A stretch of DNA of 64,000 bases from Lysobacterales bacterium (lineage in GTDB: Bacteria > Pseudomonadota > Gammaproteobacteria > Xanthomonadales > Rhodanobacteraceae), in contig JAFKMZ010000010.1 in NCBI GenBank assembly GCA_017305055.1, positions 62,001 to 126,000 of the forward strand, given 5' to 3'. Both the position numbers and the translations under genes were made by a program. A model generated the notes under the pieces. It worked only from the letters and a program-made list of their open reading frames with translations, did no database searches and had not been told where the DNA came from. Positions 1-64,000 of the stretch are shown piece after piece; positions within the stretch are counted from its first letter, which is position 1, and every line of letters begins with the position of its first letter.

Positions 1-149
1 TCGCCGCGCGGCGTCCCGGCCGCCTATACTGGAAGCGTTCCCACCGGTCTGGATCGACACGGCGTGCAGCACCCACTGCCATCTTGCATTCATCGTCTTC
101 ACTTCGGCCTCGCGGACGATTGCCAGTGGGATTGACGCTCACCCCCGAC

Positions 150-1967
150 ATGACCCTGGTACTGGGCCTGCTGGTCTTCACCATGCTGATGCTGGTCCTG
201 GAGTGGATCCGTGCCGACATGGTGGCGCTGCTGGTGGTGGTCACCATCGGCCTGACCGGACTGCTGCCGCCGGAGCAGATCTTCCAGGGCTTTGCCGGCA
301 ACGCCGTGATCACCATCATCGCGGTGATGATCATGGGCACCGGCCTGGACCGCGCCGGCGTGCTGAACAGCGCGACCAGCTTCGTCATGCGCCTGGCCGG
401 CGGCGTGGAATCCCGTCTGGGCCTGGTGGTCAACTCGCTGGCCTCGATGTTCAGCGCGGTCATTCCCAGCCAGGCCCTGGCCGCGCTGATGATCCCCGTC
501 ACCAGCCGCCTGTCGGCGCGCACCGGCGTGCCGCTGTCGCGGCTGCTGCTGCCCATGGCCTACTGCATCCTCACCGGCACCAACACCACACTGATCGCCA
601 ACTCACCGCTGATCCTGCTCAACGACCTGGTCGCCAGCGCCAACCGCAACCTGCCGCCGGGCGCGCACACGATTCCGAAGTTCAGCATGTTCAGCGTCAC
701 CCCCATCGGCCTGGCCTGGGCAGTGACCGGCATCGCATTCTTTTATTTCTTCTCGCGCAAATTGCTGCCACCGCGCGAAGACGAGCGCCATGCCGTCACG
801 CCCCGGCGCACGGAGAGCTATTTCGCCGAGACCTATGGCATCGTCGGCAACCTCGCCGAGCTCACGGTGACAGCGGAAAGCCCGCTGGTCGGCATGAGCG
901 TGTCGGAGGTCGAGCAACTCTTCGAGGCGCCGCTGATCCTGGCGATCAAGAGCGGCAACGACGCGCGCATGGCACCGCCGACCGACCACGTGATCTGGGT
1001 GGGCTCGGTGCTCGGGGTACTCGGCCCGCGCGAGCAACTGAACCGCTTCGCCAACAACCAGCTGTGCCGCCTGTCCACCCGCATGCGCCAGTTGGGCGAG
1101 CTGTTCAACCCGACCCGCGCCGGCATCTCCGAGGCGGTGCTGCCGCCCAGCTCGCGCTTCGTCAAGCAGGTGCTGGGCGACCTGCACCTGCGCAAGCGCT
1201 TCGGCATCTCGGTACTGGCGGTGAACCGCGGCGACCAGGTGTTTCGCGAGGATCTGCGCAGCATCACCCTGCGCGCCGGCGACACCCTGGTGCTGCACAG
1301 CAGCTGGCACGACCTGAGCCTGGTCCAGGAGGACAAGGACCTGATCGTGGTCACCGACATCCCCCAGGAGGAGCAGCGCCCGGGCAAGCTGTGGCTGGCG
1401 TTGGGCTTTTTCCTGGGCGCCATGGCCCTGGCCCTGTTCACCGACCTCGACCTGTCTGTGGCGATGATGACCGGCGCCATCGGCATGCTGCTGTCCGGCG
1501 TGCTGAACATGGACGAGGCCTACAAGGGCATCAACTGGATGACCATCTTCGTCACCGCCTGCCTGTTGCCACTGGGCTGGTCGATGGACTCCACCGGCAC
1601 CGCCAGCTGGCTGGCGCAGGAGCTGATCGCCTTCTCCCACGGTGCGCCGCAATGGTCGCTGCAGCTGGCGATCGCGGTGCTGACCCTGGTGTCCTCGCAG
1701 ATCATGTCCAACGTCGGCGCCACGGTGATGATGGTGCCGATCGCCATCAGCATTGCCGTGGCCACCGGCGGCAATCCAGCCGGCTATGCCCTGCTGGTGG
1801 CGGTGTCCTCGTCGAATGGGTTCATGCTCAGCGCCGGCCACCCGGCGCTGATGATGGTGGCCGGCCCGGGTGGCTACAAGAGCCGCGACTTCCTGCGCGT
1901 GGGCCTGCCGCTGACCGGCGTCATCCTGCTGGTGACCATGATCAGCATCAACCTGATGTTCCGTTGA
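150..1967 (+). CDS. SLC13/DASS-type permease with two TrkA-C (RCK-C) domains
   Basis: The 605-residue product is an inner-membrane permease of the SLC13 (divalent anion:Na+ symporter) type. Hydrophobic segments cover the first ~210 residues and the last ~190. Between them lie two soluble TrkA-C-like modules at about residues 235-300 and 330-405. The first membrane half carries GTNTTLIANSP and the second SNVGATVMMVPIAI, which match the duplicated Asn-Thr/Asn-Val substrate and sodium motifs of the family. Proteins of this build are annotated as sulfate or generic SLC13 permeases, so the substrate is unknown. An upstream ATG at 84 would add a polar 22-residue leader. I prefer 150 because the first membrane helix follows directly. 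A TATACT box lies at 25-30 without a clear -35. Confidence 0.85.
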   Translation: MTLVLGLLVFTMLMLVLEWIRADMVALLVVVTIGLTGLLPPEQIFQGFAGNAVITIIAVMIMGTGLDRAGVLNSATSFVMRLAGGVESRLGLVVNSLASMFSAVIPSQALAALMIPVTSRLSARTGVPLSRLLLPMAYCILTGTNTTLIANSPLILLNDLVASANRNLPPGAHTIPKFSMFSVTPIGLAWAVTGIAFFYFFSRKLLPPREDERHAVTPRRTESYFAETYGIVGNLAELTVTAESPLVGMSVSEVEQLFEAPLILAIKSGNDARMAPPTDHVIWVGSVLGVLGPREQLNRFANNQLCRLSTRMRQLGELFNPTRAGISEAVLPPSSRFVKQVLGDLHLRKRFGISVLAVNRGDQVFREDLRSITLRAGDTLVLHSSWHDLSLVQEDKDLIVVTDIPQEEQRPGKLWLALGFFLGAMALALFTDLDLSVAMMTGAIGMLLSGVLNMDEAYKGINWMTIFVTACLLPLGWSMDSTGTASWLAQELIAFSHGAPQWSLQLAIAVLTLVSSQIMSNVGATVMMVPIAISIAVATGGNPAGYALLVAVSSSNGFMLSAGHPALMMVAGPGGYKSRDFLRVGLPLTGVILLVTMISINLMFR

Positions 1968-1973
1968 GATTTC

Positions 1974-2324
1974 TCAGGCGCCCTCGCCCAGATAGACCTC
2001 GTCGCCCTCGATGCACAGCGGTATCTCGCGCAGGCTGTCGCCGCAGCAGGGGCCGCCAATGCACAGGCCGCTGGCCTGCTGGAAGGTGGCGCCATGCACG
2101 GCACAGGTCAGGGTATCGTTGCGCAGCAGGAATTTTCCCGGCGCGTAGTCGAGCCGGCGCCCGGCATGCGGGCACACGTTCAGGTAGGCGTGGACCTGGC
2201 CGTCGCGACGCAGCACGATGACGCTGTCGGCGCCATCATGCAGCACCGCATCGACTGCGGTGGCGCCGCTTTCGGGTATGTCACTCAAATGACACAGCGG
2301 TTTAACCCGCACCAAGGTATCCAT
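1974..2324 (-). CDS. Rieske [2Fe-2S] ferredoxin-type protein
   Basis: This small soluble protein of 116 residues carries a Rieske iron-sulfur cluster motif: CPHAGRR in the middle, and CAVHGATF about 18 residues later. That is the C-x-H ... C-x2-H ligand pattern that binds a 2Fe-2S cluster with two Cys and two His. The length fits the free-standing Rieske ferredoxins (NirD/BphA3-like) that pass electrons to oxygenases or reductases. No partner oxygenase is adjacent. It converges on the SLC13 gene (6-nt gap) and is divergent from the small membrane-protein gene at 2405. A perfect inverted repeat at 2346-2365 lies in that divergent gap. Confidence 0.88.
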   Translation of the reverse strand: MDTLVRVKPLCHLSDIPESGATAVDAVLHDGADSVIVLRRDGQVHAYLNVCPHAGRRLDYAPGKFLLRNDTLTCAVHGATFQQASGLCIGGPCCGDSLREIPLCIEGDEVYLGEGA

Positions 2325-2345
2325 CGGACTCTTGCCTTATGCGCC

Positions 2346-2365
2346 ACATGACCCCATGGTCATGT
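2346..2365. promoter_or_regulatory. Perfect 8-4-8 inverted repeat, candidate operator
   Basis: ACATGACC, a 4-nt spacer, then GGTCATGT form a perfect 20-bp dyad between the divergent starts of the Rieske gene (2324) and the small membrane gene (2405). A dyad in a divergent promoter gap is a typical place for a repressor site. No regulator gene is nearby, so the ligand and protein are unknown. Confidence 0.4.
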
Positions 2366-2404
2366 CCGTAGGTCCTTCAACTTTATCATGCGGGTCCGTG
2401 CCCT

Positions 2405-2674
2405 ATGCTGCTGGTATCCCCTTCGAACAGGTCGCAACACCCGCTGCTCCGCGTGGTGTCGATGCTGCTCGGCCTGGTCCTGCTGGGCTTGCTGCTGCTG
2501 TTCGGTCTGGTAGCTGCCGGCATATTGCTGGTTGGGGGTGGCATCCTCCTGGCCTGGCGCCAATGGAAAAAGCTGCGCGCCCAACCGGCGGCGGCACGGG
2601 CAGGATCATCCAGGCCGTCGGTGCTCGAAGGCGAGTTCGTCGTACTGTCCAGCGAGCGGCGCAGCACCCGCTGA
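2405..2674 (+). CDS. Small conserved-type membrane protein, function unknown
   Basis: The 89-residue product has a long hydrophobic stretch (about residues 17-50, probably one long or two short membrane helices), then WRQWKKLR and a Ser/Arg-rich tail. I do not recognise a named family. An internal ATG at 2462 would give a protein beginning directly with the hydrophobic segment. The gene precedes the EamA exporter by 84 nt on the same strand and could be cotranscribed with it. GC-rich coding bias and the clean membrane segment argue for a real gene, but the call rests on that alone. Confidence 0.55.
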   Translation: MLLVSPSNRSQHPLLRVVSMLLGLVLLGLLLLFGLVAAGILLVGGGILLAWRQWKKLRAQPAAARAGSSRPSVLEGEFVVLSSERRSTR

Positions 2675-2758
2675 AGCCCTGGTCTTGCGGCAACCGCAAC
2701 CGGTCGCACGGATGCCGGTCTGCGGTGATAATGCGCGGTCCCTCCGTGATGCCTTCCC

Positions 2759-3676
2759 ATGTCCGTTCCGTCCGCGCCAGCCGCAGCCGCGGCACCGCGT
2801 CGCCTGGCTGATCCCGGCGCCCTGGTTCCGCTGTCGATGGCGGTCCTGTACCTGATCTGGGGCTCGACCTATCTCGCCATCCACTACGCGCTGGAAAGCT
2901 ATCCCCCGTTCACCCTGGCTGGGCTGCGCTTCCTGGTGGCGGGTATTGTGCTGTACGGCTTCCTGCGCCTGCGTGGCTTGCCGGTGCCGACGGCGGTCCA
3001 GTGGCGCAATGCCGCGTTCACCAGCGTGCTTCTGCTCGGTCTGGGCAACGGCCTCATCTGCTACGCCGAACAGGACGTGGGCTCGGGCGTATCCGCGGTG
3101 GCGGTCGCCAGCATGCCCCTGTTTGCCGCGCTGTTCGAAGGCCTGTACGGAAACTGGCCCAGCCGGCAGGAAAGCCTCGGGCTGATGGTCGGCTTTACCG
3201 GAGTCATCGTGCTGAACCTGGGCAGCGGTTTGTCCGGATCACGCCTGGGCGCGCTCGCCCTGCTGACGGCCGCGGCAGCCTGGGCGCTCGGCTCGGCCTG
3301 GAGCCGGCGCCACGACATGCCACCCGGGCCGATGAACACCGCCGCGCAAATGCTGTGCGGGGGCATCGTGCTGCTGCTGTTCGGGCTGCTGCACGGCGAG
3401 CAGCTGCCGGTGCATCCCACGCTGCGGGCCACACTGGCAATCGCCTACCTGGCGCTGTTTGGCTCGATCGTTGCGTTCAGCGCCTATCTGTACGTGCTGG
3501 AGCGCGCGCGGCCGGCGCTGGCCACCAGCTATGCCTACGTCAACCCCCTGGTGGCCGTGCTGCTCGGCGTGCTCGTGGCCGGCGAGCAGGTTGGTCCGCT
3601 GGACCTGGCCGGCATGGCCGTGATCGTCTCCGGGGTGGCGGTGATCACCCTGGGCAAGCGCCGGCGTGCGCACTGA
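2759..3676 (+). CDS. EamA-family drug/metabolite exporter (YedA-like)
   Basis: This 305-residue inner-membrane transporter of the drug/metabolite superfamily has ten predicted helices in two EamA repeats. The first repeat opens with LIWGSTYLAIHYAL, a YedA/RhaT-type signature. The second contains YVNPLVAVLLGVLVAGE, the conserved end-of-repeat motif. A proline/alanine-rich cytoplasmic N-terminus of about 20 residues precedes the first helix. Family members export amino acids, purines or drugs, and the substrate here cannot be read from sequence. The length matches the family norm (about 300). Confidence 0.88.
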   Translation: MSVPSAPAAAAAPRRLADPGALVPLSMAVLYLIWGSTYLAIHYALESYPPFTLAGLRFLVAGIVLYGFLRLRGLPVPTAVQWRNAAFTSVLLLGLGNGLICYAEQDVGSGVSAVAVASMPLFAALFEGLYGNWPSRQESLGLMVGFTGVIVLNLGSGLSGSRLGALALLTAAAAWALGSAWSRRHDMPPGPMNTAAQMLCGGIVLLLFGLLHGEQLPVHPTLRATLAIAYLALFGSIVAFSAYLYVLERARPALATSYAYVNPLVAVLLGVLVAGEQVGPLDLAGMAVIVSGVAVITLGKRRRAH

Positions 3677-3760
3677 CCGGGTCGCACCCGCAGTCGGCAT
3701 GATGTGCTTGCGCACGCCGCTGCCGCCGGCGACGATGGCGCCATGGGGCAACAGGCAAGC

Positions 3761-5173
3761 ATGAGCGAACCACAGGAGCGCTGGCTGGCGCGCTTCGCCC
3801 TGCGCTGCGCCGCCTGGTCGGAGCGCTGGTTCCCGGAAGCCTGGGTGTTCGCCGCACTCGGCGTGCTGGTGGTGGTCGTGGCGGATCTGGCGTTTGGCGC
3901 CACGCCGGCGGCCACGGTGCAAGCCTTCGGCGACGGCTTCTGGAGCCTGATCCCGTTCACCATGCAGATGGCCTTCGTGGTCATCGGCGGCTACGTGCTG
4001 GCCACGGCGCCGGTGGTGGCCAGGTTCATCGACGTGCTGGCGCGGGCGCCGCGCAGCGGCCGTGGCGCGGTGGTGTACATCGCCCTGGTCAGCATGCTGG
4101 CCTCGCTGCTGAGCTGGGGCTTCTCGCTGGTGTTCGGCGGCCTGCTGGTCCGCGCGCTGGCACGGCGGCGCGGGCTCAACATGGATTACCGGGCCGCCGG
4201 TGCCGCCGCCTACCTCGGCCTGGGCGCCATCTGGGCCATGGGGCTGTCCTCGTCGGCCGCGCAGCTGCAGGCGAACCCGGCCAGCATGCCGCCGGGCCTG
4301 CTCGCCATCACCGGCGTGCTGCCCTTCAGCCAGACCATCTTCCTGTGGCAGTCCATCGCCCTGACCTCCGTGCTGATCGTGGTCTCACTGCTGATCTGCT
4401 GGGCGACGGCGCCATCCAAGGCCAACGCACGCGGTGCCGGGCACTTCGACATTGGCGAACTCGCGACGCCCAGCTTGCCGCCGCGCACGCGGCCCGGCGA
4501 ATGGCTGGAATACTCGCCGCTGCTGTCCATGGCCATTGGCCTGCTCGGGCTGGGCTGGCTCGGCCACGAGTTCGCCAGCAAGCCCGCGGTCACCGCCATC
4601 GCCAACCTCAACACCTACAACTTCCTGTTCCTCACCCTGGGCATCGTGCTGCACTGGCGGCCACGCAGCTTCCTCGATGCGGTGTCGCGCGCGGTGCCAA
4701 GCACCACCGGGGTACTGATCCAGTTCCCGCTGTACGGCAGCATTGCCGCCCTGCTCACGCAGACCCCGGGCCGCGACGGCCAGACCCTGGCCCACCACCT
4801 GTCCAGCGTCTTCGTGCACGTGGCCAACGCCGATACCTTCCCGGTGGTGATGGGCGCGTACTCGGCCGTGCTTGGCTTCTTCGTGCCCTCGGGTGGCGGC
4901 AAATGGCTGGTCGAGGCGCCCTATGTGATGCAGGCCGCCAACGACCTGCACGTGCACCTGGGCTGGGCCGTGCAGGTATACAACGCCGCCGAGGCCATAC
5001 CAAACCTGATCAACCCGTTCTGGATGCTGCCGCTGCTTGGCGTGCTTGGGCTGCGGGCGCGCGACGTGGTCGGCTATACCTTCGTGCAGTTCGTGGTGCA
5101 CCTGCCCCTGGTGCTTGCCCTGCTGTGGCTGTTTGGCCTGACCCTCGACTACCTGCCGCCGGTGCAGCCGTGA
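3761..5173 (+). CDS. Short-chain fatty acid transporter, AtoE/TIGR00366 type
   Basis: This 470-residue polytopic membrane protein resembles the AtoE short-chain fatty acid carriers. It has an N-terminal RWLARFALRCAAWSERWFPEAWVF segment, a central FSLVFGGLLVRALARR loop, and a late VPSGGGKWLVEAPYV motif typical of the family. The likely role is uptake of acetate-to-butyrate-class acids or acetoacetate. ATGs at 3704 and 3743 are in frame. I chose 3761 because the family N-terminus aligns with MSEPQERWLARF. No ato catabolic genes are adjacent. The acetoacetate-decarboxylase-like gene at 36.7 kb is distant and not obviously linked. Confidence 0.82.
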   Translation: MSEPQERWLARFALRCAAWSERWFPEAWVFAALGVLVVVVADLAFGATPAATVQAFGDGFWSLIPFTMQMAFVVIGGYVLATAPVVARFIDVLARAPRSGRGAVVYIALVSMLASLLSWGFSLVFGGLLVRALARRRGLNMDYRAAGAAAYLGLGAIWAMGLSSSAAQLQANPASMPPGLLAITGVLPFSQTIFLWQSIALTSVLIVVSLLICWATAPSKANARGAGHFDIGELATPSLPPRTRPGEWLEYSPLLSMAIGLLGLGWLGHEFASKPAVTAIANLNTYNFLFLTLGIVLHWRPRSFLDAVSRAVPSTTGVLIQFPLYGSIAALLTQTPGRDGQTLAHHLSSVFVHVANADTFPVVMGAYSAVLGFFVPSGGGKWLVEAPYVMQAANDLHVHLGWAVQVYNAAEAIPNLINPFWMLPLLGVLGLRARDVVGYTFVQFVVHLPLVLALLWLFGLTLDYLPPVQP

Positions 5174-5221
5174 GCCAGTCCGCGGAGTAGTCTCGGCATA
5201 CCTATTCCGCAAGGAGCAGAC

Positions 5222-6010
5222 ATGATGCCGAATCCAATCCGCAAACTGCTGTTGCTTTTGTCCGCCATGCTGCTGCCTGGCATGGCCGTTGCCGCCACCA
5301 TGCACACTCCGGCCACGCTGCAACAGGCGGTGGACGGATCCTGGCGCTCGGCCGCCAACACTGCCCGCGACCAATATCGCCATCCGCTGCAGACGCTCGA
5401 GTTTTTCGGGCTCAAACCCGACATGACCGTGGTCGAACTCGCCCCGGCCGGAGGTTGGTACAGCGAGATCCTGGCGCCATTCCTGGCTGCGCACGGGCAT
5501 TTGATCGAGGCCGGCTCACCCGCCTTCGCCAACAAGAAGACGACCAACCCCGAGGTCTTCGCCAAGATCAGCGTGGTGCCGTTCGCCCCGCCGTTGCAGA
5601 CCAAACTGGGGGCGCCCGGTTCGGCAGACATGGTGCTCACCTTCCGCAATACGCATGACTGGTTGATCCACAGCCAGGAAACCCTGGCCAGCGTATTCAA
5701 CGCCGCGTTCGCGGTGCTGAAGCATGGAGGCACGTTCGGCGTGGTCGAGCATCGCGCCAAACCGTTCGCCAATGCTGTCGAGAGCGCCAAGCAGCTGCAC
5801 CGCCTGCCCGAGGACTACCTGATCGAGCTCGGCCTGAAGACCGGCTTCCGGCTCGACGGGGTGTCCGAGATCAACGCCAACCCGAAGGACCCCCAGGACA
5901 TCAATGTGCACCGCCTGCCGCCGGATCTGGCGGGTCCGGACAGCGAGCACGCCAAGCTGAAAGCCATCGGCGAATCCGACCGCATGACACTGCGCTTCGT
6001 CAAGCCGTAA
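5222..6010 (+). CDS. Secreted class-I-methyltransferase-like protein (COG4798 type)
   Basis: The 262-residue protein has a clear signal peptide (hydrophobic LLLLLSAMLLPGMAVAA, predicted cleavage near residue 25). The mature domain resembles S-adenosylmethionine methyltransferases: VVELAPAGGWYSEIL at residues 70-84 fits motif I, and a later segment reads ADMVLTFRNTHDWL. The start is supported by AGGAG at 5212-5216. A methyltransferase fold behind a signal peptide is odd, because SAM is cytoplasmic. This is nevertheless the usual build of the COG4798 predicted methyltransferases, whose function is unknown to me. A GC-rich hairpin follows at 6059. Confidence 0.8.
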   Translation: MMPNPIRKLLLLLSAMLLPGMAVAATMHTPATLQQAVDGSWRSAANTARDQYRHPLQTLEFFGLKPDMTVVELAPAGGWYSEILAPFLAAHGHLIEAGSPAFANKKTTNPEVFAKISVVPFAPPLQTKLGAPGSADMVLTFRNTHDWLIHSQETLASVFNAAFAVLKHGGTFGVVEHRAKPFANAVESAKQLHRLPEDYLIELGLKTGFRLDGVSEINANPKDPQDINVHRLPPDLAGPDSEHAKLKAIGESDRMTLRFVKP

Positions 6011-6058
6011 CCAACCGGGTCGAGCGCGTGTCCGCCCCTGCGGCCCAGTGCGGAGCCA

Positions 6059-6084
6059 GGCCTGGGTCCCCATGGGCCCAGGCC
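6059..6084. terminator. GC-rich hairpin after the methyltransferase-like gene
   Basis: GGCCTGGGTCC and GGGCCCAGGCC pair over 10 of 11 positions around a 4-nt loop, 48 nt downstream of the methyltransferase-like stop codon. No T-tract follows, so termination would be weak or factor-assisted. The right arm overlaps the decayed hydrolase fragment beginning at 6082. Confidence 0.35.
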
Positions 6085-6144
6085 CGCAGGGCCCGGACAA
6101 ACAGGCCGACGGTGCGGCGCCAGACCTCGGTCGCCGCGGCTTCA
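6082..6144 (-). pseudogene. Decayed 3' fragment of a second dienelactone-hydrolase gene
   Basis: Read on the minus strand, this stretch encodes EAAATEVWRRTVGLFVRALR. It aligns without gaps to EAAATEAWRRTVALFKRTLQ at the C-terminus of the hydrolase gene at 6888-7790 (nucleotides 6895-6957), at roughly 70-75% nucleotide identity by eye. No upstream part of the gene and no matching stop codon are found. It is therefore a remnant lying on the other side of the toxin-antitoxin pair from the intact gene, in the same orientation. Confidence 0.65.
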
Positions 6145-6194
6145 GGGGCGCAGCGCGCGTCGGGAAACGCCGATCGCCAAACTCTATCGGCTTA

Positions 6195-6212
6195 CCTTAC
6201 AATCACGTAAGG
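6195..6212 (+). promoter_or_regulatory. vapB promoter -10 with overlapping operator dyad
   Basis: CCTTAC, six bases, GTAAGG form a perfect dyad 20 nt upstream of the AbrB-type antitoxin start. The dyad overlaps a TACAAT -10 box at 6198-6203; a convincing -35 is not visible. Antitoxins of this kind usually autorepress from such a site, so this is the likely VapB/VapC operator (inference). Confidence 0.55.
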
Positions 6213-6231
6213 GTCGTACCCGAAGCCCATC

Positions 6232-6480
6232 ATGACTACTGCCACCCTCACCTCCAAAGGCCAAGTCACCATCCCCGCCACGGTCCGCGCAGCCCTCGGC
6301 GTGGATGCCGGTGACCGCATCGAGTTCGTCGAAACCGAACCCGGCCGATTCGAGGTCATCGCCGCCACCCTGCCGGTTACCGCACTCAAGGGGCTGGTCG
6401 CCAAGCCGGCCAAACCGGTAAGCGTAGCTGCGATGAACGCCGCCATCCGCGAGCGGGCCAGGCGCGGCCTCCGCCAGTGA
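6232..6480 (+). CDS. vapB: AbrB/SpoVT-type antitoxin (VapB)
   Basis: The 82-residue protein opens with a swapped-hairpin AbrB domain, TLTSKGQVTIPATVRAALGV (residues 4-24), the DNA-binding signature of MazE/VapB antitoxins. The basic C-terminal part (NAAIRERARRGLRQ) is the usual toxin-neutralising tail. Its stop codon overlaps the start of the PIN toxin by 4 nt (GTGA), so the two are translationally coupled. Expected role: bind and neutralise the downstream VapC and repress the shared promoter at 6195-6212. Confidence 0.9.
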   Translation: MTTATLTSKGQVTIPATVRAALGVDAGDRIEFVETEPGRFEVIAATLPVTALKGLVAKPAKPVSVAAMNAAIRERARRGLRQ

Positions 6481-6872
6481 TCGGGCTCGACACCAACGTG
6501 CTGGTGCGCTATCTCGCCCAGGATGATGCCAGGCAGTCGCCACGGGCCACACGGCTCATCGAGTCCCTGACCAGTGCCCAACCCGGCTTCGTGTCGCACG
6601 TGGTACTGGCCGAAACCGTGTGGGTATTGGAATCCTGCTACGGCGCCGACGCCCGCAAGATCGCCGAGGTCATCGACACCCTGTTGCGCATCGACGGGCT
6701 CGTGGTGGACCGTGCGGACATCGTCTGGCAGGCGTTGCGCGAATTCACGCAGCGGCCCGGCGATTTTCCGGACGTGCTGATTGCGGCGATCGGGCGCAGC
6801 GCTGGCTGTGCCAGCGTGCAGACTTTCGACCAGGGCGCCGCCAGGCGCGCCGGCATGACCTTGCTGGGCTGA
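6477..6872 (+). CDS. vapC: PIN-domain ribonuclease toxin (VapC)
   Basis: This 131-residue PIN-domain protein starts at a GTG overlapping the antitoxin stop. The acidic catalytic set is visible: Asp in GLDTNVLVRY, Glu in VLAETVWVLE, Asp in GDFPDVLIAAIGR and a late Asp in QTFDQGAAR. VapC toxins are Mg-dependent endoribonucleases, several of which cut initiator tRNA or rRNA loops; the target here is unknown. The pair lies between a hydrolase gene and a decayed copy of that gene's 3' end, which suggests acquisition or rearrangement at this site. Confidence 0.92.
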   Translation: MIGLDTNVLVRYLAQDDARQSPRATRLIESLTSAQPGFVSHVVLAETVWVLESCYGADARKIAEVIDTLLRIDGLVVDRADIVWQALREFTQRPGDFPDVLIAAIGRSAGCASVQTFDQGAARRAGMTLLG

Positions 6873-6887
6873 CCAGGAAGCCGGCGG

Positions 6888-7790
6888 TCATGCCGCCTGC
6901 AGCGTGCGCTTGAACAAGGCCACGGTGCGGCGCCAGGCCTCGGTGGCGGCCGCCTCGTCGTAGCGCGGCGTGGTGTCGTTGTTGAAGCCGTGCACGGTGC
7001 CAGGTGGCTGGAACAGCGTGTAGCGCACGCCGGCCTGCTTGAGCGCCGCCTCGTAGGGTGGCCAGGTGGCGTTGACGCGCTCGTCGTTCGCGGCCAGCAC
7101 CACCAGCAGCTCGGCCTTGATCGCCGGCACGTCCGCGAGCGGCGGCGCGCTGCCGTAGAACGGCGCAGCAGCGGCCAACTGCGGCAGGCGCGTAGCGAGG
7201 AGGTTGGCCATGCCGCCGCCGTAGCAGAAGCCGACCACGCCCATGCGCCCGTTGCCGCCTTCCATCTTGCCCAGCGCATCGGCCGCGGCGAGGAAATCCT
7301 CGTGTGTCTTGGCCTGGTCGAGCTTGGCGAACCGCTCGCGCGCCGCATCCTCGTCGCCGGGATAGCCGCCGAGCGGGAACAGGGCATCGGGGGCAAAGGC
7401 CATGAAACCCTCCAGCGCCAGGCGCCGCGCAATGTCCTCGATGTGCGGGTTGAGTCCGCGGTTCTCGTGCACCACCAGCACCAGCGGCAGCGGACCGCCG
7501 GGCTTGGCCGGCGTGGCCAGGTAGCCACGTCCGGTGCCGTAGCCTTGCGGCGAGGCGAATTCCACGAACTTCGTCGCCAGGCGCGGATCGTCCGGCTTGA
7601 CCTGCTGCGCCTCAGCGAAGCGCGGGCTGAGCGCGGCCAGCAGGCTGCCCGCGGTCACCGCCCCGACGGCAAAGCGTGCCGCGCCGACGAGGAAGGCACG
7701 GCGGTCGATCACGCCATGCACGTACTTGTCGAACAGCTGCATTACCTCGGGATCGAAGTCGCTGGCCTTGGCACGTGGTGGCTTGGACAT
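6888..7790 (-). CDS. Dienelactone hydrolase family protein with Tat-like leader
   Basis: The 300-residue alpha/beta hydrolase belongs to the dienelactone hydrolase family. The Cys-His-Asp triad is present: Cys189 in GFCYGGG, Asp236 in LAANDERV and His267 in GTVHGFNND. An N-terminal segment with DRRAFLVGAARFAVGAVTAGSLLAAL looks like a twin-arginine leader placed unusually late (residues 29-55), ending near RFAEAQ. The start at 7790 has GGAG nine bases upstream; an ATG at 7802 would add four residues. Substrate unknown: the family includes lactone and ester hydrolases. It converges with vapC (16 nt apart). Confidence 0.85.
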   Translation of the reverse strand: MSKPPRAKASDFDPEVMQLFDKYVHGVIDRRAFLVGAARFAVGAVTAGSLLAALSPRFAEAQQVKPDDPRLATKFVEFASPQGYGTGRGYLATPAKPGGPLPLVLVVHENRGLNPHIEDIARRLALEGFMAFAPDALFPLGGYPGDEDAARERFAKLDQAKTHEDFLAAADALGKMEGGNGRMGVVGFCYGGGMANLLATRLPQLAAAAPFYGSAPPLADVPAIKAELLVVLAANDERVNATWPPYEAALKQAGVRYTLFQPPGTVHGFNNDTTPRYDEAAATEAWRRTVALFKRTLQAA

Positions 7791-7863
7791 GGCGTTCTCC
7801 ATAGAGGGCGTGTGCGGTGATCAGAGCATACCGGCCGCGTCATCGAATGGAAAAGGCGGCACC

Positions 7864-7893
7864 TCGCAGGTTCAAATCCCGCCCCCGCTACCA
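7864..7893 (+). other. tRNA 3'-end fragment, putative island attachment site
   Basis: The T-arm GCAGG-TTCAAAT-CCCGC (one mispair in the stem) is followed by CCCCGCT, a discriminator A and CCA, which is exactly the layout of a tRNA 3' end. The 5' half, D-arm and anticodon arm are absent. The tail most resembles an initiator tRNA (CAT) from memory. It lies 60 nt from the mod stop codon, at the edge of the restriction-modification island. That fits an attL/attR duplicate left by site-specific integration into a tRNA gene (inference). No integrase gene is in the window. Confidence 0.6.
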
Positions 7894-7952
7894 GGCCATC
7901 AGCTGGCTGCCTGCCTCGGACCACGCGATACGGCGGCGTCAATGACCCCACT

Positions 7953-10337
7953 TCATCCCACATTGACCGGTACCAGGGTCATCGTGTCGTTGCCGAAGAT
8001 GTCGACGACTTTCACGGCCACGGTGTAGCGGCCGGGACGTTCGTAGGTGTGTTCGGCGGTGACGAGGTCGAGGTCGCGGTGCTTGCGGGTGCGGAAGCTT
8101 TGCCATTCGTTCTCGAAGATGTAGCCGCCCGTCCACTGTTCCTCGAATTCCAGCGCGCCCTCCCCGACGTCATTCCCGCGAACGCGGGAATCCACGGCTC
8201 TCGTGGCCGCCGCCCCCAAAACGGTCGCGGTGGCGTTTGAAACCACCGCGCTATCCACATCGCTGCCCACCGGCACCTTGATGATCTCCTTGCGTGACTG
8301 GTAGTCGAAGTCGACCGCCCAGTAGTCGACCCAATCCGTCCAGGTCCTGGTAAGTGTTTCGCGGGTGACCACGCCAGCCTTGTCCTTGCTGATCTTGACC
8401 AGTTGGCCGCGGTCGCAGATCACGCCGCTCTTGCCGTTGCCCAGTGCCTCGATCGCGTTTTCCGCGGCGCCCTGGCTGTAGTAGACGGAGAAGTCGGTCA
8501 GTTCGATCTTCACGGTGAGCTTGTCGCGCGCCGTGCGGCCCCTGGCGTAGCGCGGCGTGGCCTCGACGAAGCTGATGTCGTGGAACACCACCTGGCCGCG
8601 GTCCACCGCACGCTTGTCGAACACGTCGGCGGGGATGTACTTGGGCGTGAGGTCGATGCCCTTGGCTTTGGCCTCTTCCAGCACGGCCGGGAACAGACCC
8701 ATCTCGAACTCGAACGCCAGCACGTCGACGCGGGTCGCGCCGCGCTTGCGCGTTTCCACGATCACTTCCTCGACGAACAGGCGACCGACCGGCAGGTTGA
8801 TCGGGCCGACCACCACCAGCCGCCCGCCCTGCTTGCCGTCGAAGAACGCATCGCGGTCGAACGTCTCGGCCTTGTACGCGCGCAGGATCAGCTCGCGGAA
8901 CTCGCGCTCCTTCTCGGCCAGCGCCTGTTCCCTCTGCGCGCCGCTCAGGCGACCGCCGACGTTGAGATAGGCCTGGCGCTCGTAGCGACCCAGGTTCAAT
9001 ACCTCGAACGCGCGGAAGTTCTTGTCGGCGGCCTTCAGCTCGCGCTGCACGCCAATCAGGCGCTTGCGCGTGGTATGGATGGCGAACTTGCCGAGGTCGG
9101 TGGCGATCCACTTGCGGCCAAGCTTCTCCGCGACCGCGGCGGTGGTACCTGAGCCGGTGAAGAAGTCGGCAACGAGATCGCCTTTGTTGCTACTAGCCTT
9201 GATGATGCGTTCGAGCAGGGCTTCGGGCTTCTGGGTTGCGTAACCGGTGTCCTCTTTCGCCTGTGAGTTCACAGGAGACAGATCCACCCACACGGTGCCG
9301 ACTGGCACGCCTTTGCCTTCGTCCAAGAAACGACGCAGTTGAGGGCGACCTCCTGCCTTCTTCGGAAGTTCGATTCGGCCCTCAGAGAAAAGCCTCTCCA
9401 TCGTTGATAGCTCGTAACGCCAGCCCATCGTAGGTGGTGAGCACCCTCGCCACTCATACATCATGTTCGGCCGCGGATTTGGGCTAGTCAGGTTGTCTAA
9501 ACGGTAACGACGTCCATCAGGCGAAACGTTTGTGTACTTTGACGACAAATAGCTATCGTCGTAAGGCTCATATTGAGCATTCCAGATAAATCGCTCACTC
9601 TTCGTACGCCAAAATATCGCATCATGGATTACGCCCCAGCGTTGGCTGTCTCCATGTGCCGTGACGCGCTTCCACGTCACTGCAGCGCCGCTGCCAACTG
9701 AACCAAAAACTTCCCGAATAACTGCCTCCACGGACGGGGCAACATTCGGACCCATATGCACATAAATGCTCCCATCTTCGGCCAGCAAATCCCGCATCAG
9801 GACCAACCGCTCGTAGATCATGCTGATGAAGGAGTCCGCCCCACGGCCCCAGGTATCCCGGTAGGCGATCTGCTCCAGCAGGTTCGGCTCCTTGTGGAAG
9901 GTCTCGCCGCCGATCTCGATATCCATCGAGAAGTCGGCGCCCACGTCGAACGGCGGATCGATGTAGATCAGCTTGAGGCCGCCGGCATCCTCGATCTGCC
10001 GGCGCAGCGCGCCGGCTTTCAGTGACGACAGGATCAACTTGTTGTCGCCCCAGATCAGCTTGTTGGTCCAACCGCGGGTCTGGCGGCCGCGGGCGTCGAA
10101 CAGCTCGTGCTGCACTTTCGTTTCCGCGCGCGGCTCGTCGACGTGTTCCAGCGTCTGGAACGGCAGCACGGTGGTGCAGACGTCGCGGTTCTTGCCGTTC
10201 CACACCAGCTCAACCTCACGCTTGTCCTCGAACAGGATGAAGCGGTACTTCTCCGGCAGCGGCTTGCCGGCCTGGATCAGCTGGGTAAGGTCGCGCTTTT
10301 CGGCGTCGGTGAGGTCGTAGGCGGGGGGCTTGGCCAT
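7953..10337 (-). CDS. mod: Type III restriction-modification DNA methyltransferase (Mod)
   Basis: This 794-residue methyltransferase has motif order DPPF (residues 127-130) before FTGSG (393-397), the beta-class order of type III Mod proteins. Mod recognises the target and methylates it, and it also forms the cleaving complex with Res. The start is MAKPPAYDLT at 10337; the open frame upstream runs only through repeat DNA. Residues ~190-380, where the target-recognition domain lies, are encoded by visibly AT-richer DNA (9541-9600 is 43% G+C, 9901-9960 is 65%). Near the C-terminus an in-frame insert encodes AVDSRVRGNDV, the translation of a 20-bp palindromic repeat at 8172-8191. The order here is res, rhuM remnant, GIY-YIG, mod. 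Confidence 0.92.
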   Translation of the reverse strand: MAKPPAYDLTDAEKRDLTQLIQAGKPLPEKYRFILFEDKREVELVWNGKNRDVCTTVLPFQTLEHVDEPRAETKVQHELFDARGRQTRGWTNKLIWGDNKLILSSLKAGALRRQIEDAGGLKLIYIDPPFDVGADFSMDIEIGGETFHKEPNLLEQIAYRDTWGRGADSFISMIYERLVLMRDLLAEDGSIYVHMGPNVAPSVEAVIREVFGSVGSGAAVTWKRVTAHGDSQRWGVIHDAIFWRTKSERFIWNAQYEPYDDSYLSSKYTNVSPDGRRYRLDNLTSPNPRPNMMYEWRGCSPPTMGWRYELSTMERLFSEGRIELPKKAGGRPQLRRFLDEGKGVPVGTVWVDLSPVNSQAKEDTGYATQKPEALLERIIKASSNKGDLVADFFTGSGTTAAVAEKLGRKWIATDLGKFAIHTTRKRLIGVQRELKAADKNFRAFEVLNLGRYERQAYLNVGGRLSGAQREQALAEKEREFRELILRAYKAETFDRDAFFDGKQGGRLVVVGPINLPVGRLFVEEVIVETRKRGATRVDVLAFEFEMGLFPAVLEEAKAKGIDLTPKYIPADVFDKRAVDRGQVVFHDISFVEATPRYARGRTARDKLTVKIELTDFSVYYSQGAAENAIEALGNGKSGVICDRGQLVKISKDKAGVVTRETLTRTWTDWVDYWAVDFDYQSRKEIIKVPVGSDVDSAVVSNATATVLGAAATRAVDSRVRGNDVGEGALEFEEQWTGGYIFENEWQSFRTRKHRDLDLVTAEHTYERPGRYTVAVKVVDIFGNDTMTLVPVNVG
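8172..8191. repeat. dRS3-like palindrome (ATTCCC-N8-GGGAAT) inside mod
   Basis: The 20-bp palindrome ATTCCC-GCGAACGC-GGGAAT lies in the reading frame of mod without breaking it and is read as DSRVRGND. The same ATTCCC-N8-GGGAAT form describes the dRS3 repeats of Neisseria. Related copies are at 10470, 10516 and 10971. Confidence 0.8.
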
Positions 10338-10464
10338 GGTTAGATTTTGCCTGATGCGATGCGCGTCATTGGCGTGCACAAGGGCACGGCGCACGGACGC
10401 GCATTGACGCTTTGAAGGGACATGAAATCGAACCGTACCGGTGCGACGAGTGGGCTGCGAAGTT

Positions 10465-10540
10465 CCGTCATTCCCGCGAAAGCGGGAATCCATGCTTTTA
10501 GGCCAGCCACGATGGATTCCCGCTTTCGCGGGAATGACGG
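10465..10540. repeat. 29-bp perfect inverted repeat built from two dRS3-like palindromes
   Basis: Two 29-bp arms (10465-10493 and 10512-10540) are exact reverse complements separated by 18 nt. Each arm contains one ATTCCC-N8-GGGAAT palindrome (10470-10489 and 10516-10535). The repeat occupies the 322-nt gene-free stretch 10338-10659 between mod and the GIY-YIG gene. The rest of that stretch holds a degenerate GGTGCGGGA duplication near 10550-10580 and nothing else I recognise. Confidence 0.85.
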
Positions 10541-10659
10541 TCTGGTACGGTGCGGGATTGATGGTCCCGTGCGGTGCGGGAATGCCCGTCTTGCGGCTCG
10601 CGGATCTGACGGCTGCGCTGACGCCAGGATGGCAGGCTTGTCCAAGTGATGTGCACAAC

Positions 10660-10950
10660 TCAAAGAATGGATTCCCACAAATCGTGCCAGTCCGGGTTGC
10701 CAACTTCGATCAGTTCCACCTTCCATGGACGCCGCCATTTCTTGAGCTGCTTCTCGCGCAAGATGGCTTCCTCCATACGATCGTGCAACTCGAAGTACAC
10801 CAAGGTGTGCACACCATATTTTTGCGTAAAGCCCGCTACCACGTCGTGTTTGTGCTGCCAGATGCGCTTGACCAGATCGGAGGTGGCTCCGATGTAGAGC
10901 GTGCCGTGTGGCTTGCTGGCCAGAATGTAGATGGCGGGCTGTCTGTCCAT
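10660..10950 (-). CDS. GIY-YIG nuclease family protein
   Basis: The 96-residue single-domain protein has AIYILASKPHGTLYIGATSDLVKRIWQHK at its N-terminus. That is the GIY-YIG fold signature with the conserved downstream Arg, and FELHDRMEEAILREKQLKKWRR carries the expected catalytic Glu region. Proteins of this small UPF0213/YhbQ-like class have weak or unknown DNA cleavage roles. I chose MDRQPA at 10950; an ATG at 10968 adds six residues. It is flanked by dRS3-like palindromes on both sides (10465-10540, 10971-10990) and sits where rhuM is broken, so gene and repeats look like one inserted cassette. Confidence 0.85.
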   Translation of the reverse strand: MDRQPAIYILASKPHGTLYIGATSDLVKRIWQHKHDVVAGFTQKYGVHTLVYFELHDRMEEAILREKQLKKWRRPWKVELIEVGNPDWHDLWESIL

Positions 10951-10970
10951 GGTTGGCCCTTCGGGCATGG

Positions 10971-10990
10971 ATCCCCGCGTTCGCGGGAAT
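10971..10990. repeat. dRS3-like palindrome, one mismatch, upstream of the GIY-YIG gene
   Basis: ATCCCC-GCGTTCGC-GGGAAT matches the ATTCCC-N8-GGGAAT form with one base changed. It stands 20 bp upstream of the GIY-YIG start and about 40 bp from the point where rhuM homology ends, marking the other edge of the cassette. Confidence 0.75.
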
Positions 10991-11029
10991 GGCGATCGTG
11001 GAGATCGCGGCGTTGCGGGCTGCGCGGAT

Positions 11030-11506
11030 GGCGCGGATGTCGCGGATGCGCTCCAGCAGCTCGTCGAAATAGTCCGGCACGTCGGGACCGGGCGGGTTCT
11101 TCAGGCGCTCGTCGTCCATGACGAAGCCCTTGCGCAGGTATTCGCCGAGCCGCGCGGTGGCCCACTGGCGGAATGCGGTGCCGCGAAGCGAGCGCACGCG
11201 ATGGCCTACCGCCAGGATCGCCTCGAGGCTGTAGTAGCGCAGGCGGCGGGTCACCTCGCGTGCGCCTTCCCGGCGAACTTGTAAGTAAGCCTTACAGGTT
11301 GCCGACTCGGACAACTCGCCCTCGGCATAGATTGCCTTGAGGTGGAGGGTGATGTTTTGTGGCGTGGTCTGGAACAGCTCGGCCAGCTGCGCCTGGGTCA
11401 GCCACAGGGTTTCATCCTGAAAGCGGCACTCGATGCGGGTGTGGCCGTCCTCGGCCTGATAGAGCAGGATTTCACCGCCGGGCGGCGGAGTCGGTTGGTC
11501 AGGCAT
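11030..11506 (-). pseudogene. rhuM: Truncated RhuM-family gene
   Basis: The first 159 codons encode a RhuM-type protein: LWLTQAQLAELFQTTPQNITLHLK resembles an N-terminal HTH, followed by the conserved RYYSLEAILAVGHRVRS and FDELLERIRDIRA. Family members continue for another ~150-180 residues, but here the recognisable sequence stops at DIRA (about 11030) and the frame runs on into repeat and GIY-YIG DNA down to 10340. The ATG overlaps the res stop codon by 8 nt, so the intact gene was translationally coupled to res. RhuM genes are often found inside restriction-modification loci, but the function is unclear. Confidence 0.8.
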
Positions 11507-14228
11507 CGGCCGGCTCCGGCTGGTAGTCGCGGAAGCTGGCCGGCAGCGCGGCGAAGGTGGCTGGCCGGTGCCGCTCGAAACCTTCCTGATCGACGTAGAC
11601 GAAACGGTAGACGGTGCCGGTGTCGGCTGCGCAGGCCGCGGTGGCGTCGGCGCACCATTGCGCCAGCCGCTGCATTTTCTGCGGCAGGTCGAGTTCGGCG
11701 CGGCCCTTGGTCTCGATGATCCAGACGATGCCATTGCCGGTCTTGACGATGAAGTCGGGGATGTAGTGGGACAGCTCGCCATTGGCCCTGACGTAGTCGA
11801 TCTTGAAGCCGACGGCGAGGTAGTTCTTGGCGAAGGCGGCCACGTCGGGCGCGCCATCGAGGAACGCGGCGAAGGCCATTTCCAAGCCGCCCGCTTGGGG
11901 TTCGCCCACGATCTTGTTGAACAGCGAGCGCACCGGCACCAGGTAGGGCCGGTTTTCGGTTCGGAACGGGCGGGTGTCGCGCAAACGCAGGTAGCCGTCC
12001 ACCGTGGGCGCACCGGCGTCGCGCACGGTCAGCGCGTTGATCGCCTTGGTGAAGTTGTCGAACAGGATCTTGCCGACGGCCGGTTCGGCGAGATTGCGTA
12101 GCACTTGCGGGTCTTCAAGGTCGACCGGGCTTCCTTCGAACAAGTGGTCGCGCATGAAGTCGCGCACGCGCGGGTAGAGCAGCTCGTAGCCGCCAACCAG
12201 CTTCAGGTCCTTGATCAGCTGACGCGCAAAGAACGACACCACCGAGCGGTAATCCACTGGGCCGCCCGCATCCAGCTCGATGCTGTGGTGCTCGTTGCCA
12301 TCGAGCATGGTCTTGAAGGTGATGTGGCGGGTTTCTTCCGGCGGGAAAGGTTTCAGCGGCAACGGCACGTTGTAGAAGCCAGCCGGCTCGAGCATGGACA
12401 GTTCGTGGTATTCGCGGTTGTAGCGGCGGGTGAGCCGGGGCAGCGCGATGTCCAGCGCGCCGATGTCCTTGGCGGGGTTGCCGGCATCCACTTCCACCAC
12501 CAGCGAGTCCTTGCGCTCGGCGCCCTTGCCCATGGGCGCGCGTTCCAGCTCGACGCCTTCGCTCTTGATCGCCTCGACAAACTCCATGAAGGCGGCCGTG
12601 CCCATGACTGACACGTATTCCGGCATGCCGCTGCCGAAGTACATGCGGCGCAGGCCCCGACCCAGGGTCTGTTCGGGCAGGATGTTGGAGGTGGATGTGT
12701 ACGCTCGCAGCCCGACGATGGTGGTGACGTTGCGCACGTCCCAGCCCTCCTTGAGCATCAGCACCGAGACGATCGCCTTGTATGGGCTGTCCCAACCGTC
12801 GATGTCGTTGGAGGCCTTGCGCAGCGTCTCCAGCTCCTCGCGCTTCTTGCCGGAGGCGGCTTCGGAAATCTCGCCGTTGTTCTTGGTGTGGATGACCAGC
12901 ACGCCACCGGCCAGCTCGGGACAGATCTTTTCCAGGTGGGCGCCGACCTCGTCGCAGTTGCGGGTGTCGTCGACCATCACGAACAGCACGGCCTTCTTGC
13001 CCAGCTTCTCGTGCTCGGCGTAGCTCTTGCGCCATTCCTCCACGCCGAGCTGCAGGTAATCGCCATAGCGCTCGGTGAACAGCGCGCTGTTGTGCTCGGT
13101 CAGGCGGTCGATGCTTGCGCGGTCGGGCAGCACCGGGTGTTTGACCACGTTCTGGTGGATCGCCTCGACCAGCGGGTAGTCGGACACGGTCTGCACGAAG
13201 ATCGAGCCATTGTTGTGCTTGGGCGTGGCGGTGACGTCGATCTGCAATGACAGGCGGCCGTCCTTCTGCAGCATGCGGTGATGGATGTCCTGGATGGACT
13301 TGAACCAGGCCATGCGTTCGTCGTGGACGTGATGGGCCTCATCGTTGAATACGGCAAGTTCGTCGATCTCACGCACGACTTCGCCGAGATCGGTCTTGCT
13401 GTCGGTGGTCTTGCCGACGGGTTTGGGGCCGAACGGACTGAGGAAATAGTCGCGCAGGTCGTCGTCGTCCAGCGACGGTTCCACCACGTCGCCGAGGTAC
13501 ACGCGATGGATGTTGGTCAGGAACAGGTTGCCGACCGGCCGCACGATGCGCACTTCGTCCTGCACGTGCAGGGTGAACTGGAAGTCGTCGCGCCAGTTGC
13601 GCGCTTCGAAGCCGTTGTCGGGCAGTACCGGGTCGTTGAAGAAGATCTTCAGGCCGTCGAAGTCGGTACGCAGGCGATCGAGCACGATGATGTTCGGCGC
13701 GATCAGCAGGATGTTCCGCGCCAGCGCCGAGCCGGCTTCATACAGCTTGTGGAAATAGCACCAGGCGATGAGCAGCGACAGCACCTTGGTCTTGCCCGAG
13801 CCGGTGGCCATCTTTATGACGTAGCGCGGCCAATCTTCCGGGAACATGCCGGCCGACACTGCACCCGAGGCATCAAAGCGCATCAGGTCGTATTTGTCCC
13901 GGACCTGCCTGACGTCGTATAGCCAAATCACCGTTTCGACGGCTTCGCGCTGCGCGAAGTAATACTCGAACGATGCCAACGAGCCGTCTGCCTGCTCCAC
14001 CTGGTGTGGGATAGAGAACCACCAGCGCAGCAGCGCTTTCGAGGTGACCGAGGCGCCCTCGTAACCACGCCCGCGCCAAGAGCTGACCTCCTCGCGGATC
14101 TTCGCCACCAGGGGCGGCAGCAGCTTCTCGTAGGCGGTATCACGTAGCGCCTCGTCCGCCGGAAACCAGCGCTGATCCGGGCGCAGGATGGCGTAAGGCG
14201 ACTGCGGAAGTTCTGGATGCAAAGCCAT
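11499..14228 (-). CDS. res: Type III restriction enzyme subunit (Res), helicase-nuclease
   Basis: The 909-residue protein is an SF2 translocase/helicase with a C-terminal nuclease. Walker A is ATGSGKT at 141-147, and the DEAH box lies in FNDEAHHVHD (about 295). ITATPK-type motif III is seen as DVTATPKHN, and motif VI as EQTLGRGLRRM. The PD-(D/E)xK endonuclease is near the end: IPDFIVKTG about residue 822, then IIETKGR about 838. All key residues look present, so Res should be active with Mod. The start is supported by AGGAG upstream (minus strand). Res is the first gene of the unit, unlike the common mod-res order. Confidence 0.93.
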   Translation of the reverse strand: MALHPELPQSPYAILRPDQRWFPADEALRDTAYEKLLPPLVAKIREEVSSWRGRGYEGASVTSKALLRWWFSIPHQVEQADGSLASFEYYFAQREAVETVIWLYDVRQVRDKYDLMRFDASGAVSAGMFPEDWPRYVIKMATGSGKTKVLSLLIAWCYFHKLYEAGSALARNILLIAPNIIVLDRLRTDFDGLKIFFNDPVLPDNGFEARNWRDDFQFTLHVQDEVRIVRPVGNLFLTNIHRVYLGDVVEPSLDDDDLRDYFLSPFGPKPVGKTTDSKTDLGEVVREIDELAVFNDEAHHVHDERMAWFKSIQDIHHRMLQKDGRLSLQIDVTATPKHNNGSIFVQTVSDYPLVEAIHQNVVKHPVLPDRASIDRLTEHNSALFTERYGDYLQLGVEEWRKSYAEHEKLGKKAVLFVMVDDTRNCDEVGAHLEKICPELAGGVLVIHTKNNGEISEAASGKKREELETLRKASNDIDGWDSPYKAIVSVLMLKEGWDVRNVTTIVGLRAYTSTSNILPEQTLGRGLRRMYFGSGMPEYVSVMGTAAFMEFVEAIKSEGVELERAPMGKGAERKDSLVVEVDAGNPAKDIGALDIALPRLTRRYNREYHELSMLEPAGFYNVPLPLKPFPPEETRHITFKTMLDGNEHHSIELDAGGPVDYRSVVSFFARQLIKDLKLVGGYELLYPRVRDFMRDHLFEGSPVDLEDPQVLRNLAEPAVGKILFDNFTKAINALTVRDAGAPTVDGYLRLRDTRPFRTENRPYLVPVRSLFNKIVGEPQAGGLEMAFAAFLDGAPDVAAFAKNYLAVGFKIDYVRANGELSHYIPDFIVKTGNGIVWIIETKGRAELDLPQKMQRLAQWCADATAACAADTGTVYRFVYVDQEGFERHRPATFAALPASFRDYQPEPADA

Positions 14229-14264
14229 GCCGCAACTACTCCTTTACCCGCCCAGATGGCCTGG

Positions 14265-14287
14265 TCCACCCGCCTCGGTCGCCCCAC
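14265..14287. repeat. 23-bp direct repeat, copy 1 (pair with 15256)
   Basis: This 23-bp stretch matches 15256-15278 at 22 of 23 positions in the same orientation. The two copies bracket the second toxin-antitoxin pair and lie 991 nt apart. Apart from this repeat, I see nothing recognisable in 14229-14469. Confidence 0.75.
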
Positions 14288-14469
14288 GGCACAAACGTGT
14301 CCATCACCAACGGATCATTCCCCTGTACGCAGTTCCCCAAGCTTAGCCGCAAGCGTCTCACATGCCGCGACCGGGACCGGTCACGATGCATGCATTCCAG
14401 CCCATGCGACGGTCGAACACTGGTCGCAGACTCGGTGCTTGCGCGATGTGCGGTTCGGTCGCACCACGC

Positions 14470-14883
14470 TCAAGTTTCCTTGAACCAGTTTTCAATGCTG
14501 AGCTGCGGCACCTGCTCGAAGTGCTTGACGTTGCGCGTGACCAAGGTCAAGTCATGCTCCAGCGCCGTGGCGGCGAGCAGAGGATCAAGATCGCCACAGG
14601 TACGGCCGGCGCGGCGCAGCGCGGCGGCAATCACGCCGCCTCGCTCGGCAATGGCCTGGGTCACCGGCAGCCAGGTGACCACCGGCATGATGCTGTGCTG
14701 CAAGCGCGCCCAGAACGCTTCGGCATCCTGGCGCAGGCTGGCGCCATAACGCAGTTCATAGCGCGTGATGACGGAGGCGAACAGCTCACGGCTGTGGTGT
14801 TGCCGCAACTGGCCCACCACGACCGGATCGGGCCGCGCGCGGACGAGTTCGCTCAGCACATTGGTATCGAGCAGACGCATCAT
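14470..14883 (-). CDS. vapC: PIN-domain ribonuclease toxin (VapC/FitB type)
   Basis: The 137-residue PIN protein begins MMRLLDTNVLSELVRA (first catalytic Asp). It has Glu in SVITRYELRYGA, Asp in CGDLDPLLAATALEHD and the closing LVTRNVKHFEQV typical of FitB/VapC toxins. The ATG at 14883 overlaps the antitoxin stop by 4 nt (ATGA). Expected activity is Mg-dependent RNA cleavage, inhibited by the upstream antitoxin. It is a different lineage from the VapC at 6477: closing motif TRNVKHF against TFDQGAA. Confidence 0.92.
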   Translation of the reverse strand: MMRLLDTNVLSELVRARPDPVVVGQLRQHHSRELFASVITRYELRYGASLRQDAEAFWARLQHSIMPVVTWLPVTQAIAERGGVIAAALRRAGRTCGDLDPLLAATALEHDLTLVTRNVKHFEQVPQLSIENWFKET

Positions 14884-15182
14884 CCGGCATCCGCAAACGG
14901 ATCGCGCGGCGATTGCTGACGGCTTTGCTCGCGAATGCCGTCGAGCGCAGCAAAAAATTCCAGATCGTCGATACCGTCGGGGTTGCGGATGCTGCCATCG
15001 GCACCGGTCACCAGCTTCGCGGCCCAGGCTTGCAGGGGGTCGGTATCGCTCGCCGCTGGCACCGCCTCCAGGCCGCGGCGGATCACATCGGTCACCACGT
15101 CCTTGAGGGTGCGATCGGTCTGCGCGGCGCGCACCTTCAGATGGCGCATGAGCTCATCAGGAAGTTCGAGCGTGGTTTTCAT
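14880..15182 (-). CDS. Antitoxin of the second PIN toxin pair
   Basis: The 100-residue protein begins MKTTLELPDELMRHLKVRAAQTDRTL, a ribbon-helix-helix-like N-terminus common in VapB/FitA-class antitoxins. It continues with an acidic, Asp/Pro-rich toxin-binding tail. The ATG at 15182 has GGAGGTGACC directly upstream. The frame stays open to 15293 but that extension runs through the promoter. It is coupled to the toxin by a 4-nt overlap and should autorepress via the dyad at 15191-15210. Confidence 0.85.
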   Translation of the reverse strand: MKTTLELPDELMRHLKVRAAQTDRTLKDVVTDVIRRGLEAVPAASDTDPLQAWAAKLVTGADGSIRNPDGIDDLEFFAALDGIREQSRQQSPRDPFADAG

Positions 15183-15190
15183 GGTCACCT

Positions 15191-15243
15191 CCATAAGTAT
15201 GGCTTTATGGAAAGATGCTAGCCCACTGCAGGGTGATGGGCAA
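15191..15243 (-). promoter_or_regulatory. Antitoxin promoter and operator dyad
   Basis: On the minus strand, TTGCCC (15243-15238), a 17-nt spacer and TAGCAT (15220-15215) make a good sigma-70 promoter. Downstream of the -10, CCATAA-N8-TTATGG (15191-15210) is a 6-8-6 dyad just before the Shine-Dalgarno sequence, a natural autorepression site. The 23-bp repeat at 15256 ends 12 bp beyond the -35. Confidence 0.6.
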
Positions 15244-15255
15244 TCGACAGCACCA

Positions 15256-15278
15256 TCCACCCGCCGCGGTCGCCCCAC
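15256..15278. repeat. 23-bp direct repeat, copy 2, at the HEPN breakpoint
   Basis: It differs from 14265-14287 by one base. It lies exactly where the recognisable part of the HEPN gene stops, which suggests that the toxin-antitoxin segment arrived or recombined here. Confidence 0.75.
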
Positions 15279-15279
15279 T

Positions 15280-15354
15280 GAGCTCGGAGGCATCCGGCGG
15301 TTCGGCCTTCAGCGGCTTGCCCGGACCTGCCAGCTTATCCAGCGCCGAGGTCAC
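15280..15354 (-). pseudogene. 5' stub of a HEPN-domain toxin gene
   Basis: A GTG start at 15354, overlapping the nucleotidyltransferase stop by 20 nt, opens a frame encoding TSALDKLAGPGKPLKAEPPDASEL. The segment LKAEPPDA resembles, from memory, the N-terminus of HEPN-domain partners of MNT nucleotidyltransferases. After about 25 codons the frame enters the 23-bp repeat and the recognisable sequence ends. The catalytic RxxxxH part is missing, so no toxin can be made. Confidence 0.5.
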
Positions 15355-16012
15355 TTTCGCCCCCCAGCACCCACACCTTGGGCTGCTCCAGCACGCGCGA
15401 AACGAAGGCATTGCCTTGCCTGATCCGCTTGGCAAGTTCGGCGCGCGAGTACAGCGTCGGGTTGATCTCTCGGCCCACTTGCCCGACCACCGGATGCAAG
15501 GCGCCAACGATGTCGGCGTAGGTGAGCGAGTCGGAGAGCACCATGAGATCGATGTCGCTGCCGGCCGTGTCGCTGCGCTTGGCGACGGAACCGTAGACGA
15601 AAGCCGCCGTGATCTTGCCTGCCAGCGGCTCCAGTGCCTCGCGCAACGGTTCGGCCAGACCAACGGTCTTGCGGATGATGCCGACCAGTTCGGCATGGAT
15701 TGGCGCCTCGGCGTTGGCCTGGTAGTGCTTCTGGTTGCCCACTGGGCGCATGGTCACCAGGCCACTCGCAAGCAGCTTGGCGACTTCGCGCTGGGCGGCA
15801 CCGGAGCCGGTGCCGGTGGCGGCAATGATGTCGCTGACGGTGAAGCTGCGCTGCGGCTGGCCAAACAACAGCCCGAGCACACGCTGTTGACCGGTGGTGA
15901 ACAGCGCATCGGCCAGGCCAATGGATGGCTCCGCGTCCACAGCATATTGCGGGACCGTTTCGGCCACGCGCTGCCGCCCCTTGTATCCGGCCCGCTTTTC
16001 GGTGCTACCCAT
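15335..16012 (-). CDS. MNT-type nucleotidyltransferase antitoxin with N-terminal winged helix
   Basis: This 225-residue protein is built from a helix-turn-helix/winged-helix region (about 33-97) and a minimal nucleotidyltransferase domain. VYGSVAKRSDTAGSDIDLMVLS (residues 139-160) contains the GS-x(n)-D-x-D metal/nucleotide motif. MNT proteins neutralise HEPN ribonuclease toxins by adenylylating them (type VII systems), and the genes usually overlap as here. The partner is only a stub, so this is probably an orphan antitoxin or repressor. I chose MGSTEKR at 16012; an ATG at 16042 would add ten residues. 16043-16136 holds nothing I recognise. Confidence 0.85.
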   Translation of the reverse strand: MGSTEKRAGYKGRQRVAETVPQYAVDAEPSIGLADALFTTGQQRVLGLLFGQPQRSFTVSDIIAATGTGSGAAQREVAKLLASGLVTMRPVGNQKHYQANAEAPIHAELVGIIRKTVGLAEPLREALEPLAGKITAAFVYGSVAKRSDTAGSDIDLMVLSDSLTYADIVGALHPVVGQVGREINPTLYSRAELAKRIRQGNAFVSRVLEQPKVWVLGGESDLGAG

Positions 16013-16136
16013 ATTGGGCAGGATGATGCCTTTTATGGGCATGCACAATACGCGGGCCAGACGGCCGCGCTCGACGTTGTCCAAGCGCCAATGCAAGCGG
16101 TCGCGAACCTGTCGACTGCCGGACAAAGCCCTGATG

Positions 16137-17348
16137 TCAGAGCTGGACGCAGTCGAACTCCCGCATCGGGTCGACGTCAGCGTCGTAGTCGACGTCGGCG
16201 CGGTCGAAGCCGAACAGCTTGAGGAACTCGTGCTTGTAGCCGTCGTAGTCCGTGACCTGGCGCAGGTTCTCGGTGGTGACGGTCGGCCACACGCTCTTGC
16301 ACGGCTCCTGCACATCCTCGCGCAGCTCCCAGTCATCCAGGCGCAGGCGGCCCTCGTCGTCGGTGGGCGGCGCGGCGCCGTCCGCGCGGTACAGGCGGTC
16401 GCGGAACAGGCGGTTGGCCTGCTCGATCGGCCCCTCGTGGATACCCTTCTCCTTCATCACCTTGAAGGCGATGGACACGTACAGCGGGATCACCGGGATC
16501 GCGGCGCTGGCCTGTGTCACCACCGACTTCATCACACTGACGTAGGCGTCGAGCCCCTGGCTGGCGTAGCGGCTGCGCAGCTCCTGCGCGGTCCTGTCGA
16601 GATGCTGCTTGGCGTGGCCGAGCGTGCCGTGCCAGTACATCGGCCAGGTGATCTCGGTGCCGATGTAGCTGTAGGCCACGGTCCTGGCGTGCGGAGCGAG
16701 TACGCCGGCCTGGCTCAGCGCCTCGATCCACAGCGCCCAGTCCTCGCCGCCCATCACCTTGACCGTGTCGGCGATCTCCTGCTCGGTGGCCGGCTCCACG
16801 CTGGCCGTGATCACCGTGTCCTTGTTGGTGTCGACCGAGGTCGCGGTGAAGGTCTCGCCGACGGTCTTCAGCGCCGAGCGCACCACCTCGCCGGTATCGG
16901 GCAGCTTGCGCACCGGCGAGGCCAGCGAGTACACCACCAGGTCGACGAAGCCACCCATCTCGTTCTTGATGATTTCGATGGCCTTGGCGCGGGTCTCGTT
17001 GGCAAACGCGTCGGCGTTGATCGACTTCGCAAACAGCCCGGCCTGCTTGGCCGCCTGGTCGAACGCGGCGGCGTTGTACCAGCCGGCGGTGCCTGTCTTG
17101 TCGTGGGTGCTGGGCTTCTCGAAGAACACGCCGAGCGTGGCCGCGCCGTAGCCGAACGCGGCGGTGATGCGCGAGGCCAGGCCGTAGCCGGTGGAGGCGC
17201 CAATGACCAGCACGCGCTTCGGCCCGTTGCCAGCATGGCCAGCAGCCCGCGTCACCGCGATCTGCTCGCGCACGTTGCGCTCGCAACCGACAGGATGGGC
17301 GGTGATGCAGATGAATCCACGCACTCGGGGCTTGATGATCACTCGCAC
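16137..17348 (-). CDS. fabV: Enoyl-[acyl-carrier-protein] reductase FabV
   Basis: The 403-residue NADH-dependent enoyl-ACP (trans-2-enoyl-CoA) reductase performs the last reduction of fatty-acid elongation. The nucleotide-binding motif is [13 protein letters not shown] (48-60). The family-specific Y-x8-K active site is Tyr238-Lys247 in [14 protein letters not shown]. The N-terminal [18 protein letters not shown] and the C-terminal [15 protein letters not shown] are also diagnostic. FabV confers natural triclosan tolerance in Pseudomonas, Vibrio and Xanthomonas. It stands alone, just outside the accessory island. Confidence 0.97.
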
Positions 17349-17540
17349 TCTCCTGCTGACCTACGGCAATGCGTCATCTTAACCAAGCGCGGCCACTCTG
17401 TAGCGGGGCGGCCGAGCATGCCTGCCTGGGCGCCCGGTTGGCGTCGCACCCGCGCCGCGTTGGCGCATGGCGTGCCGACGTGCAGGTAGCATGCCGGCAA
17501 CGGGCCGATCGGCCTGGTCCGCAACGGAGGCAAGCCATCC

Positions 17541-18572
17541 ATGGGTACGGTCCTGGTTACCGGCGGCTCGGGCTTCATCGGCAGCCGCACGATCCTGCAC
17601 CTGCTGGCCGCGGGCCACGCCGTGCGCACCAGCGTGCGCCGTCCCGATCGCGCTGGACAGGTGCGCGAGCTCCTGCGGCAGGGTGGCGCCGAACCCGGCG
17701 ACCGGCTGTCATTCGCGGTCGCCGACCTGGAACACGACGCCGGCTGGGCGCAAGCCGTGGCCGGTTGCGATTATGTGCTGCACCTGGCCTCGCCCTTCCC
17801 GGCCACGCTGCCCAAACACGAGGACGACTTGATCGTGCCGGCACGCGAGGGCGCCTTGCGCGTCCTGCGCGCCGCGCGCGATGGTGGCGTGCGGCGCGTG
17901 GTGCTGACCTCGTCGTTTGCCGCCATCGGCTATGGCCACCCGCCACGGTCCACGCCCTTCGACGAAAGCGACTGGACCCGAACGGACGCGCCCGGAGTGC
18001 AGCCGTATGCGAAATCCAAGACCCTGGCCGAGCGCGCCGCCTGGGACTTCCTCGACCACGAAGGCGGAGCCCTCGAGCTGGCCATGGTGAACCCGGTGAT
18101 GGTCTTCGGCCCGGTGCTCGGCGCGGACTATTCGACCTCGATCATGCTGATCCAGCGCCTGCTGGACGGCTCCCTGCCGGGCTGCCCGCGCATCCAGTTT
18201 GGCGCCGTCGACGTGCGCGACGTCGCCGATCTGCACCTGCGTGCCATGACCGACCCCGCCGCCAGCGGCGAGCGCTTTCTCGCCCTCGCCGGTGACTTCA
18301 TGACACTGCTGGACATGGCGCGTCTGCTGAAGGAGCGGCTCGGCGCTGCCGCACGCCGCGCACCCACACGCCAACTGCCGGACTGGCTGGTGCGCGTGGC
18401 GGCACTCTGGGACGCCAACGTCCGGCAGATCCTGCCGGAACTCGGCCAGGCGCGGAACGCCACCGCTGCCAAGGCGCAGCGCCTGCTCGGCTGGCAACCC
18501 CGCCCGGCGCAGGAGGCGATCGTCGCCACCGCCGAGAGCCTGATCCGGCTGGGCCTCCTGAAATCCCGATAG
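17541..18572 (+). CDS. NAD-dependent epimerase/dehydratase (dihydroflavonol-reductase-like)
   Basis: The 343-residue extended short-chain dehydrogenase begins with a Rossmann motif, VLVTGGSGFIGSRT (4-17). The catalytic pair is Tyr156 and Lys160 in QPYAKSK, with Ser in VLTSSFAAIG. The overall layout matches the dihydroflavonol 4-reductase/cinnamoyl-CoA-reductase-like clade of NAD(P)-dependent reductases. Such proteins reduce small aldehydes or ketones in bacteria, and the substrate is unknown. It is divergent from fabV and its neighbours give no pathway. Confidence 0.88.
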   Translation: MGTVLVTGGSGFIGSRTILHLLAAGHAVRTSVRRPDRAGQVRELLRQGGAEPGDRLSFAVADLEHDAGWAQAVAGCDYVLHLASPFPATLPKHEDDLIVPAREGALRVLRAARDGGVRRVVLTSSFAAIGYGHPPRSTPFDESDWTRTDAPGVQPYAKSKTLAERAAWDFLDHEGGALELAMVNPVMVFGPVLGADYSTSIMLIQRLLDGSLPGCPRIQFGAVDVRDVADLHLRAMTDPAASGERFLALAGDFMTLLDMARLLKERLGAAARRAPTRQLPDWLVRVAALWDANVRQILPELGQARNATAAKAQRLLGWQPRPAQEAIVATAESLIRLGLLKSR

Positions 18573-18780
18573 CACGCTGTGCTCCCACTACCCCCTCGTT
18601 CCGGCTCGCGCCTGGCTTTCAGTTCAAGAGCCTTCGTGCGCCTCCGGCGCGCGAAACGCTCTTGATCGAGTATCACGGCAACGCCAAACACCCAGAAACA
18701 GCGCGCGTGGTCTGGGCGTCGCTGCAGGCGGAGCAGCGGGCGCGTAGCATGAAGCGGTCCCGACAGCGGAGTGCATCGAC

Positions 18781-19518
18781 ATGCGAGCCCTCAAGTCATT
18801 GATCGTGCTGATCGTGCTGGTGGTGATCGGACTCGGGATCTGGATCTGGTCGGGGACGTACAACATCGGCGCCGATTCGCCGCACTGGGCAGTCACCTCC
18901 AAGCTCATCAACGTGCTGCGCGAGCGCTCCATCACCACCCGCGCCGCACAGATCCAGGTCCCGAACCTCGATGACCCGGCGCTGGTCAAGCTGGGTGCCG
19001 AGCATTACCAGGAGATGTGCACCGGCTGCCACCTGGCGCCGGGCATGGGCGATTCGGAGCTGCGCGACAGCCTGTATCCCGAGCCGCCGAACCTGACCCA
19101 TTTCGCGCCGCGCCCGGCCGAGGCCTTCTGGATCATCAAGCACGGCATCAAGCTCACCGCGATGCCGGCCTGGGGCAAGACCCACGACGACCAGAAGATC
19201 TGGGCCATGGTGGCGTATCTGCAAAAGCAGCCGCGCATGGGCGTGGACGAATATCGCCAGCTCACCGCCGATGCCGCGGGAGTGGAAGGCCATGGCGCCA
19301 TGGCAGCACCCGCGCCCGCGGCCACGACGGGTGCCATGCCCGGCATGCAGATGTCCACGCCTGACGCGTCGCCGCAGGCGCCAGCGCCCGCCATAGCCCA
19401 TCCGCACGCGGTACCCGGCCTGGCGCGCGCAGCCAGGGATTTCAGCCGTGATTTGCGGCAGACTTGGCGACTCGCAAATCCAGGGAATGTCCATGCCGCC
19501 CGTTCCACGGCACATTGA
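18781..19518 (+). CDS. Membrane-anchored monohaem cytochrome c
   Basis: The 245-residue protein has an N-terminal helix (residues 7-24, anchor or signal). One class-I haem site follows, CTGCH at 80-84, with Met128 in TAMPAWG as the likely axial ligand. It should sit on the periplasmic side and pass electrons, but no oxidase or dehydrogenase partner is adjacent. After the haem domain comes an Ala/Pro/Met-rich stretch (AAPAPAATTGAMPGMQM), then a His/Arg-rich tail of ~50 residues with no family look. That tail ends 3 nt before the MFS start and may result from loss of an earlier stop. Confidence 0.85.
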   Translation: MRALKSLIVLIVLVVIGLGIWIWSGTYNIGADSPHWAVTSKLINVLRERSITTRAAQIQVPNLDDPALVKLGAEHYQEMCTGCHLAPGMGDSELRDSLYPEPPNLTHFAPRPAEAFWIIKHGIKLTAMPAWGKTHDDQKIWAMVAYLQKQPRMGVDEYRQLTADAAGVEGHGAMAAPAPAATTGAMPGMQMSTPDASPQAPAPAIAHPHAVPGLARAARDFSRDLRQTWRLANPGNVHAARSTAH

Positions 19519-19521
19519 CGC

Positions 19522-20820
19522 ATGAACGACGCCGCGTCCGTCAGCCCGCCCTATCCTGGTATCGCGCGCGCCTGCTCGGTGCTGCTGATCCTGTTTGCGA
19601 CCGCCGTGCTCGCCTACACGGACCGCCAGGTGCTGAGCCTGCTGGTCGATCCGGTGCGCCAGGACCTTGCCATCAGCGACACGCAGATGAGCCTGCTGCT
19701 GGGCGTGGCGTTCGCCGCGGTCTACGGCGTGGCCGGCATCCCGCTGGGCTTCCTCGCCGACCGCACGTCGCGGCGCAACCTGATCGTCGCCGGGGTGCTG
19801 ATCTGGAGCGTGGGCACCCTGATGTGCGCGGTGGCGCCATCGTTTGCCATGCTGTTCGCCGCCCGCGTGGTGGTCGGCCTCGGCGAGGCGGTGCTGTCGC
19901 CGGCGGCCATCTCGCTGATCAGCGACACCTTCGAACCGAAGCATCGGGGCCTGGCGGTCGGCACCTTCTTCACCGGCATCGCCGTGGGCATCGGCGGCTC
20001 GATCCTGATTGGCGGCGGCGTGCTCGACCTGGTCCGCGCCGGCCTGTTTGCCGCCACGCCGGTGGCAGATTGGCCGCAGTGGCGGCTGGTGTTCCTGGCC
20101 GTGGGCTTGCCGAGCCTGCTCTGGCCGCTGTTGCTGCTGACCATCCGCGAGCCGGTGCGCCGCCACGACCAGATGTTCACTGCCGCGGAGTCGCCGGCGC
20201 TGGCCACCGACACCCTGCCACGCCTGTTGCGGCGCATGGCACCGGTGTTCATTGCCGTGGCGATCGCCTCGATGGTGGACAACGCGGTCGGCGCCTGGGC
20301 GCCCTCGTTGCTGATCCGGGAGTTTGCCGCGGACCCGGCGCGGGTCGGCGTCCAGCTCGGCCTGCTGCTCATGCTCGGCTACGGTGGCGGCATGCTTGCC
20401 GGCGGTGCGCTGGCCGACCGCTTTGCCCGCTGGCGCGGCCCCAGGGGCAAGACCGAGCTGTGCTGCCTCGCCGTGCTGGCCACGCTGCCGGCGGCGGTGA
20501 TGATCAACAGCCACAGCGCCTCGGGCGTCATGCTCGCGGTACCGGTCTATTTCGCGCTGTCGGCCGTGGTCACCGCCTCGGGCCTGTCCGCCATCCTCGA
20601 TGCCACGCCCAACCGCATGCGCGGCCAGGCCATGGCCATCAGTTTCTTCCTCAACGTCGCGATTGGCGCCGGCTTCGGGCCCACCGCGGTGGCGCTGGCC
20701 GGCGACCATGTGTTTGGTGCCGCCGCCGGGCTCGGCCCGGCCATCAGCTTTACAGTAGTGGTTTCCTATCTGCTGGCTGCCTTGGTGCTGCTGGCCGCGA
20801 TCCGTGCCCGGAGAACCTGA
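19522..20820 (+). CDS. MFS transporter, spinster-like
   Basis: The 432-residue major-facilitator transporter has twelve predicted helices. The loop 2-3 signature reads GFLADRTSRRNLIVAG, and TDRQVLSLLVDPVRQDLAISDTQ at the first helix is typical of the spinster-like and organic-acid MFS clade. It is the first gene of a three-gene unit: its TGA overlaps the ATG of the TIGR04076 gene (ATGA), and that gene overlaps the aldo-keto reductase in the same way. The tight coupling suggests import or export of the metabolite handled by those two proteins. Confidence 0.9.
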   Translation: MNDAASVSPPYPGIARACSVLLILFATAVLAYTDRQVLSLLVDPVRQDLAISDTQMSLLLGVAFAAVYGVAGIPLGFLADRTSRRNLIVAGVLIWSVGTLMCAVAPSFAMLFAARVVVGLGEAVLSPAAISLISDTFEPKHRGLAVGTFFTGIAVGIGGSILIGGGVLDLVRAGLFAATPVADWPQWRLVFLAVGLPSLLWPLLLLTIREPVRRHDQMFTAAESPALATDTLPRLLRRMAPVFIAVAIASMVDNAVGAWAPSLLIREFAADPARVGVQLGLLLMLGYGGGMLAGGALADRFARWRGPRGKTELCCLAVLATLPAAVMINSHSASGVMLAVPVYFALSAVVTASGLSAILDATPNRMRGQAMAISFFLNVAIGAGFGPTAVALAGDHVFGAAAGLGPAISFTVVVSYLLAALVLLAAIRARRT

Positions 20821-21170
20821 TGTCCCCAGCCGACGACGACGCCTTTGAACTCTACGACCTGAAGGTCGAGGTGGTGGCCCCGCCCGGCGCGAAGCTGTAC
20901 TGCTCGGCCAGGGTCGGCGACAGCTTCGAGCTGCGCGGCGAGCTGCTGCATCTCCCCGACGGCCAGGGCTTTTCGATCTACTCGCTGGCTGCGGTGCTGC
21001 CGCTGCTGGCGGCCAAGCAACGGGTGACCGACGCCAACGACTGGATGAGTACGGACGCCGAAGTCGCCTGCCCCGATCCCAACTGCCCGTCGCGCCTGCG
21101 CATCACCCGGCTCGGTCGCCGGCGCTTCCACCACGGTGAAGTCACGGTTGCGCGGAAGCCGGCGCCATGA
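20820..21170 (+). CDS. TIGR04076 family protein
   Basis: The 116-residue protein begins MSPADDDAFELYDLKVEVV and carries the family's late hallmark VACPDPNCPSRLRITRL. A middle block, GQGFSIYSLAAVLPLLAAKQRV, occupies the place where relatives read CPWALHALLPLL. Members are of unknown function, and several Cys residues suggest metal or substrate binding. It overlaps the MFS gene upstream and the aldo-keto reductase downstream by 4 nt each, so the three are surely one translational unit. Confidence 0.8.
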   Translation: MSPADDDAFELYDLKVEVVAPPGAKLYCSARVGDSFELRGELLHLPDGQGFSIYSLAAVLPLLAAKQRVTDANDWMSTDAEVACPDPNCPSRLRITRLGRRRFHHGEVTVARKPAP

Positions 21171-22228
21171 CCACGCCGGAAACCTTCGCCATCAAGCCCG
21201 GCTACGTGATCTCACGCATCATCCGCGGCGGCTGGCAGCTGGCCGGCGATCATGGTGCGGTGGACCGCGCGCACGTCACGGACGACCTGGCCGCGTTCTA
21301 CGACGCCGGAATCACCACGTTCGACTGCGCCGACATCTACACCGGCGTCGAGGAACTGTACGGCAACTTCCGCGCGGCCATGCTCCAGCGCCGTGGCGCG
21401 GATGCGCTGTCGCGGCTGAAGATCCACACCAAGTTCGTGCCGGACATCGACCTGCTGCCGCGCATCACCGCGGCCGACGTGCGCCGCATCATCGAGCGCT
21501 CGCTGCACCGCCTACGCATGGAGCGGCTCGACCTGGTGCAGTTCCATTGGTGGGACTACGCGGAGCCACGGTATGTCGAGACCGCCCTGCACCTGCGCGA
21601 ACTGCAGGCCGAGGGCAAGATCGACCTGGTCAGCGGCACCAATTTCGACGCCGACCACGTGCAGGAGATGGCCGATGCCGGCGTGCGCTTCGCCACGCTG
21701 CAGGTCCAGTATTCGCTGCTCGACCACCGCCCGGCCGGGCGCCTGAGCGACACCTGCGGGCGGCTCGGCACCCGCCTGCTCTGCTACGGCACGCTGGCTG
21801 GGGGCTTCCTCAGCGATGCCTGGCTCGGCCGGGCGGAACCGCAAGCCGCGCTCGAGAACCGCTCCCTGGTCAAATACAAGCTGATCATCGACGAATTCGG
21901 CGGCTGGGACCTGTTCCAGCAGCTGCTGCGCACGCTGCGCAAGGTGGCTGACCGCCACGGCGCCAGCATCGCCAACGTCGCCTCCTGCCATGTGCTCGGG
22001 CAGCCGCTGGTCGCCGGCGTCATCGTCGGCGCACGCCATGCCGGCCACCTGCAGGACACGCTGCAACTCGCCTCCCTGGCCTTGTCGGCACAGGACCGCC
22101 AGGACATCGACGCCGTCCTCGCGCAGGCGCGCGGCCCGGGTGGCGAGGTCTATGCGCTGGAGCGCGACCGCAATGGCCCACACGGCCGCATCATGAAGTA
22201 CAACTTGGGCGACGCGCCGCAGGCCTGA
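21167..22228 (+). CDS. Aldo/keto reductase
   Basis: The 353-residue TIM-barrel oxidoreductase has the catalytic Asp and Tyr in ITTFDCADIYTGVEELYG (about 49-66), a Lys in LKIHTKFVPD and the active-site His in DLVQFHWWDYAEPRY. It should use NADPH to reduce an aldehyde or ketone, or to oxidise a sugar. It ends the MFS/TIGR04076/AKR operon. The C-terminal YALERDRNGPHGRIMKYNLG is longer than in short AKRs. No sugar-specific neighbours reveal the substrate. Confidence 0.9.
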   Translation: MTTPETFAIKPGYVISRIIRGGWQLAGDHGAVDRAHVTDDLAAFYDAGITTFDCADIYTGVEELYGNFRAAMLQRRGADALSRLKIHTKFVPDIDLLPRITAADVRRIIERSLHRLRMERLDLVQFHWWDYAEPRYVETALHLRELQAEGKIDLVSGTNFDADHVQEMADAGVRFATLQVQYSLLDHRPAGRLSDTCGRLGTRLLCYGTLAGGFLSDAWLGRAEPQAALENRSLVKYKLIIDEFGGWDLFQQLLRTLRKVADRHGASIANVASCHVLGQPLVAGVIVGARHAGHLQDTLQLASLALSAQDRQDIDAVLAQARGPGGEVYALERDRNGPHGRIMKYNLGDAPQA

Positions 22229-22498
22229 GGCGCGCAGTCTCGTCTGGCGCCTCGTGTGGGAGGGGCGACTTCGGCGTCTGCACTCCGAATGGGATGCCGC
22301 CAAACCGGAGCTCACCTCCTCAAGCCAACCCTCTCCCCGGCGGAGCCACGCGAGAGGGGTCAACGCTGCCGCTGCGCCGCCAGGCCTTGGTCGATGGCGC
22401 AAACCTCGCCACCCATGACTTCCGGAGCATACCGGTCGCCACGACCGCGCAGTATGTTGCCAAGGCCGCCTGGGGCGGCCGCTTCGGGAGTCGCCAAG

Positions 22499-24421
22499 AT
22501 GAAATCCAGCCTGCTTGCCTCGGCCCTGGTGGCCGCGCTGTCCGGTCTTGTCCCACTGCTGGCACAGGCCGGAACGCCGCAGGCGCAGTCGCGCAGCGAC
22601 AACGTGCCGCCGCCGCAGGACGTCCCCTACCCCGGCACCATGACCGTGCACGTCGATGCCACCGACACCGGCCATCGCATCTTCACCGTGCACGAGACCA
22701 TCCCGGCCAAGGCTGGCCCAATGTACCTGCTGTATCCGGCGTGGATCCCCGGCGACCACGAGCCCAGCGGTCCGATCCGCAAGGTTGCCAGCCTCGTGGT
22801 CAGCGCGAATGGCAAGAGACTCACGTGGACCCGCGACAAGTACAACGTCTTCGCCTTCCTGGTCGATGTGCCGGCGGGCGCCAGCAGCATCGACGTGGAC
22901 TTCCAGTTCCTGTCCTCGCAGAACAAGGGCGAGGGCTCCATCCGCATGACGCCGGAAATGCTCGACCTGTCGTGGAGCAAGGTTTCGATCTACCCGGCTG
23001 GCTACTACGGCAGCCGGATCCAGGTGGTGCCCAGTGTGACCCTGCCCGCGGGCTGGCAGTTCGGCACCGCGCTCGAGGTGGCCAGTCGCAGCAGCGACAC
23101 CACGACGTTCAAGCCGATCGACTACACCAACCTGGTCGATTCGCCCATGTTTGCCGGCAAGTATTTCTCGCGCCTGGACCTGGCGCCCGGCGCGAAGCAG
23201 CCGGTGCACATGGACATCGTCGGCGACACGCCAGAGGACATCAAGACCACACCCGACCAGGTCAAGGCGCTGCGCAACATCGTGACCCAGATGGACAAGC
23301 TCTACGGCGCCTTCCATTTCGACCACTACGATTTCCTGTTTTCCCTGTCCGACAAGATGAGCGGCAAGGGCCTTGAGCATCACCGCTCCAGCGAGGACGG
23401 CACCGGTGCGGATTTCTTCACCAAGTGGGACCTGAAGACGCCGCGCGACCTGCTGACCCACGAGTTCAACCATTCGTGGAACGGCAAGTACCGCCGCCCG
23501 GCCGACCTGTGGACGCCGAACTTCAACGTCCCGATGGGCGATAGCCTGCTCTGGGTGTACGAGGGCCAGACGCAGTTCTGGGGCAACGTGATTGCCGTGC
23601 GCGCCGGGCTGGAGAGCAAGGAAACCGGCCTGGACAAGCTCGCCAACGTCGCCGCGACGTACGACATGAACCGGCCCGGCATGCTGACCTGGCGCAACAT
23701 CCAGGACACCACCAACGACCCGGTCATCGCCCAGCGTGCGCCGCTGCCCTACCGCAACTACCAGATGAGCGAGGACTACTACTCAGGCGGCCAGATGATC
23801 TGGCTGGCGGTGGATGCCAAGCTGCGCGCGCTCAGCCACGGCAAGCACGCGCTGGATGACTTCGCCCGCGCGTTCTACGGCATGGACAACGGTGCCTGGG
23901 ACATCAATACCTATACCTTCGACGACGTCGTCGCCACGCTCAACCAGATCGCCCCGTACGACTGGAAGAGCTTCCTGCGCACGCGCCTGGACGGCCACGA
24001 CAAGATCACCGACGGCATCGCCGCCGAGGGCTGGAAGCTGGTCTATACGGACAAGCCATCCGACATCGTCGGTGCGCTGCAGAAGCGCTATCACGCGATC
24101 GACTTCACCTACTCGGTGGGCTTCACGGCCACCGACAAGGGCGGGTTGCGCGACGTGCGCTGGAACGGGCCGGCGTTCAAGGCCGGCCTGGCGCCGGGCA
24201 TGACCATCGTCGGCGTCGACGGCAAGGACTTCAGTGCCGACAACCTGAAGCAGGCAATCACCGCCGCCAAGGGCGGCAGCACGCCAATCACCCTGCTGGT
24301 GAAGGATTTCGACGAGTTCAGGACACTGCAGGTCGACTACCACGACGGCTTGAAGTATCCGCACCTGGTGCGTACCGAGGGCGCGCCGGACTACCTGTCG
24401 CAGCTGTACGCGCCGAAGTAG
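22499..24421 (+). CDS. M61 (glycyl aminopeptidase-like) metallopeptidase with PDZ domain
   Basis: The 640-residue secreted peptidase has a signal peptide (residues 1-25, ending LAQAG). The zinc site is HEFNH at 321-325, with the third ligand Glu355 in LLWVYEGQTQFW. A C-terminal PDZ domain covers about 535-625 (FKAGLAPGMTIVGVDGKDF). This is the layout of M61 aminopeptidases, which release N-terminal glycine, alanine or other residues in the periplasm. The frame is open back to 22256, but MKSSLLASALVAAL at 22499 gives a proper signal peptide. The 270-nt gap before it shows nothing clear. Confidence 0.93.
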   Translation: MKSSLLASALVAALSGLVPLLAQAGTPQAQSRSDNVPPPQDVPYPGTMTVHVDATDTGHRIFTVHETIPAKAGPMYLLYPAWIPGDHEPSGPIRKVASLVVSANGKRLTWTRDKYNVFAFLVDVPAGASSIDVDFQFLSSQNKGEGSIRMTPEMLDLSWSKVSIYPAGYYGSRIQVVPSVTLPAGWQFGTALEVASRSSDTTTFKPIDYTNLVDSPMFAGKYFSRLDLAPGAKQPVHMDIVGDTPEDIKTTPDQVKALRNIVTQMDKLYGAFHFDHYDFLFSLSDKMSGKGLEHHRSSEDGTGADFFTKWDLKTPRDLLTHEFNHSWNGKYRRPADLWTPNFNVPMGDSLLWVYEGQTQFWGNVIAVRAGLESKETGLDKLANVAATYDMNRPGMLTWRNIQDTTNDPVIAQRAPLPYRNYQMSEDYYSGGQMIWLAVDAKLRALSHGKHALDDFARAFYGMDNGAWDINTYTFDDVVATLNQIAPYDWKSFLRTRLDGHDKITDGIAAEGWKLVYTDKPSDIVGALQKRYHAIDFTYSVGFTATDKGGLRDVRWNGPAFKAGLAPGMTIVGVDGKDFSADNLKQAITAAKGGSTPITLLVKDFDEFRTLQVDYHDGLKYPHLVRTEGAPDYLSQLYAPK

Positions 24422-24665
24422 CCGCTGTGCCACCGGCCCGGAACGCAGCCATCCGGGCCAGATGGCCAGCCCACCCGTGCGCGATGAGTCCGAGCGATGC
24501 GAATGGCCTGGCCGCAACGACGTGCACCTGAGGACCAAGTCAGGCCACGCCTCATGCTTGACGTGGAAGATTGACGATCCCGACTGACGTCACACCTGGC
24601 ACATCCTGCTCCGGCTCCGGCCTGAGCGACCGCCCGGCGGTGTGACGGACGGCAGGAATGTCCAT

Positions 24666-25613
24666 CTAAGCGCTTCGGCAGTCATTCTCCGCGCGCCAGC
24701 CGCTGCGCCTGAGGAAATCGGCGGCATTGGCGTTGTCCACCCGCAGGATGGCCTGGATCGCGTGCTGCTTGTCGCTAGCCTGATCGTAATAGGCGCGAAC
24801 GATGCGATAGCCCACCCAGTAGCCGAGGTCGCCGGGCTGTTCGGGCGTACCGGGACCGTTGTACAGCCACCCGGACGTATCGGTACCCGTGGCCTGGGCC
24901 TGGAACCGGCTTTCGATCGCACAACGCCCATCGCGCGTCCACCGTTTCAGGTGGCTGTTGGTGACTTCGCCCGAGGTCAGCTCGCCGATGAACTCGGCGC
25001 CACCCTCCACCAGGGACTGGAACAACAACGTCGCCTTGGTCGGTGGCTCCGCCTGCGCCGCGGGCTGCTGCACATGCACGTATTCATGCGCGATCAGGTG
25101 CACCAGGCGCTCGACGACATCGGGGTCCAGCCAGTCGGCCCGGCAGATGACCTCCAGGCCAATGGTGACACCAGCGGCTGTGGTGGTTCCCCCGGTGTTG
25201 TTGCGTCCGACGACGATGGTGACCGGTGGAAACTTCGCGTCCGGGTCGAGTTCCGCCAACCGGGTGAACACTGGGCCCAGGCGCTCACGCACCGCCGGCA
25301 GCGCCTGCACGCACCGTCGGGCGCCAGCGTAATCCTGTGGCGACTTGGTGATGGCCATTGCCAATTTCTGCGCGGAGCCGATGCGTGCGGTCACGAACTG
25401 CTGCAGGCCCGTCGATCCAGGATCGAGATACCCCACCTGCAAGGCGTCGGCCGTCGGCTTGCCGTGGGCCCGGTCGTAAACGGCATAAAAGCGGGTGACA
25501 TCATCGATGCGTACTGCCGGCAGCGGCGAGGCAGTCGCCGCTGCCGGCACTGGCGTAGCCTGATGGGCACTGCCGAGCATGGCAAGCAACAATCCGGTAG
25601 CAGCTGAGAGCAT
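24666..25613 (-). CDS. Secreted putative Zn-protease, DUF2268 type
   Basis: The 315-residue protein has a short signal-like N-terminus (LLLAMLGSAHQA) and the zinc motif HEYVH at 176-180 in VHLIAHEYVHVQQP. Glu203/Glu207 in LVEGGAEFIGE are the likely third ligand. This spacing and the WLDPDVVERLVHLIAHE context fit the DUF2268 predicted Zn-dependent proteases. The product is probably periplasmic, with unknown substrate. It follows the amidohydrolase gene on the same strand after 99 nt that contain a tandem repeat. Confidence 0.75.
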   Translation of the reverse strand: MLSAATGLLLAMLGSAHQATPVPAAATASPLPAVRIDDVTRFYAVYDRAHGKPTADALQVGYLDPGSTGLQQFVTARIGSAQKLAMAITKSPQDYAGARRCVQALPAVRERLGPVFTRLAELDPDAKFPPVTIVVGRNNTGGTTTAAGVTIGLEVICRADWLDPDVVERLVHLIAHEYVHVQQPAAQAEPPTKATLLFQSLVEGGAEFIGELTSGEVTNSHLKRWTRDGRCAIESRFQAQATGTDTSGWLYNGPGTPEQPGDLGYWVGYRIVRAYYDQASDKQHAIQAILRVDNANAADFLRRSGWRAENDCRSA

Positions 25614-25627
25614 CGGCAGGTCCTAAT

Positions 25628-25662
25628 GGGCTTGGGGTCAGGTCTTGGGCTTGGGGTCAGGT
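25628..25662. repeat. 16-bp tandem direct repeat with GGGGTCAGGT core
   Basis: GGGCTTGGGGTCAGGT occurs at 25628-25643 and again at 25647-25662, 3 nt apart, in the gap between the amidohydrolase and the DUF2268 gene. From memory, GGGGTCAG-type tracts are common beside REP-associated transposase genes in Xanthomonadales. No transposase is present here. Confidence 0.55.
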
Positions 25663-25712
25663 TGAGCTGGCGCCATATCCCTGCATATCCCTTATCTCTT
25701 GACAGGCGGGTC

Positions 25713-27047
25713 TCAAGTCCCGGTGGCTGGGGTCTGGATAAGGCCGCTCTTGACCACGAAGACGATCTTCGTCGTGTTGTGGATGTCCCGGGTGGGGTCG
25801 GCGGCGAGCACGACCAGGTCGGCACGCTTGCCGGCGGTGATCGTGCCGCGCTGCGCGGACTGGCCCATGGCTGCCGCGCCGACCGCGGTCGCGGCATGGA
25901 TCGCCTGCAGCGGCGTAAAGCCGCAGTGCTCCACCAGCGCCGCCATCTCGGCGTGCACCAGCGGCAGCGCGGTCAGGTCGACGCCCTGCCTGCCCGCCGG
26001 CAGGCCCGAGCTGTCGGTGCCGACATCGACCAGCACGCCGCTCTCGTGTGCCAGGCGGGTCACCGCGTAGCTCCACGGCATGATGCCCGCCCCGACCTTC
26101 TCCGGGTGATGCTCCGCCTCGTCGAGGAACGGCAGCAAGGTGGCATCGAGGATCGTGCCGTGCTCGCGCATGGTCTTGAGCAGCGCGACGATCTGCGGCG
26201 CATCCGGGCGGATATGCGTGAAGTCACCCTTGGCGCGCACGCGGTAGTCAGCTGGCACGTCCGCGGCGGCCTCCCACACCAGGTACGGACTGTGCGAAAG
26301 GACATCGACACCTGCGGCGACGGCCTCGCCCGGCCGGGTCGGGAAAATCGTCGCGTGCGCCCACACCTGCATGCCCTGGCGGTGCGCCTCGGCCGTGACC
26401 TTCGCCACCAGGTCCGGGGTCAGGTTCGCATACAGCTTGAGCGCGGTCGCGCCGGTGCCCTTGGCCTCGGCCACGGCCAGGCGCAGGTCGGTATTGGCGG
26501 TGATCGCGCGCATCCATGGCGCCGTGCCGAGCGGCACGCCGACCGTCGAACCCTGCGCGCGCACATCCTGGGCAAAGAAGGAAGGCCCGGCCATCAAGGC
26601 GACATAGAAAATGTCCGGTGACGGTATCAGGTTGGAATTGGCCTGCCCCGCAAGATAGGCCACCAGGCGATCGTCGCCCGCCATGTCGCGGACCGCGGTG
26701 ACGCCACCGCGGACCAGCGCTTGAAGGTGGGTTGCGTAGTGCGCGATGTCAGGCTCGGCGCCGGTCAGGTGCACGTGCGAGTCGATCAGGCCGGGGACGA
26801 CAAAGCGCCCACTGAGATCCTTGATCTGGGCGCCCTTCGGTGTCGCGCGGCTGCCATCCGGATAGACGGCCGTGATGCGCTGGCCGTCCAGCGCAATGGT
26901 CATGTTCGCCTGCGGCGGTGCCCCGGTGCCGTCGATCACGGTCGCGTGGGTCAGGAGCACGGGGGCCGGACTGGCGGCGAATCCTGGCATGGCACATATC
27001 GGCAACAACAGCAGCCAGGCGAGGCGGCACAGGCAGGTTTTCAGCAT
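25713..27047 (-). CDS. Secreted metal-dependent amidohydrolase
   Basis: The 444-residue protein has a signal peptide (1-25, ending GFAAS) and an amidohydrolase barrel. Metal ligands are His91 and His93 (DSHVHLT), a Lys in ATALKLYANLT, His in VWAHATIF and DVLSHSPY, and the catalytic Asp in VDVGTDSSG. The ending RGTITAGKRADLVVLAADP is the family's beta-sandwich signature. Members cleave dipeptides such as Xaa-Pro/Xaa-Arg or other amides. With a zinc-protease gene next to it, a peptide-scavenging role is plausible (inference). Confidence 0.88.
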   Translation of the reverse strand: MLKTCLCRLAWLLLLPICAMPGFAASPAPVLLTHATVIDGTGAPPQANMTIALDGQRITAVYPDGSRATPKGAQIKDLSGRFVVPGLIDSHVHLTGAEPDIAHYATHLQALVRGGVTAVRDMAGDDRLVAYLAGQANSNLIPSPDIFYVALMAGPSFFAQDVRAQGSTVGVPLGTAPWMRAITANTDLRLAVAEAKGTGATALKLYANLTPDLVAKVTAEAHRQGMQVWAHATIFPTRPGEAVAAGVDVLSHSPYLVWEAAADVPADYRVRAKGDFTHIRPDAPQIVALLKTMREHGTILDATLLPFLDEAEHHPEKVGAGIMPWSYAVTRLAHESGVLVDVGTDSSGLPAGRQGVDLTALPLVHAEMAALVEHCGFTPLQAIHAATAVGAAAMGQSAQRGTITAGKRADLVVLAADPTRDIHNTTKIVFVVKSGLIQTPATGT

Positions 27048-27264
27048 GGGGAAGCTCCGTCATCGGCGTCGCGGTGAAACGCAAGGTCACGTGCACGCTC
27101 CCATCGTCGTGCAGGCAACCCGGCGCAGGCTGCCAGCGTTGCACCACCACACCAGGGACGCAATCGGGTCGGTGTTGGCGGGTCGGTGTTCACGTCACCA
27201 CGGCGTCGTTGCCGATCATGCGCTCGTGGCATCGGTCGACGTCCACCCTGGCCGGCATCCCAGG

Positions 27265-28314
27265 TCATGCCGTCGCCGAGCCATCGTGGCTGCCGCGTGA
27301 TTTCACCATGCCGTGCTTGCGCAACAGCGCGCGCAACTGGTGATAGCTCAGGCCCAGCAGCGGTGCGGCTTCGGTCTGGTTATAGCGGGCCTCGGCCAGG
27401 GCGCGCCTGATCAGATCGACTTCCAGGATGGCGACTTGCGCTTTGATGTCGCATGGGAGAGGGATGGATTCTTCCGCCGGTGGCGCGGCGACATCGTCCG
27501 CGACAGCCTCCGCCGGAGGTCGAAAGGCGGAAGCGAAGGGATCGAAGACGATGGTGTCGACCGGCGCGGCGGCTGCGCTGCGATGCACTGAGCGCTCGAC
27601 GACGTTTTTCAGTTCACGCACATTCCCCGGCCAGGCGTAATGGATCAGCGCCATACGGGCGGACCCGGTGAAACCGGCGAAGAGTTTTCGGCCCAATTCG
27701 CGACTGATGTCGACGGCAAAATGCTCGGCCAATTGCATGATGTCTCCCGCGCGCGCGCGCAGTGGAGGCACCGTCAGCACGTCGAAGGCCAGCCGGTCGA
27801 GCAGGTCGGCACGAAACGTTCCGGCCCGCACGGCGGCCGGCAGGTCCCCGCTGGTGGCCCCGACAATGCGCACATCCACGGTCAGCGTCTCGCCGCCACC
27901 GACGCGCTCGAACTGGCCGTACTCGACCGCACGCAGGATCTTTTCCTGCACGCGCGTCGACACGGTGGCCAGCTCGTCGAGGAACAGCGTGCCGCCGTGC
28001 GCCTGCTCGAAGCGGCCGACGTGGCGGCGGGTGGCACCAGTGAAGGCGCCCGCCTCATGGCCGAACAACTCGGTCTCAAGCAGCGCTTCGGTCAAGGTCG
28101 CGCAATTCAACTTGACCAGCGGGGCCTGCCAGCGCGGCGACAGATAATGCAGTCGTGCCGCAATCAGTTCCTTGCCGGTGCCGCGTTCGCCGATGACCAG
28201 CACCGGCTTGTTTACGGCGGCGACACGCGAGGCATGTTCCAGCAGATCCAGGAAGGCTGGCGACTCGCCCAACATGGTTGTGGTTGGCGCTTCCGATGAC
28301 AGCGTATCCGGCAT
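27265..28314 (-). CDS. pspF: Sigma-54-dependent activator PspF
   Basis: The 349-residue AAA+ enhancer-binding protein has Walker A GERGTGKE at 42-49, the sigma-54 contact loop GAFTGA at 89-94 and Walker B LFLDELA. A Fis-type HTH closes the protein (NQTEAAPLLGLSYHQLRALLRKHGM). It has no receiver or sensor domain, as in PspF, which is held inactive by PspA. It is transcribed away from pspA across a 235-nt AT-rich gap. Expected role: activate the psp operon from the -24/-12 promoter at 28494 when membrane stress releases PspA. Confidence 0.95.
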   Translation of the reverse strand: MPDTLSSEAPTTTMLGESPAFLDLLEHASRVAAVNKPVLVIGERGTGKELIAARLHYLSPRWQAPLVKLNCATLTEALLETELFGHEAGAFTGATRRHVGRFEQAHGGTLFLDELATVSTRVQEKILRAVEYGQFERVGGGETLTVDVRIVGATSGDLPAAVRAGTFRADLLDRLAFDVLTVPPLRARAGDIMQLAEHFAVDISRELGRKLFAGFTGSARMALIHYAWPGNVRELKNVVERSVHRSAAAAPVDTIVFDPFASAFRPPAEAVADDVAAPPAEESIPLPCDIKAQVAILEVDLIRRALAEARYNQTEAAPLLGLSYHQLRALLRKHGMVKSRGSHDGSATA

Positions 28315-28464
28315 GGGGCATCACGATGAGGATCGGGGTCGGGATGGGTGTACTGCTTGGCAAAAGCCATTGTCACTTAATATTCGCCATTTTAACCATA
28401 TATAAGTCAAACAATCCATCATGAAGCATGACCACTGCCGGACATTCATGCATAACTTTATATT

Positions 28465-28477
28465 TATCAATATGTTG
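28465..28477 (+). promoter_or_regulatory. Consensus IHF-binding site in the psp control region
   Basis: TATCAATATGTTG matches the IHF consensus WATCAA-N4-TTR at every fixed position. It lies in a strongly AT-rich stretch (about 28370-28480) and ends 17 bp before the -24 element, where DNA bending would bring upstream-bound PspF to sigma-54 polymerase. Confidence 0.7.
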
Positions 28478-28493
28478 CACATCATCAGCCATT

Positions 28494-28509
28494 TGGCACG
28501 ACCCCTGCT
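28494..28509 (+). promoter_or_regulatory. Sigma-54 (-24/-12) promoter of pspA
   Basis: TGGCACGACCCCTGCT has GG at 28495-28496 and GC at 28507-28508, the exact 12-bp phasing of a -24/-12 promoter. Transcription should begin near 28520, about 30 nt before the pspA ATG. Confidence 0.8.
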
Positions 28510-28549
28510 CTAAAGACCCTGCGGTCCTTCACTTCACGAGGTGAGCAAC

Positions 28550-29230
28550 ATGGGCGTTTTTTCGAGAATGAGCGACATCATCAACTCCAACATCAACGCG
28601 ATGCTGGACAAGGCTGAAGAACCGGAGAAGGTGGTACGGCTGATCATCCAGGAGATGGAGGACACCCTGGTGGAAGTCCGCTCCGCCGCGGCACGCGGAA
28701 TTGCCGACCGCAAGGAACTGGAGCGACGCATCATCTACGCGCAGCGCGAGGCCGACGAGTGGCAGCGTCGGGCCGAACTGGCCATCACCAAGGGACGGGA
28801 CGACCTGGCCAAGGCGGCTCTTGCCGAAAAAAAGCGCATGGACGACGCGCAGGACTTGCTCAAGGAGCAGTCCACGGAGGTCGAACTGGGCCTGGCCAAA
28901 CTCAACGACGACATTGCCGCGCTGCAAGACAAGCTGGCCGATGCCAAGCACCGCCAGAAGGCACTCGAGACCCGTCAGCACACGGCGAGCAACCGCCTGA
29001 AGGCACGCAGCCGGACCCACGACGAGCGGATCAACAATGCCCTGGGCCGGTTCGAGCACTACGAGCGCAAGCTGGAGCACATGGAAGGCAAGGTCGAAGC
29101 CTACGACCTGGGCAAGCAGCACGATCTCGACCGCGAGTTCGCGGACCTGGAAACCAATGACCACGTCGAGGCCGAACTGGCTGCACTGAAAGCACGCATG
29201 AGCCCGGGAAAGCCTGCCAACGCGGAGTAA
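28550..29230 (+). CDS. pspA: Phage shock protein A
   Basis: This 226-residue, almost wholly coiled-coil protein of the PspA/IM30 (ESCRT-III-like) family binds damaged inner membrane and restrains PspF. The N-terminal amphipathic helix MGVFSRMSDIINSNINAML and the signature KVVRLIIQEMEDTLVEVRS are clear. An in-frame GTG at 28541 exists, but ATG 28550 matches the family start and has GAGGTGAG just upstream. The C-terminus HMEGKVEAYDLGKQHDLDREF shares a motif with two downstream psp proteins. Confidence 0.96.
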   Translation: MGVFSRMSDIINSNINAMLDKAEEPEKVVRLIIQEMEDTLVEVRSAAARGIADRKELERRIIYAQREADEWQRRAELAITKGRDDLAKAALAEKKRMDDAQDLLKEQSTEVELGLAKLNDDIAALQDKLADAKHRQKALETRQHTASNRLKARSRTHDERINNALGRFEHYERKLEHMEGKVEAYDLGKQHDLDREFADLETNDHVEAELAALKARMSPGKPANAE

Positions 29231-29236
29231 GGCGCC

Positions 29237-29458
29237 ATGGACTTTACGGCCATTTTCGCACTCTTCTGCATCTTCGTCGCTCCGCTGTGGCTGATCATGC
29301 ACTACACGACGCAGCGCCGGCGCGCGCAGGGCCTGACGCGCGAGGACGAACAGATGCTTGCTGATTTGTGGCGTATCGCCAACCGGATGGAAGAACGCGT
29401 GAAGACGCTGGAAACCATTCTGGATACACAGACACCCACCTGGAGGGACAAGGCATGA
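29237..29458 (+). CDS. pspB: Phage shock protein B
   Basis: This 73-residue membrane protein has one N-terminal helix (FTAIFALFCIFVAPLWLIMHY) and a basic, coiled-coil tail ending RVKTLETILDTQTPTWRDKA. That tail closely matches the PspB ending. With PspC it senses stress and sequesters PspA at the membrane. It lies 6 nt after pspA and overlaps the next gene by 4 nt (ATGA). Confidence 0.93.
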   Translation: MDFTAIFALFCIFVAPLWLIMHYTTQRRRAQGLTREDEQMLADLWRIANRMEERVKTLETILDTQTPTWRDKA

Positions 29459-29727
29459 ACCGTTCGTGGAACGAATACCGGCAACGCCGGCTGTATCGCG
29501 ATCCGGAACACGGTGTGATCCTAGGTGTATGCGCGGGCATCGCCGAACGTTTCGCCTGGCCGGTGTGGCTGACACGGGTCGCAACCCTGGCACTGGCCTG
29601 GTACTTCCCGGTGTCGGTGGCTGTGGCCTATATCGTGGCTGCGCTGATCATGCCCGAGCGCCCGCTGCGCTATTGTGGCGACGGCGATGAACGCAGCTTC
29701 TGGCAATCACGCCGGCACCGGAGCTGA
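29455..29727 (+). CDS. PspC-domain protein, first copy
   Basis: The 90-residue protein has the PspC core RLYRDPEHGVILGVCAGIAERFAWPVWLTRVATLALAWYF, then a second hydrophobic segment ending MPERPL. It lacks the long C-terminal coiled coil of full PspC proteins. The ATG at 29455 overlaps the pspB stop codon. It is the first of two consecutive PspC-domain genes, so the partner that binds PspB/PspA may be the second, fuller copy. Confidence 0.88.
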   Translation: MNRSWNEYRQRRLYRDPEHGVILGVCAGIAERFAWPVWLTRVATLALAWYFPVSVAVAYIVAALIMPERPLRYCGDGDERSFWQSRRHRS

Positions 29728-29730
29728 GTC

Positions 29731-30123
29731 ATGAGAGACGACGGAACCTGGCGCGCGCAGCGCTTTTACCGCGACCCGCAGCACGGCAAGCTCATGGGCG
29801 TATGCGCCGGCGTAGCCGATTATTTCGGCTGGAACGTCACCGTCGTCCGCGTCCTGGCGATCATTGCGCTGCTCTGGTTCAACGCACTCACGCTGGTCGC
29901 ATACCTCGTCCTCGGCTTCATGCTTCCAACCAAGCCGGACACGCCCTACACCTGGGATGCCGACGAGGAATACTGGCGCAGCGTCAGGCGCTCGGCGGGC
30001 GGAACCTTCCGCGACGTGCGCCACCGCTTTCGCGAGCTGGACATGAAGTTGCAGCACATGGAAGGCTACGTCACGTCGAGTCGATACGATCTTGATCGCC
30101 AATTCCGCGATCTGGAACACTAG
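29731..30123 (+). CDS. pspC: Phage shock protein C, full-length copy
   Basis: The 130-residue protein has the PspC domain (QRFYRDPQHGKLMGVCAGVADYFGWNVTVVRVLAII) and a second membrane helix ending MLPTKPD. A cytoplasmic coiled-coil tail follows, with HMEGYVTSSRYDLDRQF. The tail corresponds to the MERYVTS...L..RF ending of Escherichia coli PspC. With PspB it should form the membrane signal complex. It lies 3 nt after the short PspC-domain gene. Confidence 0.93.
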   Translation: MRDDGTWRAQRFYRDPQHGKLMGVCAGVADYFGWNVTVVRVLAIIALLWFNALTLVAYLVLGFMLPTKPDTPYTWDADEEYWRSVRRSAGGTFRDVRHRFRELDMKLQHMEGYVTSSRYDLDRQFRDLEH

Positions 30124-30132
30124 GAATCAACG

Positions 30133-30345
30133 ATGGAACACGGTCAAATCTTTGTCCTGAGCATCATCATCATCGTCTTCGGGGGGCGAATCATCCGGGA
30201 CCACCTGCGCCTGAAGCACATGGAGCCACGCGAAAACCCGCATTACCAGACCCGCATCGATGAGCTGGAGCAACGCGTGCGCACCCTCGAGCGCATCGTC
30301 ACCGACAAGGGCTACGACCTCAAACGGGAATTCGACAAGCTGTGA
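30133..30345 (+). CDS. Small psp-operon membrane protein with PspB/PspC-like tail
   Basis: The 70-residue protein has one N-terminal membrane helix (FVLSIIIIVFGGRII). A coiled-coil segment follows, RIDELEQRVRTLERIVTDKGYDLKREFDKL. The coiled coil resembles PspB and the last 20 residues resemble the PspC C-terminal motif. It is the last gene of the operon, 9 nt after pspC, and is convergent with the GMC oxidoreductase. Function not established; a membrane adaptor competing for PspA or PspC is an inference. Confidence 0.75.
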   Translation: MEHGQIFVLSIIIIVFGGRIIRDHLRLKHMEPRENPHYQTRIDELEQRVRTLERIVTDKGYDLKREFDKL

Positions 30346-30437
30346 ATCAAGGCGGCGCGGAACCTGCGGCATCTCCACGAAGCCAATGACGTGCTGCGGT
30401 CATCCACGCCGTCACGTTCCGGGAACACCGCCCAGAC

Positions 30438-32123
30438 TCAGGCGACAACCCCTCGCGGCTCGGTGATGCGGTCGGCGAAGCGGTCGGCCAGCGCCGCTAT
30501 GGTCAGCGACGGGTTGGTACCTACCGGGCCGGGCATGATCGAGCCGTCCGCGACGTAGAAGCCGGGATAGCCGAAAACCTCGCCGTATTCGTTGACCACG
30601 CCCTCGTCCGCGTTGCGGCCCATCGGCGCGCCGCCCAACCCGTGCACGGTGATGATGCGGCGGCCGAGATGCCAGGTGGGATTGCTCTGGAATGAGCCGC
30701 CCCAGGCCTCCTCGGTGATCGCACGCATGGTGTCGGTCAGCCGGGTGAAGAATGGCGACGACCGCTTGATGCTCCAGTCGCTGGAGAGCAGTCCATCCTC
30801 CAGGCTGAGGTTGCCGTCGGGCACGTCGCGCCCCATGCCCAGCAAGGGAATGGATGAGGCAGACAGGTTGCCCGTACCGAGCAGGTTGGCGATGTCCGCA
30901 CTCAGGTTGGTGGTGGTGTTGATGCCGAATGCCGAAAGCAGGCGGCGCCAGGCCAGGCGCTGGGCGCGCCCGAGCGTCGCGGCGAAGCCGGCGGTCTCCA
31001 CCAGCCAGGACATGAAGGCGGGGTAGCCCGCATCCTCGATGTAGAAGCCGCGGCCACTGCCACCGTCCAGCGCGTCTGGCATGTGCAGCGAGCTGGTGAT
31101 GACCGGGCCATAGTTGCCGTCGAGCGCCCACGGCTGCTTGCCGTTCGCGGTCTGCTTCGAGCAGCGCAAGGCGAAGGTGAGCAGGTCGCCGTTGCTGCAG
31201 AAATGCGAGCCCAGCGTCCGGCTGAGACCCGGGAACTGCGCCCGGTTGCTCAGCAGGAGATAGGTGCTGCCGAACGTGCCTGCCGACAGGATCAGGCGGT
31301 TCGCCGAGATCGTGGTCAGTGGCGCATCCGCGTGTGCCGGCTCCCCGGGCACGTGCTGGCGGTACGAGATCAGATAACCACCGCCGGCGCGCGGCGCGAA
31401 GGTCTTCACTTCGGCCAAGGTGCGCAGGTCGGCCCCGGCGCGCTTGGCCGCCGACAGGTAGTTGTAGTCCAGGGTGTTCTTGCTGCCATAGTTGCAGCCG
31501 ACGTCGCATTCGCCGCACAGCCGGCAGGTGCTGCGGGTACGGTCGTGCAGGTTGCGGTGGGCCTCGACGATCGGCTCGCCCGGCACCGGTTCGGCGCCAT
31601 CGTTGGCGAAGGTCACCGCCAGCGGCGGCAGCATCCACTCCAGGCCCAGCTTCTCGCCGGCCATGCGCATCGCCTTGGTCTTCTCGGTCTGGTCGTACGG
31701 CGCCTTGGCGAACGGATAGCGCTGCGCATTCATCATGCGCTCCACCCGGTCGTAGTGCGGATCGAGTTCGGCGCGGGTCACCGGCCAATACTCGTGGCCC
31801 GGCACGCCAGGCTGCTCGCGCACGAACCACTTCTCGTCCTTGCGCAGCAGCACGTTCGCGTAGATCAGCGAGCCGCCGCCCAGGCCGCTGGAGATGAGCG
31901 CGTCGATGTGCTTGAACGACCATACGTCGAACAGGCCGAACATGCCCGCGCCAGGATCCCAGAAGTTCGCGTGCATGGCCTTGGGCGTGCGCGCGAACGA
32001 GCCCGGCGGGTAGGCCTTGCCGCGCTCCAGCAGACATACGCTCTGCCCGGCCTCGGCCAACCGGTACGCCGACACCGAGCCGCCGAATCCCGAGCCCACC
32101 ACTACTGCGTCGAAGTGTTCCAT
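30438..32123 (-). CDS. GMC-family oxidoreductase (cholesterol-oxidase-like)
   Basis: The 561-residue FAD enzyme has a dinucleotide motif VVVGSGFGGSVSAYRLAEAG (7-26) and the substrate/FAD segment SSGLGGGSLIYANVLLR (78-94). A C-terminal part reads VADGSIMPGPVGTNPSLTIAALADR with the GMC His/Asn region. The overall shape is that of bacterial cholesterol/steroid oxidases. A four-cysteine knot, Cys200-x2-Cys203-x2-Cys206-x3-Cys210, may bind metal or an Fe-S cluster. It is the last gene of the six-gene operon and its start overlaps the metallophosphoesterase stop by 22 nt. Probable role: oxidise an alcohol group on a lipid-like substrate. Confidence 0.88.
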   Translation of the reverse strand: MEHFDAVVVGSGFGGSVSAYRLAEAGQSVCLLERGKAYPPGSFARTPKAMHANFWDPGAGMFGLFDVWSFKHIDALISSGLGGGSLIYANVLLRKDEKWFVREQPGVPGHEYWPVTRAELDPHYDRVERMMNAQRYPFAKAPYDQTEKTKAMRMAGEKLGLEWMLPPLAVTFANDGAEPVPGEPIVEAHRNLHDRTRSTCRLCGECDVGCNYGSKNTLDYNYLSAAKRAGADLRTLAEVKTFAPRAGGGYLISYRQHVPGEPAHADAPLTTISANRLILSAGTFGSTYLLLSNRAQFPGLSRTLGSHFCSNGDLLTFALRCSKQTANGKQPWALDGNYGPVITSSLHMPDALDGGSGRGFYIEDAGYPAFMSWLVETAGFAATLGRAQRLAWRRLLSAFGINTTTNLSADIANLLGTGNLSASSIPLLGMGRDVPDGNLSLEDGLLSSDWSIKRSSPFFTRLTDTMRAITEEAWGGSFQSNPTWHLGRRIITVHGLGGAPMGRNADEGVVNEYGEVFGYPGFYVADGSIMPGPVGTNPSLTIAALADRFADRITEPRGVVA

Positions 32124-34054
32124 GCCTGCGCACTCGCTTGGGGGTCTCCGGAGGACACGGCGCTGGCAGCGACGGGTGCCGGGACCGTGAAGGGATCCTC
32201 GATCAGGTGTACCCGCGGCGGCTCGTCATGCCGCGGTCGGAAATAAGGTTTGCGCCGGTTGGCGCGCGGGTCGAAGCGCCAACGCGCCACGCGACGGATG
32301 CCGACTGCGTATACCGCCAGCGTGCCATCCGCCTGCAGATGGATGCGCAGGAAGTTCTTGTAGTGCTCGATGTGCTGTGACGAATAGGCCTCGTTGAAAT
32401 TGACCCCCGGCAGCAGCGCCAGGCTGAACAGCAAGGCGCCCAGCGGCCCGCCGATCACGATCATCTCGACGATGTACAGCGCGCCCTGCATCCACAGCCG
32501 CTCGTGACCCGGCGCCTGCAGGCCGAGCAGCGCGCCGATGTGGGCAAACCACCAGGTGAGCGCGAGCACCAGGGCCAGGTGGGCCAGCCCGTGCACGACG
32601 CCGATCCACTTGAGCCAGGCCGGTCGGCCGGGATCCGGATTGCAGAACTGGTACAGGCCAAACACCAGCAGCGCGGCAATCACCATCAGCGCCGGCACCT
32701 GCACCATGATCTCCACCAGCACACCGAATACGTCACCGGCACGGGACAGCGGCTGCTGGCTCAACCAGGCCATCAAGGCATTCATTGGCGTATCCGCGCC
32801 GACCGTGCTCTGCACCAGCAGCGAGCCCTGGCTGGCGCTCTGCAGCAGCCACCCGCACAGCACGTAGATCAGGCCGAGGGCGAACACGAACCATGGGTTC
32901 TTGAAGCCCAGCAGCAGTGCCCCGGCGCGCAGGCGGCGTGAGGTGGATTGGTCCGGATACACCGGGCCGCGGGCATAGGTCTTGGTGGTCGCGCTGGTGC
33001 CCTGTCCGGGTTCGGTCGAATCCACCTTGGTCAGCTCGATGGCGTCGGGCAACCGGTGCGTGCCGTACAGATAGGCGCCACCGCCGCCGGCCGTGAGCTT
33101 GTGCCGCTGCCCGGTCGAATCTGAGTAGCGCGCGTAATGGTGCAGGTCGCCACTCAGTGAGAGCATCAGTTTCGCCTGCCGCGGGCACAGGATCGTGCGT
33201 TCGAAGAACAGCAGGTTGCGGTTGGCGTTCGACGTATCGCACTCTTCCACCCATGACGGCTGCGCCGTGCACAGGATCACCTGGTCACCGGGCTGCATGT
33301 GTGCGGCCACTTCGGTGAAGTAGTCGATCTGTGGCTGGTCGATGTCCGAGGCCAGCTGGATGTCGATGCCGAGCAGCCACCAGCGCTGCGGCAGCTTCAG
33401 CGCGAAGTAGCTGCGCGTCTGCCGGGTCTTCCAGGCACCGATGGAGCGGCGCTGGCAGAACAGGCGCATGAAGCTGGTGAGACCGTCGTACCAGTCGTGG
33501 TTGCCCGGTATCGAGAACAGGTGCGGCCTGGCCGCTTCCTCGTCAATCCACGGCAGCGCCGCCTCGAACGGGCCGTAGAAGCGGTTTTCGTATTGTGTGC
33601 GGGAGGCGGTCGGATACACCTGGTCGCCGCCAAGGATCAACACCTGGCCACGCTTGGTCGCCGCCAGCAGCTCGCGCTGCCGCGGATGTTCGGGCAACGC
33701 CTCGGCAGGCAGTTGCGCGTGGCCAAACAGCCACGCCACGCTATAGGTGGAATCGAAGCCATCGCCGAGATCGGCGGCAAAATCGATCCACAATTCGGGT
33801 GATCCGGAATAGTCATGGATCGCCGGTTGGGCACCATGCGCCAGTGCCGCCTGGGTCTCGCGCTGGTCGGCATAGGCGCCGAAGATGCTCGAGAGCAGCG
33901 CGCGGATGCCGGTGCGGATCAGCTGCACCGGATCGAACCACTGCGTCATGCGCTGCGGCGTCCAGGTCAGCGGGACCGGCGCGCTGTCCACAGCCACCGC
34001 CGGCTCTTCCGCGGGCGGGACCGTGGGATCGTAGGGAACTCGCGAGGTAGGCAT
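32102..34054 (-). CDS. Metallophosphoesterase with C-terminal membrane segments
   Basis: The 650-residue protein has an N-terminal calcineurin-like phosphoesterase domain: GGDQVYP (Asp144), GNHDWYDG (Asn186-His187-Asp188) and SGDLHHYARY. Several hydrophobic helices follow (from NPWFVFALGLIYVLCGWLLQ through VEMIVIGGPLGALLFSLALL), then a basic cytoplasmic tail. The metal-binding residues look intact. A membrane-attached phosphoesterase beside lipases and an oxidase suggests action on a phosphorylated lipid intermediate (inference). It is 27 nt downstream of the patatin gene and overlaps the GMC gene. Confidence 0.85.
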   Translation of the reverse strand: MPTSRVPYDPTVPPAEEPAVAVDSAPVPLTWTPQRMTQWFDPVQLIRTGIRALLSSIFGAYADQRETQAALAHGAQPAIHDYSGSPELWIDFAADLGDGFDSTYSVAWLFGHAQLPAEALPEHPRQRELLAATKRGQVLILGGDQVYPTASRTQYENRFYGPFEAALPWIDEEAARPHLFSIPGNHDWYDGLTSFMRLFCQRRSIGAWKTRQTRSYFALKLPQRWWLLGIDIQLASDIDQPQIDYFTEVAAHMQPGDQVILCTAQPSWVEECDTSNANRNLLFFERTILCPRQAKLMLSLSGDLHHYARYSDSTGQRHKLTAGGGGAYLYGTHRLPDAIELTKVDSTEPGQGTSATTKTYARGPVYPDQSTSRRLRAGALLLGFKNPWFVFALGLIYVLCGWLLQSASQGSLLVQSTVGADTPMNALMAWLSQQPLSRAGDVFGVLVEIMVQVPALMVIAALLVFGLYQFCNPDPGRPAWLKWIGVVHGLAHLALVLALTWWFAHIGALLGLQAPGHERLWMQGALYIVEMIVIGGPLGALLFSLALLPGVNFNEAYSSQHIEHYKNFLRIHLQADGTLAVYAVGIRRVARWRFDPRANRRKPYFRPRHDEPPRVHLIEDPFTVPAPVAASAVSSGDPQASAQAWNTSTQ

Positions 34055-34081
34055 GTGATACCCCCAGGTCTCAGCCCGGCC

Positions 34082-35629
34082 TCATTTGAACGCAGCCGGC
34101 GCGTAGCTCTTCCACAGCTCCCTGGCGAAGAAGCTGCCGAACTGGCCGATCAGTCTGGCCGCCTCCACCGGCGAGCCGGCGTCCACCGCGCGCACGCTCG
34201 CCGCGACCTTGGCGAACGCGATGGCATCGAGCCTGAGCACGCCGGCACCAACCACCTTGCCGGTGGTGTCACTACCCTCGTGCAAGCGGGTGTACAGCGT
34301 GGTGGTGTCGCTCCACAGGTCGAAGCCCGGGTCGTCGTGGACATGCTTGGCCCCGGCCAGGTAATAAGCCTTGCCGGCGTGCTCGAACGGCAGCTCGTAC
34401 ACCATCAGCGTGGTGTCTGCGGCATCGGCCGGCGCGAACAGGCGGAACACGCCCGCTCCGGTCGGCATGGCCATGCCCATCGGGGCGAAATCGATGGTGC
34501 CGGCCAGCGTGCCGTTGTGGTTCGGGTCCTGGACGAAGCGGTCCAGGTCCCTCACGGTGACGGTGACGTGGATCGCCAGCGTGGTCCCAGCGCCCTTGCC
34601 GGCGGTGGCACCCGCGTCCGGCTCGGTGGCGCCGAGCGAAAAAGGCCCCTGCATGGTTTCCTGGAACGAAATCCCTGGTACGGCGGGTGTCATCATGAGC
34701 GTCTCCGGGCTGAGGGCATCGCCCTCATCGGTCGTGGTGGCGAGGTAACGCTGGGCGTCCACATAGCCCATCTGGATCAGCGTACGTGCGTCGGTGCGCC
34801 CCAGGTACAGATCCGTGTCCAGCGGCAGCGGATGCGGCGGACGGATGACGTGCACCCGGATGGGAGCCCGCTGTCCGTACGGCGAGTCGCCTGCGGCAAT
34901 GCGCGCGTTGAGCTGGGCGATGTCGTCGAACTCGCGGTTGAGGCTGGCATTGGCGGCCATCTCCAGCATCTGCACGTAGATGTGCAAGGCGCCGCCCAGG
35001 TACTCGGCGCTGTTGCCCAGGCACCAGACCAGCCAGATTTCCTCGGCACCGCGGCGCACCGCCTCCATCAGGTTCGCGTCACGGGCGAACGCCGCATCGA
35101 GATAGACCGAGCCGTTCCAGCCCACCGGCGGCATGACACCCGGCAGCGACATGCCGGCGACAAACAGCTCCTGATTCAGCTGCTGGTGCGCGACGACCTC
35201 GTTGACCTTGCGTGTGTAGTTGAAGACGTTGAACGTGCCCTGCAGCCACGTCGCGCCGCGCACGGCCTCCAGGTCGATGCCCAGGTGCGGATAGACATAG
35301 TCGATGAAGGCGTCGGCGCTGCCCATGGCCACCTGCCGATCCTGGCGCAGGTAGCTCTCCAGCGGCATCAGCGACAGCGAGCGCCGAAGCTGCAGGCTCG
35401 TCCAGCGCTCGCCCATCTCCGCCGGCGACAGCCCTGACAACAGCATGGCAAGGTTGATTGCCCCGCCCGAGGTGGCATCGATGTGCTGGAAGGCGAGGCC
35501 GGCCTCATGCAGGGCCCGCAACACGCCAGCCTGGTAGGACAGCCGCATGCCGCCGCCGGACAGCACCAGCGAACGGCGGCGAGCGGCGTCGGCTGGGGCG
35601 GCAAACACGGGAGGACTGGGCGTGGTCAC
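34082..35629 (-). CDS. Patatin-like phospholipase
   Basis: The 515-residue protein has the patatin oxyanion motif LVLSGGGMRLSYQAG (22-36). The nucleophile Ser54 sits in DATSGGAINLA, so the usual G-x-S-x-G reads A-T-S-G-G. The catalytic Asp is probably Asp178 in VYLDAAFARD. Catalysis therefore uses the Ser-Asp dyad on acyl lipids. A C-terminal ~200-residue domain without a recognised family follows. The start is a GTG overlapping the hydrolase stop by 4 nt (GTGA), so translation is coupled. Confidence 0.88.
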   Translation of the reverse strand: MTTPSPPVFAAPADAARRRSLVLSGGGMRLSYQAGVLRALHEAGLAFQHIDATSGGAINLAMLLSGLSPAEMGERWTSLQLRRSLSLMPLESYLRQDRQVAMGSADAFIDYVYPHLGIDLEAVRGATWLQGTFNVFNYTRKVNEVVAHQQLNQELFVAGMSLPGVMPPVGWNGSVYLDAAFARDANLMEAVRRGAEEIWLVWCLGNSAEYLGGALHIYVQMLEMAANASLNREFDDIAQLNARIAAGDSPYGQRAPIRVHVIRPPHPLPLDTDLYLGRTDARTLIQMGYVDAQRYLATTTDEGDALSPETLMMTPAVPGISFQETMQGPFSLGATEPDAGATAGKGAGTTLAIHVTVTVRDLDRFVQDPNHNGTLAGTIDFAPMGMAMPTGAGVFRLFAPADAADTTLMVYELPFEHAGKAYYLAGAKHVHDDPGFDLWSDTTTLYTRLHEGSDTTGKVVGAGVLRLDAIAFAKVAASVRAVDAGSPVEAARLIGQFGSFFARELWKSYAPAAFK

Positions 35630-36711
35630 GACTCGGCGGTCTCCTCGAGGTGGCGCAGTATATACGGATAGACGTCCCGATCGGCATGCTCGCCGATGAT
35701 GCAGTCGACGTGGCCGTAGCCGGGGATCACCTCGCGCCAGTACAGCGCAGAGCCATTGCGCTCTGCCAGCGCGTCCCGTGACGCGGCCGTGCTCTCGGGC
35801 ACCAGGCAGTCATTGTCGGCACCATGCACGAACAGGATCGGGATCGCCATCAGCTCCAGGCGTGGCAGGTAGCTGTCGGTGCCGTCCTCGCGCACCACGT
35901 GTCCGGCCCGCAGGTTGCGGATAAGGTGCCGGAACGCGCGCAGGTTCGCCTGGCCGAACTGCTCGGGCAGGGTCGCGTGCGTCTCGCCGCCCAGCCTGGC
36001 GTGCCGGTACAGCGGCCCATACATCGCGCTGATGCGCCGGCAGGTGGCGCTGTCGCAGCGCTCGGCCGGTGCGATCGGTTGCAGCCGGGTGCCCAGCGCG
36101 AACATGCGCTCACGCCAGCCACCGTGGGGCTGCGGCACCGCGTGCAGGGCCTTCACCCCGAGCCAGCCCATGAGCGTCGGCATCCCCATGTACGACTTGA
36201 GACGGTTCAGGGGCGCGGGGATGGGATGGATCGCCACCTGCGAGCACACCGCGGAGCGCACGCCTTGCAAGCCGGACAGCATGGCCATGCTGAAGGTCTG
36301 CGCACCGATACCATGGGCGACGACCTGGACGCTGCGCGCACCACTGACGGCGAGGACCAGCTGCACCGCGGCTGGGTAGTCGTATTGCGCGATCTCGTCG
36401 AAGCTCGACTGCCGCGACTGTGCATCGAGGTCGATGCTGAGGCGCATGTCCAGCAACCAGACGTCGAAACCGGCGGCGTACAGGTATTCGAGGAGATTGG
36501 TGGGAATCGTATCCAGCGCATACATGCGGCTGGACACGCCGATGCAGTGCACCAGCATGACCGGTCCGCGGCTGCCGCCCCGATGGCGCGTCAGGCGCAG
36601 TTCCACCCCATCCTCGGTGGTGAAGGGGTGGGTTTGCGCGGCATCCACGCGCAGGCGCCGGCGCCCCGGGACGTCCGCGTGCCGCATGGTCGTCTCCCCC
36701 AGCACCATCAT
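35626..36711 (-). CDS. Alpha/beta hydrolase-fold protein lacking the nucleophile
   Basis: The 361-residue alpha/beta hydrolase fold has the oxyanion-side VMLVHCIGVS, the nucleophile-elbow segment VVAHGIGAQTF, HGADNDCLVPES (acid region) and PGYGHVD (His334). At the elbow the residue expected to be Ser or Cys is Gly134, so classical hydrolysis is not expected; Asp299/Asp301 and His334 remain. It is homologous to the hydrolase at 37633 along its whole length. It overlaps the decarboxylase-like gene (ATGA) upstream and the patatin gene downstream, both by 4 nt. Confidence 0.8.
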   Translation of the reverse strand: MMVLGETTMRHADVPGRRRLRVDAAQTHPFTTEDGVELRLTRHRGGSRGPVMLVHCIGVSSRMYALDTIPTNLLEYLYAAGFDVWLLDMRLSIDLDAQSRQSSFDEIAQYDYPAAVQLVLAVSGARSVQVVAHGIGAQTFSMAMLSGLQGVRSAVCSQVAIHPIPAPLNRLKSYMGMPTLMGWLGVKALHAVPQPHGGWRERMFALGTRLQPIAPAERCDSATCRRISAMYGPLYRHARLGGETHATLPEQFGQANLRAFRHLIRNLRAGHVVREDGTDSYLPRLELMAIPILFVHGADNDCLVPESTAASRDALAERNGSALYWREVIPGYGHVDCIIGEHADRDVYPYILRHLEETAES

Positions 36712-37619
36712 GCTCCGGCATCGACAGCGGAGCGCGGGGTGGCGTCATGCCCCGCCGCTGCGGAACCAGGCGGCGGCAGCCAGGTTTCCCCGAGGCCCAG
36801 ACCGACCACGCTTTCCAGTCCCTCCGGCACCTGGGCGGGGGGCTCGGCGTAGCTCAGGAACCAGCTTTCCAGGTGGTCATCGAGCACCCCGGAACTCTCC
36901 GGGAAGTAGCCGACGAACAGCGGCCGTTCGCCGATTTCCAGCCGGCGCAGGACCTCGGCGCGCGGGTGCGTGCCGAGCGTGAGCCGCGCCGACGCCTTGC
37001 GCCACAGTCGAAAGCCCATCTTGCCGTGGAAGTAGATGCTGGACTTCATCAGCATGCCGCGGAACGCGCACCAGTTGATCGCGCCCGTGCTGACCGGAAA
37101 CGACTCCCGGCGCGGCCGCCCGATTTCCACTTCCGCCACCATCGCGCCATCGAGGTCATAGCGGCTGCGCACGGACGCGTCCGTGATCTGGAAGTCCAGG
37201 TTGGCCTGGTGCTTGGGCATGCCCCAGATGCCCTTGCCGCCCTTCACCGAGACCTCGGTACTGACCGGCAGGTCGAACACGTACTGGCCGAGGCCGCAGG
37301 ACTTGCGGAACAGCATGGCGCGCAGCAGCGATACCGGCCGTGGCCCGTGCGTGCAGCCGATGCCGAGGCTGTACTCGATGTACTTGCCGATGCTGGTCTG
37401 GCGGTAGTCGATCACCGATACCAACAGGATCGCATGGCGCCCGAGGCGCAGCGGATGCAGCTCGTTGCCCGGCAGCAGTTCGGCCGCGCGCACGGGGTTG
37501 ATGGGAAACGCCGCCATCAAGGCCGGGCTGCCGGCAGATGCCACCGGCAGCACAAACGGGATGCCATCCACCAGGGCATGCCGGCCACCTTGTTGCCTGA
37601 GTCTGCGGGGTATCGCCAT
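36708..37619 (-). CDS. Acetoacetate decarboxylase family protein
   Basis: The 303-residue protein carries the ADC-family segment SVKGGKGIWGMPKHQANL (124-141). Lys135 in GMPK occupies the place of the Schiff-base lysine of acetoacetate decarboxylase (GFPK). Also family-like are YIEYSLGIGC and VFDLPVSTEVSV. Relatives include decarboxylases, aldolase-dehydratases and lactonase-like members, so the reaction is open. It sits between two alpha/beta hydrolases in a tightly packed operon: 13 nt after the first, 4-nt overlap with the second. Confidence 0.82.
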   Translation of the reverse strand: MAIPRRLRQQGGRHALVDGIPFVLPVASAGSPALMAAFPINPVRAAELLPGNELHPLRLGRHAILLVSVIDYRQTSIGKYIEYSLGIGCTHGPRPVSLLRAMLFRKSCGLGQYVFDLPVSTEVSVKGGKGIWGMPKHQANLDFQITDASVRSRYDLDGAMVAEVEIGRPRRESFPVSTGAINWCAFRGMLMKSSIYFHGKMGFRLWRKASARLTLGTHPRAEVLRRLEIGERPLFVGYFPESSGVLDDHLESWFLSYAEPPAQVPEGLESVVGLGLGETWLPPPGSAAAGHDATPRSAVDAGA

Positions 37620-37632
37620 ATGCGCCTCGCCT

Positions 37633-38685
37633 CTAGTTGGTCCGGTCCAGCTCCTGCAGCATCAGCGGCAGCACGTCGCGATGGGCGTGCTGGCCCATGA
37701 AGATGTCCAGATGGCCGTACTCGGGAATGACATGCAAGCTGTGGTATCCGGGACGCAGGCCGTCGAGCCAGGCAAAACTGCGCTGCTGACTCTCCGGCAG
37801 GAAACAGCGGTTCCTGGCACCGGTGAAGAACGCGAAGCGCGCCGTGGTTTTCGGAGCCTGCGCAACGGGATCGGCAGGCACGTCCTTGGGGCGGTCGTAC
37901 GCCACCAGGTGCCCGGCCGCAATGCAATCGGCCATCTGCTGGAAGAACGAGAGCGGCACGTCGGCAAACTCGCCCTGCATCCAGTCATGGGTGGCCGCAT
38001 TCAGGTTTTCGTGCCGCCACAGCGTGGGAAAGCCGACCCCGTAGGCGAAGCTCGACCAGCGGCAGACCATGTTGTCGCATTCGTGGTGGGTCAAGCGGAT
38101 CACGCCGTTCAGCGTCTTGGCCAGCAGACCCGGAGGATGCAGCCCCCATTGCGGGTTGACGAACGGGGTGAGCGAGGCCAGCAGCGGCACGCTGAGCTTG
38201 CCCTTGATGCGTGCCGCCAGCGGCACGACGGTGTGGAAAGACACCGCGTTGCTGACGATCGTGTCCACCTGGGGCAGCAGGCCGAGCGCCGCGGACAGAC
38301 AGAACGACGTGGAACCCTGGCAATGCACGATGGCCTTGATGCTGGTGGCGCCGGTCTCCCTGGCAACCGTCTCGACCGCCACCGGATGGTCATAGAGTGC
38401 AGCTTGATCGATGGTCCATCGGCACGGAGTCAGGTCGATGCTGGCGCGCCAGTTTTCCATCCATACGTCATAGCCTGCGTCCAGCAGCAGGTCGACGACA
38501 GTGGCCTCGACAGGCGCGCGGAAGATGTTCGCCCGTACCCCCGCGCCATGCACCAGCAGGACCGGTCCCTTGTCCGGAGAGCGCTGGCCACGCACCTGGA
38601 CGACGTTGCACGGCTGCCCGTCGCGCGCCTGGAACGGCACCACCCGATCCACTGCGGCGGCGTGACTCTGGCTGGCGAATGGCAT
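37633..38685 (-). CDS. Alpha/beta hydrolase with cysteine nucleophile
   Basis: The 350-residue alpha/beta hydrolase is the first gene of the six-gene operon. The nucleophile elbow reads AIVHCQGSTSF with Cys122 where Ser is usual. His325 is in PEYGHLD, but both Asp positions of its paralogue (GADNDCLVPES) are Arg here (GARNRCFLPES, Arg291/Arg293). It is a paralogue of the protein at 35626. Similar domains occur fused to GMC oxidoreductases in actinobacteria (from memory), which links it to the GMC gene at the operon's end. Substrate unknown. Confidence 0.82.
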   Translation of the reverse strand: MPFASQSHAAAVDRVVPFQARDGQPCNVVQVRGQRSPDKGPVLLVHGAGVRANIFRAPVEATVVDLLLDAGYDVWMENWRASIDLTPCRWTIDQAALYDHPVAVETVARETGATSIKAIVHCQGSTSFCLSAALGLLPQVDTIVSNAVSFHTVVPLAARIKGKLSVPLLASLTPFVNPQWGLHPPGLLAKTLNGVIRLTHHECDNMVCRWSSFAYGVGFPTLWRHENLNAATHDWMQGEFADVPLSFFQQMADCIAAGHLVAYDRPKDVPADPVAQAPKTTARFAFFTGARNRCFLPESQQRSFAWLDGLRPGYHSLHVIPEYGHLDIFMGQHAHRDVLPLMLQELDRTN

Positions 38686-38841
38686 GCGGCCCCTCCGTGA
38701 GTCAAAGCTGGCGACGGCTGGACGGCTTTACAGCCATTCCACGGCGTACGGATACACTGTTCCCCACACCCCGTCAAATCCTTTTTCGGAGACCGTGCGG
38801 CGCGAAACGCCCGGCCCCCGCAGCGGCTTGCCAATGCGGCT

Positions 38842-39600
38842 TCAGACCGCCCGCAGCGCCACCAGGATGGCCGGCACATGAGCCGTGACAGCCTCCAGAT
38901 GGGCGAAGATGTCGGCGGCGCTGATCTCCGCCTGATCGCCGCAGCCGGCGGCGAAATTGGCCACCAGGGCCAGGCACGCGTAGTCGACCGCCAACTCCCG
39001 CGCGAGCACGGCCTCGGGCATCCCGGTCATCCCCACCAGGTCACAGCCATCGCGCCGCAGGCGGGCGATTTCCGCGCGCGTCTCCAGGCTCGGCCCCTGG
39101 GTGACGCCATAGCACCCACCGTCCACGACCGCCACCCCGGCCTCGGCCGCAGCCGCCAGCAACTGCCGACGCAAAGATGCCGCATAGGGCTCGGTGAAAT
39201 CGACATGCTCCACCTTGGCACCGTCGACGTCGTGGAAGCTGCCCTCGCGGCCCCAGGTGTAGTCGATGAGCTGGTCTGGCACCACGATGCTGCGCGGTCC
39301 CAGGTCGGCGCGTATCCCACCCACCGCATTGACCGCGACCAGGCGCCGGACACCAAGCTGGTGCAGGGCCCAGACATTGGCGCGGTAATTGACCCGATGC
39401 GGCGCCAGCCGATGATCCTCGCCGTGGCGGGCCAGGAAGGCCATGCGCTGCGCGCCCAGCATGCCAATCACGACCTCCCCGGAGGGCTCGCCAAACGGCG
39501 TCTGCACACGATGGCGCTCGGCGTCCTGCAGGCCGGCAAGCGCATACAGTCCGCTGCCGCCGATGACCCCAAGCGCGACCGGAGATGTGGTTTCTGTCAT
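38842..39600 (-). CDS. S-methyl-5'-thioinosine/thioadenosine phosphorylase
   Basis: The 252-residue trimeric-type purine nucleoside phosphorylase of the MTAP family begins LGVIGGSGLYALAGL with phosphate-binding FLARHGEDHRLAPHRVNYRAN. It has AVNAVGGIRADLGP and the purine-site segment LVGMTGMPEAVLARE. In Pseudomonas and relatives this clade prefers methylthioinosine formed by deaminating methylthioadenosine, and works in polyamine by-product salvage. The substrate choice here is inferred from lineage. MTETTSP at 39600 is the start; the upstream open frame is spurious. Confidence 0.88.
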   Translation of the reverse strand: MTETTSPVALGVIGGSGLYALAGLQDAERHRVQTPFGEPSGEVVIGMLGAQRMAFLARHGEDHRLAPHRVNYRANVWALHQLGVRRLVAVNAVGGIRADLGPRSIVVPDQLIDYTWGREGSFHDVDGAKVEHVDFTEPYAASLRRQLLAAAAEAGVAVVDGGCYGVTQGPSLETRAEIARLRRDGCDLVGMTGMPEAVLARELAVDYACLALVANFAAGCGDQAEISAADIFAHLEAVTAHVPAILVALRAV

Positions 39601-39842
39601 CACGGGTTCCTGGAGTTTCCCCGGCTGTCGCGGCGGAGCGCCACGTTCAGCGGCCGGCACGCCATTGTGCCGCGAAACCCGCGGCCAGCCCACCCCATGC
39701 AGATTCACCGCGCCAACATTGGCAGTCCAGACGGCCGTTGCCACCATTCGCAGACGCAGCGCGGCGGCCTTCTCCGGGGACTCCCGGTGGACGCTGGCAT
39801 GTGGTTGCAGCATCATGGCGCGACCAGTCAGGGGAGAGCACC

Positions 39843-40787
39843 ATGTTCCAGCGCATCACGCTTGCGGCCATCGCCTTCATCCTGTTCCCCGGGCTGGCGA
39901 CCCAAACCGCAGCCGCGGCTGACAACGCCCGCAATACCCCCAGCGCCAGCACCCTGCTGGCGCAATCCAAGCCCGACGAATGGCGCACACCCGACCCTGA
40001 AAACCTGCTGTATCTGCAACTGCCGAGCGGCCGGGTGATCATCGAGCTGGCACCCGGTTTCACCCCGCTGCATGCCGCCAATATCCGCACCCTGGCCCGC
40101 GCCCACTACTTCGACGGCTTGTCCATCCTGCGTGTCCAGGACGACTTCGTCAGCCAATGGGGCACCCCGGAAGACCCCAAGGACGGCTATGCCCCCACGC
40201 CACGCAACCGTGGGAGCGCCAAGACCAGCTTGCCGCCGGAATTCACCCGTCCACTCGATGCCGTCCTGCCCTGGACGGGTTTGCCTGACGGCGACCTCTA
40301 TGCGCCCGAGGTCGGTTTCAGCGAGGGCTTTCCGGTGGGGCGCGACCGCACCAGCGGGCAGGAATGGCTGCTGCACTGCTACGGCATGGTCGGCGTGGCC
40401 CGCGACAATGACCCGCAGAGCGGTGACGGTGGCTCGCTGTATGCGGTGATTGGGCAGGCACGCCGGCTGGACCGCAACTTGGCGGTCGCCGGCCGCGTCC
40501 TGGTCGGCATGCCGCTGCTCTCCGGGTTGCCACGCGGTGATGGTGACAAGGGCTTCTACACCGCGGCGGATCAGCGCACGCCGATCCGCTCGGTGCAGGT
40601 GGCTGCCGACATACCGGTGAAGCAGCGGCCCGCGATCCGGGTCCTGCGCACCGACAGTGCCACGTTTGCGGCCCTGCTCGATGCGGCGCGCAACCGGCAC
40701 GACGCGTTCTACAGCACAGCCCCGGGCAAGGTCGGCGTCTGCGACATCCCGGCGCCGGTACGCGAGGGTCCCGCCAACCGTCATTAA
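39843..40787 (+). CDS. Secreted cyclophilin-type peptidyl-prolyl isomerase
   Basis: The 314-residue protein has a signal peptide (about 1-24, ITLAAIAFILFPGLATQTAAAA). The cyclophilin-like domain begins LLYLQLPSGRVIIELAPGFTPLHAANIRTLARAHYFDGLSILRVQDDFVSQWG, i.e. the family order of beta strands and the F-x-R-V-x2-x-F-x2-Q motif in altered form. It is longer than simple PpiA and has extra loops, so activity may be weak. Start ATG 39843 follows GGGGAGAGCACC. Likely a periplasmic folding helper. Confidence 0.82.
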   Translation: MFQRITLAAIAFILFPGLATQTAAAADNARNTPSASTLLAQSKPDEWRTPDPENLLYLQLPSGRVIIELAPGFTPLHAANIRTLARAHYFDGLSILRVQDDFVSQWGTPEDPKDGYAPTPRNRGSAKTSLPPEFTRPLDAVLPWTGLPDGDLYAPEVGFSEGFPVGRDRTSGQEWLLHCYGMVGVARDNDPQSGDGGSLYAVIGQARRLDRNLAVAGRVLVGMPLLSGLPRGDGDKGFYTAADQRTPIRSVQVAADIPVKQRPAIRVLRTDSATFAALLDAARNRHDAFYSTAPGKVGVCDIPAPVREGPANRH

Positions 40788-40871
40788 GCACGGTCGGTGC
40801 CGTCTGCACCGCGCATACCTCGGCTCGGCACAGGCGCCTACAATGCGCGCAGCCCCTGCCCTGTGCCATCC

Positions 40872-41801
40872 ATGCAATCCACCACCCGCGCCCACCTGCA
40901 GATTCACTTCTGTGTCCTGTTGTGGGGCTTCACTGCCATCCTCGGCAAGCTGATCACTCTGCCGGCCGCACAGCTGGTGTGGTGGCGCATGCTGCTGGTC
41001 ATGCTCGCCCTGCTCACCGTGCCGCGGGTGTGGCGGGGTCTGCGGGCAATGTCGGCACGCCTGCTTTGGGCCTACGCCGGCATTGGTGTGCTGGTGGCCA
41101 TGCACTGGTTGACCTGGTACGCCGCGATCAAGTTGTCCAATGCCTCGGTAGGTGCCACCTGCATGGCCCTGGCACCGGTGTTCATGGCACTGATCGAACC
41201 ATGGGTTGCCAAGCGCCGCTTCGACCCGCGCGAATTGCTGGTCGGCGCCGCGGTCGTCCCTGGCGTGGCCATGGTGGTGGGCGGCGTGCCCGCCGACATG
41301 CGCCTCGGACTCGCCCTGGGCGTGCTCTCGGCCGTGTTCGTCGCCTTGTTCGGTTCCCTCAACAAGCGTTTCGTGGAGCATGGCGATCCGCTGGCGGTGA
41401 CCTTCGTCGAACTCGGTACCGGTGCCTTGTTCATCACCCTGCTGATGCCGCTGCTGCCGCACCAAGGTGCCATATACGCGCTGCCCAGCGTGCACGACGC
41501 ATGGCTGCTCGTCGTCCTGGCCTTCGGTTGCACCCTGTTGCCGTTTGCGCTGGCCCTGGTGGCACTGCGCCAGTTGAGTGCGTTCACCACGCAGATGATC
41601 ACCAACCTGGAGCCCGTCTACGCGATCGTGCTGGCCATCGTGCTGCTGCACGAGCAGCACGAGCTGGATGCCTGGTTCTACGCCGGCGTCGTGGTGATCC
41701 TCGGTGCCGTGTTCGCCCATCCCCTGCTCGGCCGGCTGCAACGCAAGCCCAAGCGCCCCGAAGTGCTGGGTACTGCGGAAAGCCACGCGGTGGTCGACTG
41801 A
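40872..41801 (+). CDS. EamA-family (DMT) transporter
   Basis: The 309-residue transporter has ten predicted helices and two EamA repeats: HFCVLLWGFTAILGKLITL at the start of the first and TTQMITNLEPVYAIVLAIVLLHE in the second. A TACAAT -10 box at 40839-40844 lies 28 nt before ATG 40872, which rules out the earlier in-frame ATG at 40797. The stop codon is 7 nt before rlmJ, so the two are probably cotranscribed. Substrate not predictable. Confidence 0.88.
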   Translation: MQSTTRAHLQIHFCVLLWGFTAILGKLITLPAAQLVWWRMLLVMLALLTVPRVWRGLRAMSARLLWAYAGIGVLVAMHWLTWYAAIKLSNASVGATCMALAPVFMALIEPWVAKRRFDPRELLVGAAVVPGVAMVVGGVPADMRLGLALGVLSAVFVALFGSLNKRFVEHGDPLAVTFVELGTGALFITLLMPLLPHQGAIYALPSVHDAWLLVVLAFGCTLLPFALALVALRQLSAFTTQMITNLEPVYAIVLAIVLLHEQHELDAWFYAGVVVILGAVFAHPLLGRLQRKPKRPEVLGTAESHAVVD

Positions 41802-41808
41802 TGCCCCC

Positions 41809-42705
41809 ATGAACTATCGCCACGCCTACCACGCCGGCAACTTCGCCGATGTCCTCAAGCACACGGTGCTGCTGGCCCTGCTCGAGTCGCTGCAGGCCAA
41901 GCCGACGCCGTTCTGCTACCTGGACACGCATGCCGGCAGCGGCAGCTACGCCCTGGACAGCGTCGAGGCCGGGAAGACCCACGAATACCTGGGCGGCATC
42001 GCCCGGCTGCTGGGTGTGGACGGGCTGCCGCCGCTGCTGGCGCGATACCGCGACCTGGTGCTGGCGGGAGCGGACACCGCCACGCCGCTGCGCCACTACC
42101 CGGGCTCGCCCCTGTTTGCCGCGCGCCTGCTGCGCCCCGACGATCAGGCCCAGTTGTGCGAGCTGCACCCCGAAGAAGCGGCCGCGCTGCGCGCCCTGCT
42201 GGCCCACGACAAGCGCATGCACGTGCACCAGCGTGACGGCTATGCCGCCCTGAAGGCCTTGCTGCCACCGGCGCAAAAGCGCGGCCTCGTGCTCATCGAT
42301 CCGCCGTACGAATTGCAGGAGGCCGAGTACGCCACCATCGACAAGGCGCTGAAAGCCGCATTGCAACGCTGGCCAAACGGCATCTACGCGGTGTGGTACC
42401 CGGTCAAGCTGCGCAGCCAGGTGCAGCCCTTTCTGCGCGCCATCGGACAGCTCCCGGTGAAGCGCGTATTGCGCGCGGAGATCCTGGTGCACGCGGCCAA
42501 TACGCCGTTGCGCCTCAACGGTGCCGGGATGGTGGTGCTCAACGCGCCATGGGATCTGGACCAACGGCTGCGTGCCGCCATGACCACCCTGGCGCCGCTG
42601 CTGGCCCAGGGCGATGCGGCACCGTGGCAGCTAGACTGGTTGCGCAGCGATGCACCCACACCGCCGCGCCACCAAGGTCCACGCACCGCACCGCGCCAGC
42701 GTTGA
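41809..42705 (+). CDS. rlmJ: 23S rRNA (adenine-2030-N6)-methyltransferase RlmJ
   Basis: The 298-residue RlmJ methylates A2030 (E. coli numbering) of 23S rRNA. It begins with the family block MNYRHAYHAGNFADVLKHTVLLALL. SAM contacts are YLDTHAGSGSY, and the N6-adenine catalytic motif is DPPY (Asp164) in LVLIDPPYELQ. The family's late GIYAVWYPVK and NGAGMVVLNAPW are present. The Arg/Pro/Gln-rich last ~20 residues go beyond the usual length (about 280). Confidence 0.96.
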   Translation: MNYRHAYHAGNFADVLKHTVLLALLESLQAKPTPFCYLDTHAGSGSYALDSVEAGKTHEYLGGIARLLGVDGLPPLLARYRDLVLAGADTATPLRHYPGSPLFAARLLRPDDQAQLCELHPEEAAALRALLAHDKRMHVHQRDGYAALKALLPPAQKRGLVLIDPPYELQEAEYATIDKALKAALQRWPNGIYAVWYPVKLRSQVQPFLRAIGQLPVKRVLRAEILVHAANTPLRLNGAGMVVLNAPWDLDQRLRAAMTTLAPLLAQGDAAPWQLDWLRSDAPTPPRHQGPRTAPRQR

Positions 42706-42838
42706 ACGTCGTGGCCGATACGGTGGTCTGTTTCCCGTTACGGCAAGGACGCGGTCGCCCGTTGACTGTTGCCGGCAGGCGTCACACGCTTGGAACACGC
42801 CAGTCCAGATTTCCGCCATCCCAGTCGAGTACCCGCAC

Positions 42839-43348
42839 ATGCACGCCGCCCGCTCCCTTGCCCCACTCTCCAGCCTGCTGCTTGTCGGCATCCTGGCTGG
42901 CTGCGCACCCAAGCCCATCTTCCACAGCCAAACGCCAAGCATCGCCGCCACGCCGGCCCAGGTGGGGCAAACCCCCGAGCGCTACACCCACAGCACGGTG
43001 ATCTGGGGCGGCAAGGTGGTGCAGGTGAAGAACCTCGCCGACCACAGCGAGGTGGAAATCCTCGGCTATCCGTTGGATGCCTCGCAACGCCCACGGGCCA
43101 ACGAGAGTGCAGGCGGCCGTTTCATCGCGGTGATGGACGGCTACGTGGAGCCGCTGGCCTATCCGGATGGCGCCATGGTTACCGTGCTGGGCACGCTCGA
43201 CGGCAATCGCGCGGGTCAGGTCGGCGAGGCCAGCTACGTGTTTCCACTGGTGAGGGTCGCGCAAGCCCACCGGTGGACGCCAGAAGAACTGCAGCGGGGT
43301 CGCAGCAACGTGCACTTCGGCGTCGGCCTGGGTGTCGGCATCCGGTAA
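42839..43348 (+). CDS. slp: Slp-family outer-membrane lipoprotein
   Basis: The 169-residue lipoprotein has the signal peptide MHAARSLAPLSSLLLVGILAG with lipobox LAGC and an Ala at +2. The mature part shows the Slp-type YTHSTVIWGGKVVQVKNLADHSEVEILGYPLD and YPDGAMVTVLGTLDG. E. coli Slp is a starvation- and acid-induced outer-membrane lipoprotein of unclear biochemical role. The start at 42839 is fixed by the signal peptide, although the frame is open further upstream. Confidence 0.9.
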   Translation: MHAARSLAPLSSLLLVGILAGCAPKPIFHSQTPSIAATPAQVGQTPERYTHSTVIWGGKVVQVKNLADHSEVEILGYPLDASQRPRANESAGGRFIAVMDGYVEPLAYPDGAMVTVLGTLDGNRAGQVGEASYVFPLVRVAQAHRWTPEELQRGRSNVHFGVGLGVGIR

Positions 43349-43441
43349 ATAACGCGCTCCGCGGTCCCAGGCAACCTGGCGGTTACAATGGCACGCTTTG
43401 CCGGGCGTATTTTGCCGCCGCGCCCGCTGGCCACGCCGTCC

Positions 43442-46400
43442 ATGCCTGCCCAAATCCTGCCACCCGCCCTGCCCACCACCCCCAAGCAACGCCGGTACTG
43501 GACCCCACCCTACGGTTCGGCCCGGGCGCTGGTGATCGCCGAGGCGGCGCGCGCACACTCCGGCCTGCTGGTCGCGGTCACCCGCGACAACCTGCGCGCG
43601 CGGGCGCTCGAGGCGGAGCTGGAAATCTTCGCCAACGACTTGCCGGTGCTGCACTTCCCGGACTGGGAAACACTGCCCTACGAGGTCTTCAGCCCACACC
43701 CGGCGGTGGTCTCGCAACGCATCGCCACGCTGTACCGCCTGCCGGGCCTGGTACGCGGCATGCTGGTGGTGCCGATGGCCACGCTCATGCAGCGCATCGC
43801 GCCGCGCAGCCATATTGCCGGCGCCGGGCTGATGCTCGATCGCGGGCAGAGATTCGATCTGGCCGAGGAACAGCGGCGCATGCAGGCCGCGGGTTACCGC
43901 CACGTGCCCCAGGTCGGCGAGCCTGGCGAGTTCGCCGTACGCGGCGCGCTGGTGGACATCTACCCGATGGGCGCTCCCGCGCCGTACCGGGTCGAGCTGC
44001 TGGACGACGAGATCGACTCCATCCGCAGCTTCGATCCGGAGACGCAGCGCTCGCTGCAGCAGGTGGACAGCGTGCAGCTGCTGCCGGCACGCGAGTTCCC
44101 GACCTCCGACGAAGCCGCCAAGGCGTTCCGTGGCAGGCTGCGCGAGCGCTTCCCCATCGATCCGCGGCACTGCCCGCTGTACCAGGACATGAAGGCGGGC
44201 GTCACTCCCGGCGGGATCGAGTACTACCTGCCGCTGTTTTTCCCGGCGGAGGCTCCGCCCATGGACACGCGGACTGGTGCGCAGGATCCGCCTGCGGGTA
44301 CCGCCACCCTGTTCGACTATCTCGCCGACGACGCGCTGTTCGTGCTGTGCGAGGGTGCCAGCGCGGCCGCCGAGCAGTTCTGGGCGCAAACCGGCGAGCG
44401 CTACGAGCAGCGCGCGCACGACATCGAACGTCCCGTGCTGCCACCGGCGGAAATCTTCCTGCCCCCGGATGCATTGCGCGCGCAACTGAACCGGCGCCTG
44501 CGCGTGGAGGTGGTGGATGCCGGCCATGAGCATGCCATCGACACCGGCAGCCGTCCGGCGCCGGAGCTGACGCTGAACCGCAAGGGCGAGGAACCGGGCA
44601 TGGCGCTGCGCCAGTTCCTGTCCAGCTACCCCGGGCGCGTACTGATTGCCGCCGACTCCGCTGGTCGCCGCGAAGCCCTGCTCGAATCGCTCTCGGCAGT
44701 CGACTTGCGCCCCGCCAACGTGGAGGACTGGCAAACCTTCCTTGGCCCAGAAGCAACCGCCCCCTTTCCCCCGGCTCCGCCGGCCGGAGTGAGCGGGACT
44801 GTTGCCGCAACGGCGCCCCGCTTCGCCATCACCGTCGCCGCCCTCGAGCAGGGCTTCGCGTTGCAGCGGCCGGCGCTCATCGTGCTCACCGAGCGCGAAC
44901 TCTACGGCGAGCGCGTGCGCAACGAGCGCGAGCGCCGACGCCGGCGCGGCGAGGTGCGCGACCCGGAAAGCATCATCCGCGACCTGACCGAGCTCACCAT
45001 CGGCGCACCCATCGTGCACGTCGACCACGGCGTCGGCCGCTACCAGGGCCTGGTGTCGATGGATGTCGGCGGCATGGTCGGCGAATTCCTGGCCATCGAG
45101 TACGCCAAGGGCGACAAGCTCTACGTGCCGGTTTCGCAGCTTGGCCTCGTCAGCCGCTACAGCGGCACCAGCCCGGAACTGGCGCCATTGCATTCGCTGG
45201 GAGGCGATGCCTGGGAGCGGGCGCGGCGCAAGGCGGCGGAAAAGGTCCGCGACGTCGCGGCCGAACTGCTGGCCATCTATGCCCAGCGCGAGGCACGCGG
45301 CGGCGAGGCCCTGCTCATCGATAGGCCGCTGGTGGAAGCCTTCGGGCGCAGCTTCCCGTTCGAGGAAACGCCCGACCAGGAATCGGCGATCGAGGCCGTG
45401 CTGGCCGACCTGGCCGCGCCACGCGCGATGGACCGCGTGGTCTGCGGCGATGTCGGTTTCGGCAAGACCGAAGTTGCCCTGCGCGCCGCGTTCGCGGCCA
45501 CCACCGCCGGCCGCCAGGTTGCCGTGCTGGTGCCGACCACGCTGCTGGCACAACAGCACTACAGCAACTTTGCCGACCGTTTCGCCGACTGGCCAGTGCG
45601 CGTGGACATGCTCTCGCGCTTCCGCTCGAAGAAGGAAGTTGACGAGACACTCGCGCGGCTGGCCGCCGGCAGCATCGATGTCATCGTCGGCACGCACAAG
45701 CTGCTGAGACCGGAGATCAAGTTCCAGCGCCTCGGCCTGGTGATCGTCGACGAGGAGCAGCGCTTCGGCGTGCGCCAGAAGGAGCAGCTGAAGAAGCTGC
45801 GCGCCGAGGTGGACCTGCTCACCCTTACCGCCACGCCGATACCGCGCACACTGAACATGGCCATGAGCGGCCTGCGCGACCTGTCGCTGATCGCCACACC
45901 GCCGGCGCATCGCACCGCGGTGCGCACGTTCATCTCGCCCTGGGACCAGGGCACGATCCGCGAGGCCCTGCAGCGCGAGCTGGGCCGTGGTGGCCAGGTG
46001 TTTTTTCTGCACAACGAAGTGAGCACGATCGAGCGCACCGCGTGCGAGGTGGAGGCCCTGGCTCCCGAGGCCCGCGTGCGCATCGCCCACGGGCAGATGC
46101 CGGAGCGCGAGCTGGAAGGGATCATGGCCGACTTCCATCGCCAGCGCTTCAACATCCTGGTGTGCACCACCATCATCGAGACCGGCATCGACATCCCCAC
46201 CGCCAACACCATCATCATCGACCGCGCCGACCACTTTGGCCTGGCCCAGTTGCACCAGCTGCGCGGCCGCGTCGGCCGCTCCAGCCAACGCGCGTTCGCC
46301 TACCTGATCGTACCCGAGCGCAACGCCATCACCGCCGACGCGCGCAAGCGGCTGGAGGCACTGGCATCGCTGGAAGAACTGGGCGCCGGCTTCACCCTGG

Positions 46401-47011
46401 CCACCCACGACCTGGAAATCCGCGGCGCCGGCGAGCTGCTCGGCGACGAGCAATCCGGCCAAATCCAGTCCGTCGGCTTCGGCCTGTACAGCGAGCTGCT
46501 GGACCGCGCGGTACGCGCCCTCAAGTCAGGCCAGGTTCCCGATTTCGACCTTGCCTCGGAGCATCAGACCGAAGTCGAGCTGCACTTTCCAGCGCTCATC
46601 CCAGAGGACTACCTGGGCGACGTACATACCCGCCTGACCCTGTACAAGAGGATTGCGAGCGCCGCGGACGATGAAGCATTGCGTGACCTCCAGGTGGAGA
46701 TGATCGACCGCTTCGGCCTGCTTCCCGAACCGGCCAAGCAGCTCTTCGCAGTCACCGCCCTGAAGCTGATGGCCACGCCGCTTGGCATCCGCAAGTTGGA
46801 CCTCGGCCAGAACGGCGGACGCATCACCTTCCGCGACAAGCCCAACGTGGATCCGCGCCGCATCATCGAACTGATCCAGCGCTCGCCGCGCGTCTATCAG
46901 CTGGCCGGACAGGACAAGCTGCGCATCATCCGCGAGCTGCCCGATGCGGCAGCCCGCCTGCAAGCGGCCACGGACATCCTGCTGCTGCTTGGCGCACGCG
47001 CACGGCAATAA
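43442..47011 (+). CDS. mfd: Transcription-repair coupling factor
   Basis: The 1189-residue Mfd displaces RNA polymerase stalled at DNA lesions and recruits UvrA. It has UvrB-like N-terminal modules (VLHFPDWETLPYEVFSPH; PGEFAVRGALVDIYP) and the polymerase-interaction domain (PIVHVDHGVGRYQGL...YVPVSQLGLVSRY). The RecG-like motor follows: Walker A CGDVGFGKTE near residue 669, DEEQ in IVDEEQRFGVRQKE near 770, and HQLRGRVGRSSQRAFAYL. A C-terminal TRCF domain ends it. An in-frame ATG at 43388 overlaps a TACAAT -10 box at 43384-43389, so 43442 is the likelier start. Length is normal for the family. Confidence 0.97.
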   Translation: MPAQILPPALPTTPKQRRYWTPPYGSARALVIAEAARAHSGLLVAVTRDNLRARALEAELEIFANDLPVLHFPDWETLPYEVFSPHPAVVSQRIATLYRLPGLVRGMLVVPMATLMQRIAPRSHIAGAGLMLDRGQRFDLAEEQRRMQAAGYRHVPQVGEPGEFAVRGALVDIYPMGAPAPYRVELLDDEIDSIRSFDPETQRSLQQVDSVQLLPAREFPTSDEAAKAFRGRLRERFPIDPRHCPLYQDMKAGVTPGGIEYYLPLFFPAEAPPMDTRTGAQDPPAGTATLFDYLADDALFVLCEGASAAAEQFWAQTGERYEQRAHDIERPVLPPAEIFLPPDALRAQLNRRLRVEVVDAGHEHAIDTGSRPAPELTLNRKGEEPGMALRQFLSSYPGRVLIAADSAGRREALLESLSAVDLRPANVEDWQTFLGPEATAPFPPAPPAGVSGTVAATAPRFAITVAALEQGFALQRPALIVLTERELYGERVRNERERRRRRGEVRDPESIIRDLTELTIGAPIVHVDHGVGRYQGLVSMDVGGMVGEFLAIEYAKGDKLYVPVSQLGLVSRYSGTSPELAPLHSLGGDAWERARRKAAEKVRDVAAELLAIYAQREARGGEALLIDRPLVEAFGRSFPFEETPDQESAIEAVLADLAAPRAMDRVVCGDVGFGKTEVALRAAFAATTAGRQVAVLVPTTLLAQQHYSNFADRFADWPVRVDMLSRFRSKKEVDETLARLAAGSIDVIVGTHKLLRPEIKFQRLGLVIVDEEQRFGVRQKEQLKKLRAEVDLLTLTATPIPRTLNMAMSGLRDLSLIATPPAHRTAVRTFISPWDQGTIREALQRELGRGGQVFFLHNEVSTIERTACEVEALAPEARVRIAHGQMPERELEGIMADFHRQRFNILVCTTIIETGIDIPTANTIIIDRADHFGLAQLHQLRGRVGRSSQRAFAYLIVPERNAITADARKRLEALASLEELGAGFTLATHDLEIRGAGELLGDEQSGQIQSVGFGLYSELLDRAVRALKSGQVPDFDLASEHQTEVELHFPALIPEDYLGDVHTRLTLYKRIASAADDEALRDLQVEMIDRFGLLPEPAKQLFAVTALKLMATPLGIRKLDLGQNGGRITFRDKPNVDPRRIIELIQRSPRVYQLAGQDKLRIIRELPDAAARLQAATDILLLLGARARQ

Positions 47012-47086
47012 GCAGCGGCAGCCCGTTCAAGGGCGCGACGGCCATCGGCTGGCGGGATCCTCGTTGGCACGCTGCAATCGTGGTCC

Positions 47087-47653
47087 TCAAACCACAAACC
47101 GCCGCACCCATTCCACATAACGATCGACGAAACCCTGCAGGAACTCCCGCGTCGACGCGTTGGTGATCCCGCCGTCGGCATCGATCGGACCATCGTCCCT
47201 GAACTGCAGGAACACTTCGGGTTGGGCCAGGGTCGGCACATCGAGATAGGCCAGCACGTTGCGCAGGTGCTGCTGTGCCATGGCGGCGCCGGGCGCACCG
47301 ATCGAGGCACCGACCACCGCCGCCGGCTTGCCCGCCCATGAATTGGTGCCCCAAGGCCGCGAAGCAAGATCGAGCGCGTTCTTGAGCACACCGGGGATGG
47401 ATCGGTTGTACTCGGGAGTGACAAACAACAGGGCATCGGCCGCCTCGACCTGTTTCTTGAGTTGCCGCCCGGCTGCCGGATAATCCACATCGAAATCCTG
47501 GCTGTACAGTGGCAAGCCGCCGATTTGGACCGGTTCGAAGTGCAAACCTGGCGGCGCCAATCGTTCCACTGCGCGCGCCAGGCGGCGGTTGAGCGAGGAC
47601 TCGCGCAAACTGCCGACCAGCACCGCGACGGTGATTTTTTCTACAGCGCCCAT
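47087..47653 (-). CDS. NADPH-dependent FMN reductase family protein
   Basis: The 188-residue flavodoxin-like oxidoreductase begins VAVLVGSLRESSLNRRLARAVERLAP, the FMN phosphate loop. It has VTPEYNRSIPGVLKNALDLASRP (FMN ring contacts) and the VGASIGAPGAAMAQQHLRNVL signature of the chromate/azo/quinone reductases (YieF/ChrR type). Probable role: two-electron reduction of quinones or xenobiotics with NAD(P)H. It is convergent with mfd and divergent from the diguanylate cyclase gene. Confidence 0.9.
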   Translation of the reverse strand: MGAVEKITVAVLVGSLRESSLNRRLARAVERLAPPGLHFEPVQIGGLPLYSQDFDVDYPAAGRQLKKQVEAADALLFVTPEYNRSIPGVLKNALDLASRPWGTNSWAGKPAAVVGASIGAPGAAMAQQHLRNVLAYLDVPTLAQPEVFLQFRDDGPIDADGGITNASTREFLQGFVDRYVEWVRRFVV

Positions 47654-47769
47654 GTGTGACTCTCCACGTCAGCATTGTGAGTTCTGCGCCATGCACTGGC
47701 GACTACCGGATACTACAGCGCCCGCGCGCCGGGCTGGCGTGGGGACCACTTGCAGCAAGCACCGAATCC

Positions 47770-49638
47770 ATGGCGCAAATATTGCTTGCTGGTCTCATGA
47801 CCCGGCATATCGCCACGGCTGCTCCTGCATCCACACCGCGCCACGCCTGCATCCCAGGGCGACCTGGGCAGTGGCGCGGCACGCCCGCCGGACGTCACCG
47901 ACGGACCTGGCAGCCATGGAACTGGCTGGGTCTGGCCATGTGCATACTGTGCATGGGTCACACCACTGCCGCTTCGATACCCGGAGGTGCCTGGCGCGCG
48001 GCCCACGCCGGCGATACGCCCAGCCAGGTACTGCAGGAATACAATGCGGGCCGATTGCAGCGTTTCGATCCCTCGCGCGCCCAGCCCTTCACCCCCGGAC
48101 CTGCCGGCACCTGGGTGGTCATCAACCCGCCACCCGCGACCGACGGCGGCGAACGCATACTGACCATAGACCCACCGCCATGGGGCGCGGTCACCGCCTA
48201 CACCGAAAACCTCGCGCATGCCCAGACCCGGGCGCTGACCGACATTGGCGCGCCGCTCCCCGGGCATGGACGTCTGGCGTGGCAACTGCCTGACGGGCAG
48301 GCAGGGGCGAATCCGATCCTGCTGAAATTCGATTCCTCGCCGGTGCTCAATGCGCCGTTGCGCTTCCAGGTCCAGTCCCTGGCCGACTATCTGCAGCACG
48401 ACGCCGACTGGCTGACCTTCGCCACGGCCTGCTTCGCCGCCATGCTGACCATGGTGCTGATGGCACTGTGCTTCGCGGTGATGCTCAGGGACGTGATCTA
48501 CGCCTGGTACTCCGGCTACATCGTCTGTTACGCACTCATCCTTGGCGCCGAAAGCGGCTTCGTGTTCCACCCCCTGCGCTGGCACTGGCTGGTCGACAGC
48601 GTCAACATGACCCATGCCGCCGCGGTGGCGCTGTCGATCGCGTTCGCGGCCCTGTTCATGATCCGCTTCTGCGAGCTGCGCCACTACGCGCCGATCTTCC
48701 GCGTTCCGGTACTGGCGCTGGCGGTTGGCATGATCGACCTGGCCCTGCTGCGCATCAGCCATGTGCCGGTCCTGGTGGATATCGCCGACGCCCTGTTCAC
48801 CCCGCTGACTACCCTCGGCGCCTCCCTCCTGCTGCTGACGGCGCTCGCCGCGGCGGTGCGAGGCTCGCGCGCCGCCTGGCTGTTCTTTGCCGGCTGGGTG
48901 CCGTTGTTGCTGTTCACCGCAGCCAACAACGCCCACCTCAGCGGAACCTTGCTGGGCTTGGACTGGCCCGACCAGACCGGACTCGCGCTTGGCGCGTTCG
49001 AGGCCATCCTGCTTGCCGTCGGTCTGGCCGACCGCGCCCTGACCTCACGCCTCGACCGCGATGAGGTCCGTGCCCTGGCCGACCATGATGCGCTGACCGA
49101 CATCTTCAACCGCCGCGCCTGGAGCGAACACGCCAACGCCGCGCTCACCGCCAGCACTTCGCGGCAGTTGGCGCTGCTGTTCCTCGACCTGGACCACTTC
49201 AAGACCCTGAACGACCGCCTCGGCCACCACGCCGGGGATCGCGCCCTGGTCGCCGTCGCCCATGCCCTCAAGGCCGAATTGCGGCCGCGCGACCTGCTCG
49301 GCCGCTACGGCGGTGAGGAATTCGTCGTGTTGCTCGATGCGACCTCGGCCGAGCACGCCATCGACGTGGGCAACCGGCTGCGCCGCCGTGTGCACCGTCT
49401 CGAGATCCCAGCCAGCAGCGACACCACGTTCCTCACCCTCAGTGTCGGCATCGCCATGCGCCAGGCCGTCGACAGCCTGCAGGCGCTGGTGGAGCGCGCC
49501 GACCAGGCGATGTACCGGGCCAAGTCCACTGGCCGCAACCAGGTGGTGATGCACGAGGACGGCATGCTCATGCGCGCGGATCGGCCACTGGTGGTCGAAC
49601 GCCGCAACCGTACCGACGCGGCCCCCACCAAACCGTGA
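47770..49638 (+). CDS. Membrane diguanylate cyclase (7TM-type sensor with GGDEF domain)
   Basis: The protein of about 620 residues has a likely signal segment (WNWLGLAMCILCMGHTTAAS) and a periplasmic domain of ~140 residues. Seven or so membrane helices follow, starting TFATACFAAMLTMVLMALC. The C-terminal GGDEF domain carries DHDALTDIFNRRAWSE, the FLDLDHFKTLND metal site and the active-site loop RYGGEEFVVLL (GGEEF). All catalytic residues look present, so it should make cyclic di-GMP. No RxxD inhibitory site is seen five residues before GGEEF (it reads LRPRDLLGRYGG). The start is uncertain: ATG 47770 or 47797, neither with a strong ribosome site. Confidence 0.9.
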   Translation: MAQILLAGLMTRHIATAAPASTPRHACIPGRPGQWRGTPAGRHRRTWQPWNWLGLAMCILCMGHTTAASIPGGAWRAAHAGDTPSQVLQEYNAGRLQRFDPSRAQPFTPGPAGTWVVINPPPATDGGERILTIDPPPWGAVTAYTENLAHAQTRALTDIGAPLPGHGRLAWQLPDGQAGANPILLKFDSSPVLNAPLRFQVQSLADYLQHDADWLTFATACFAAMLTMVLMALCFAVMLRDVIYAWYSGYIVCYALILGAESGFVFHPLRWHWLVDSVNMTHAAAVALSIAFAALFMIRFCELRHYAPIFRVPVLALAVGMIDLALLRISHVPVLVDIADALFTPLTTLGASLLLLTALAAAVRGSRAAWLFFAGWVPLLLFTAANNAHLSGTLLGLDWPDQTGLALGAFEAILLAVGLADRALTSRLDRDEVRALADHDALTDIFNRRAWSEHANAALTASTSRQLALLFLDLDHFKTLNDRLGHHAGDRALVAVAHALKAELRPRDLLGRYGGEEFVVLLDATSAEHAIDVGNRLRRRVHRLEIPASSDTTFLTLSVGIAMRQAVDSLQALVERADQAMYRAKSTGRNQVVMHEDGMLMRADRPLVVERRNRTDAAPTKP

Positions 49639-49654
49639 GCCACCCAGTCGTGCG

Positions 49655-51925
49655 CTACGCCTTGGCCAGGTCGTGCACTGCCGCCACCACGTCGGCCTCG
49701 CCCGGAAGCACCAGCAAGGCGGCGCCAGCCAGCGGGGTGAAAGTGTCGGCGCCGACCACACGGCGCAACGGCTTGGCCCCCAGTCCAGCTTCCACGATGG
49801 CAGTGATCACGCCCTCGCCGACACCGGCGCTGTGCCGCCCCTCATCGAGCACCACGATGCGCTTGGCCGTACGCGCCTGCCCGGCAATGAACTTCTCGTT
49901 CAGCGGCACCAGCCAACGCAGGTCGACCACGCGCACCTGCCAATGCAGCTCGGCCTCGATCGTGCGCGCGGCGCGCAAGGCCATGGGCACACCGTTGCCG
50001 AAGGTGAACACCACCAAGTCATCGGCCGCCTCATGGTAGACCCGGCCCTCACCCAGGGTCATGGCCTGGTCCGGCGCCGGATAGGCAAACTGCCACTCGC
50101 CGTCACCGGCCGCGTACAAATCCTTGGTCATGTACAGCGCGATCGGCTCCAGGAAGGCGCAGACACGGCCATCCACCCTGGCCAGGGCCAGCAGGGTGCG
50201 CAGCATCGTCGCGGCGTCATCGCCGCGGCTCGGGCAACCCACCACCAGCCCAGGGATGTCGCGCAAGGCGGTGATTGAATTGTCGTTGTGGAAATGCCCG
50301 CCAAAGCCCTTCTGGTAACCGAGTGAGGCAATCCGCAGCACCAGCGGATTGCGGTACTGGCCATTCGAGAAGAACTGCAGCGAGGACGCCTCGCCGCGGA
50401 TCTGGTCGCAGGCATTGTGGAAATACGCCAGGTACTGGATCTCGGGGATCGGCAGCATGCCCATGTTGGCGTAGCCCTGCGCCAGGCCGAGGATCATGGT
50501 TTCGTCGAGCAGGGTGTTGAAGACGCGGGCGCCCTTGAATGCCTTCTGCAGGCCCTTGGTGACGGTGTACACGCCCCCCTTCTGCGCCACGTCCTCGCCA
50601 AACACGAGCGCCTCGGGATACTTCGCGAGCGCGTCGTGCAAGGCGTGGTTGATGAGGATGGCCAGGTGCCTAGGCGGCAGCTTCTCCGGCAACTTGTCGG
50701 CGCCGCCAAATGCCGCCAGGCGCTTGTCTGCCGGAGCGGCACGCGTGGCCTCGGCAGCCACCGCGGCGGGCGTGTACGGCGCCAGGGGCTGCACGACCTC
50801 GGCCAGCGTGGCCAGGCGCGGCCTTGCGTCGGCCGCCTCGGCCGCGGCAAAGCAGCGCTTGCGCATCGCCTCATAAACAGCCAGCAGTTCGTCCTTGCCG
50901 TAGACCCCGGCTTCCAGCGCAATGGCGGCCGAGCGCAACAGCGGATCAGTGGCCTCGAGCGCCACCAGCTCCTCGATGCTGCGCCACTCGATCTCGAAAT
51001 CGCTGCCGGCATGCCCCATCAGGCGCGTGGTCTTTAGGTGCAGGAAGGTCGGCCGCCGCGTATGGCGGCAGTGCTCGACCGCCGCCGCCACCTGGGCGTA
51101 GCCGACCGCAAGGTCGAGGCTGTCGGCAAAGAAATAATCCAGGTCCGGGCGATGCTGGAAATTGTTCGCGATCCAACCCGACGGCGTCTTCACCGAGATG
51201 CCGATGCCGTTGTCCTCGCACACGAACAGGATCGGCGCCGGCAGCTTCTGATAGGCCGTCCAGGCCGCCGCATTGAAGGTCGTCTGCGCCGTCGCATGGT
51301 TGCTCGAAGCATCGCCAAACGAGCAGACCACGATGCTGTCCGCCGGCACCGGCAGCTGGTGGCCGATGCGCCCCGCCTGTTCGATGGCCACGGCGGTGCC
51401 CAGCGCCTTGGGCAGATGCGAGGCGATCGTGGAGGTCTGCGGCAGGACCCAGAGCGGCTTGCTGCCCCAGACCTTGTGCCGACCGCCAGAGGCCGGGTCT
51501 TCCTTGCTGGCGGCAAAGCTCAATGCCGAATCCTGCACCGGGTCCATGTCCGGCAACTTGCGGAAGCGCTCGGCCATGAAGCCGCCCGAGCGGTAATGCA
51601 GGAAGGCCGGGTCGGTATGCCGGGTCAGGCGCGCGACCATCGCGTTGCCTTCGTGGCCGGAGCTGCCGATGGTGTAGAACACCTTGTCCTGCTTGCGCAG
51701 CACCCGCGCCATGAGATCCAGGTGCCGGCTGACCAGCTCCGACTCGAACAACTCGCGAAAGCCCCGCACATTCAGCGCGCTGCCCGGCAGCACCGGGGCA
51801 TCGTCCGCCGCCGTCGGCCGCTGCTCACCCTTCCACTGCTGCACGAACTCGATGAAGTTCTGGTCGACGATCTCGGCGCGGTTGAAGCCCTTGTGGCGGG
51901 CGCTGATGACAACTGGATTGGACAT
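49655..51925 (-). CDS. 2-oxoacid dehydrogenase E1, fused alpha and beta subunits
   Basis: The 756-residue thiamine-diphosphate enzyme joins E1-alpha and E1-beta in one chain. The alpha half has the TPP/Mg motif in CSFGDASSNHATAQTTFNAAAW...FVCEDNGIGIS. The beta half starts near ILINHALHDALAKYPEALVFGEDVAQKGGV and has YFHNACDQIRGEA and a late KRIVVLDEGRHSAGVGE. It resembles branched-chain 2-oxoacid dehydrogenases. No E2 or E3 genes are beside it. MSNPVVIS at 51925 is the start; the open frame upstream runs into a hairpin repeat. Confidence 0.9.
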   Translation of the reverse strand: MSNPVVISARHKGFNRAEIVDQNFIEFVQQWKGEQRPTAADDAPVLPGSALNVRGFRELFESELVSRHLDLMARVLRKQDKVFYTIGSSGHEGNAMVARLTRHTDPAFLHYRSGGFMAERFRKLPDMDPVQDSALSFAASKEDPASGGRHKVWGSKPLWVLPQTSTIASHLPKALGTAVAIEQAGRIGHQLPVPADSIVVCSFGDASSNHATAQTTFNAAAWTAYQKLPAPILFVCEDNGIGISVKTPSGWIANNFQHRPDLDYFFADSLDLAVGYAQVAAAVEHCRHTRRPTFLHLKTTRLMGHAGSDFEIEWRSIEELVALEATDPLLRSAAIALEAGVYGKDELLAVYEAMRKRCFAAAEAADARPRLATLAEVVQPLAPYTPAAVAAEATRAAPADKRLAAFGGADKLPEKLPPRHLAILINHALHDALAKYPEALVFGEDVAQKGGVYTVTKGLQKAFKGARVFNTLLDETMILGLAQGYANMGMLPIPEIQYLAYFHNACDQIRGEASSLQFFSNGQYRNPLVLRIASLGYQKGFGGHFHNDNSITALRDIPGLVVGCPSRGDDAATMLRTLLALARVDGRVCAFLEPIALYMTKDLYAAGDGEWQFAYPAPDQAMTLGEGRVYHEAADDLVVFTFGNGVPMALRAARTIEAELHWQVRVVDLRWLVPLNEKFIAGQARTAKRIVVLDEGRHSAGVGEGVITAIVEAGLGAKPLRRVVGADTFTPLAGAALLVLPGEADVVAAVHDLAKA

Positions 51926-51956
51926 GGCGATTTGTACGAAAGGTGAGGTTGCTCTC

Positions 51957-52015
51957 GTGGAAGCCAGCTCGGAGGCGATGCTGTTCAAAGGCATCGCCCC
52001 CGAGCTGGCTTCCAC
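51957..52015. repeat. REP-like hairpin, 24-bp arms
   Basis: Arms 51957-51980 and 51992-52015 pair over 23 of 24 positions around an 11-nt loop. The arms begin GTGGAAGCCAGC and end GCTGGCTTCCAC, like the GTRGGAGC-type REP palindromes of Pseudomonas and Rhodanobacteraceae. It lies between the glutaryl-CoA dehydrogenase stop and the E1 start on the same strand and would also act as a transcript hairpin. Confidence 0.75.
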
Positions 52016-52057
52016 ATCCGGGGGTTCGCGCTACGCATCGGGCGTGGCAGGCGCAGC

Positions 52058-53230
52058 TCAGAAGGCGTTGATGCCGGTCAGCTCGCGCCCGACCACGAGT
52101 TCGTGGACGGTCTGCGTGCCCTCGTACGTGATGACCGACTCAAGGTTCAAGGCATGGCGGAGCGCGCTGTGCTCGGTGGTGATGCCGGCGCCGCCAAGGA
52201 TGTCGCGGCACTGGCGTGCGACGTCGATGGCCATGCGGCAGTTGTTCCACTTCGCCAGCGAGACCTGGGTCGGGCGCAGCCGGCCGGCATCCTTCAGGCG
52301 GCCCAGCTGCAAGGACAGCAGCTGCGCGGTGGTGATACGCCGCGCCATGTCGGCCAGCTTGACCTGGATGGACTGGTTGGCGGCCAGCGGACGGCCGAAC
52401 AACACGCGCTCGGCGGTGTACGCCAGGGCTTCCTTCAGACACGCCTGCGCCGCCCCGATCGGGCCCCAGGTGATGCCGTAGCGCGCCTGGTTGAGGCAAC
52501 CCAGCGGCCCCTTGAGGCCCTTGACGCCAGGCAGCATGGCGCTGGCCGGCACGCGCACGTCATCGAAAAACAGCGCCGAGGTGACCGAGGCGCGCAGGCT
52601 CATCTTCTTGTGGATTTCCTGGGCCTTGAAGCCCGGCGTCGTGGTGGGGACCACGAAGCCGCGGATGCCGTCGTCGGTCTGTGCCCAGACGACGGCGATG
52701 TGCGCGAGATTGCCGTTGGTGATCCACATCTTGGCGCCGTTGATGACCCAGTCGTCGCCGGCCTTTTTTGCGTGGGTCTTCATGTTGGCTGGATCGGAGC
52801 CGCCGTGCGGCTCGGTCAAGCCGAAGCATCCGATCACCTCACCGGCGGACATGCGCGGCAGGTACTCGCGCTTCTGCTCCTCGCTGCCATACGCAAAGAT
52901 CGGATACATGCACAGTGAACTCTGCACAGAGGCAAAACTGCGCAGCCCGGAGTCGCCGCGCTCGAGCTCCTGGCAGATCAGGCCATAGCTGACCCCGTTC
53001 ATGCCCGCGCCGCCATATTCCTCGGGAATCGTTGCCCCAAGCAGCCCGAGGCCCGCGATGTCCGGGATCAACTCGACGGGAAACCGCGACTGGTCGAAGC
53101 AGTCGCCGATGATCGGCAGGACCTTCTCGTCGACGAAGCGCCCAACGGTGTCCTGGACCATGCGTTCCTCCTCGCTGAGCAGGGAACGGACGTCGTACAA
53201 GTCGAGTGGATCGAGGGATGGGGCGGGCAT
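52058..53230 (-). CDS. gcdH: Glutaryl-CoA dehydrogenase (acyl-CoA dehydrogenase family)
   Basis: The 390-residue FAD enzyme oxidises and decarboxylates glutaryl-CoA to crotonyl-CoA in lysine and tryptophan breakdown. Family features are GCFGLTEPHGGSDPANMKT, KMWITNGNLAHIAVVWA, the GcdH-type ARYGITWGPIGAAQACL, and the catalytic Glu in ITYEGTQTVHELVVGRELTG. MPAPSLDPLDL at 53230 matches the usual start; the open frame beyond is non-coding in look. It precedes the E1 gene with the REP hairpin between. Confidence 0.9.
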   Translation of the reverse strand: MPAPSLDPLDLYDVRSLLSEEERMVQDTVGRFVDEKVLPIIGDCFDQSRFPVELIPDIAGLGLLGATIPEEYGGAGMNGVSYGLICQELERGDSGLRSFASVQSSLCMYPIFAYGSEEQKREYLPRMSAGEVIGCFGLTEPHGGSDPANMKTHAKKAGDDWVINGAKMWITNGNLAHIAVVWAQTDDGIRGFVVPTTTPGFKAQEIHKKMSLRASVTSALFFDDVRVPASAMLPGVKGLKGPLGCLNQARYGITWGPIGAAQACLKEALAYTAERVLFGRPLAANQSIQVKLADMARRITTAQLLSLQLGRLKDAGRLRPTQVSLAKWNNCRMAIDVARQCRDILGGAGITTEHSALRHALNLESVITYEGTQTVHELVVGRELTGINAF

Positions 53231-53362
53231 GCTGGTTCCAGGGCGTGGGCGCAGCGGGCATTGTAGCGCTCCGCCGCACGGACGGCCTTGACATGGCGCC
53301 TGCCGTGCAGCCGCCGGCGGTGACCGCCAATCCACGGCCACCGGCACCGTACCGTGGCCCGA

Positions 53363-54292
53363 TCAGCTGTTGCCCACCCCGTGTGGCACGTGTCCGGTGG
53401 CCACGTGCTGGCGCGCCGACTCCACGTTGGCCGGCGAATCGTCGAAGAAGATGTCGGCACCGAACGCATCCAGGAATGGCCCCTTGTCGCGGCCGCCGAG
53501 GAACAGTGCCTCGTCGATGCGCACACCCCACTCGCGCAGGGTCAGGATGACGCGCTTGTGCGCCGGTGCAGACCGTGCCGTGACCAGGGCGGTGCGGATG
53601 GGAGAATGCTCGGCCGGAAACGCCGTCTGCAGGTGATGCAAGGCGGTGAGGAAACCACGGAACGGGCCCACCGACAACGGCTCGGCGGCGTGCTCGGTCT
53701 CGTTGCGGTGAAAAGCCTCCAGACCCTGTTCCCGCGACACGCGCTCACCCTCGTCCCCGAACAGCACGGCGTCGCCGTCAAAGGCAATGCGCAGTTGCTC
53801 CCCCGCGCGCGGCGGCGCCGAACTCGGCAGGATGGTGGCGGCGGCAACGCCCGCCGCGAGGGCGCGGCCGACGTCCTCGGCATTGGCCGACAAGAACAGG
53901 TCGGCCTTGAATGGCGCGATGTAGTCCGAGGTTGGCGCCCCGCTGGTAAACGCCGCGCGGCTGATCGCCAGGCCGTAGTGCTGGATGGCATTGAAGATGC
54001 GCAAGCCGGTATCGCCGGAATTGCGCGACAGCAGGATCACCTCGACCGGCGGCACGGCGCCGCTCAGCTTGTTCAAGTCGAGCAGCTTCTGCACCAGCGG
54101 AAAAGCCACGCCCGGCGCCAGGATGTCGTCCTCATGGGCAATCTGGAAGCTGCGGTAGGCGTCCAGACCCTCGCGCTGGAACAGCGCATGGCTGTCGCTG
54201 AGGTCGAACAGCGCACGCGACGAGATGGCCACCACCAGCCGGTTGTCGGCTTGCGCCGCGGCATCGTGCGCATTGTTCGTCAAGGTGCTCAT
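53363..54292 (-). CDS. Cytosolic 5'-nucleotidase (NT5C1-like family)
   Basis: The 309-residue HAD-type 5'-nucleotidase has LVVAISSRALFDLSDSH at the start. Here the motif I Asp-rich region is replaced by the family's DLSDSH. Later come ILLSRNSGDTGLRIFNAIQHYGL, RIAFDGDAVLFGDE (Asp pair) and FFDDSPANVESARQHV at the end. Members dephosphorylate nucleoside monophosphates. It precedes glutaryl-CoA dehydrogenase and follows NAD kinase on the same strand (45 nt), perhaps one nucleotide-metabolism unit. An ATG at 54307 adds five residues. Confidence 0.85.
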   Translation of the reverse strand: MSTLTNNAHDAAAQADNRLVVAISSRALFDLSDSHALFQREGLDAYRSFQIAHEDDILAPGVAFPLVQKLLDLNKLSGAVPPVEVILLSRNSGDTGLRIFNAIQHYGLAISRAAFTSGAPTSDYIAPFKADLFLSANAEDVGRALAAGVAAATILPSSAPPRAGEQLRIAFDGDAVLFGDEGERVSREQGLEAFHRNETEHAAEPLSVGPFRGFLTALHHLQTAFPAEHSPIRTALVTARSAPAHKRVILTLREWGVRIDEALFLGGRDKGPFLDAFGADIFFDDSPANVESARQHVATGHVPHGVGNS

Positions 54293-54337
54293 GGCAGCAT
54301 CATGCACGCATCGCGATCGGCGAATCCAGCCCGGCTT

Positions 54338-55099
54338 CTAATCGGCGGCAAACTGTTCGTCGAGAATGCGCTGCTCGAGGTTGTGCTCGGGATCGAAGAG
54401 CAGGCGCAGCCCGGCGCCTTCGGTTTGCCGGACAGTCACCGTGTGCACGTCGCGCACCTCGAGAAAATCCGCCGTGGCACTGACCGGGCGCTTGTCCGCA
54501 CCCAGCACCCGGATGCGGACCTCGGTGCGATGCGGCAGGATCGCGCCACGCCAGCGTCGCGGGCGGAATGCGCTGATCGGGGTGAGCGCAAGCACCTTCG
54601 CGTCCAACGGCAGGATCGGCCCGTGCACGGACAGGTTGTAGGCGGTGGAACCGGCCGGGGTGGACACCAGGATGCCGTCGCAGATCAACACCGGCAACTT
54701 GAGCATGCCGTTCAACTTGATCTCGAGATGGGCCGCCTGGTTGCTCTGGCGCAACAAGGACACCTCGTTGAATGCCAGCGCCGTGTGCAACTTGCCGGCC
54801 CCGTCGCGCACCCGCATCTCCAGCGGATGCAGCTCCGCCACGTGGGCCTGGGCGACCCGCGCCACCAGGTCGCGCTGGCGGTACTTGTTCATCAGGAAAC
54901 CGACGCGGCCAAGCTTCATGCCATACACCGGAATGCCACGTCCGCGGTGCGCGTGCAGGGTGCGCAGCATGAAGCCGTCGCCACCCAGCGCGATGATCAC
55001 CTCGGCCTCGGCCACCGGCACGTCGCCATAGCGCTCGATGAGCTTGCGCCGGGCCTGCTGGGCGAGCTCGATCTCACTGGCAACGATGGCAAAACGCAT
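54338..55099 (-). CDS. nadK: NAD kinase
   Basis: The 253-residue NAD kinase phosphorylates NAD to NADP. The family motifs are IIALGGDGFMLRTLH (GGDG), NEVSLLR (NE/D) and ILVSTPAGSTAYNLSVHGPILP, and all are intact. It is slightly shorter than E. coli NadK (292), because the N-terminus is compact, as in other Xanthomonadales. Cytoplasmic, probably essential. It lies upstream of the 5'-nucleotidase gene on the same strand. Confidence 0.96.
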   Translation of the reverse strand: MRFAIVASEIELAQQARRKLIERYGDVPVAEAEVIIALGGDGFMLRTLHAHRGRGIPVYGMKLGRVGFLMNKYRQRDLVARVAQAHVAELHPLEMRVRDGAGKLHTALAFNEVSLLRQSNQAAHLEIKLNGMLKLPVLICDGILVSTPAGSTAYNLSVHGPILPLDAKVLALTPISAFRPRRWRGAILPHRTEVRIRVLGADKRPVSATADFLEVRDVHTVTVRQTEGAGLRLLFDPEHNLEQRILDEQFAAD

Positions 55100-55247
55100 G
55101 GGCGCATCCTACACAACGGGACACTTGCAACGTGCGCCGCGGACAGGTCCGACCAACCCCGCCCGCCGTGCGCCAGGCTGCGGATTCAACCTGCTCCCGG
55201 CGCCTCCTGCTGCATGCCTGGCAGGCTCTCGGCACCGACCGGGTCAA

Positions 55248-58200
55248 TCAGCCGATCGGCACCTGGGCCAATTGCGCAAGGCGCCGCACCGCGACCGAGG
55301 CAATCGGGTAGTCCGCGGTCTGGGTGAAAATCTCCTCAAGCATCCCGCGCGTGTACTGCAAGGTGGGATCGTCGCGTTGCAGCCAGGCTTGTACCAACGC
55401 GTGCCCGTCGCTGCCGTCGGGGGACGCCGCCAGGACCTGCGACGCCAACGCCCGATGCTGGTGGTTGAGCTCGTCCAGCAGCGAACCACGCGCCTGGGCA
55501 TGCCAACGCCCTTCCACCGGCAATGCCTCGATCTGTGTACGCAGCCATTCCAGGTCCAGCGACTCGCCCAACTCGTAGAACACGCTCGCCACCAGCTCGA
55601 CCGGCCGCCGGGTCTGTGTTGCCACTTCGACCATGTCCAGCGCCGCGCGCAACACTGGCAGGCGCGCCAGACGCAACACCAGGTCGGCCGGGAGGCCAAG
55701 CCCGAGCCAGCGCTTCTGTTCCTCGTCGAACGCCGCCTTGCCCTTCTCCGTCAATACGCCAGGCAAGGCATTACGCAGTGCGGATACCCCGCTCTGATAG
55801 CGTTCGACGTCGGCAGCGATCCCCGGCGACCCACCGGGGCGATTGAGCAGCCAGCGCGTCAAGTGGCGCAACAGTGACCAAATGTGCCGCACCGCATCCA
55901 TCTGCGTATCCTCGGCCACCTTGGCGTCCTGGGCCTCGACCTTCGCCCACAGGTCCCGGGCATCGACGATCTCCCGCGCCGCCGTGTATGCCTTGGCGAT
56001 GGCGCCCGGCCCCTGCCCGGTATCCTCCTGCATGCGCATCATGAACGTGGCGCCCATGCGGTTGATCGTGGAGTTGGTCACCGCGGTGGCGATGATCTCG
56101 CGCTTCAGGCGATGACGCTGCATGTTGGCCGCGTACTTTTCCTGCAGTGGCACCGGAAAATAACGCACGAGCTCCTTGGACAGGTAGGGGTCTTCCGGCA
56201 CGTCGGAATCGAGCAACTGCTGATACAGACGGATCTTGTCGTACGACAGGAGAATGGCAAGTTCTGGCCGGGTCAGTCCCAGGCCTCGGCTCCTGCGCTC
56301 GGCGAGCTCCGCGTCGCTGGGCAGGTTTTCCACCTGCCGGTCGAGAGAGCCCTCGGCTTCCAGGGTGCGAATGAAATGTCCCATCGAGCCGAGGCGCGAC
56401 ACCGACTGCTGTTCCATCAGCGTGATGGCCTGGTTCTGCCGGTAGTTGTCCCACAGCACCAAGTGACCCACCTCATCGGACATGGAGGCCAGCTGCGTAT
56501 TGCGTTCGTCCACCGTGATCTCGCCGCGACTCACCGCATCGTTCAATAGGATCTTGATGTTGACCTCATGGTCCGAGGTGTCGACACCGGCGGAGTTGTC
56601 GATGAAGTCGGTGTTGAGCAGCACGCCGCCTTGCGCCGCCTCGATGCGCCCCTTCTGGGTCATGCCGAGGTTGCCGCCTTCGCCGATGATCCTCGCGCGC
56701 ACCTGGTTGCCGTTGATGCGCAGGGCGTTGTTCGCCCGGTCGCTGGCGTCGGCGTGTGACTCAGTGGAAGCCTTGATATAGGTGCCGATACCACCGTTGT
56801 AGAGCAGATCGACCGGTGCCTTCAAGGCGGCGCTGACCAGCTCGTTCGGCGACAGGTGCTCCACATCCGCGGCCAAGCCCAACACCTCGCGCACCTCGAC
56901 CGAAACCGGTATGGACTTCAGTGTGCGTGCATAGACCCCACCGCCAGCCGAGATCAACGAACGGTCGTAGTCATCCCAGCTGGAACGGGGCAGCTTGAAC
57001 ATCCGTTCACGCTCGGCAAACGAGCGCGCGGCATCCGGGTGCGGATCGAGGAAGATGTGCCGGTGGTCGAAGGCCACCACCAGGCAGATATGTCTGGACA
57101 GCAGCATGCCGTTGCCGAAGACATCGCCGGACATGTCGCCAATGCCCACACAGGTGAAGTCCTGCGTCTGGCAATCGCGGTTCAGCGAGCGGAAGTGGCG
57201 CTTGACCGACTCCCAGGCGCCACGCGCCGTGATACCCATGCCCTTGTGGTCATAGCCGTGCGAACCACCCGAGGCAAACGCGTCACCCAGCCAATAGTTG
57301 TGACCTTCGGAAATGGCATTGGCGATGTCGGAAAACTTGGCCGTACCCTTGTCCGCGGCAACCACCAGGTACGGGTCGTCGGGATCATGGCGGACCACGT
57401 TCGCCGGGTGCACAACCTTGCCGCCCTCCAGGTTGTCGGTGATATCGAGCATGCCGTTGTTGAACATCTGGTAACAGGCAATGCCCTCGGCCAGCTGCGC
57501 GTCACGGTCGCCGCCAACCGGCGGCAACTTGACGAAGAAGCCACCCTTGGAACCCACCGGCACGATGACCGTGTTCTTCACCATCTGCGCCTTGACCAGG
57601 CCTAGCACTTCGGTGCGGAAGTCCTCACGCCGGTCGGACCAGCGCAGGCCACCGCGGGCCACCGGCCCGAAGCGCAGGTGCACGCCCTCGACACGCGGAG
57701 CGTAGACCCAGATCTCCCGGTACGGCACCGGCTTGGGCAAGTCCGGGACCTTGTGCGAGTCGAACTTGTAGCTGATGTATTCGCGCGGGGCGCCGTCCCA
57801 CAGCTGGAAGAAGCTGGTGCGCAAGGTGGCGCGGATGACGGAGACGAAGCTGCGCAGGATACGGTCCTCGTCCAGGCTGTCGACATTTTCCAGCAGTACG
57901 CCGATGGCACGCTCGAGTGCGGCCATCTGGGCATCCCGGGGCTGGCCCATCGCCTCGGCCAGCCCGGTGATCAAGCCAGGCTGGGCTTTCTGCACCTTCG
58001 CCGGAATCAACACTTCCATCTCGGCCACAAACGCGGCAACGGCTGCGGCACGGTCACCGGCGGTCTCGCGCTCCGGATCGAACTTGGCCAGGAACAGCTC
58101 GACGATCAGGCCAGCGATCGCGGGATAGTGGTTGAGTGCGTTCTCCATGTAGGCCTGGGAAAACGTCACCCCGACCTGCAGCAGGTACTTGCAATAGCCG

Positions 58201-60188
58201 CGCAGTATCGCCACCTGGCGCCAACCGAACTTGGCGCCAAGCACCAGGCGGTTGAAGCCGTCGTTCTCCGCATGCCCGCGCCATACGTTGGCGAAGGCGT
58301 CCTCGAACAGGCTTCCGACCTGGCCGACGTCGAACGCCAGCGCACCGACCGGCTGCACCTCGAAATCCTGGATGGACTGTGGCCGCGCGGGGTCGGCGAT
58401 CTCGTAGACATGCTCGGTAAGCACGCGCAGGCCGAGATTCTCCAACTGCGGCAGGACCTCGGACAGGGCAATGTCGCCGCCGCTGCGATAGACCTTGAAG
58501 CGCAACGATTCGGGCTGTTTGACCGGGTGGTAAAGCAGGGTGCGCAACGCGTCGTCGCCCTGCAGCAATGACAGCTGGTAAATGTCCTGCGCGGCGACTG
58601 TCGCATCGACGTCGGCCACATAGCCGGCCGGCAACAGGCGGGCATACTGGTTGGCCAGCACCACGCCATCCTGCTCGCCGTGCCGATGCACCAACGCGTC
58701 GCGCACGTCGTCGGCAAAATCGCGGACGATGGCCGTCACGCCCTGCTCGAGGGCGGGCAGGTCGTACTCGGGCCGGTCACCGATCTTCGGACGCACGACC
58801 AGGGTGATTCGCGCCAACGTGCCTTCGCCCATCTGTACCGTCGAATCCAGCTGTTCGGCACGCAAGGCTGTGCTCAGCAGGGTTTCGATGCGCTCGCGCA
58901 CGGTGGTGTTGAAGCGGTCGCGCGGCACATACACCATGCAGCTGAAAAACCGGCTGTAGCGGTCACGACGCACGAACAGCCGGGTGCGCGGACGCTGGCG
59001 CAGCTCGAGCACGCCCATGGCGATGGTGAACAGCTCGTCTTCCGTGCCCTGCAGCAACTCGTCGCGCGGCAGCATCTCCAGCACATGCTGCAGGGCCTTG
59101 CCGGAATACGAGTCGCGCTTGAGCCCGGACCGGGCCAGGACCGCTGCCACCCGGTGGCGCAACAACGGCACGTCCTGTGGCCGGGCCATGTAGGCGTTGG
59201 ACGAGAACAGGCCCAGGAAGCGTTGCTCGGCGACGGGCTTGCCGGCGGCATCGAATTTCAGCACGCCGATGTAGTCCATGTAGCCGGCACGATGCACATC
59301 CGAGCGTGCATTGGTCTTGGTTAGGATGATGGTGTCGACAGCCCCCGATTGGGGCAACTCGGTGGCCACGAGCGATTGCAGCGAACGCGGCGCCATGGTG
59401 CGCGCATCGTTGCGCAGGATGCCCAGCCCGGAGGAGGCAATCGCGCGCAGCATCGCCTCGCCGCCGTCCTGGGTCACCTCATATTCGCGAAAGCCCAGGA
59501 AGGTGAAATTGTCCGCGGTCAGCCAGCGCAGGAACTCGCTGGCCTCGGTCATCTCGGCAGCAGCAATGGGCAGTTTGCGCTCAGGCAGGTCCATGGCGAT
59601 GGCGAGCGCCTTCTCACGCATCGGCTCCCAGTCACGCACGGCAGCGCGCACGTCGTCCAGTGCCACTTCCACAGCGTCGACCAAGGCCGCACGGTCCGTG
59701 TCCTGGACACGGTCGATCTCGAAATGCATGATCGATTCGAGGGCGGCATCCTGGTTCCCACCCATACCCTCGGCCATCCCAGTCACCTCGCCGGAGGCCG
59801 CACGCACGACCCCAAGCACAGGATGGATGGCCGCATGCACGGTGTACCGGTTGGCCAGGACCATGCTGGTTGAGTCGACCAGGAACGGCATGTCATCGGT
59901 GACCACCTGCAGCAGGCTGCGCCCACCATGCGCCTCCTTCGGGTTGAGCACCCGCACCAAGGTCTGCCCCGACTGGCGCTGCTGCATGAAATCCAGCAGG
60001 CTGGCGATGATCACCGCCCATTGCGCCGATGCGTGCAGCTCGGCATCACTGCTGCTCATGCGCGAGAAAAACGCATTGCAGAAGACCTGGGCCGCGGCTA
60101 GGCGCTGCGGCGACAGGCCAAGCTTCTTCAGCTCGTCGAACACCGCAATGGAGGAAGAGTTGTCGGACACCGCGGAATTGGGGGACAT
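55248..60188 (-). CDS. NAD-specific glutamate dehydrogenase, 180-kDa class
   Basis: The 1646-residue GDH oxidatively deaminates glutamate to 2-oxoglutarate with NAD. The catalytic core lies in the middle: [27 protein letters not shown], then [14 protein letters not shown] with the catalytic Lys. The flanking GDYVRAK-like [39 protein letters not shown] and a long N-terminal regulatory region are typical of the class (about 1600 residues). [10 protein letters not shown] at 60188 is the start; the frame is open to 60446 without family sequence. Role: glutamate catabolism and nitrogen balance. Confidence 0.95.
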   Translation of the reverse strand: [1646 protein letters not shown]

Positions 60189-60803
60189 GGCATCTGCTTG
60201 GTTGGTGGGGAAACCCCCTGTAGGGGCGTTGCAAATCGTTCGCAGGATACGCCGGCCGGCATCCCGATACCACCTGCAGACGTCCGTTCCAGCGTCCACG
60301 CGGCACGTGTGGCAGGCCTTCTCGTGGATCCCACCAGGTAGTTTGACCATCGCCAGAGAGGCAGACCACGGAACCGAAACCATGGCGCGCACCACGCGCC
60401 GCTGGAACCCCGACGGGCATGGTCGTCGTGCCCGTGGATACCACAACGTGACCTCCGCGCGTGGCTGAAGCTATGCGGCCGTCTGTGCGCAACAGGGTAG
60501 GGCCGCGCACACCGCCCATCGTCGTGGCTGGCGTCCGAGAGCCAAGACTGGCCGTCCGTTCGCCCGTGGGTACTATGGATTCAGAACATCAATAAATTGT
60601 AAACTGTGCGGTACTGCGGTCCGGTGTCAGCGATTTTCACCCGTCAAGCGTTCAAGCCAGATGCAGTCCTCGTCTACTTGCCTGGCTTGCTGGTCTGTGC
60701 CGCCACCAAACGTCGGCCTTCGGGCCGTCATCGTGCGGCTGCCGTGTCTGGCCAGTTCCGGCACCGGCGCGCGGTTGCAGATGCGATTGCACATGGAGTT
60801 CCG
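60189..60803. other. Gene-free divergent control region (615 nt)
   Basis: The region lies between the divergent glutamate dehydrogenase and RND-adaptor genes. It has an AT-richer patch around 60580-60608 with TAAATTGTAAACTG, plausibly part of the efflux promoter. No clear -35/-10 pair, operator dyad or regulator gene was found. No small coding frame in it looked convincing. Confidence 0.5.
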
Positions 60804-61994
60804 ATGAAACGTTCGTTATTGCGCGCAACGCTGCTGTGCCTCGGCGCGCTCGCCTTGGGTGCGTGCGGAAACAAGACCGCCAACGATGCCTCGCAGCAGC
60901 CCGTGCCTGAAGTCGCGGTGCTGCAGGTACAGCCACAGGACTCGCCCCTGTCCCAGGCCGTGGTCGGGCGCCTGTCGCCCTACCGCAGCGCGGACGTCCG
61001 CGCGCGTGTGGCGGGGGTCTTGTTGCAGCGTGCGTATGACGAGGGCAGCATGGTGAAGAAGGGCCAGTTGCTGTTCCGCATCGACCCGGCGCCGTTACAG
61101 GCGGTACTGGCGGCAAGCACGGCAGCCCTGGCCCAGGCCGAGGCAACCAATACGAACGCCAAGGTGGCGGCAGAGCGGGCACGCAACCTCGCGCCCCAGG
61201 GTTACGTATCCAAGGCCGACCTGGACAACGCCCTGGCTGCCGAACGCACGGCCGCTGCCGCCGTGCAGGCAGCCAAGGCGAATGTGCAATCGGCGCGCAT
61301 CAACCTGGGCTACGCCAGCGTCACCTCGCCCATCGATGGCCGCGCCGGTCAGCAGCAGGTCACCGAGGGCGCCCTGGTCGGCAGCGGAGGCGCCACGCTG
61401 CTGACCACGGTCGACCAGATCGATCCGCTGTACGTCAATTTCACCATGAGCGTGGCCGACATGGAGCGCATGCGCCGTGCCCAGAGCAATGGCAACGTCA
61501 CCCTGGCACCGACCGACAAGACCAGCGTTGCCATCGCCCTGCCCGATGGCAGCCGGTATCCGCAATCCGGCGTGCTGGATTTTTCCGACACCTCGGTGAA
61601 CCCGGCCACCGGCGCAGTCAACCTGCGCGCCGTCGTCCCGAACGCGCAGCACCGGCTGCTTCCTGGCATGTACGTCACCATGGAGGTGCACCTGGGTGAA
61701 CAGCACAAGGTCTTCGTCGTGCCGCAGCAGGCGGTGCAGCGCGACACCGCCGGCGCCTTCGTCTTCACCATCGATGACGCCGGCAAGGTGGTGCGCAAGG
61801 ACGTGACCACCGGCAACATGCTCGGTGGCGACTGGGTCATCACCGGCGGCCTCAGTGCCGGTGATCGCCTGGTCATGTCCGGCATGCAGAACCTCAGGAT
61901 CGACCAGTCGGTCAAGGCCACGCCGTGGCAGGCACCCAACCGCGCACCAGCACCGGCCGGCAGTGTCCCGGGCGCTGCGCCCGGCGCCCGATAG
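60804..61994 (+). CDS. RND efflux periplasmic adaptor (MexA/AcrA-like lipoprotein)
   Basis: The 396-residue adaptor has a lipoprotein signal (LGALALGAC). The lipoyl/beta-barrel layout is RLSPYRSADVRARVAGVLLQRAYDEGSMVKKGQLLFRIDP, an alpha-hairpin (LAQAEATNTNAKVAAERARNLA), and VTSPIDGRAGQQQVTEGALVG. It bridges the inner-membrane pump to an outer-membrane channel. MKRSLLRATL at 60804 is the start. The pump gene follows 12 nt later; no TolC-like gene is in view, and no TetR gene is upstream. Confidence 0.93.
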   Translation: MKRSLLRATLLCLGALALGACGNKTANDASQQPVPEVAVLQVQPQDSPLSQAVVGRLSPYRSADVRARVAGVLLQRAYDEGSMVKKGQLLFRIDPAPLQAVLAASTAALAQAEATNTNAKVAAERARNLAPQGYVSKADLDNALAAERTAAAAVQAAKANVQSARINLGYASVTSPIDGRAGQQQVTEGALVGSGGATLLTTVDQIDPLYVNFTMSVADMERMRRAQSNGNVTLAPTDKTSVAIALPDGSRYPQSGVLDFSDTSVNPATGAVNLRAVVPNAQHRLLPGMYVTMEVHLGEQHKVFVVPQQAVQRDTAGAFVFTIDDAGKVVRKDVTTGNMLGGDWVITGGLSAGDRLVMSGMQNLRIDQSVKATPWQAPNRAPAPAGSVPGAAPGAR

Positions 61995-62006
61995 CGGAGC
62001 CCGGAG

Positions 62007-64000
62007 ATGCCCAGTTTCTTCATCGATCGGCCGATCTTCGCCTGGGTGGTGGCGATTCTCATTTCCCTGGGCGGCGTGCTGGCCATCCTCAACCTCGGCG
62101 TGCAGTCCTACCCGTCCATCGCGCCGCCGGAAGTCGTCGTGGTCGCCACCTATCCGGGCGCAAACGCGGAGACGACCGAGAAGACCGTCACCCAGGTGAT
62201 CGAGCAGCAACTGACCGGCATCGACAACCTGCTGTATTTCAGATCATCGTCCAGCGCCACGGGGCGGGTCAGCATCACCCTCACATTTGCCGCCGGCACC
62301 GACCCGGACATCGCCCAGGTGCAGGTGCAAAACCAGGTCTCGCGCGCGACTCCGCAGTTGCCCGAAGAGGTGGTGCGCCAGGGCGTCCGGGTGCAGAAGT
62401 CCAACAGCAGCACGTTGATGGCCATCGCCTTGATCTCCAGCAACCCGGCGATCGACCGCAACCGGCTCAACGATATCGTGGGCTCCACCATCCTCGACCA
62501 GATCTCCCGCGTCCCCGGCGTCGGCAGCACACGCCAGTTCGGCGCCGAGTACGCGATGCGCATCTGGCTCGATCCGGACAAATTGCACGGGTACGGATTG
62601 TCGGCGACGCAGGTGCTCAATGCAGTCCAGGCACAGAACGTGCAGTTTGCGGCCGGCGCCATGGGTGCCGACCCGGCAATCCCGGGACAAGGCTTCACCG
62701 CCCTGGTTTCCACCGAGGGCCGCTTCACCACGCCCCAGCAATTCGCCGACATCATCCTGCGGGCAAACCCGGACGGCACCACGGTGAAGCTGGGGGATGT
62801 CTCGCGCATCGGCTTCGGCCCGAACAATTACGGCTTTGACACGCAATACAACGGCCAGCCGGTGGGTGCGTTCTCGATCAACCTGCTCCCTGGCGCCAAC
62901 GCATTGAACGTGGTGACCGCGGTCCGCGCAAAGATGGACGAACTGGCGCCAAGCTTCCCCCAGGGGGTTACCTGGTTCAGCCCCTTCGACACCACGACCT
63001 TCGTCAAGACCTCGATCACCGAGGTCACGCGCACATTGATCGAGGCCATTGCCCTGGTGTTCCTGGTGATGCTGCTGTTCCTGCAGGACATCCGCTCCAC
63101 CATTATCCCGACCCTGGTGATCCCGGTCGCCCTGCTCGGCACGTTCCTGGGCATGCTGGTGCTCGGCTTCACCATCAACCAGCTGACCCTGTTCGGCATG
63201 GTGCTGGCCATCGGCATCGTGGTCGACGACGCCATCGTGGTGATTGAAAACGTCGAGCGCATCATGCGTGAGGAAGGGCTGCCGCCGAAGGAAGCCACAC
63301 GCAAGAGCATGGGCCAGATCACCGGTGCGGTGGTGGCGATCAGCGTGGTGCTGGCGGCCGTGTTCATCCCCTCGGCCCTGCAACCAGGGGCCAGCGGCGT
63401 GATCTACAAGCAGTTCGCGCTGACCATCGCCATGTCGATGGGCTTCTCCGCATTCCTCGCCCTGTCGTTCACGCCTGCACTGTGTGCCAGCTTCCTGCTG
63501 CCGGTGCACGAGCAGAAAAAGAACGTCATCTTCCGCAAGTTCAACACCGCGTTTGCCAGCATCACCCGCCACTACGTCGGTCATGTGGGACATGCGGTAC
63601 ACCATGCGCCGCGCTGGATGCTGGTGTTCGTGCTGGTTTCGGCCCTGGGTGGCTTCCTGTTCACGCTGTTGCCGGGGAGCTTCCTGCCCGAGGAAGACCA
63701 GGGTTACGTCATGATCAGCGCACAACTACCGCCCGGGGCCACGAAAGAGCGCACCGTCGATGTGATGTCGCAGGTACGCAAGATCCTGGACGCGGACGGC
63801 GCCGTCAAAGGCATGATGCAGGTCGTCGGCTTCAGTTTCATGGGCTCGGGCGAGAACACCGGCATGTCCTTCGTGCAGCTGAAGGACTACGCGGACCGCG
63901 ACGTGACCGCGGCCCAGTTCATCGAGCGGGCGAACCAGAAATTGCGTCAGATCAGTGATGCCCGGCTGGTGGTGACCAACGTGCCAACGGTGCAGGGACT
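62007..64000 (+). CDS. RND multidrug efflux pump, HAE1 (AcrB/MexB-like), 3' end outside window
   Basis: The first 664 residues of an AcrB-type proton-driven pump are present; about 380 more should lie to the right. It begins MPSFFIDRPIFAWVVAILISLGGVLAILNL and has the porter-domain SVEQQLTG-like VIEQQLTGIDNLLY. Helix 4 holds the proton-relay Asp pair in GIVVDDAIVVIENVERIM, followed by FTPALCASFLLP. The frame is open to the last base with no break. Broad substrate range is expected from the family. Confidence 0.95.
   Translation, partial: MPSFFIDRPIFAWVVAILISLGGVLAILNLGVQSYPSIAPPEVVVVATYPGANAETTEKTVTQVIEQQLTGIDNLLYFRSSSSATGRVSITLTFAAGTDPDIAQVQVQNQVSRATPQLPEEVVRQGVRVQKSNSSTLMAIALISSNPAIDRNRLNDIVGSTILDQISRVPGVGSTRQFGAEYAMRIWLDPDKLHGYGLSATQVLNAVQAQNVQFAAGAMGADPAIPGQGFTALVSTEGRFTTPQQFADIILRANPDGTTVKLGDVSRIGFGPNNYGFDTQYNGQPVGAFSINLLPGANALNVVTAVRAKMDELAPSFPQGVTWFSPFDTTTFVKTSITEVTRTLIEAIALVFLVMLLFLQDIRSTIIPTLVIPVALLGTFLGMLVLGFTINQLTLFGMVLAIGIVVDDAIVVIENVERIMREEGLPPKEATRKSMGQITGAVVAISVVLAAVFIPSALQPGASGVIYKQFALTIAMSMGFSAFLALSFTPALCASFLLPVHEQKKNVIFRKFNTAFASITRHYVGHVGHAVHHAPRWMLVFVLVSALGGFLFTLLPGSFLPEEDQGYVMISAQLPPGATKERTVDVMSQVRKILDADGAVKGMMQVVGFSFMGSGENTGMSFVQLKDYADRDVTAAQFIERANQKLRQISDARLVVTNVPTVQG

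Follow-up and report, generated by a model that had tools for sequence, protein, structure and literature searches.

A conserved six-gene operon of lipid-enzyme families linked by a shared beta-rich domain, PATC, and a putative membrane-associated route

Closest described systems

The families closest to the six proteins of this operon, which lies in a 64,000-nucleotide stretch of DNA (the window), are known one by one. The GMC flavoprotein oxidase of the window has in common with GMC-type cholesterol oxidase the FAD fold and aligned active-site His and Asn residues; unlike cholesterol oxidase, its relatives are encoded in one operon with, or fused to, Cys-hydrolases and a domain here called PATC. 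The acetoacetate-decarboxylase-like protein (ADC) belongs to the acetoacetate decarboxylase superfamily, with a family score above the cut-off and with the Schiff-base Lys and its Glu retained, whereas it lacks the equivalents of Arg29, Glu61, and Lys116 of acetoacetate decarboxylase proper. The patatin shares GxSxG and Asp with patatin-like phospholipases and, unlike other members of that group, ends in a C-terminal PATC domain. The alpha/beta hydrolase ABH1 matches acid lipases around the nucleophile elbow and a late His, but the Ser of those lipases is replaced by Cys in ABH1 and by Gly in the second hydrolase, ABH2. A Cys nucleophile in the elbow is also found in polyhydroxyalkanoate (PHA) synthase, a feature shared by ABH1 and not by ABH2, although both hydrolases score far under the PhaC cut-offs. 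A PhaC has been modelled on human gastric lipase, as a passage of PMC1636056 describes. Cys-nucleophile acid-lipase-like enzymes of the ABH1 kind bridge lipases and PHA synthases. No description of the cluster was found in one library of open-licence papers, which was searched by family combinations and by single families.

Layout of the operon

The operon consists of six consecutive minus-strand ORFs encoding proteins of 350, 303, 361, 515, 650, and 561 aa, with joins, in order, of a 13-nt gap, a 4-nt overlap, a second 4-nt overlap, a 27-nt gap, and a 22-nt overlap; the six genes and joins listed in an earlier note on this DNA matched the ORF coordinates exactly. The first gene, which also opens the core trio ABH1-ADC-patatin, is ABH1 (37633..38685), and it is followed by ADC (36708..37619), the ABH1 paralogue ABH2 (35626..36711), the patatin gene (34082..35629), the metallophosphoesterase gene MPE (32102..34054), and the GMC oxidase gene (30438..32123). 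The 515-aa product of the patatin gene is made up of a patatin domain (aa 1-299; 34733..35629) and, as its C-terminal part, PATC (200 aa; 34082..34732). The six genes are probably co-transcribed; a scan for promoters and terminators gave no match, a point against the reading preferred below.

In a simple hydropathy scan, none of the six proteins had a hydrophobic segment at its N terminus, and TM-like helices were confined to MPE, in which five TM-like segments, two of them overlapping, follow the catalytic domain at aa 389-549. Because N-terminal hydrophobic segments were absent, a cytoplasmic route, presumably membrane-associated, is likelier than the uptake that the earlier note had suggested as one option.

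Conserved neighborhood, fusion proteins, and the PATC domain

Among 80 GMC-anchored loci, PATC was present in 67, any alpha/beta hydrolase (ABH) in 48, MPE in 40, ABH1 in 27, patatin in 27, and ADC in 26. ADC and ABH1 were both present in 25 loci and the whole trio ABH1-ADC-patatin in 16. PATC accompanied ADC in 25 of 26 cases, ABH1 in 26 of 27, and the patatin domain in 27 of 27; the one ADC locus without PATC (L075) lies on a contig that starts with a cut GMC. An ADC-anchored search of 197 genomes from a single actinobacterial class found PATC in 11 (E<=1e-15) and ADC in 5 (E<=1e-40), each of these 5 being among the 11 with PATC. With the seed genome excluded, GMC, PATC, ABH1, ADC, and patatin occurred together in four of four genomes, one of them with the set split over two contigs, and MPE was present too in two.

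The six genes had been suggested to form a single functional unit, and the conserved neighborhoods in distant bacteria support this. Linked genes recur in distant bacteria, the trio being found also in Cyanobacteria, Eremiobacterota, and other Pseudomonadota. The six-family set, seen in 13 loci, was wholly actinobacterial, and 38 of the 40 loci with MPE of this kind were actinobacterial too, which counts against the reading preferred below. Two further distributions count against it: 13 of the 80 loci had no PATC, with GMC alone in 7 of the 80, including two long loci (L022 and L071), and 11 of 15 further PATC genomes had no ADC. The neighborhoods also vary, another point against it, in that subsets of the loci contained FAD_binding_4 oxidase, 3beta-HSD-like, DUF6765, PhoD-like, and haem-peroxidase genes.

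Fusions also connect these families. GMC-PATC fusions were present in 36 of the 80 GMC-anchored loci, PATC-patatin fusions in 13, and PATC-ABH fusions in 7, and no ORF joining GMC to ABH was found among these 80 loci. GMC/alpha-beta-hydrolase fusions, which the earlier note had mentioned, do exist: six GMC-PATC-ABH ORFs (1130-1183 aa, stop to stop) were found. Five are from genomes of the phylum to which the window belongs and the sixth is from that of a cyanobacterium (G364), and PATC stands between the two other domains in all six. These triple fusions contain the same three domain kinds as the window's GMC, PATC, and ABH2; unlike window ABH2, they are single chains in which the Cys nucleophile is present. 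One of the six triple-fusion genomes (G663) also has ADC, at another place, and the other five had no ADC match; in one genome, a trio and a triple fusion were both present, approximately 0.7 Mb apart (L121 and L125). PATC is thus the glue of the gene team, being fused to GMC, to patatin, or to a hydrolase or lying within GMC-PATC-ABH.

PATC is a separate domain of about 200 aa at the end of the window patatin, and it had no sequence match in Pfam or the PDB. Its predicted structure (model pLDDT, 92.7) is largely beta, and a long helix forms the C terminus. A fold search of the PDB gave nothing at an E value of <=0.001; the weak matches, MppR and lipocalins, were set aside as fold relatives, with TM-scores only up to approximately 0.35. 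The PATC alignment was built from the window and 46 of the 67 places with this domain. Stops or N occurred in 2 of these 67; such places were dropped from the PATC, ADC, ABH1, MPE, and patatin alignments, as were, by choice, partial or similar rows. Conservation, fusions, and active-site residues anchor the cluster and PATC, yet PATC itself matches nothing in Pfam or the PDB.

Active sites and a proposed two-module route

The patatin scored 77.4 bits with PF01734, over the cut-off, and its Ser54/Asp178 dyad was kept in 18 of 18 aligned sequences (17 of 25 patatins plus the window). MPE scored 18.7 bits with Metallophos (PF00149), under the Pfam cut-off of 21.5. Its predicted model gave Foldseek matches to purple acid phosphatase, GpdQ, and SMPDL3B, with 32 PDB chains at an E value of <=0.001, which strengthens the phosphoesterase assignment; the mean pLDDT of that model was only 76, a point against the preferred reading. 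The metal motifs GNHD and GDxH were invariant in 23 of 23 aligned sequences (22 of 35 MPEs plus the window).

We tentatively favor, at somewhat less than even confidence, a reading in which the six genes form one pathway of two modules. Module A, comprising GMC, PATC, an ABH2-type protein, and the phosphoesterase, would be an oxidase module able to stand alone; module B, the trio ABH1-ADC-patatin, would combine acyl and decarboxylase chemistry and occur in company with PATC. A hydrophobic substrate would be held at the inner face of the membrane. The phosphoesterase would take off a phosphate, perhaps a lipid phosphate, the patatin (Ser-Asp) and ABH1 (Cys-His) would cleave or transfer acyl esters, and GMC would convert a secondary alcohol to a ketone by using O2. 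The ADC lysine would react with the keto group to form a Schiff base, in the simplest case for decarboxylation of a beta-keto acid to a ketone lipid. PATC may serve as a substrate-holding or docking domain common to GMC, patatin, and hydrolase. More doubtful is the broader proposal that such a pathway, not described so far, exists in distant phyla, with the beta-rich PATC linking a flavin oxidase, a patatin, and Cys-hydrolases, and that a membrane lipid is dephosphorylated, de- or transacylated, oxidized, and decarboxylated to a ketone lipid new to bacteria. An anti-phage defence system was also considered and rejected; PADLOC, run on the six proteins, gave one 16-bit match, to a model named for a desaturase.

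ADC scored 57 bits with PF06314, above the gathering cut-off of 29.8, and its Glu82 and Lys136 were kept in 23 of 23 aligned sequences (22 of 25 ADCs plus the window). In an alignment with a clostridial acetoacetate decarboxylase sequence, these two residues correspond to Glu76 and Lys115. The positions of Arg29, Glu61, and Lys116 (clostridial numbering) are occupied in the same alignment by Ser, Val, and His, and because these equivalents are lost, ADC may perform aldol or dehydration chemistry rather than decarboxylation. A PDB search with the 23-row ADC profile gave only two matches, both at chance level (E, 0.2). A route to a specialized metabolite, in which ADC would be an aldolase or dehydratase and the hydrolases, as acyltransferases or cyclases, would make an antibiotic or a small lipid signal, is unlikely, although it draws on several of these observations. 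Of the five residues compared, ADC keeps just Lys and Glu; MppR of enduracididine synthesis is an ADC-superfamily member with an aldolase/dehydratase role; hydrolases with a Cys nucleophile fit acyl transfer; the spread is patchy; and the variable 3beta-HSD and FAD_binding_4 partners resemble tailoring genes. However, none of the eight neighbor families scanned was of the PKS, NRPS, thiolase, or CoA-ligase kind, and similar parts in distant phyla would be unusual for such a product.

GMC matched GMC_oxred_C (59.9 bits) and GMC_oxred_N (34.1 bits) in Pfam, and cholesterol oxidase was its best named match in both the PDB (1b8s and others) and NCBIfam (NF058674), where its 196.1 bits fell short of the curated cut-off of 850. 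In the stretch aligned with 1b8s, His494 and Asn537 fall on the active-site pair, the catalytic His and Asn of cholesterol oxidase; the third active-site residue, Glu361, lies outside the aligned stretches. The His/Asn motif pair was matched in 52 of 83 GMC ORFs, a count that includes cut or unmatched ORFs and that weighs against the preferred reading. The GMC tree covered 75 of the 80 loci plus the window. Handling of sterols or steroid esters, with ABH1 freeing the sterol, GMC oxidizing the 3-OH, and ADC decarboxylating a 3-keto-4-carboxylate-like intermediate, would agree with these matches, with the closeness of ABH1 to gastric and lysosomal acid lipase, and with the 3beta-HSD-like gene in 7 of the 80 loci; it is nonetheless improbable, given a GMC score of 196 bits against 850 and the absence of N-terminal hydrophobic segments in the hydropathy scan. 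The hopanoid substrate suggested earlier was rejected as a common substrate: the host genome (97% complete) had no match to the C-terminal family of squalene-hopene cyclase, and the marker was patchy, with the cyclase family over the cut-off in 9 of 17 cluster genomes and the whole profile covered in only 4.

Abhydrolase_1 scores for the two hydrolases were 20.0 and 24.9 bits, both under the Pfam cut-off of 25.8. The closest PDB sequences to ABH1 were gastric lipase and lysosomal acid lipase, and its nucleophile is Cys122, in an HCQGS elbow, not Ser. Cys122, Gln123, Gly124, and His325 were identical in 23 of 23 aligned sequences (22 of 27 ABH1s plus the window); Asn292 did not vary, whereas position 291 did (Asp in 16 of 23), so the alignment does not assign the triad acid. 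The Cys motif was present in 49 of 50 ABH ORFs of the 80 loci, one ORF (in L032) being off pattern, and Cys was present in 10 of 10 later loci, a count that leaves out L098-L106. The nucleophile position of ABH2 is Gly (HGIGA), and the nucleophile is thus absent; ABH2 is closest to the ABH part of the GMC-PATC-ABH fusions and by now is probably a non-catalytic partner. The earlier view that the hydrolases remove acyl groups consequently needs revision, to a Cys enzyme in ABH1 and to no nucleophile in ABH2.

Metabolism of polyesters or storage lipids, in which the Cys-hydrolases would act like PHA synthase or depolymerase and GMC and ADC would turn the released 3-hydroxy acids into ketones, is as improbable as the sterol reading. 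The Cys of the ABH1 elbow, the weak PhaC match of ABH2, and the modelling of a PhaC on gastric lipase (PMC1636056, in the passage cited above) speak for it. Against it, ABH2 reached 23.5 bits with NCBIfam PhaC, for which the cut-off is 365.3, ABH1 had no match to that model, and the window hydrolases had no match to PhaC_N in Pfam. Among the 17 cluster genomes, PhaC_N was over the cut-off in 6, strongly in 5, and the host match was partial (24.7 bits versus a cut-off of 23.7). On this patchiness, the PHA-type polyester of the earlier suggestion was rejected as a shared substrate.

Genomic setting

The gene for S-methyl-5'-thioinosine phosphorylase (MTIP) served as the anchor for an empty-site comparison. 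MTIP matches were found in 27 of 31 genomes, the host's own included, and 12 neighborhoods were compared, 11 from the same genus and 1 from the same order, some of which end at contig edges. None of the six operon genes lay near MTIP in these 12 relatives, and the other tested window neighbors were absent there too, so the comparison shows that the operon is missing there without marking a clean point of insertion. In a family sample of 197 genomes, the phosphoesterase was found in 1, the host's own. An accidental adjacency of six unrelated lipid enzymes, with which these absences would agree, can be dismissed, because the genes recur together, linked and fused, in distant bacteria. The G+C content (67.2% versus 66.2%) did not mark the operon as foreign, and loci of this type were found in soil bacteria, including Paenarthrobacter, Arthrobacter, Streptomyces, and Geodermatophilus.

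Conserved gene neighborhood

The six minus-strand genes at 30438-38685, which encode in order an alpha/beta hydrolase (ABH1), an acetoacetate-decarboxylase-like protein (ADC), a second alpha/beta hydrolase (ABH2), a patatin, a metallophosphoesterase (MPE), and a cholesterol-oxidase-like flavoprotein oxidase (GMC), are a real, conserved gene team, apparently undescribed, whose mechanism we infer; no description of this family combination was found in a library of open-licence papers. The ORF coordinates exactly reproduced the intergenic joins listed in the earlier note. Its family assignments held at Pfam cut-offs for ADC, patatin, and GMC, and both hydrolases and the phosphoesterase scored below theirs.

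Genome contigs were scanned with GMC, and the best 80 of the 88 loci with relatives were retained. The ~200 additional C-terminal residues of the window's patatin (PATC) had counterparts in 67 of these 80 loci, any alpha/beta hydrolase was present in 48, MPE in 40, ABH1 and the patatin domain in 27 each, and ADC in 26. ADC and ABH1 occurred together in 25 loci, the trio ABH1-ADC-patatin in 16, the five families GMC, PATC, MPE, ABH1, and ADC in 20, and all six in 13; GMC stood without other cluster families in 7. PATC accompanied 25 of the 26 ADC loci, 26 of the 27 ABH1 loci, and all 27 patatin loci in this set, the exceptions being L075, whose contig starts with a cut GMC, and L012, whose contig ends inside ABH1. 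GMC-MPE-ABH layouts with 4-nt overlaps were found in the Paenarthrobacter/Arthrobacter loci L064, L065, L068, and L078, and in L064 and L068 a further 4-nt overlap carried the layout on to ADC. The Xenococcus locus (L010) had the layout GMC-DUF6765-ABH1-ADC-patatin, and an Eremiobacterota bin (L026) had a divergent arrangement.

Judged from record titles, Actinobacteria contributed 63 of the best 80 loci, including 38 of the 40 with MPE, 25 of the 27 with ABH1, 24 of the 26 with ADC, and all 13 with the six-family set; the remaining ABH1 and ADC genes were those of the cyanobacterium (L010) and the Eremiobacterota bin. PATC also adjoined GMC in Chloroflexota, Deinococcota, and Thermomicrobiota and was not found in the Myxococcota, Bacteroidota, and Desulfovibrionales loci among these 80. 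Some records are MAG bins, for which mis-binning is possible. Two contigs titled as Bifidobacterium breve MAGs (L033 and L074) carried near-identical GMC genes without other cluster genes; in the GMC tree these genes fell among those of Actinobacteria, and their contigs are possibly mis-binned.

Anchoring on ADC and PATC gave a similar picture in 197 genomes from the class of G361 (Paenarthrobacter, the seed and genome of L064). Five genomes matched the ADC profile at E<=1e-40, and 11 matched the PATC profile at E<=1e-15; all 5 ADC genomes fell among the 11. With the seed excluded, 4 of 4 ADC genomes were among 10 PATC genomes of 196 (hypergeometric ~3.5e-6, ignoring relatedness), and ADC without PATC was not found in this set, the sole unbiased one searched for both. 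ABH1, ADC, patatin, GMC, and PATC were present in all four non-seed genomes and MPE in two; in G491 the set was divided between two contigs, with the break inside MPE. A PATC search of 12 cluster genomes matched 11 at 13 places, of which 12 were already known loci by coordinates and one was a second copy in genome G366. The cluster families thus recurred as the conserved neighborhood that the earlier note had proposed to look for, both among the 80 GMC loci and in the ADC-anchored genomes.

PATC domain and variable partners

Neither the window's PATC residues nor a stand-alone copy had a Pfam match, and PDB sequences yielded no match to the PATC profile. The PATC model, built from a 47-row alignment (pLDDT 92.7), consists mainly of beta strands with a 27-residue helix last; Foldseek returned nothing for it at E<=0.001. 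Among the best 80 of the 88 GMC loci, PATC was fused to GMC in 36, to patatin in 13, and to an alpha/beta hydrolase in 7. The suggested search for GMC-hydrolase fusions was also productive: six ORFs join the two, with PATC between them.

Other partners occurred in subsets of loci: among the best 80, an FAD_binding_4 oxidase in 9, a 3beta-HSD-like protein in 7, and a PhoD-like protein in 4; a haem peroxidase in 3 loci; and DUF6765. These partners are compatible with lipid oxidation and do not fix the substrate. DUF6765 (PF20551) adjoins GMC/PATC genes at L010:11697-12797 (cyanobacterium) and L122:11544-12653 (a proteobacterial genome) and is possibly an extra pathway member. Three loci (L014:5832-7283, L044, and L058) shared a 480-aa protein close to their ABH2-type hydrolase, and a pair of small proteins that look hydrophobic (clusters c6 and c18) recurred between ADC and patatin in L064, L067, L070, and other Micrococcaceae loci; the single copy scanned of each of these three proteins had no Pfam match.

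Distribution and origin

Of 197 genomes searched in the window's family, the window's own was the only one with an MPE match (E<=1e-10). Of 143 in the class, one more had a match, at 37%, and its 6.6-kb contig carried no other cluster genes. Across 398 genomes of the phylum, 8 contained PATC (E<=1e-10), the window's own among them. Three of the seven others (L119, L120, and L121) carried ABH1-ADC-patatin-PATC, two of them with GMC directly downstream (34-35% identity), the window's order minus ABH2 and MPE. Five of the seven (L122-L126) carried GMC-PATC-ABH as single ORFs of 1151-1183 aa, stop to stop, and one genome, G663, had both arrangements. In the phylum of G364 (Xenococcus, seed), PATC occurred in 3 of 194 genomes; the two non-seed loci were a trio with GMC-PATC (L127) and a 1130-aa triple fusion (L128). 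Because just 4 of 15 further PATC genomes had ADC, the oxidase module (GMC, PATC, an ABH2-type hydrolase, and a phosphoesterase) is able to stand without it. In the GMC tree, the window paired with a Bacteroidota bin (99/89), and this pair was nested in a mixed-phylum set (86/93, not starred). This placement, together with the near absence from the family, suggests that the operon was acquired horizontally; its G+C content is already host-like.

Active sites, substrate, and location

ADC Glu82 and Lys136 were present in 23 of 23 aligned sequences; they align with Glu76 and Lys115 of the clostridial enzyme, whose Arg29, Glu61, and Lys116 are not kept. ABH1 is acid-lipase-like (gastric lipase match, E 1.1e-8), but it has Cys122 in place of the Ser nucleophile. 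This Cys was found in all 23 rows of the ABH1 alignment. Across the 80 loci, 49 of the 50 ABH-family ORFs had a Cys at the nucleophile position, as did 10 of 10 later loci. The window's ABH2 has Gly at that position and keeps the later Tyr-Gly-His. Patatin Ser54 and Asp178 (18 of 18 aligned) and the phosphoesterase GNHD and GDxH motifs (23 of 23) were invariant. GMC His494 and Asn537 aligned with cholesterol oxidase; among 83 GMC ORFs, cut or unmatched ones included, 52 had both motif residues, 26 had one, and 5 had neither.

The earlier note proposed one route that takes up or remodels a sterol-, hopanoid-, or polyester-like substrate at the membrane. Seventeen genomes were searched (the window's own, 12 from the loci, and 4 from the ADC test): the squalene-hopene-cyclase family exceeded the cut-off in 9 and matched over the whole profile in 4, with no match in the window's own genome, and PhaC_N exceeded the cut-off in 6 and was strong in 5, with a partial match barely over the cut-off in the window's own genome. 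By hydropathy, membrane helices are confined to MPE, and all six proteins lack a hydrophobic segment at the N-terminus, so that, judged from sequence, a route acting in the cytoplasm on a lipid of the inner leaflet would be likelier than the proposed uptake.

Flanking genes

Directly upstream of ABH1 lies an S-methyl-5'-thioinosine phosphorylase gene (38842-39816, minus strand; NF006599, 365.6 bits); the operon was absent from the fetched neighborhoods of this gene in 12 relatives. A ribosome-site-like stretch, CGGAGGGG, precedes the ABH1 start, and a scan of the operon region found no promoter or terminator patterns. Membrane-stress genes adjoin the lipid operon at 27265-30123: a candidate pspC (identified by eye) and pspA adjoin the GMC end on the plus strand, convergent with GMC, and pspF (minus strand) lies further out. 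Two more GMC-family matches were present in the host genome (G000), at C82:29658-30533 and C105:107-367.
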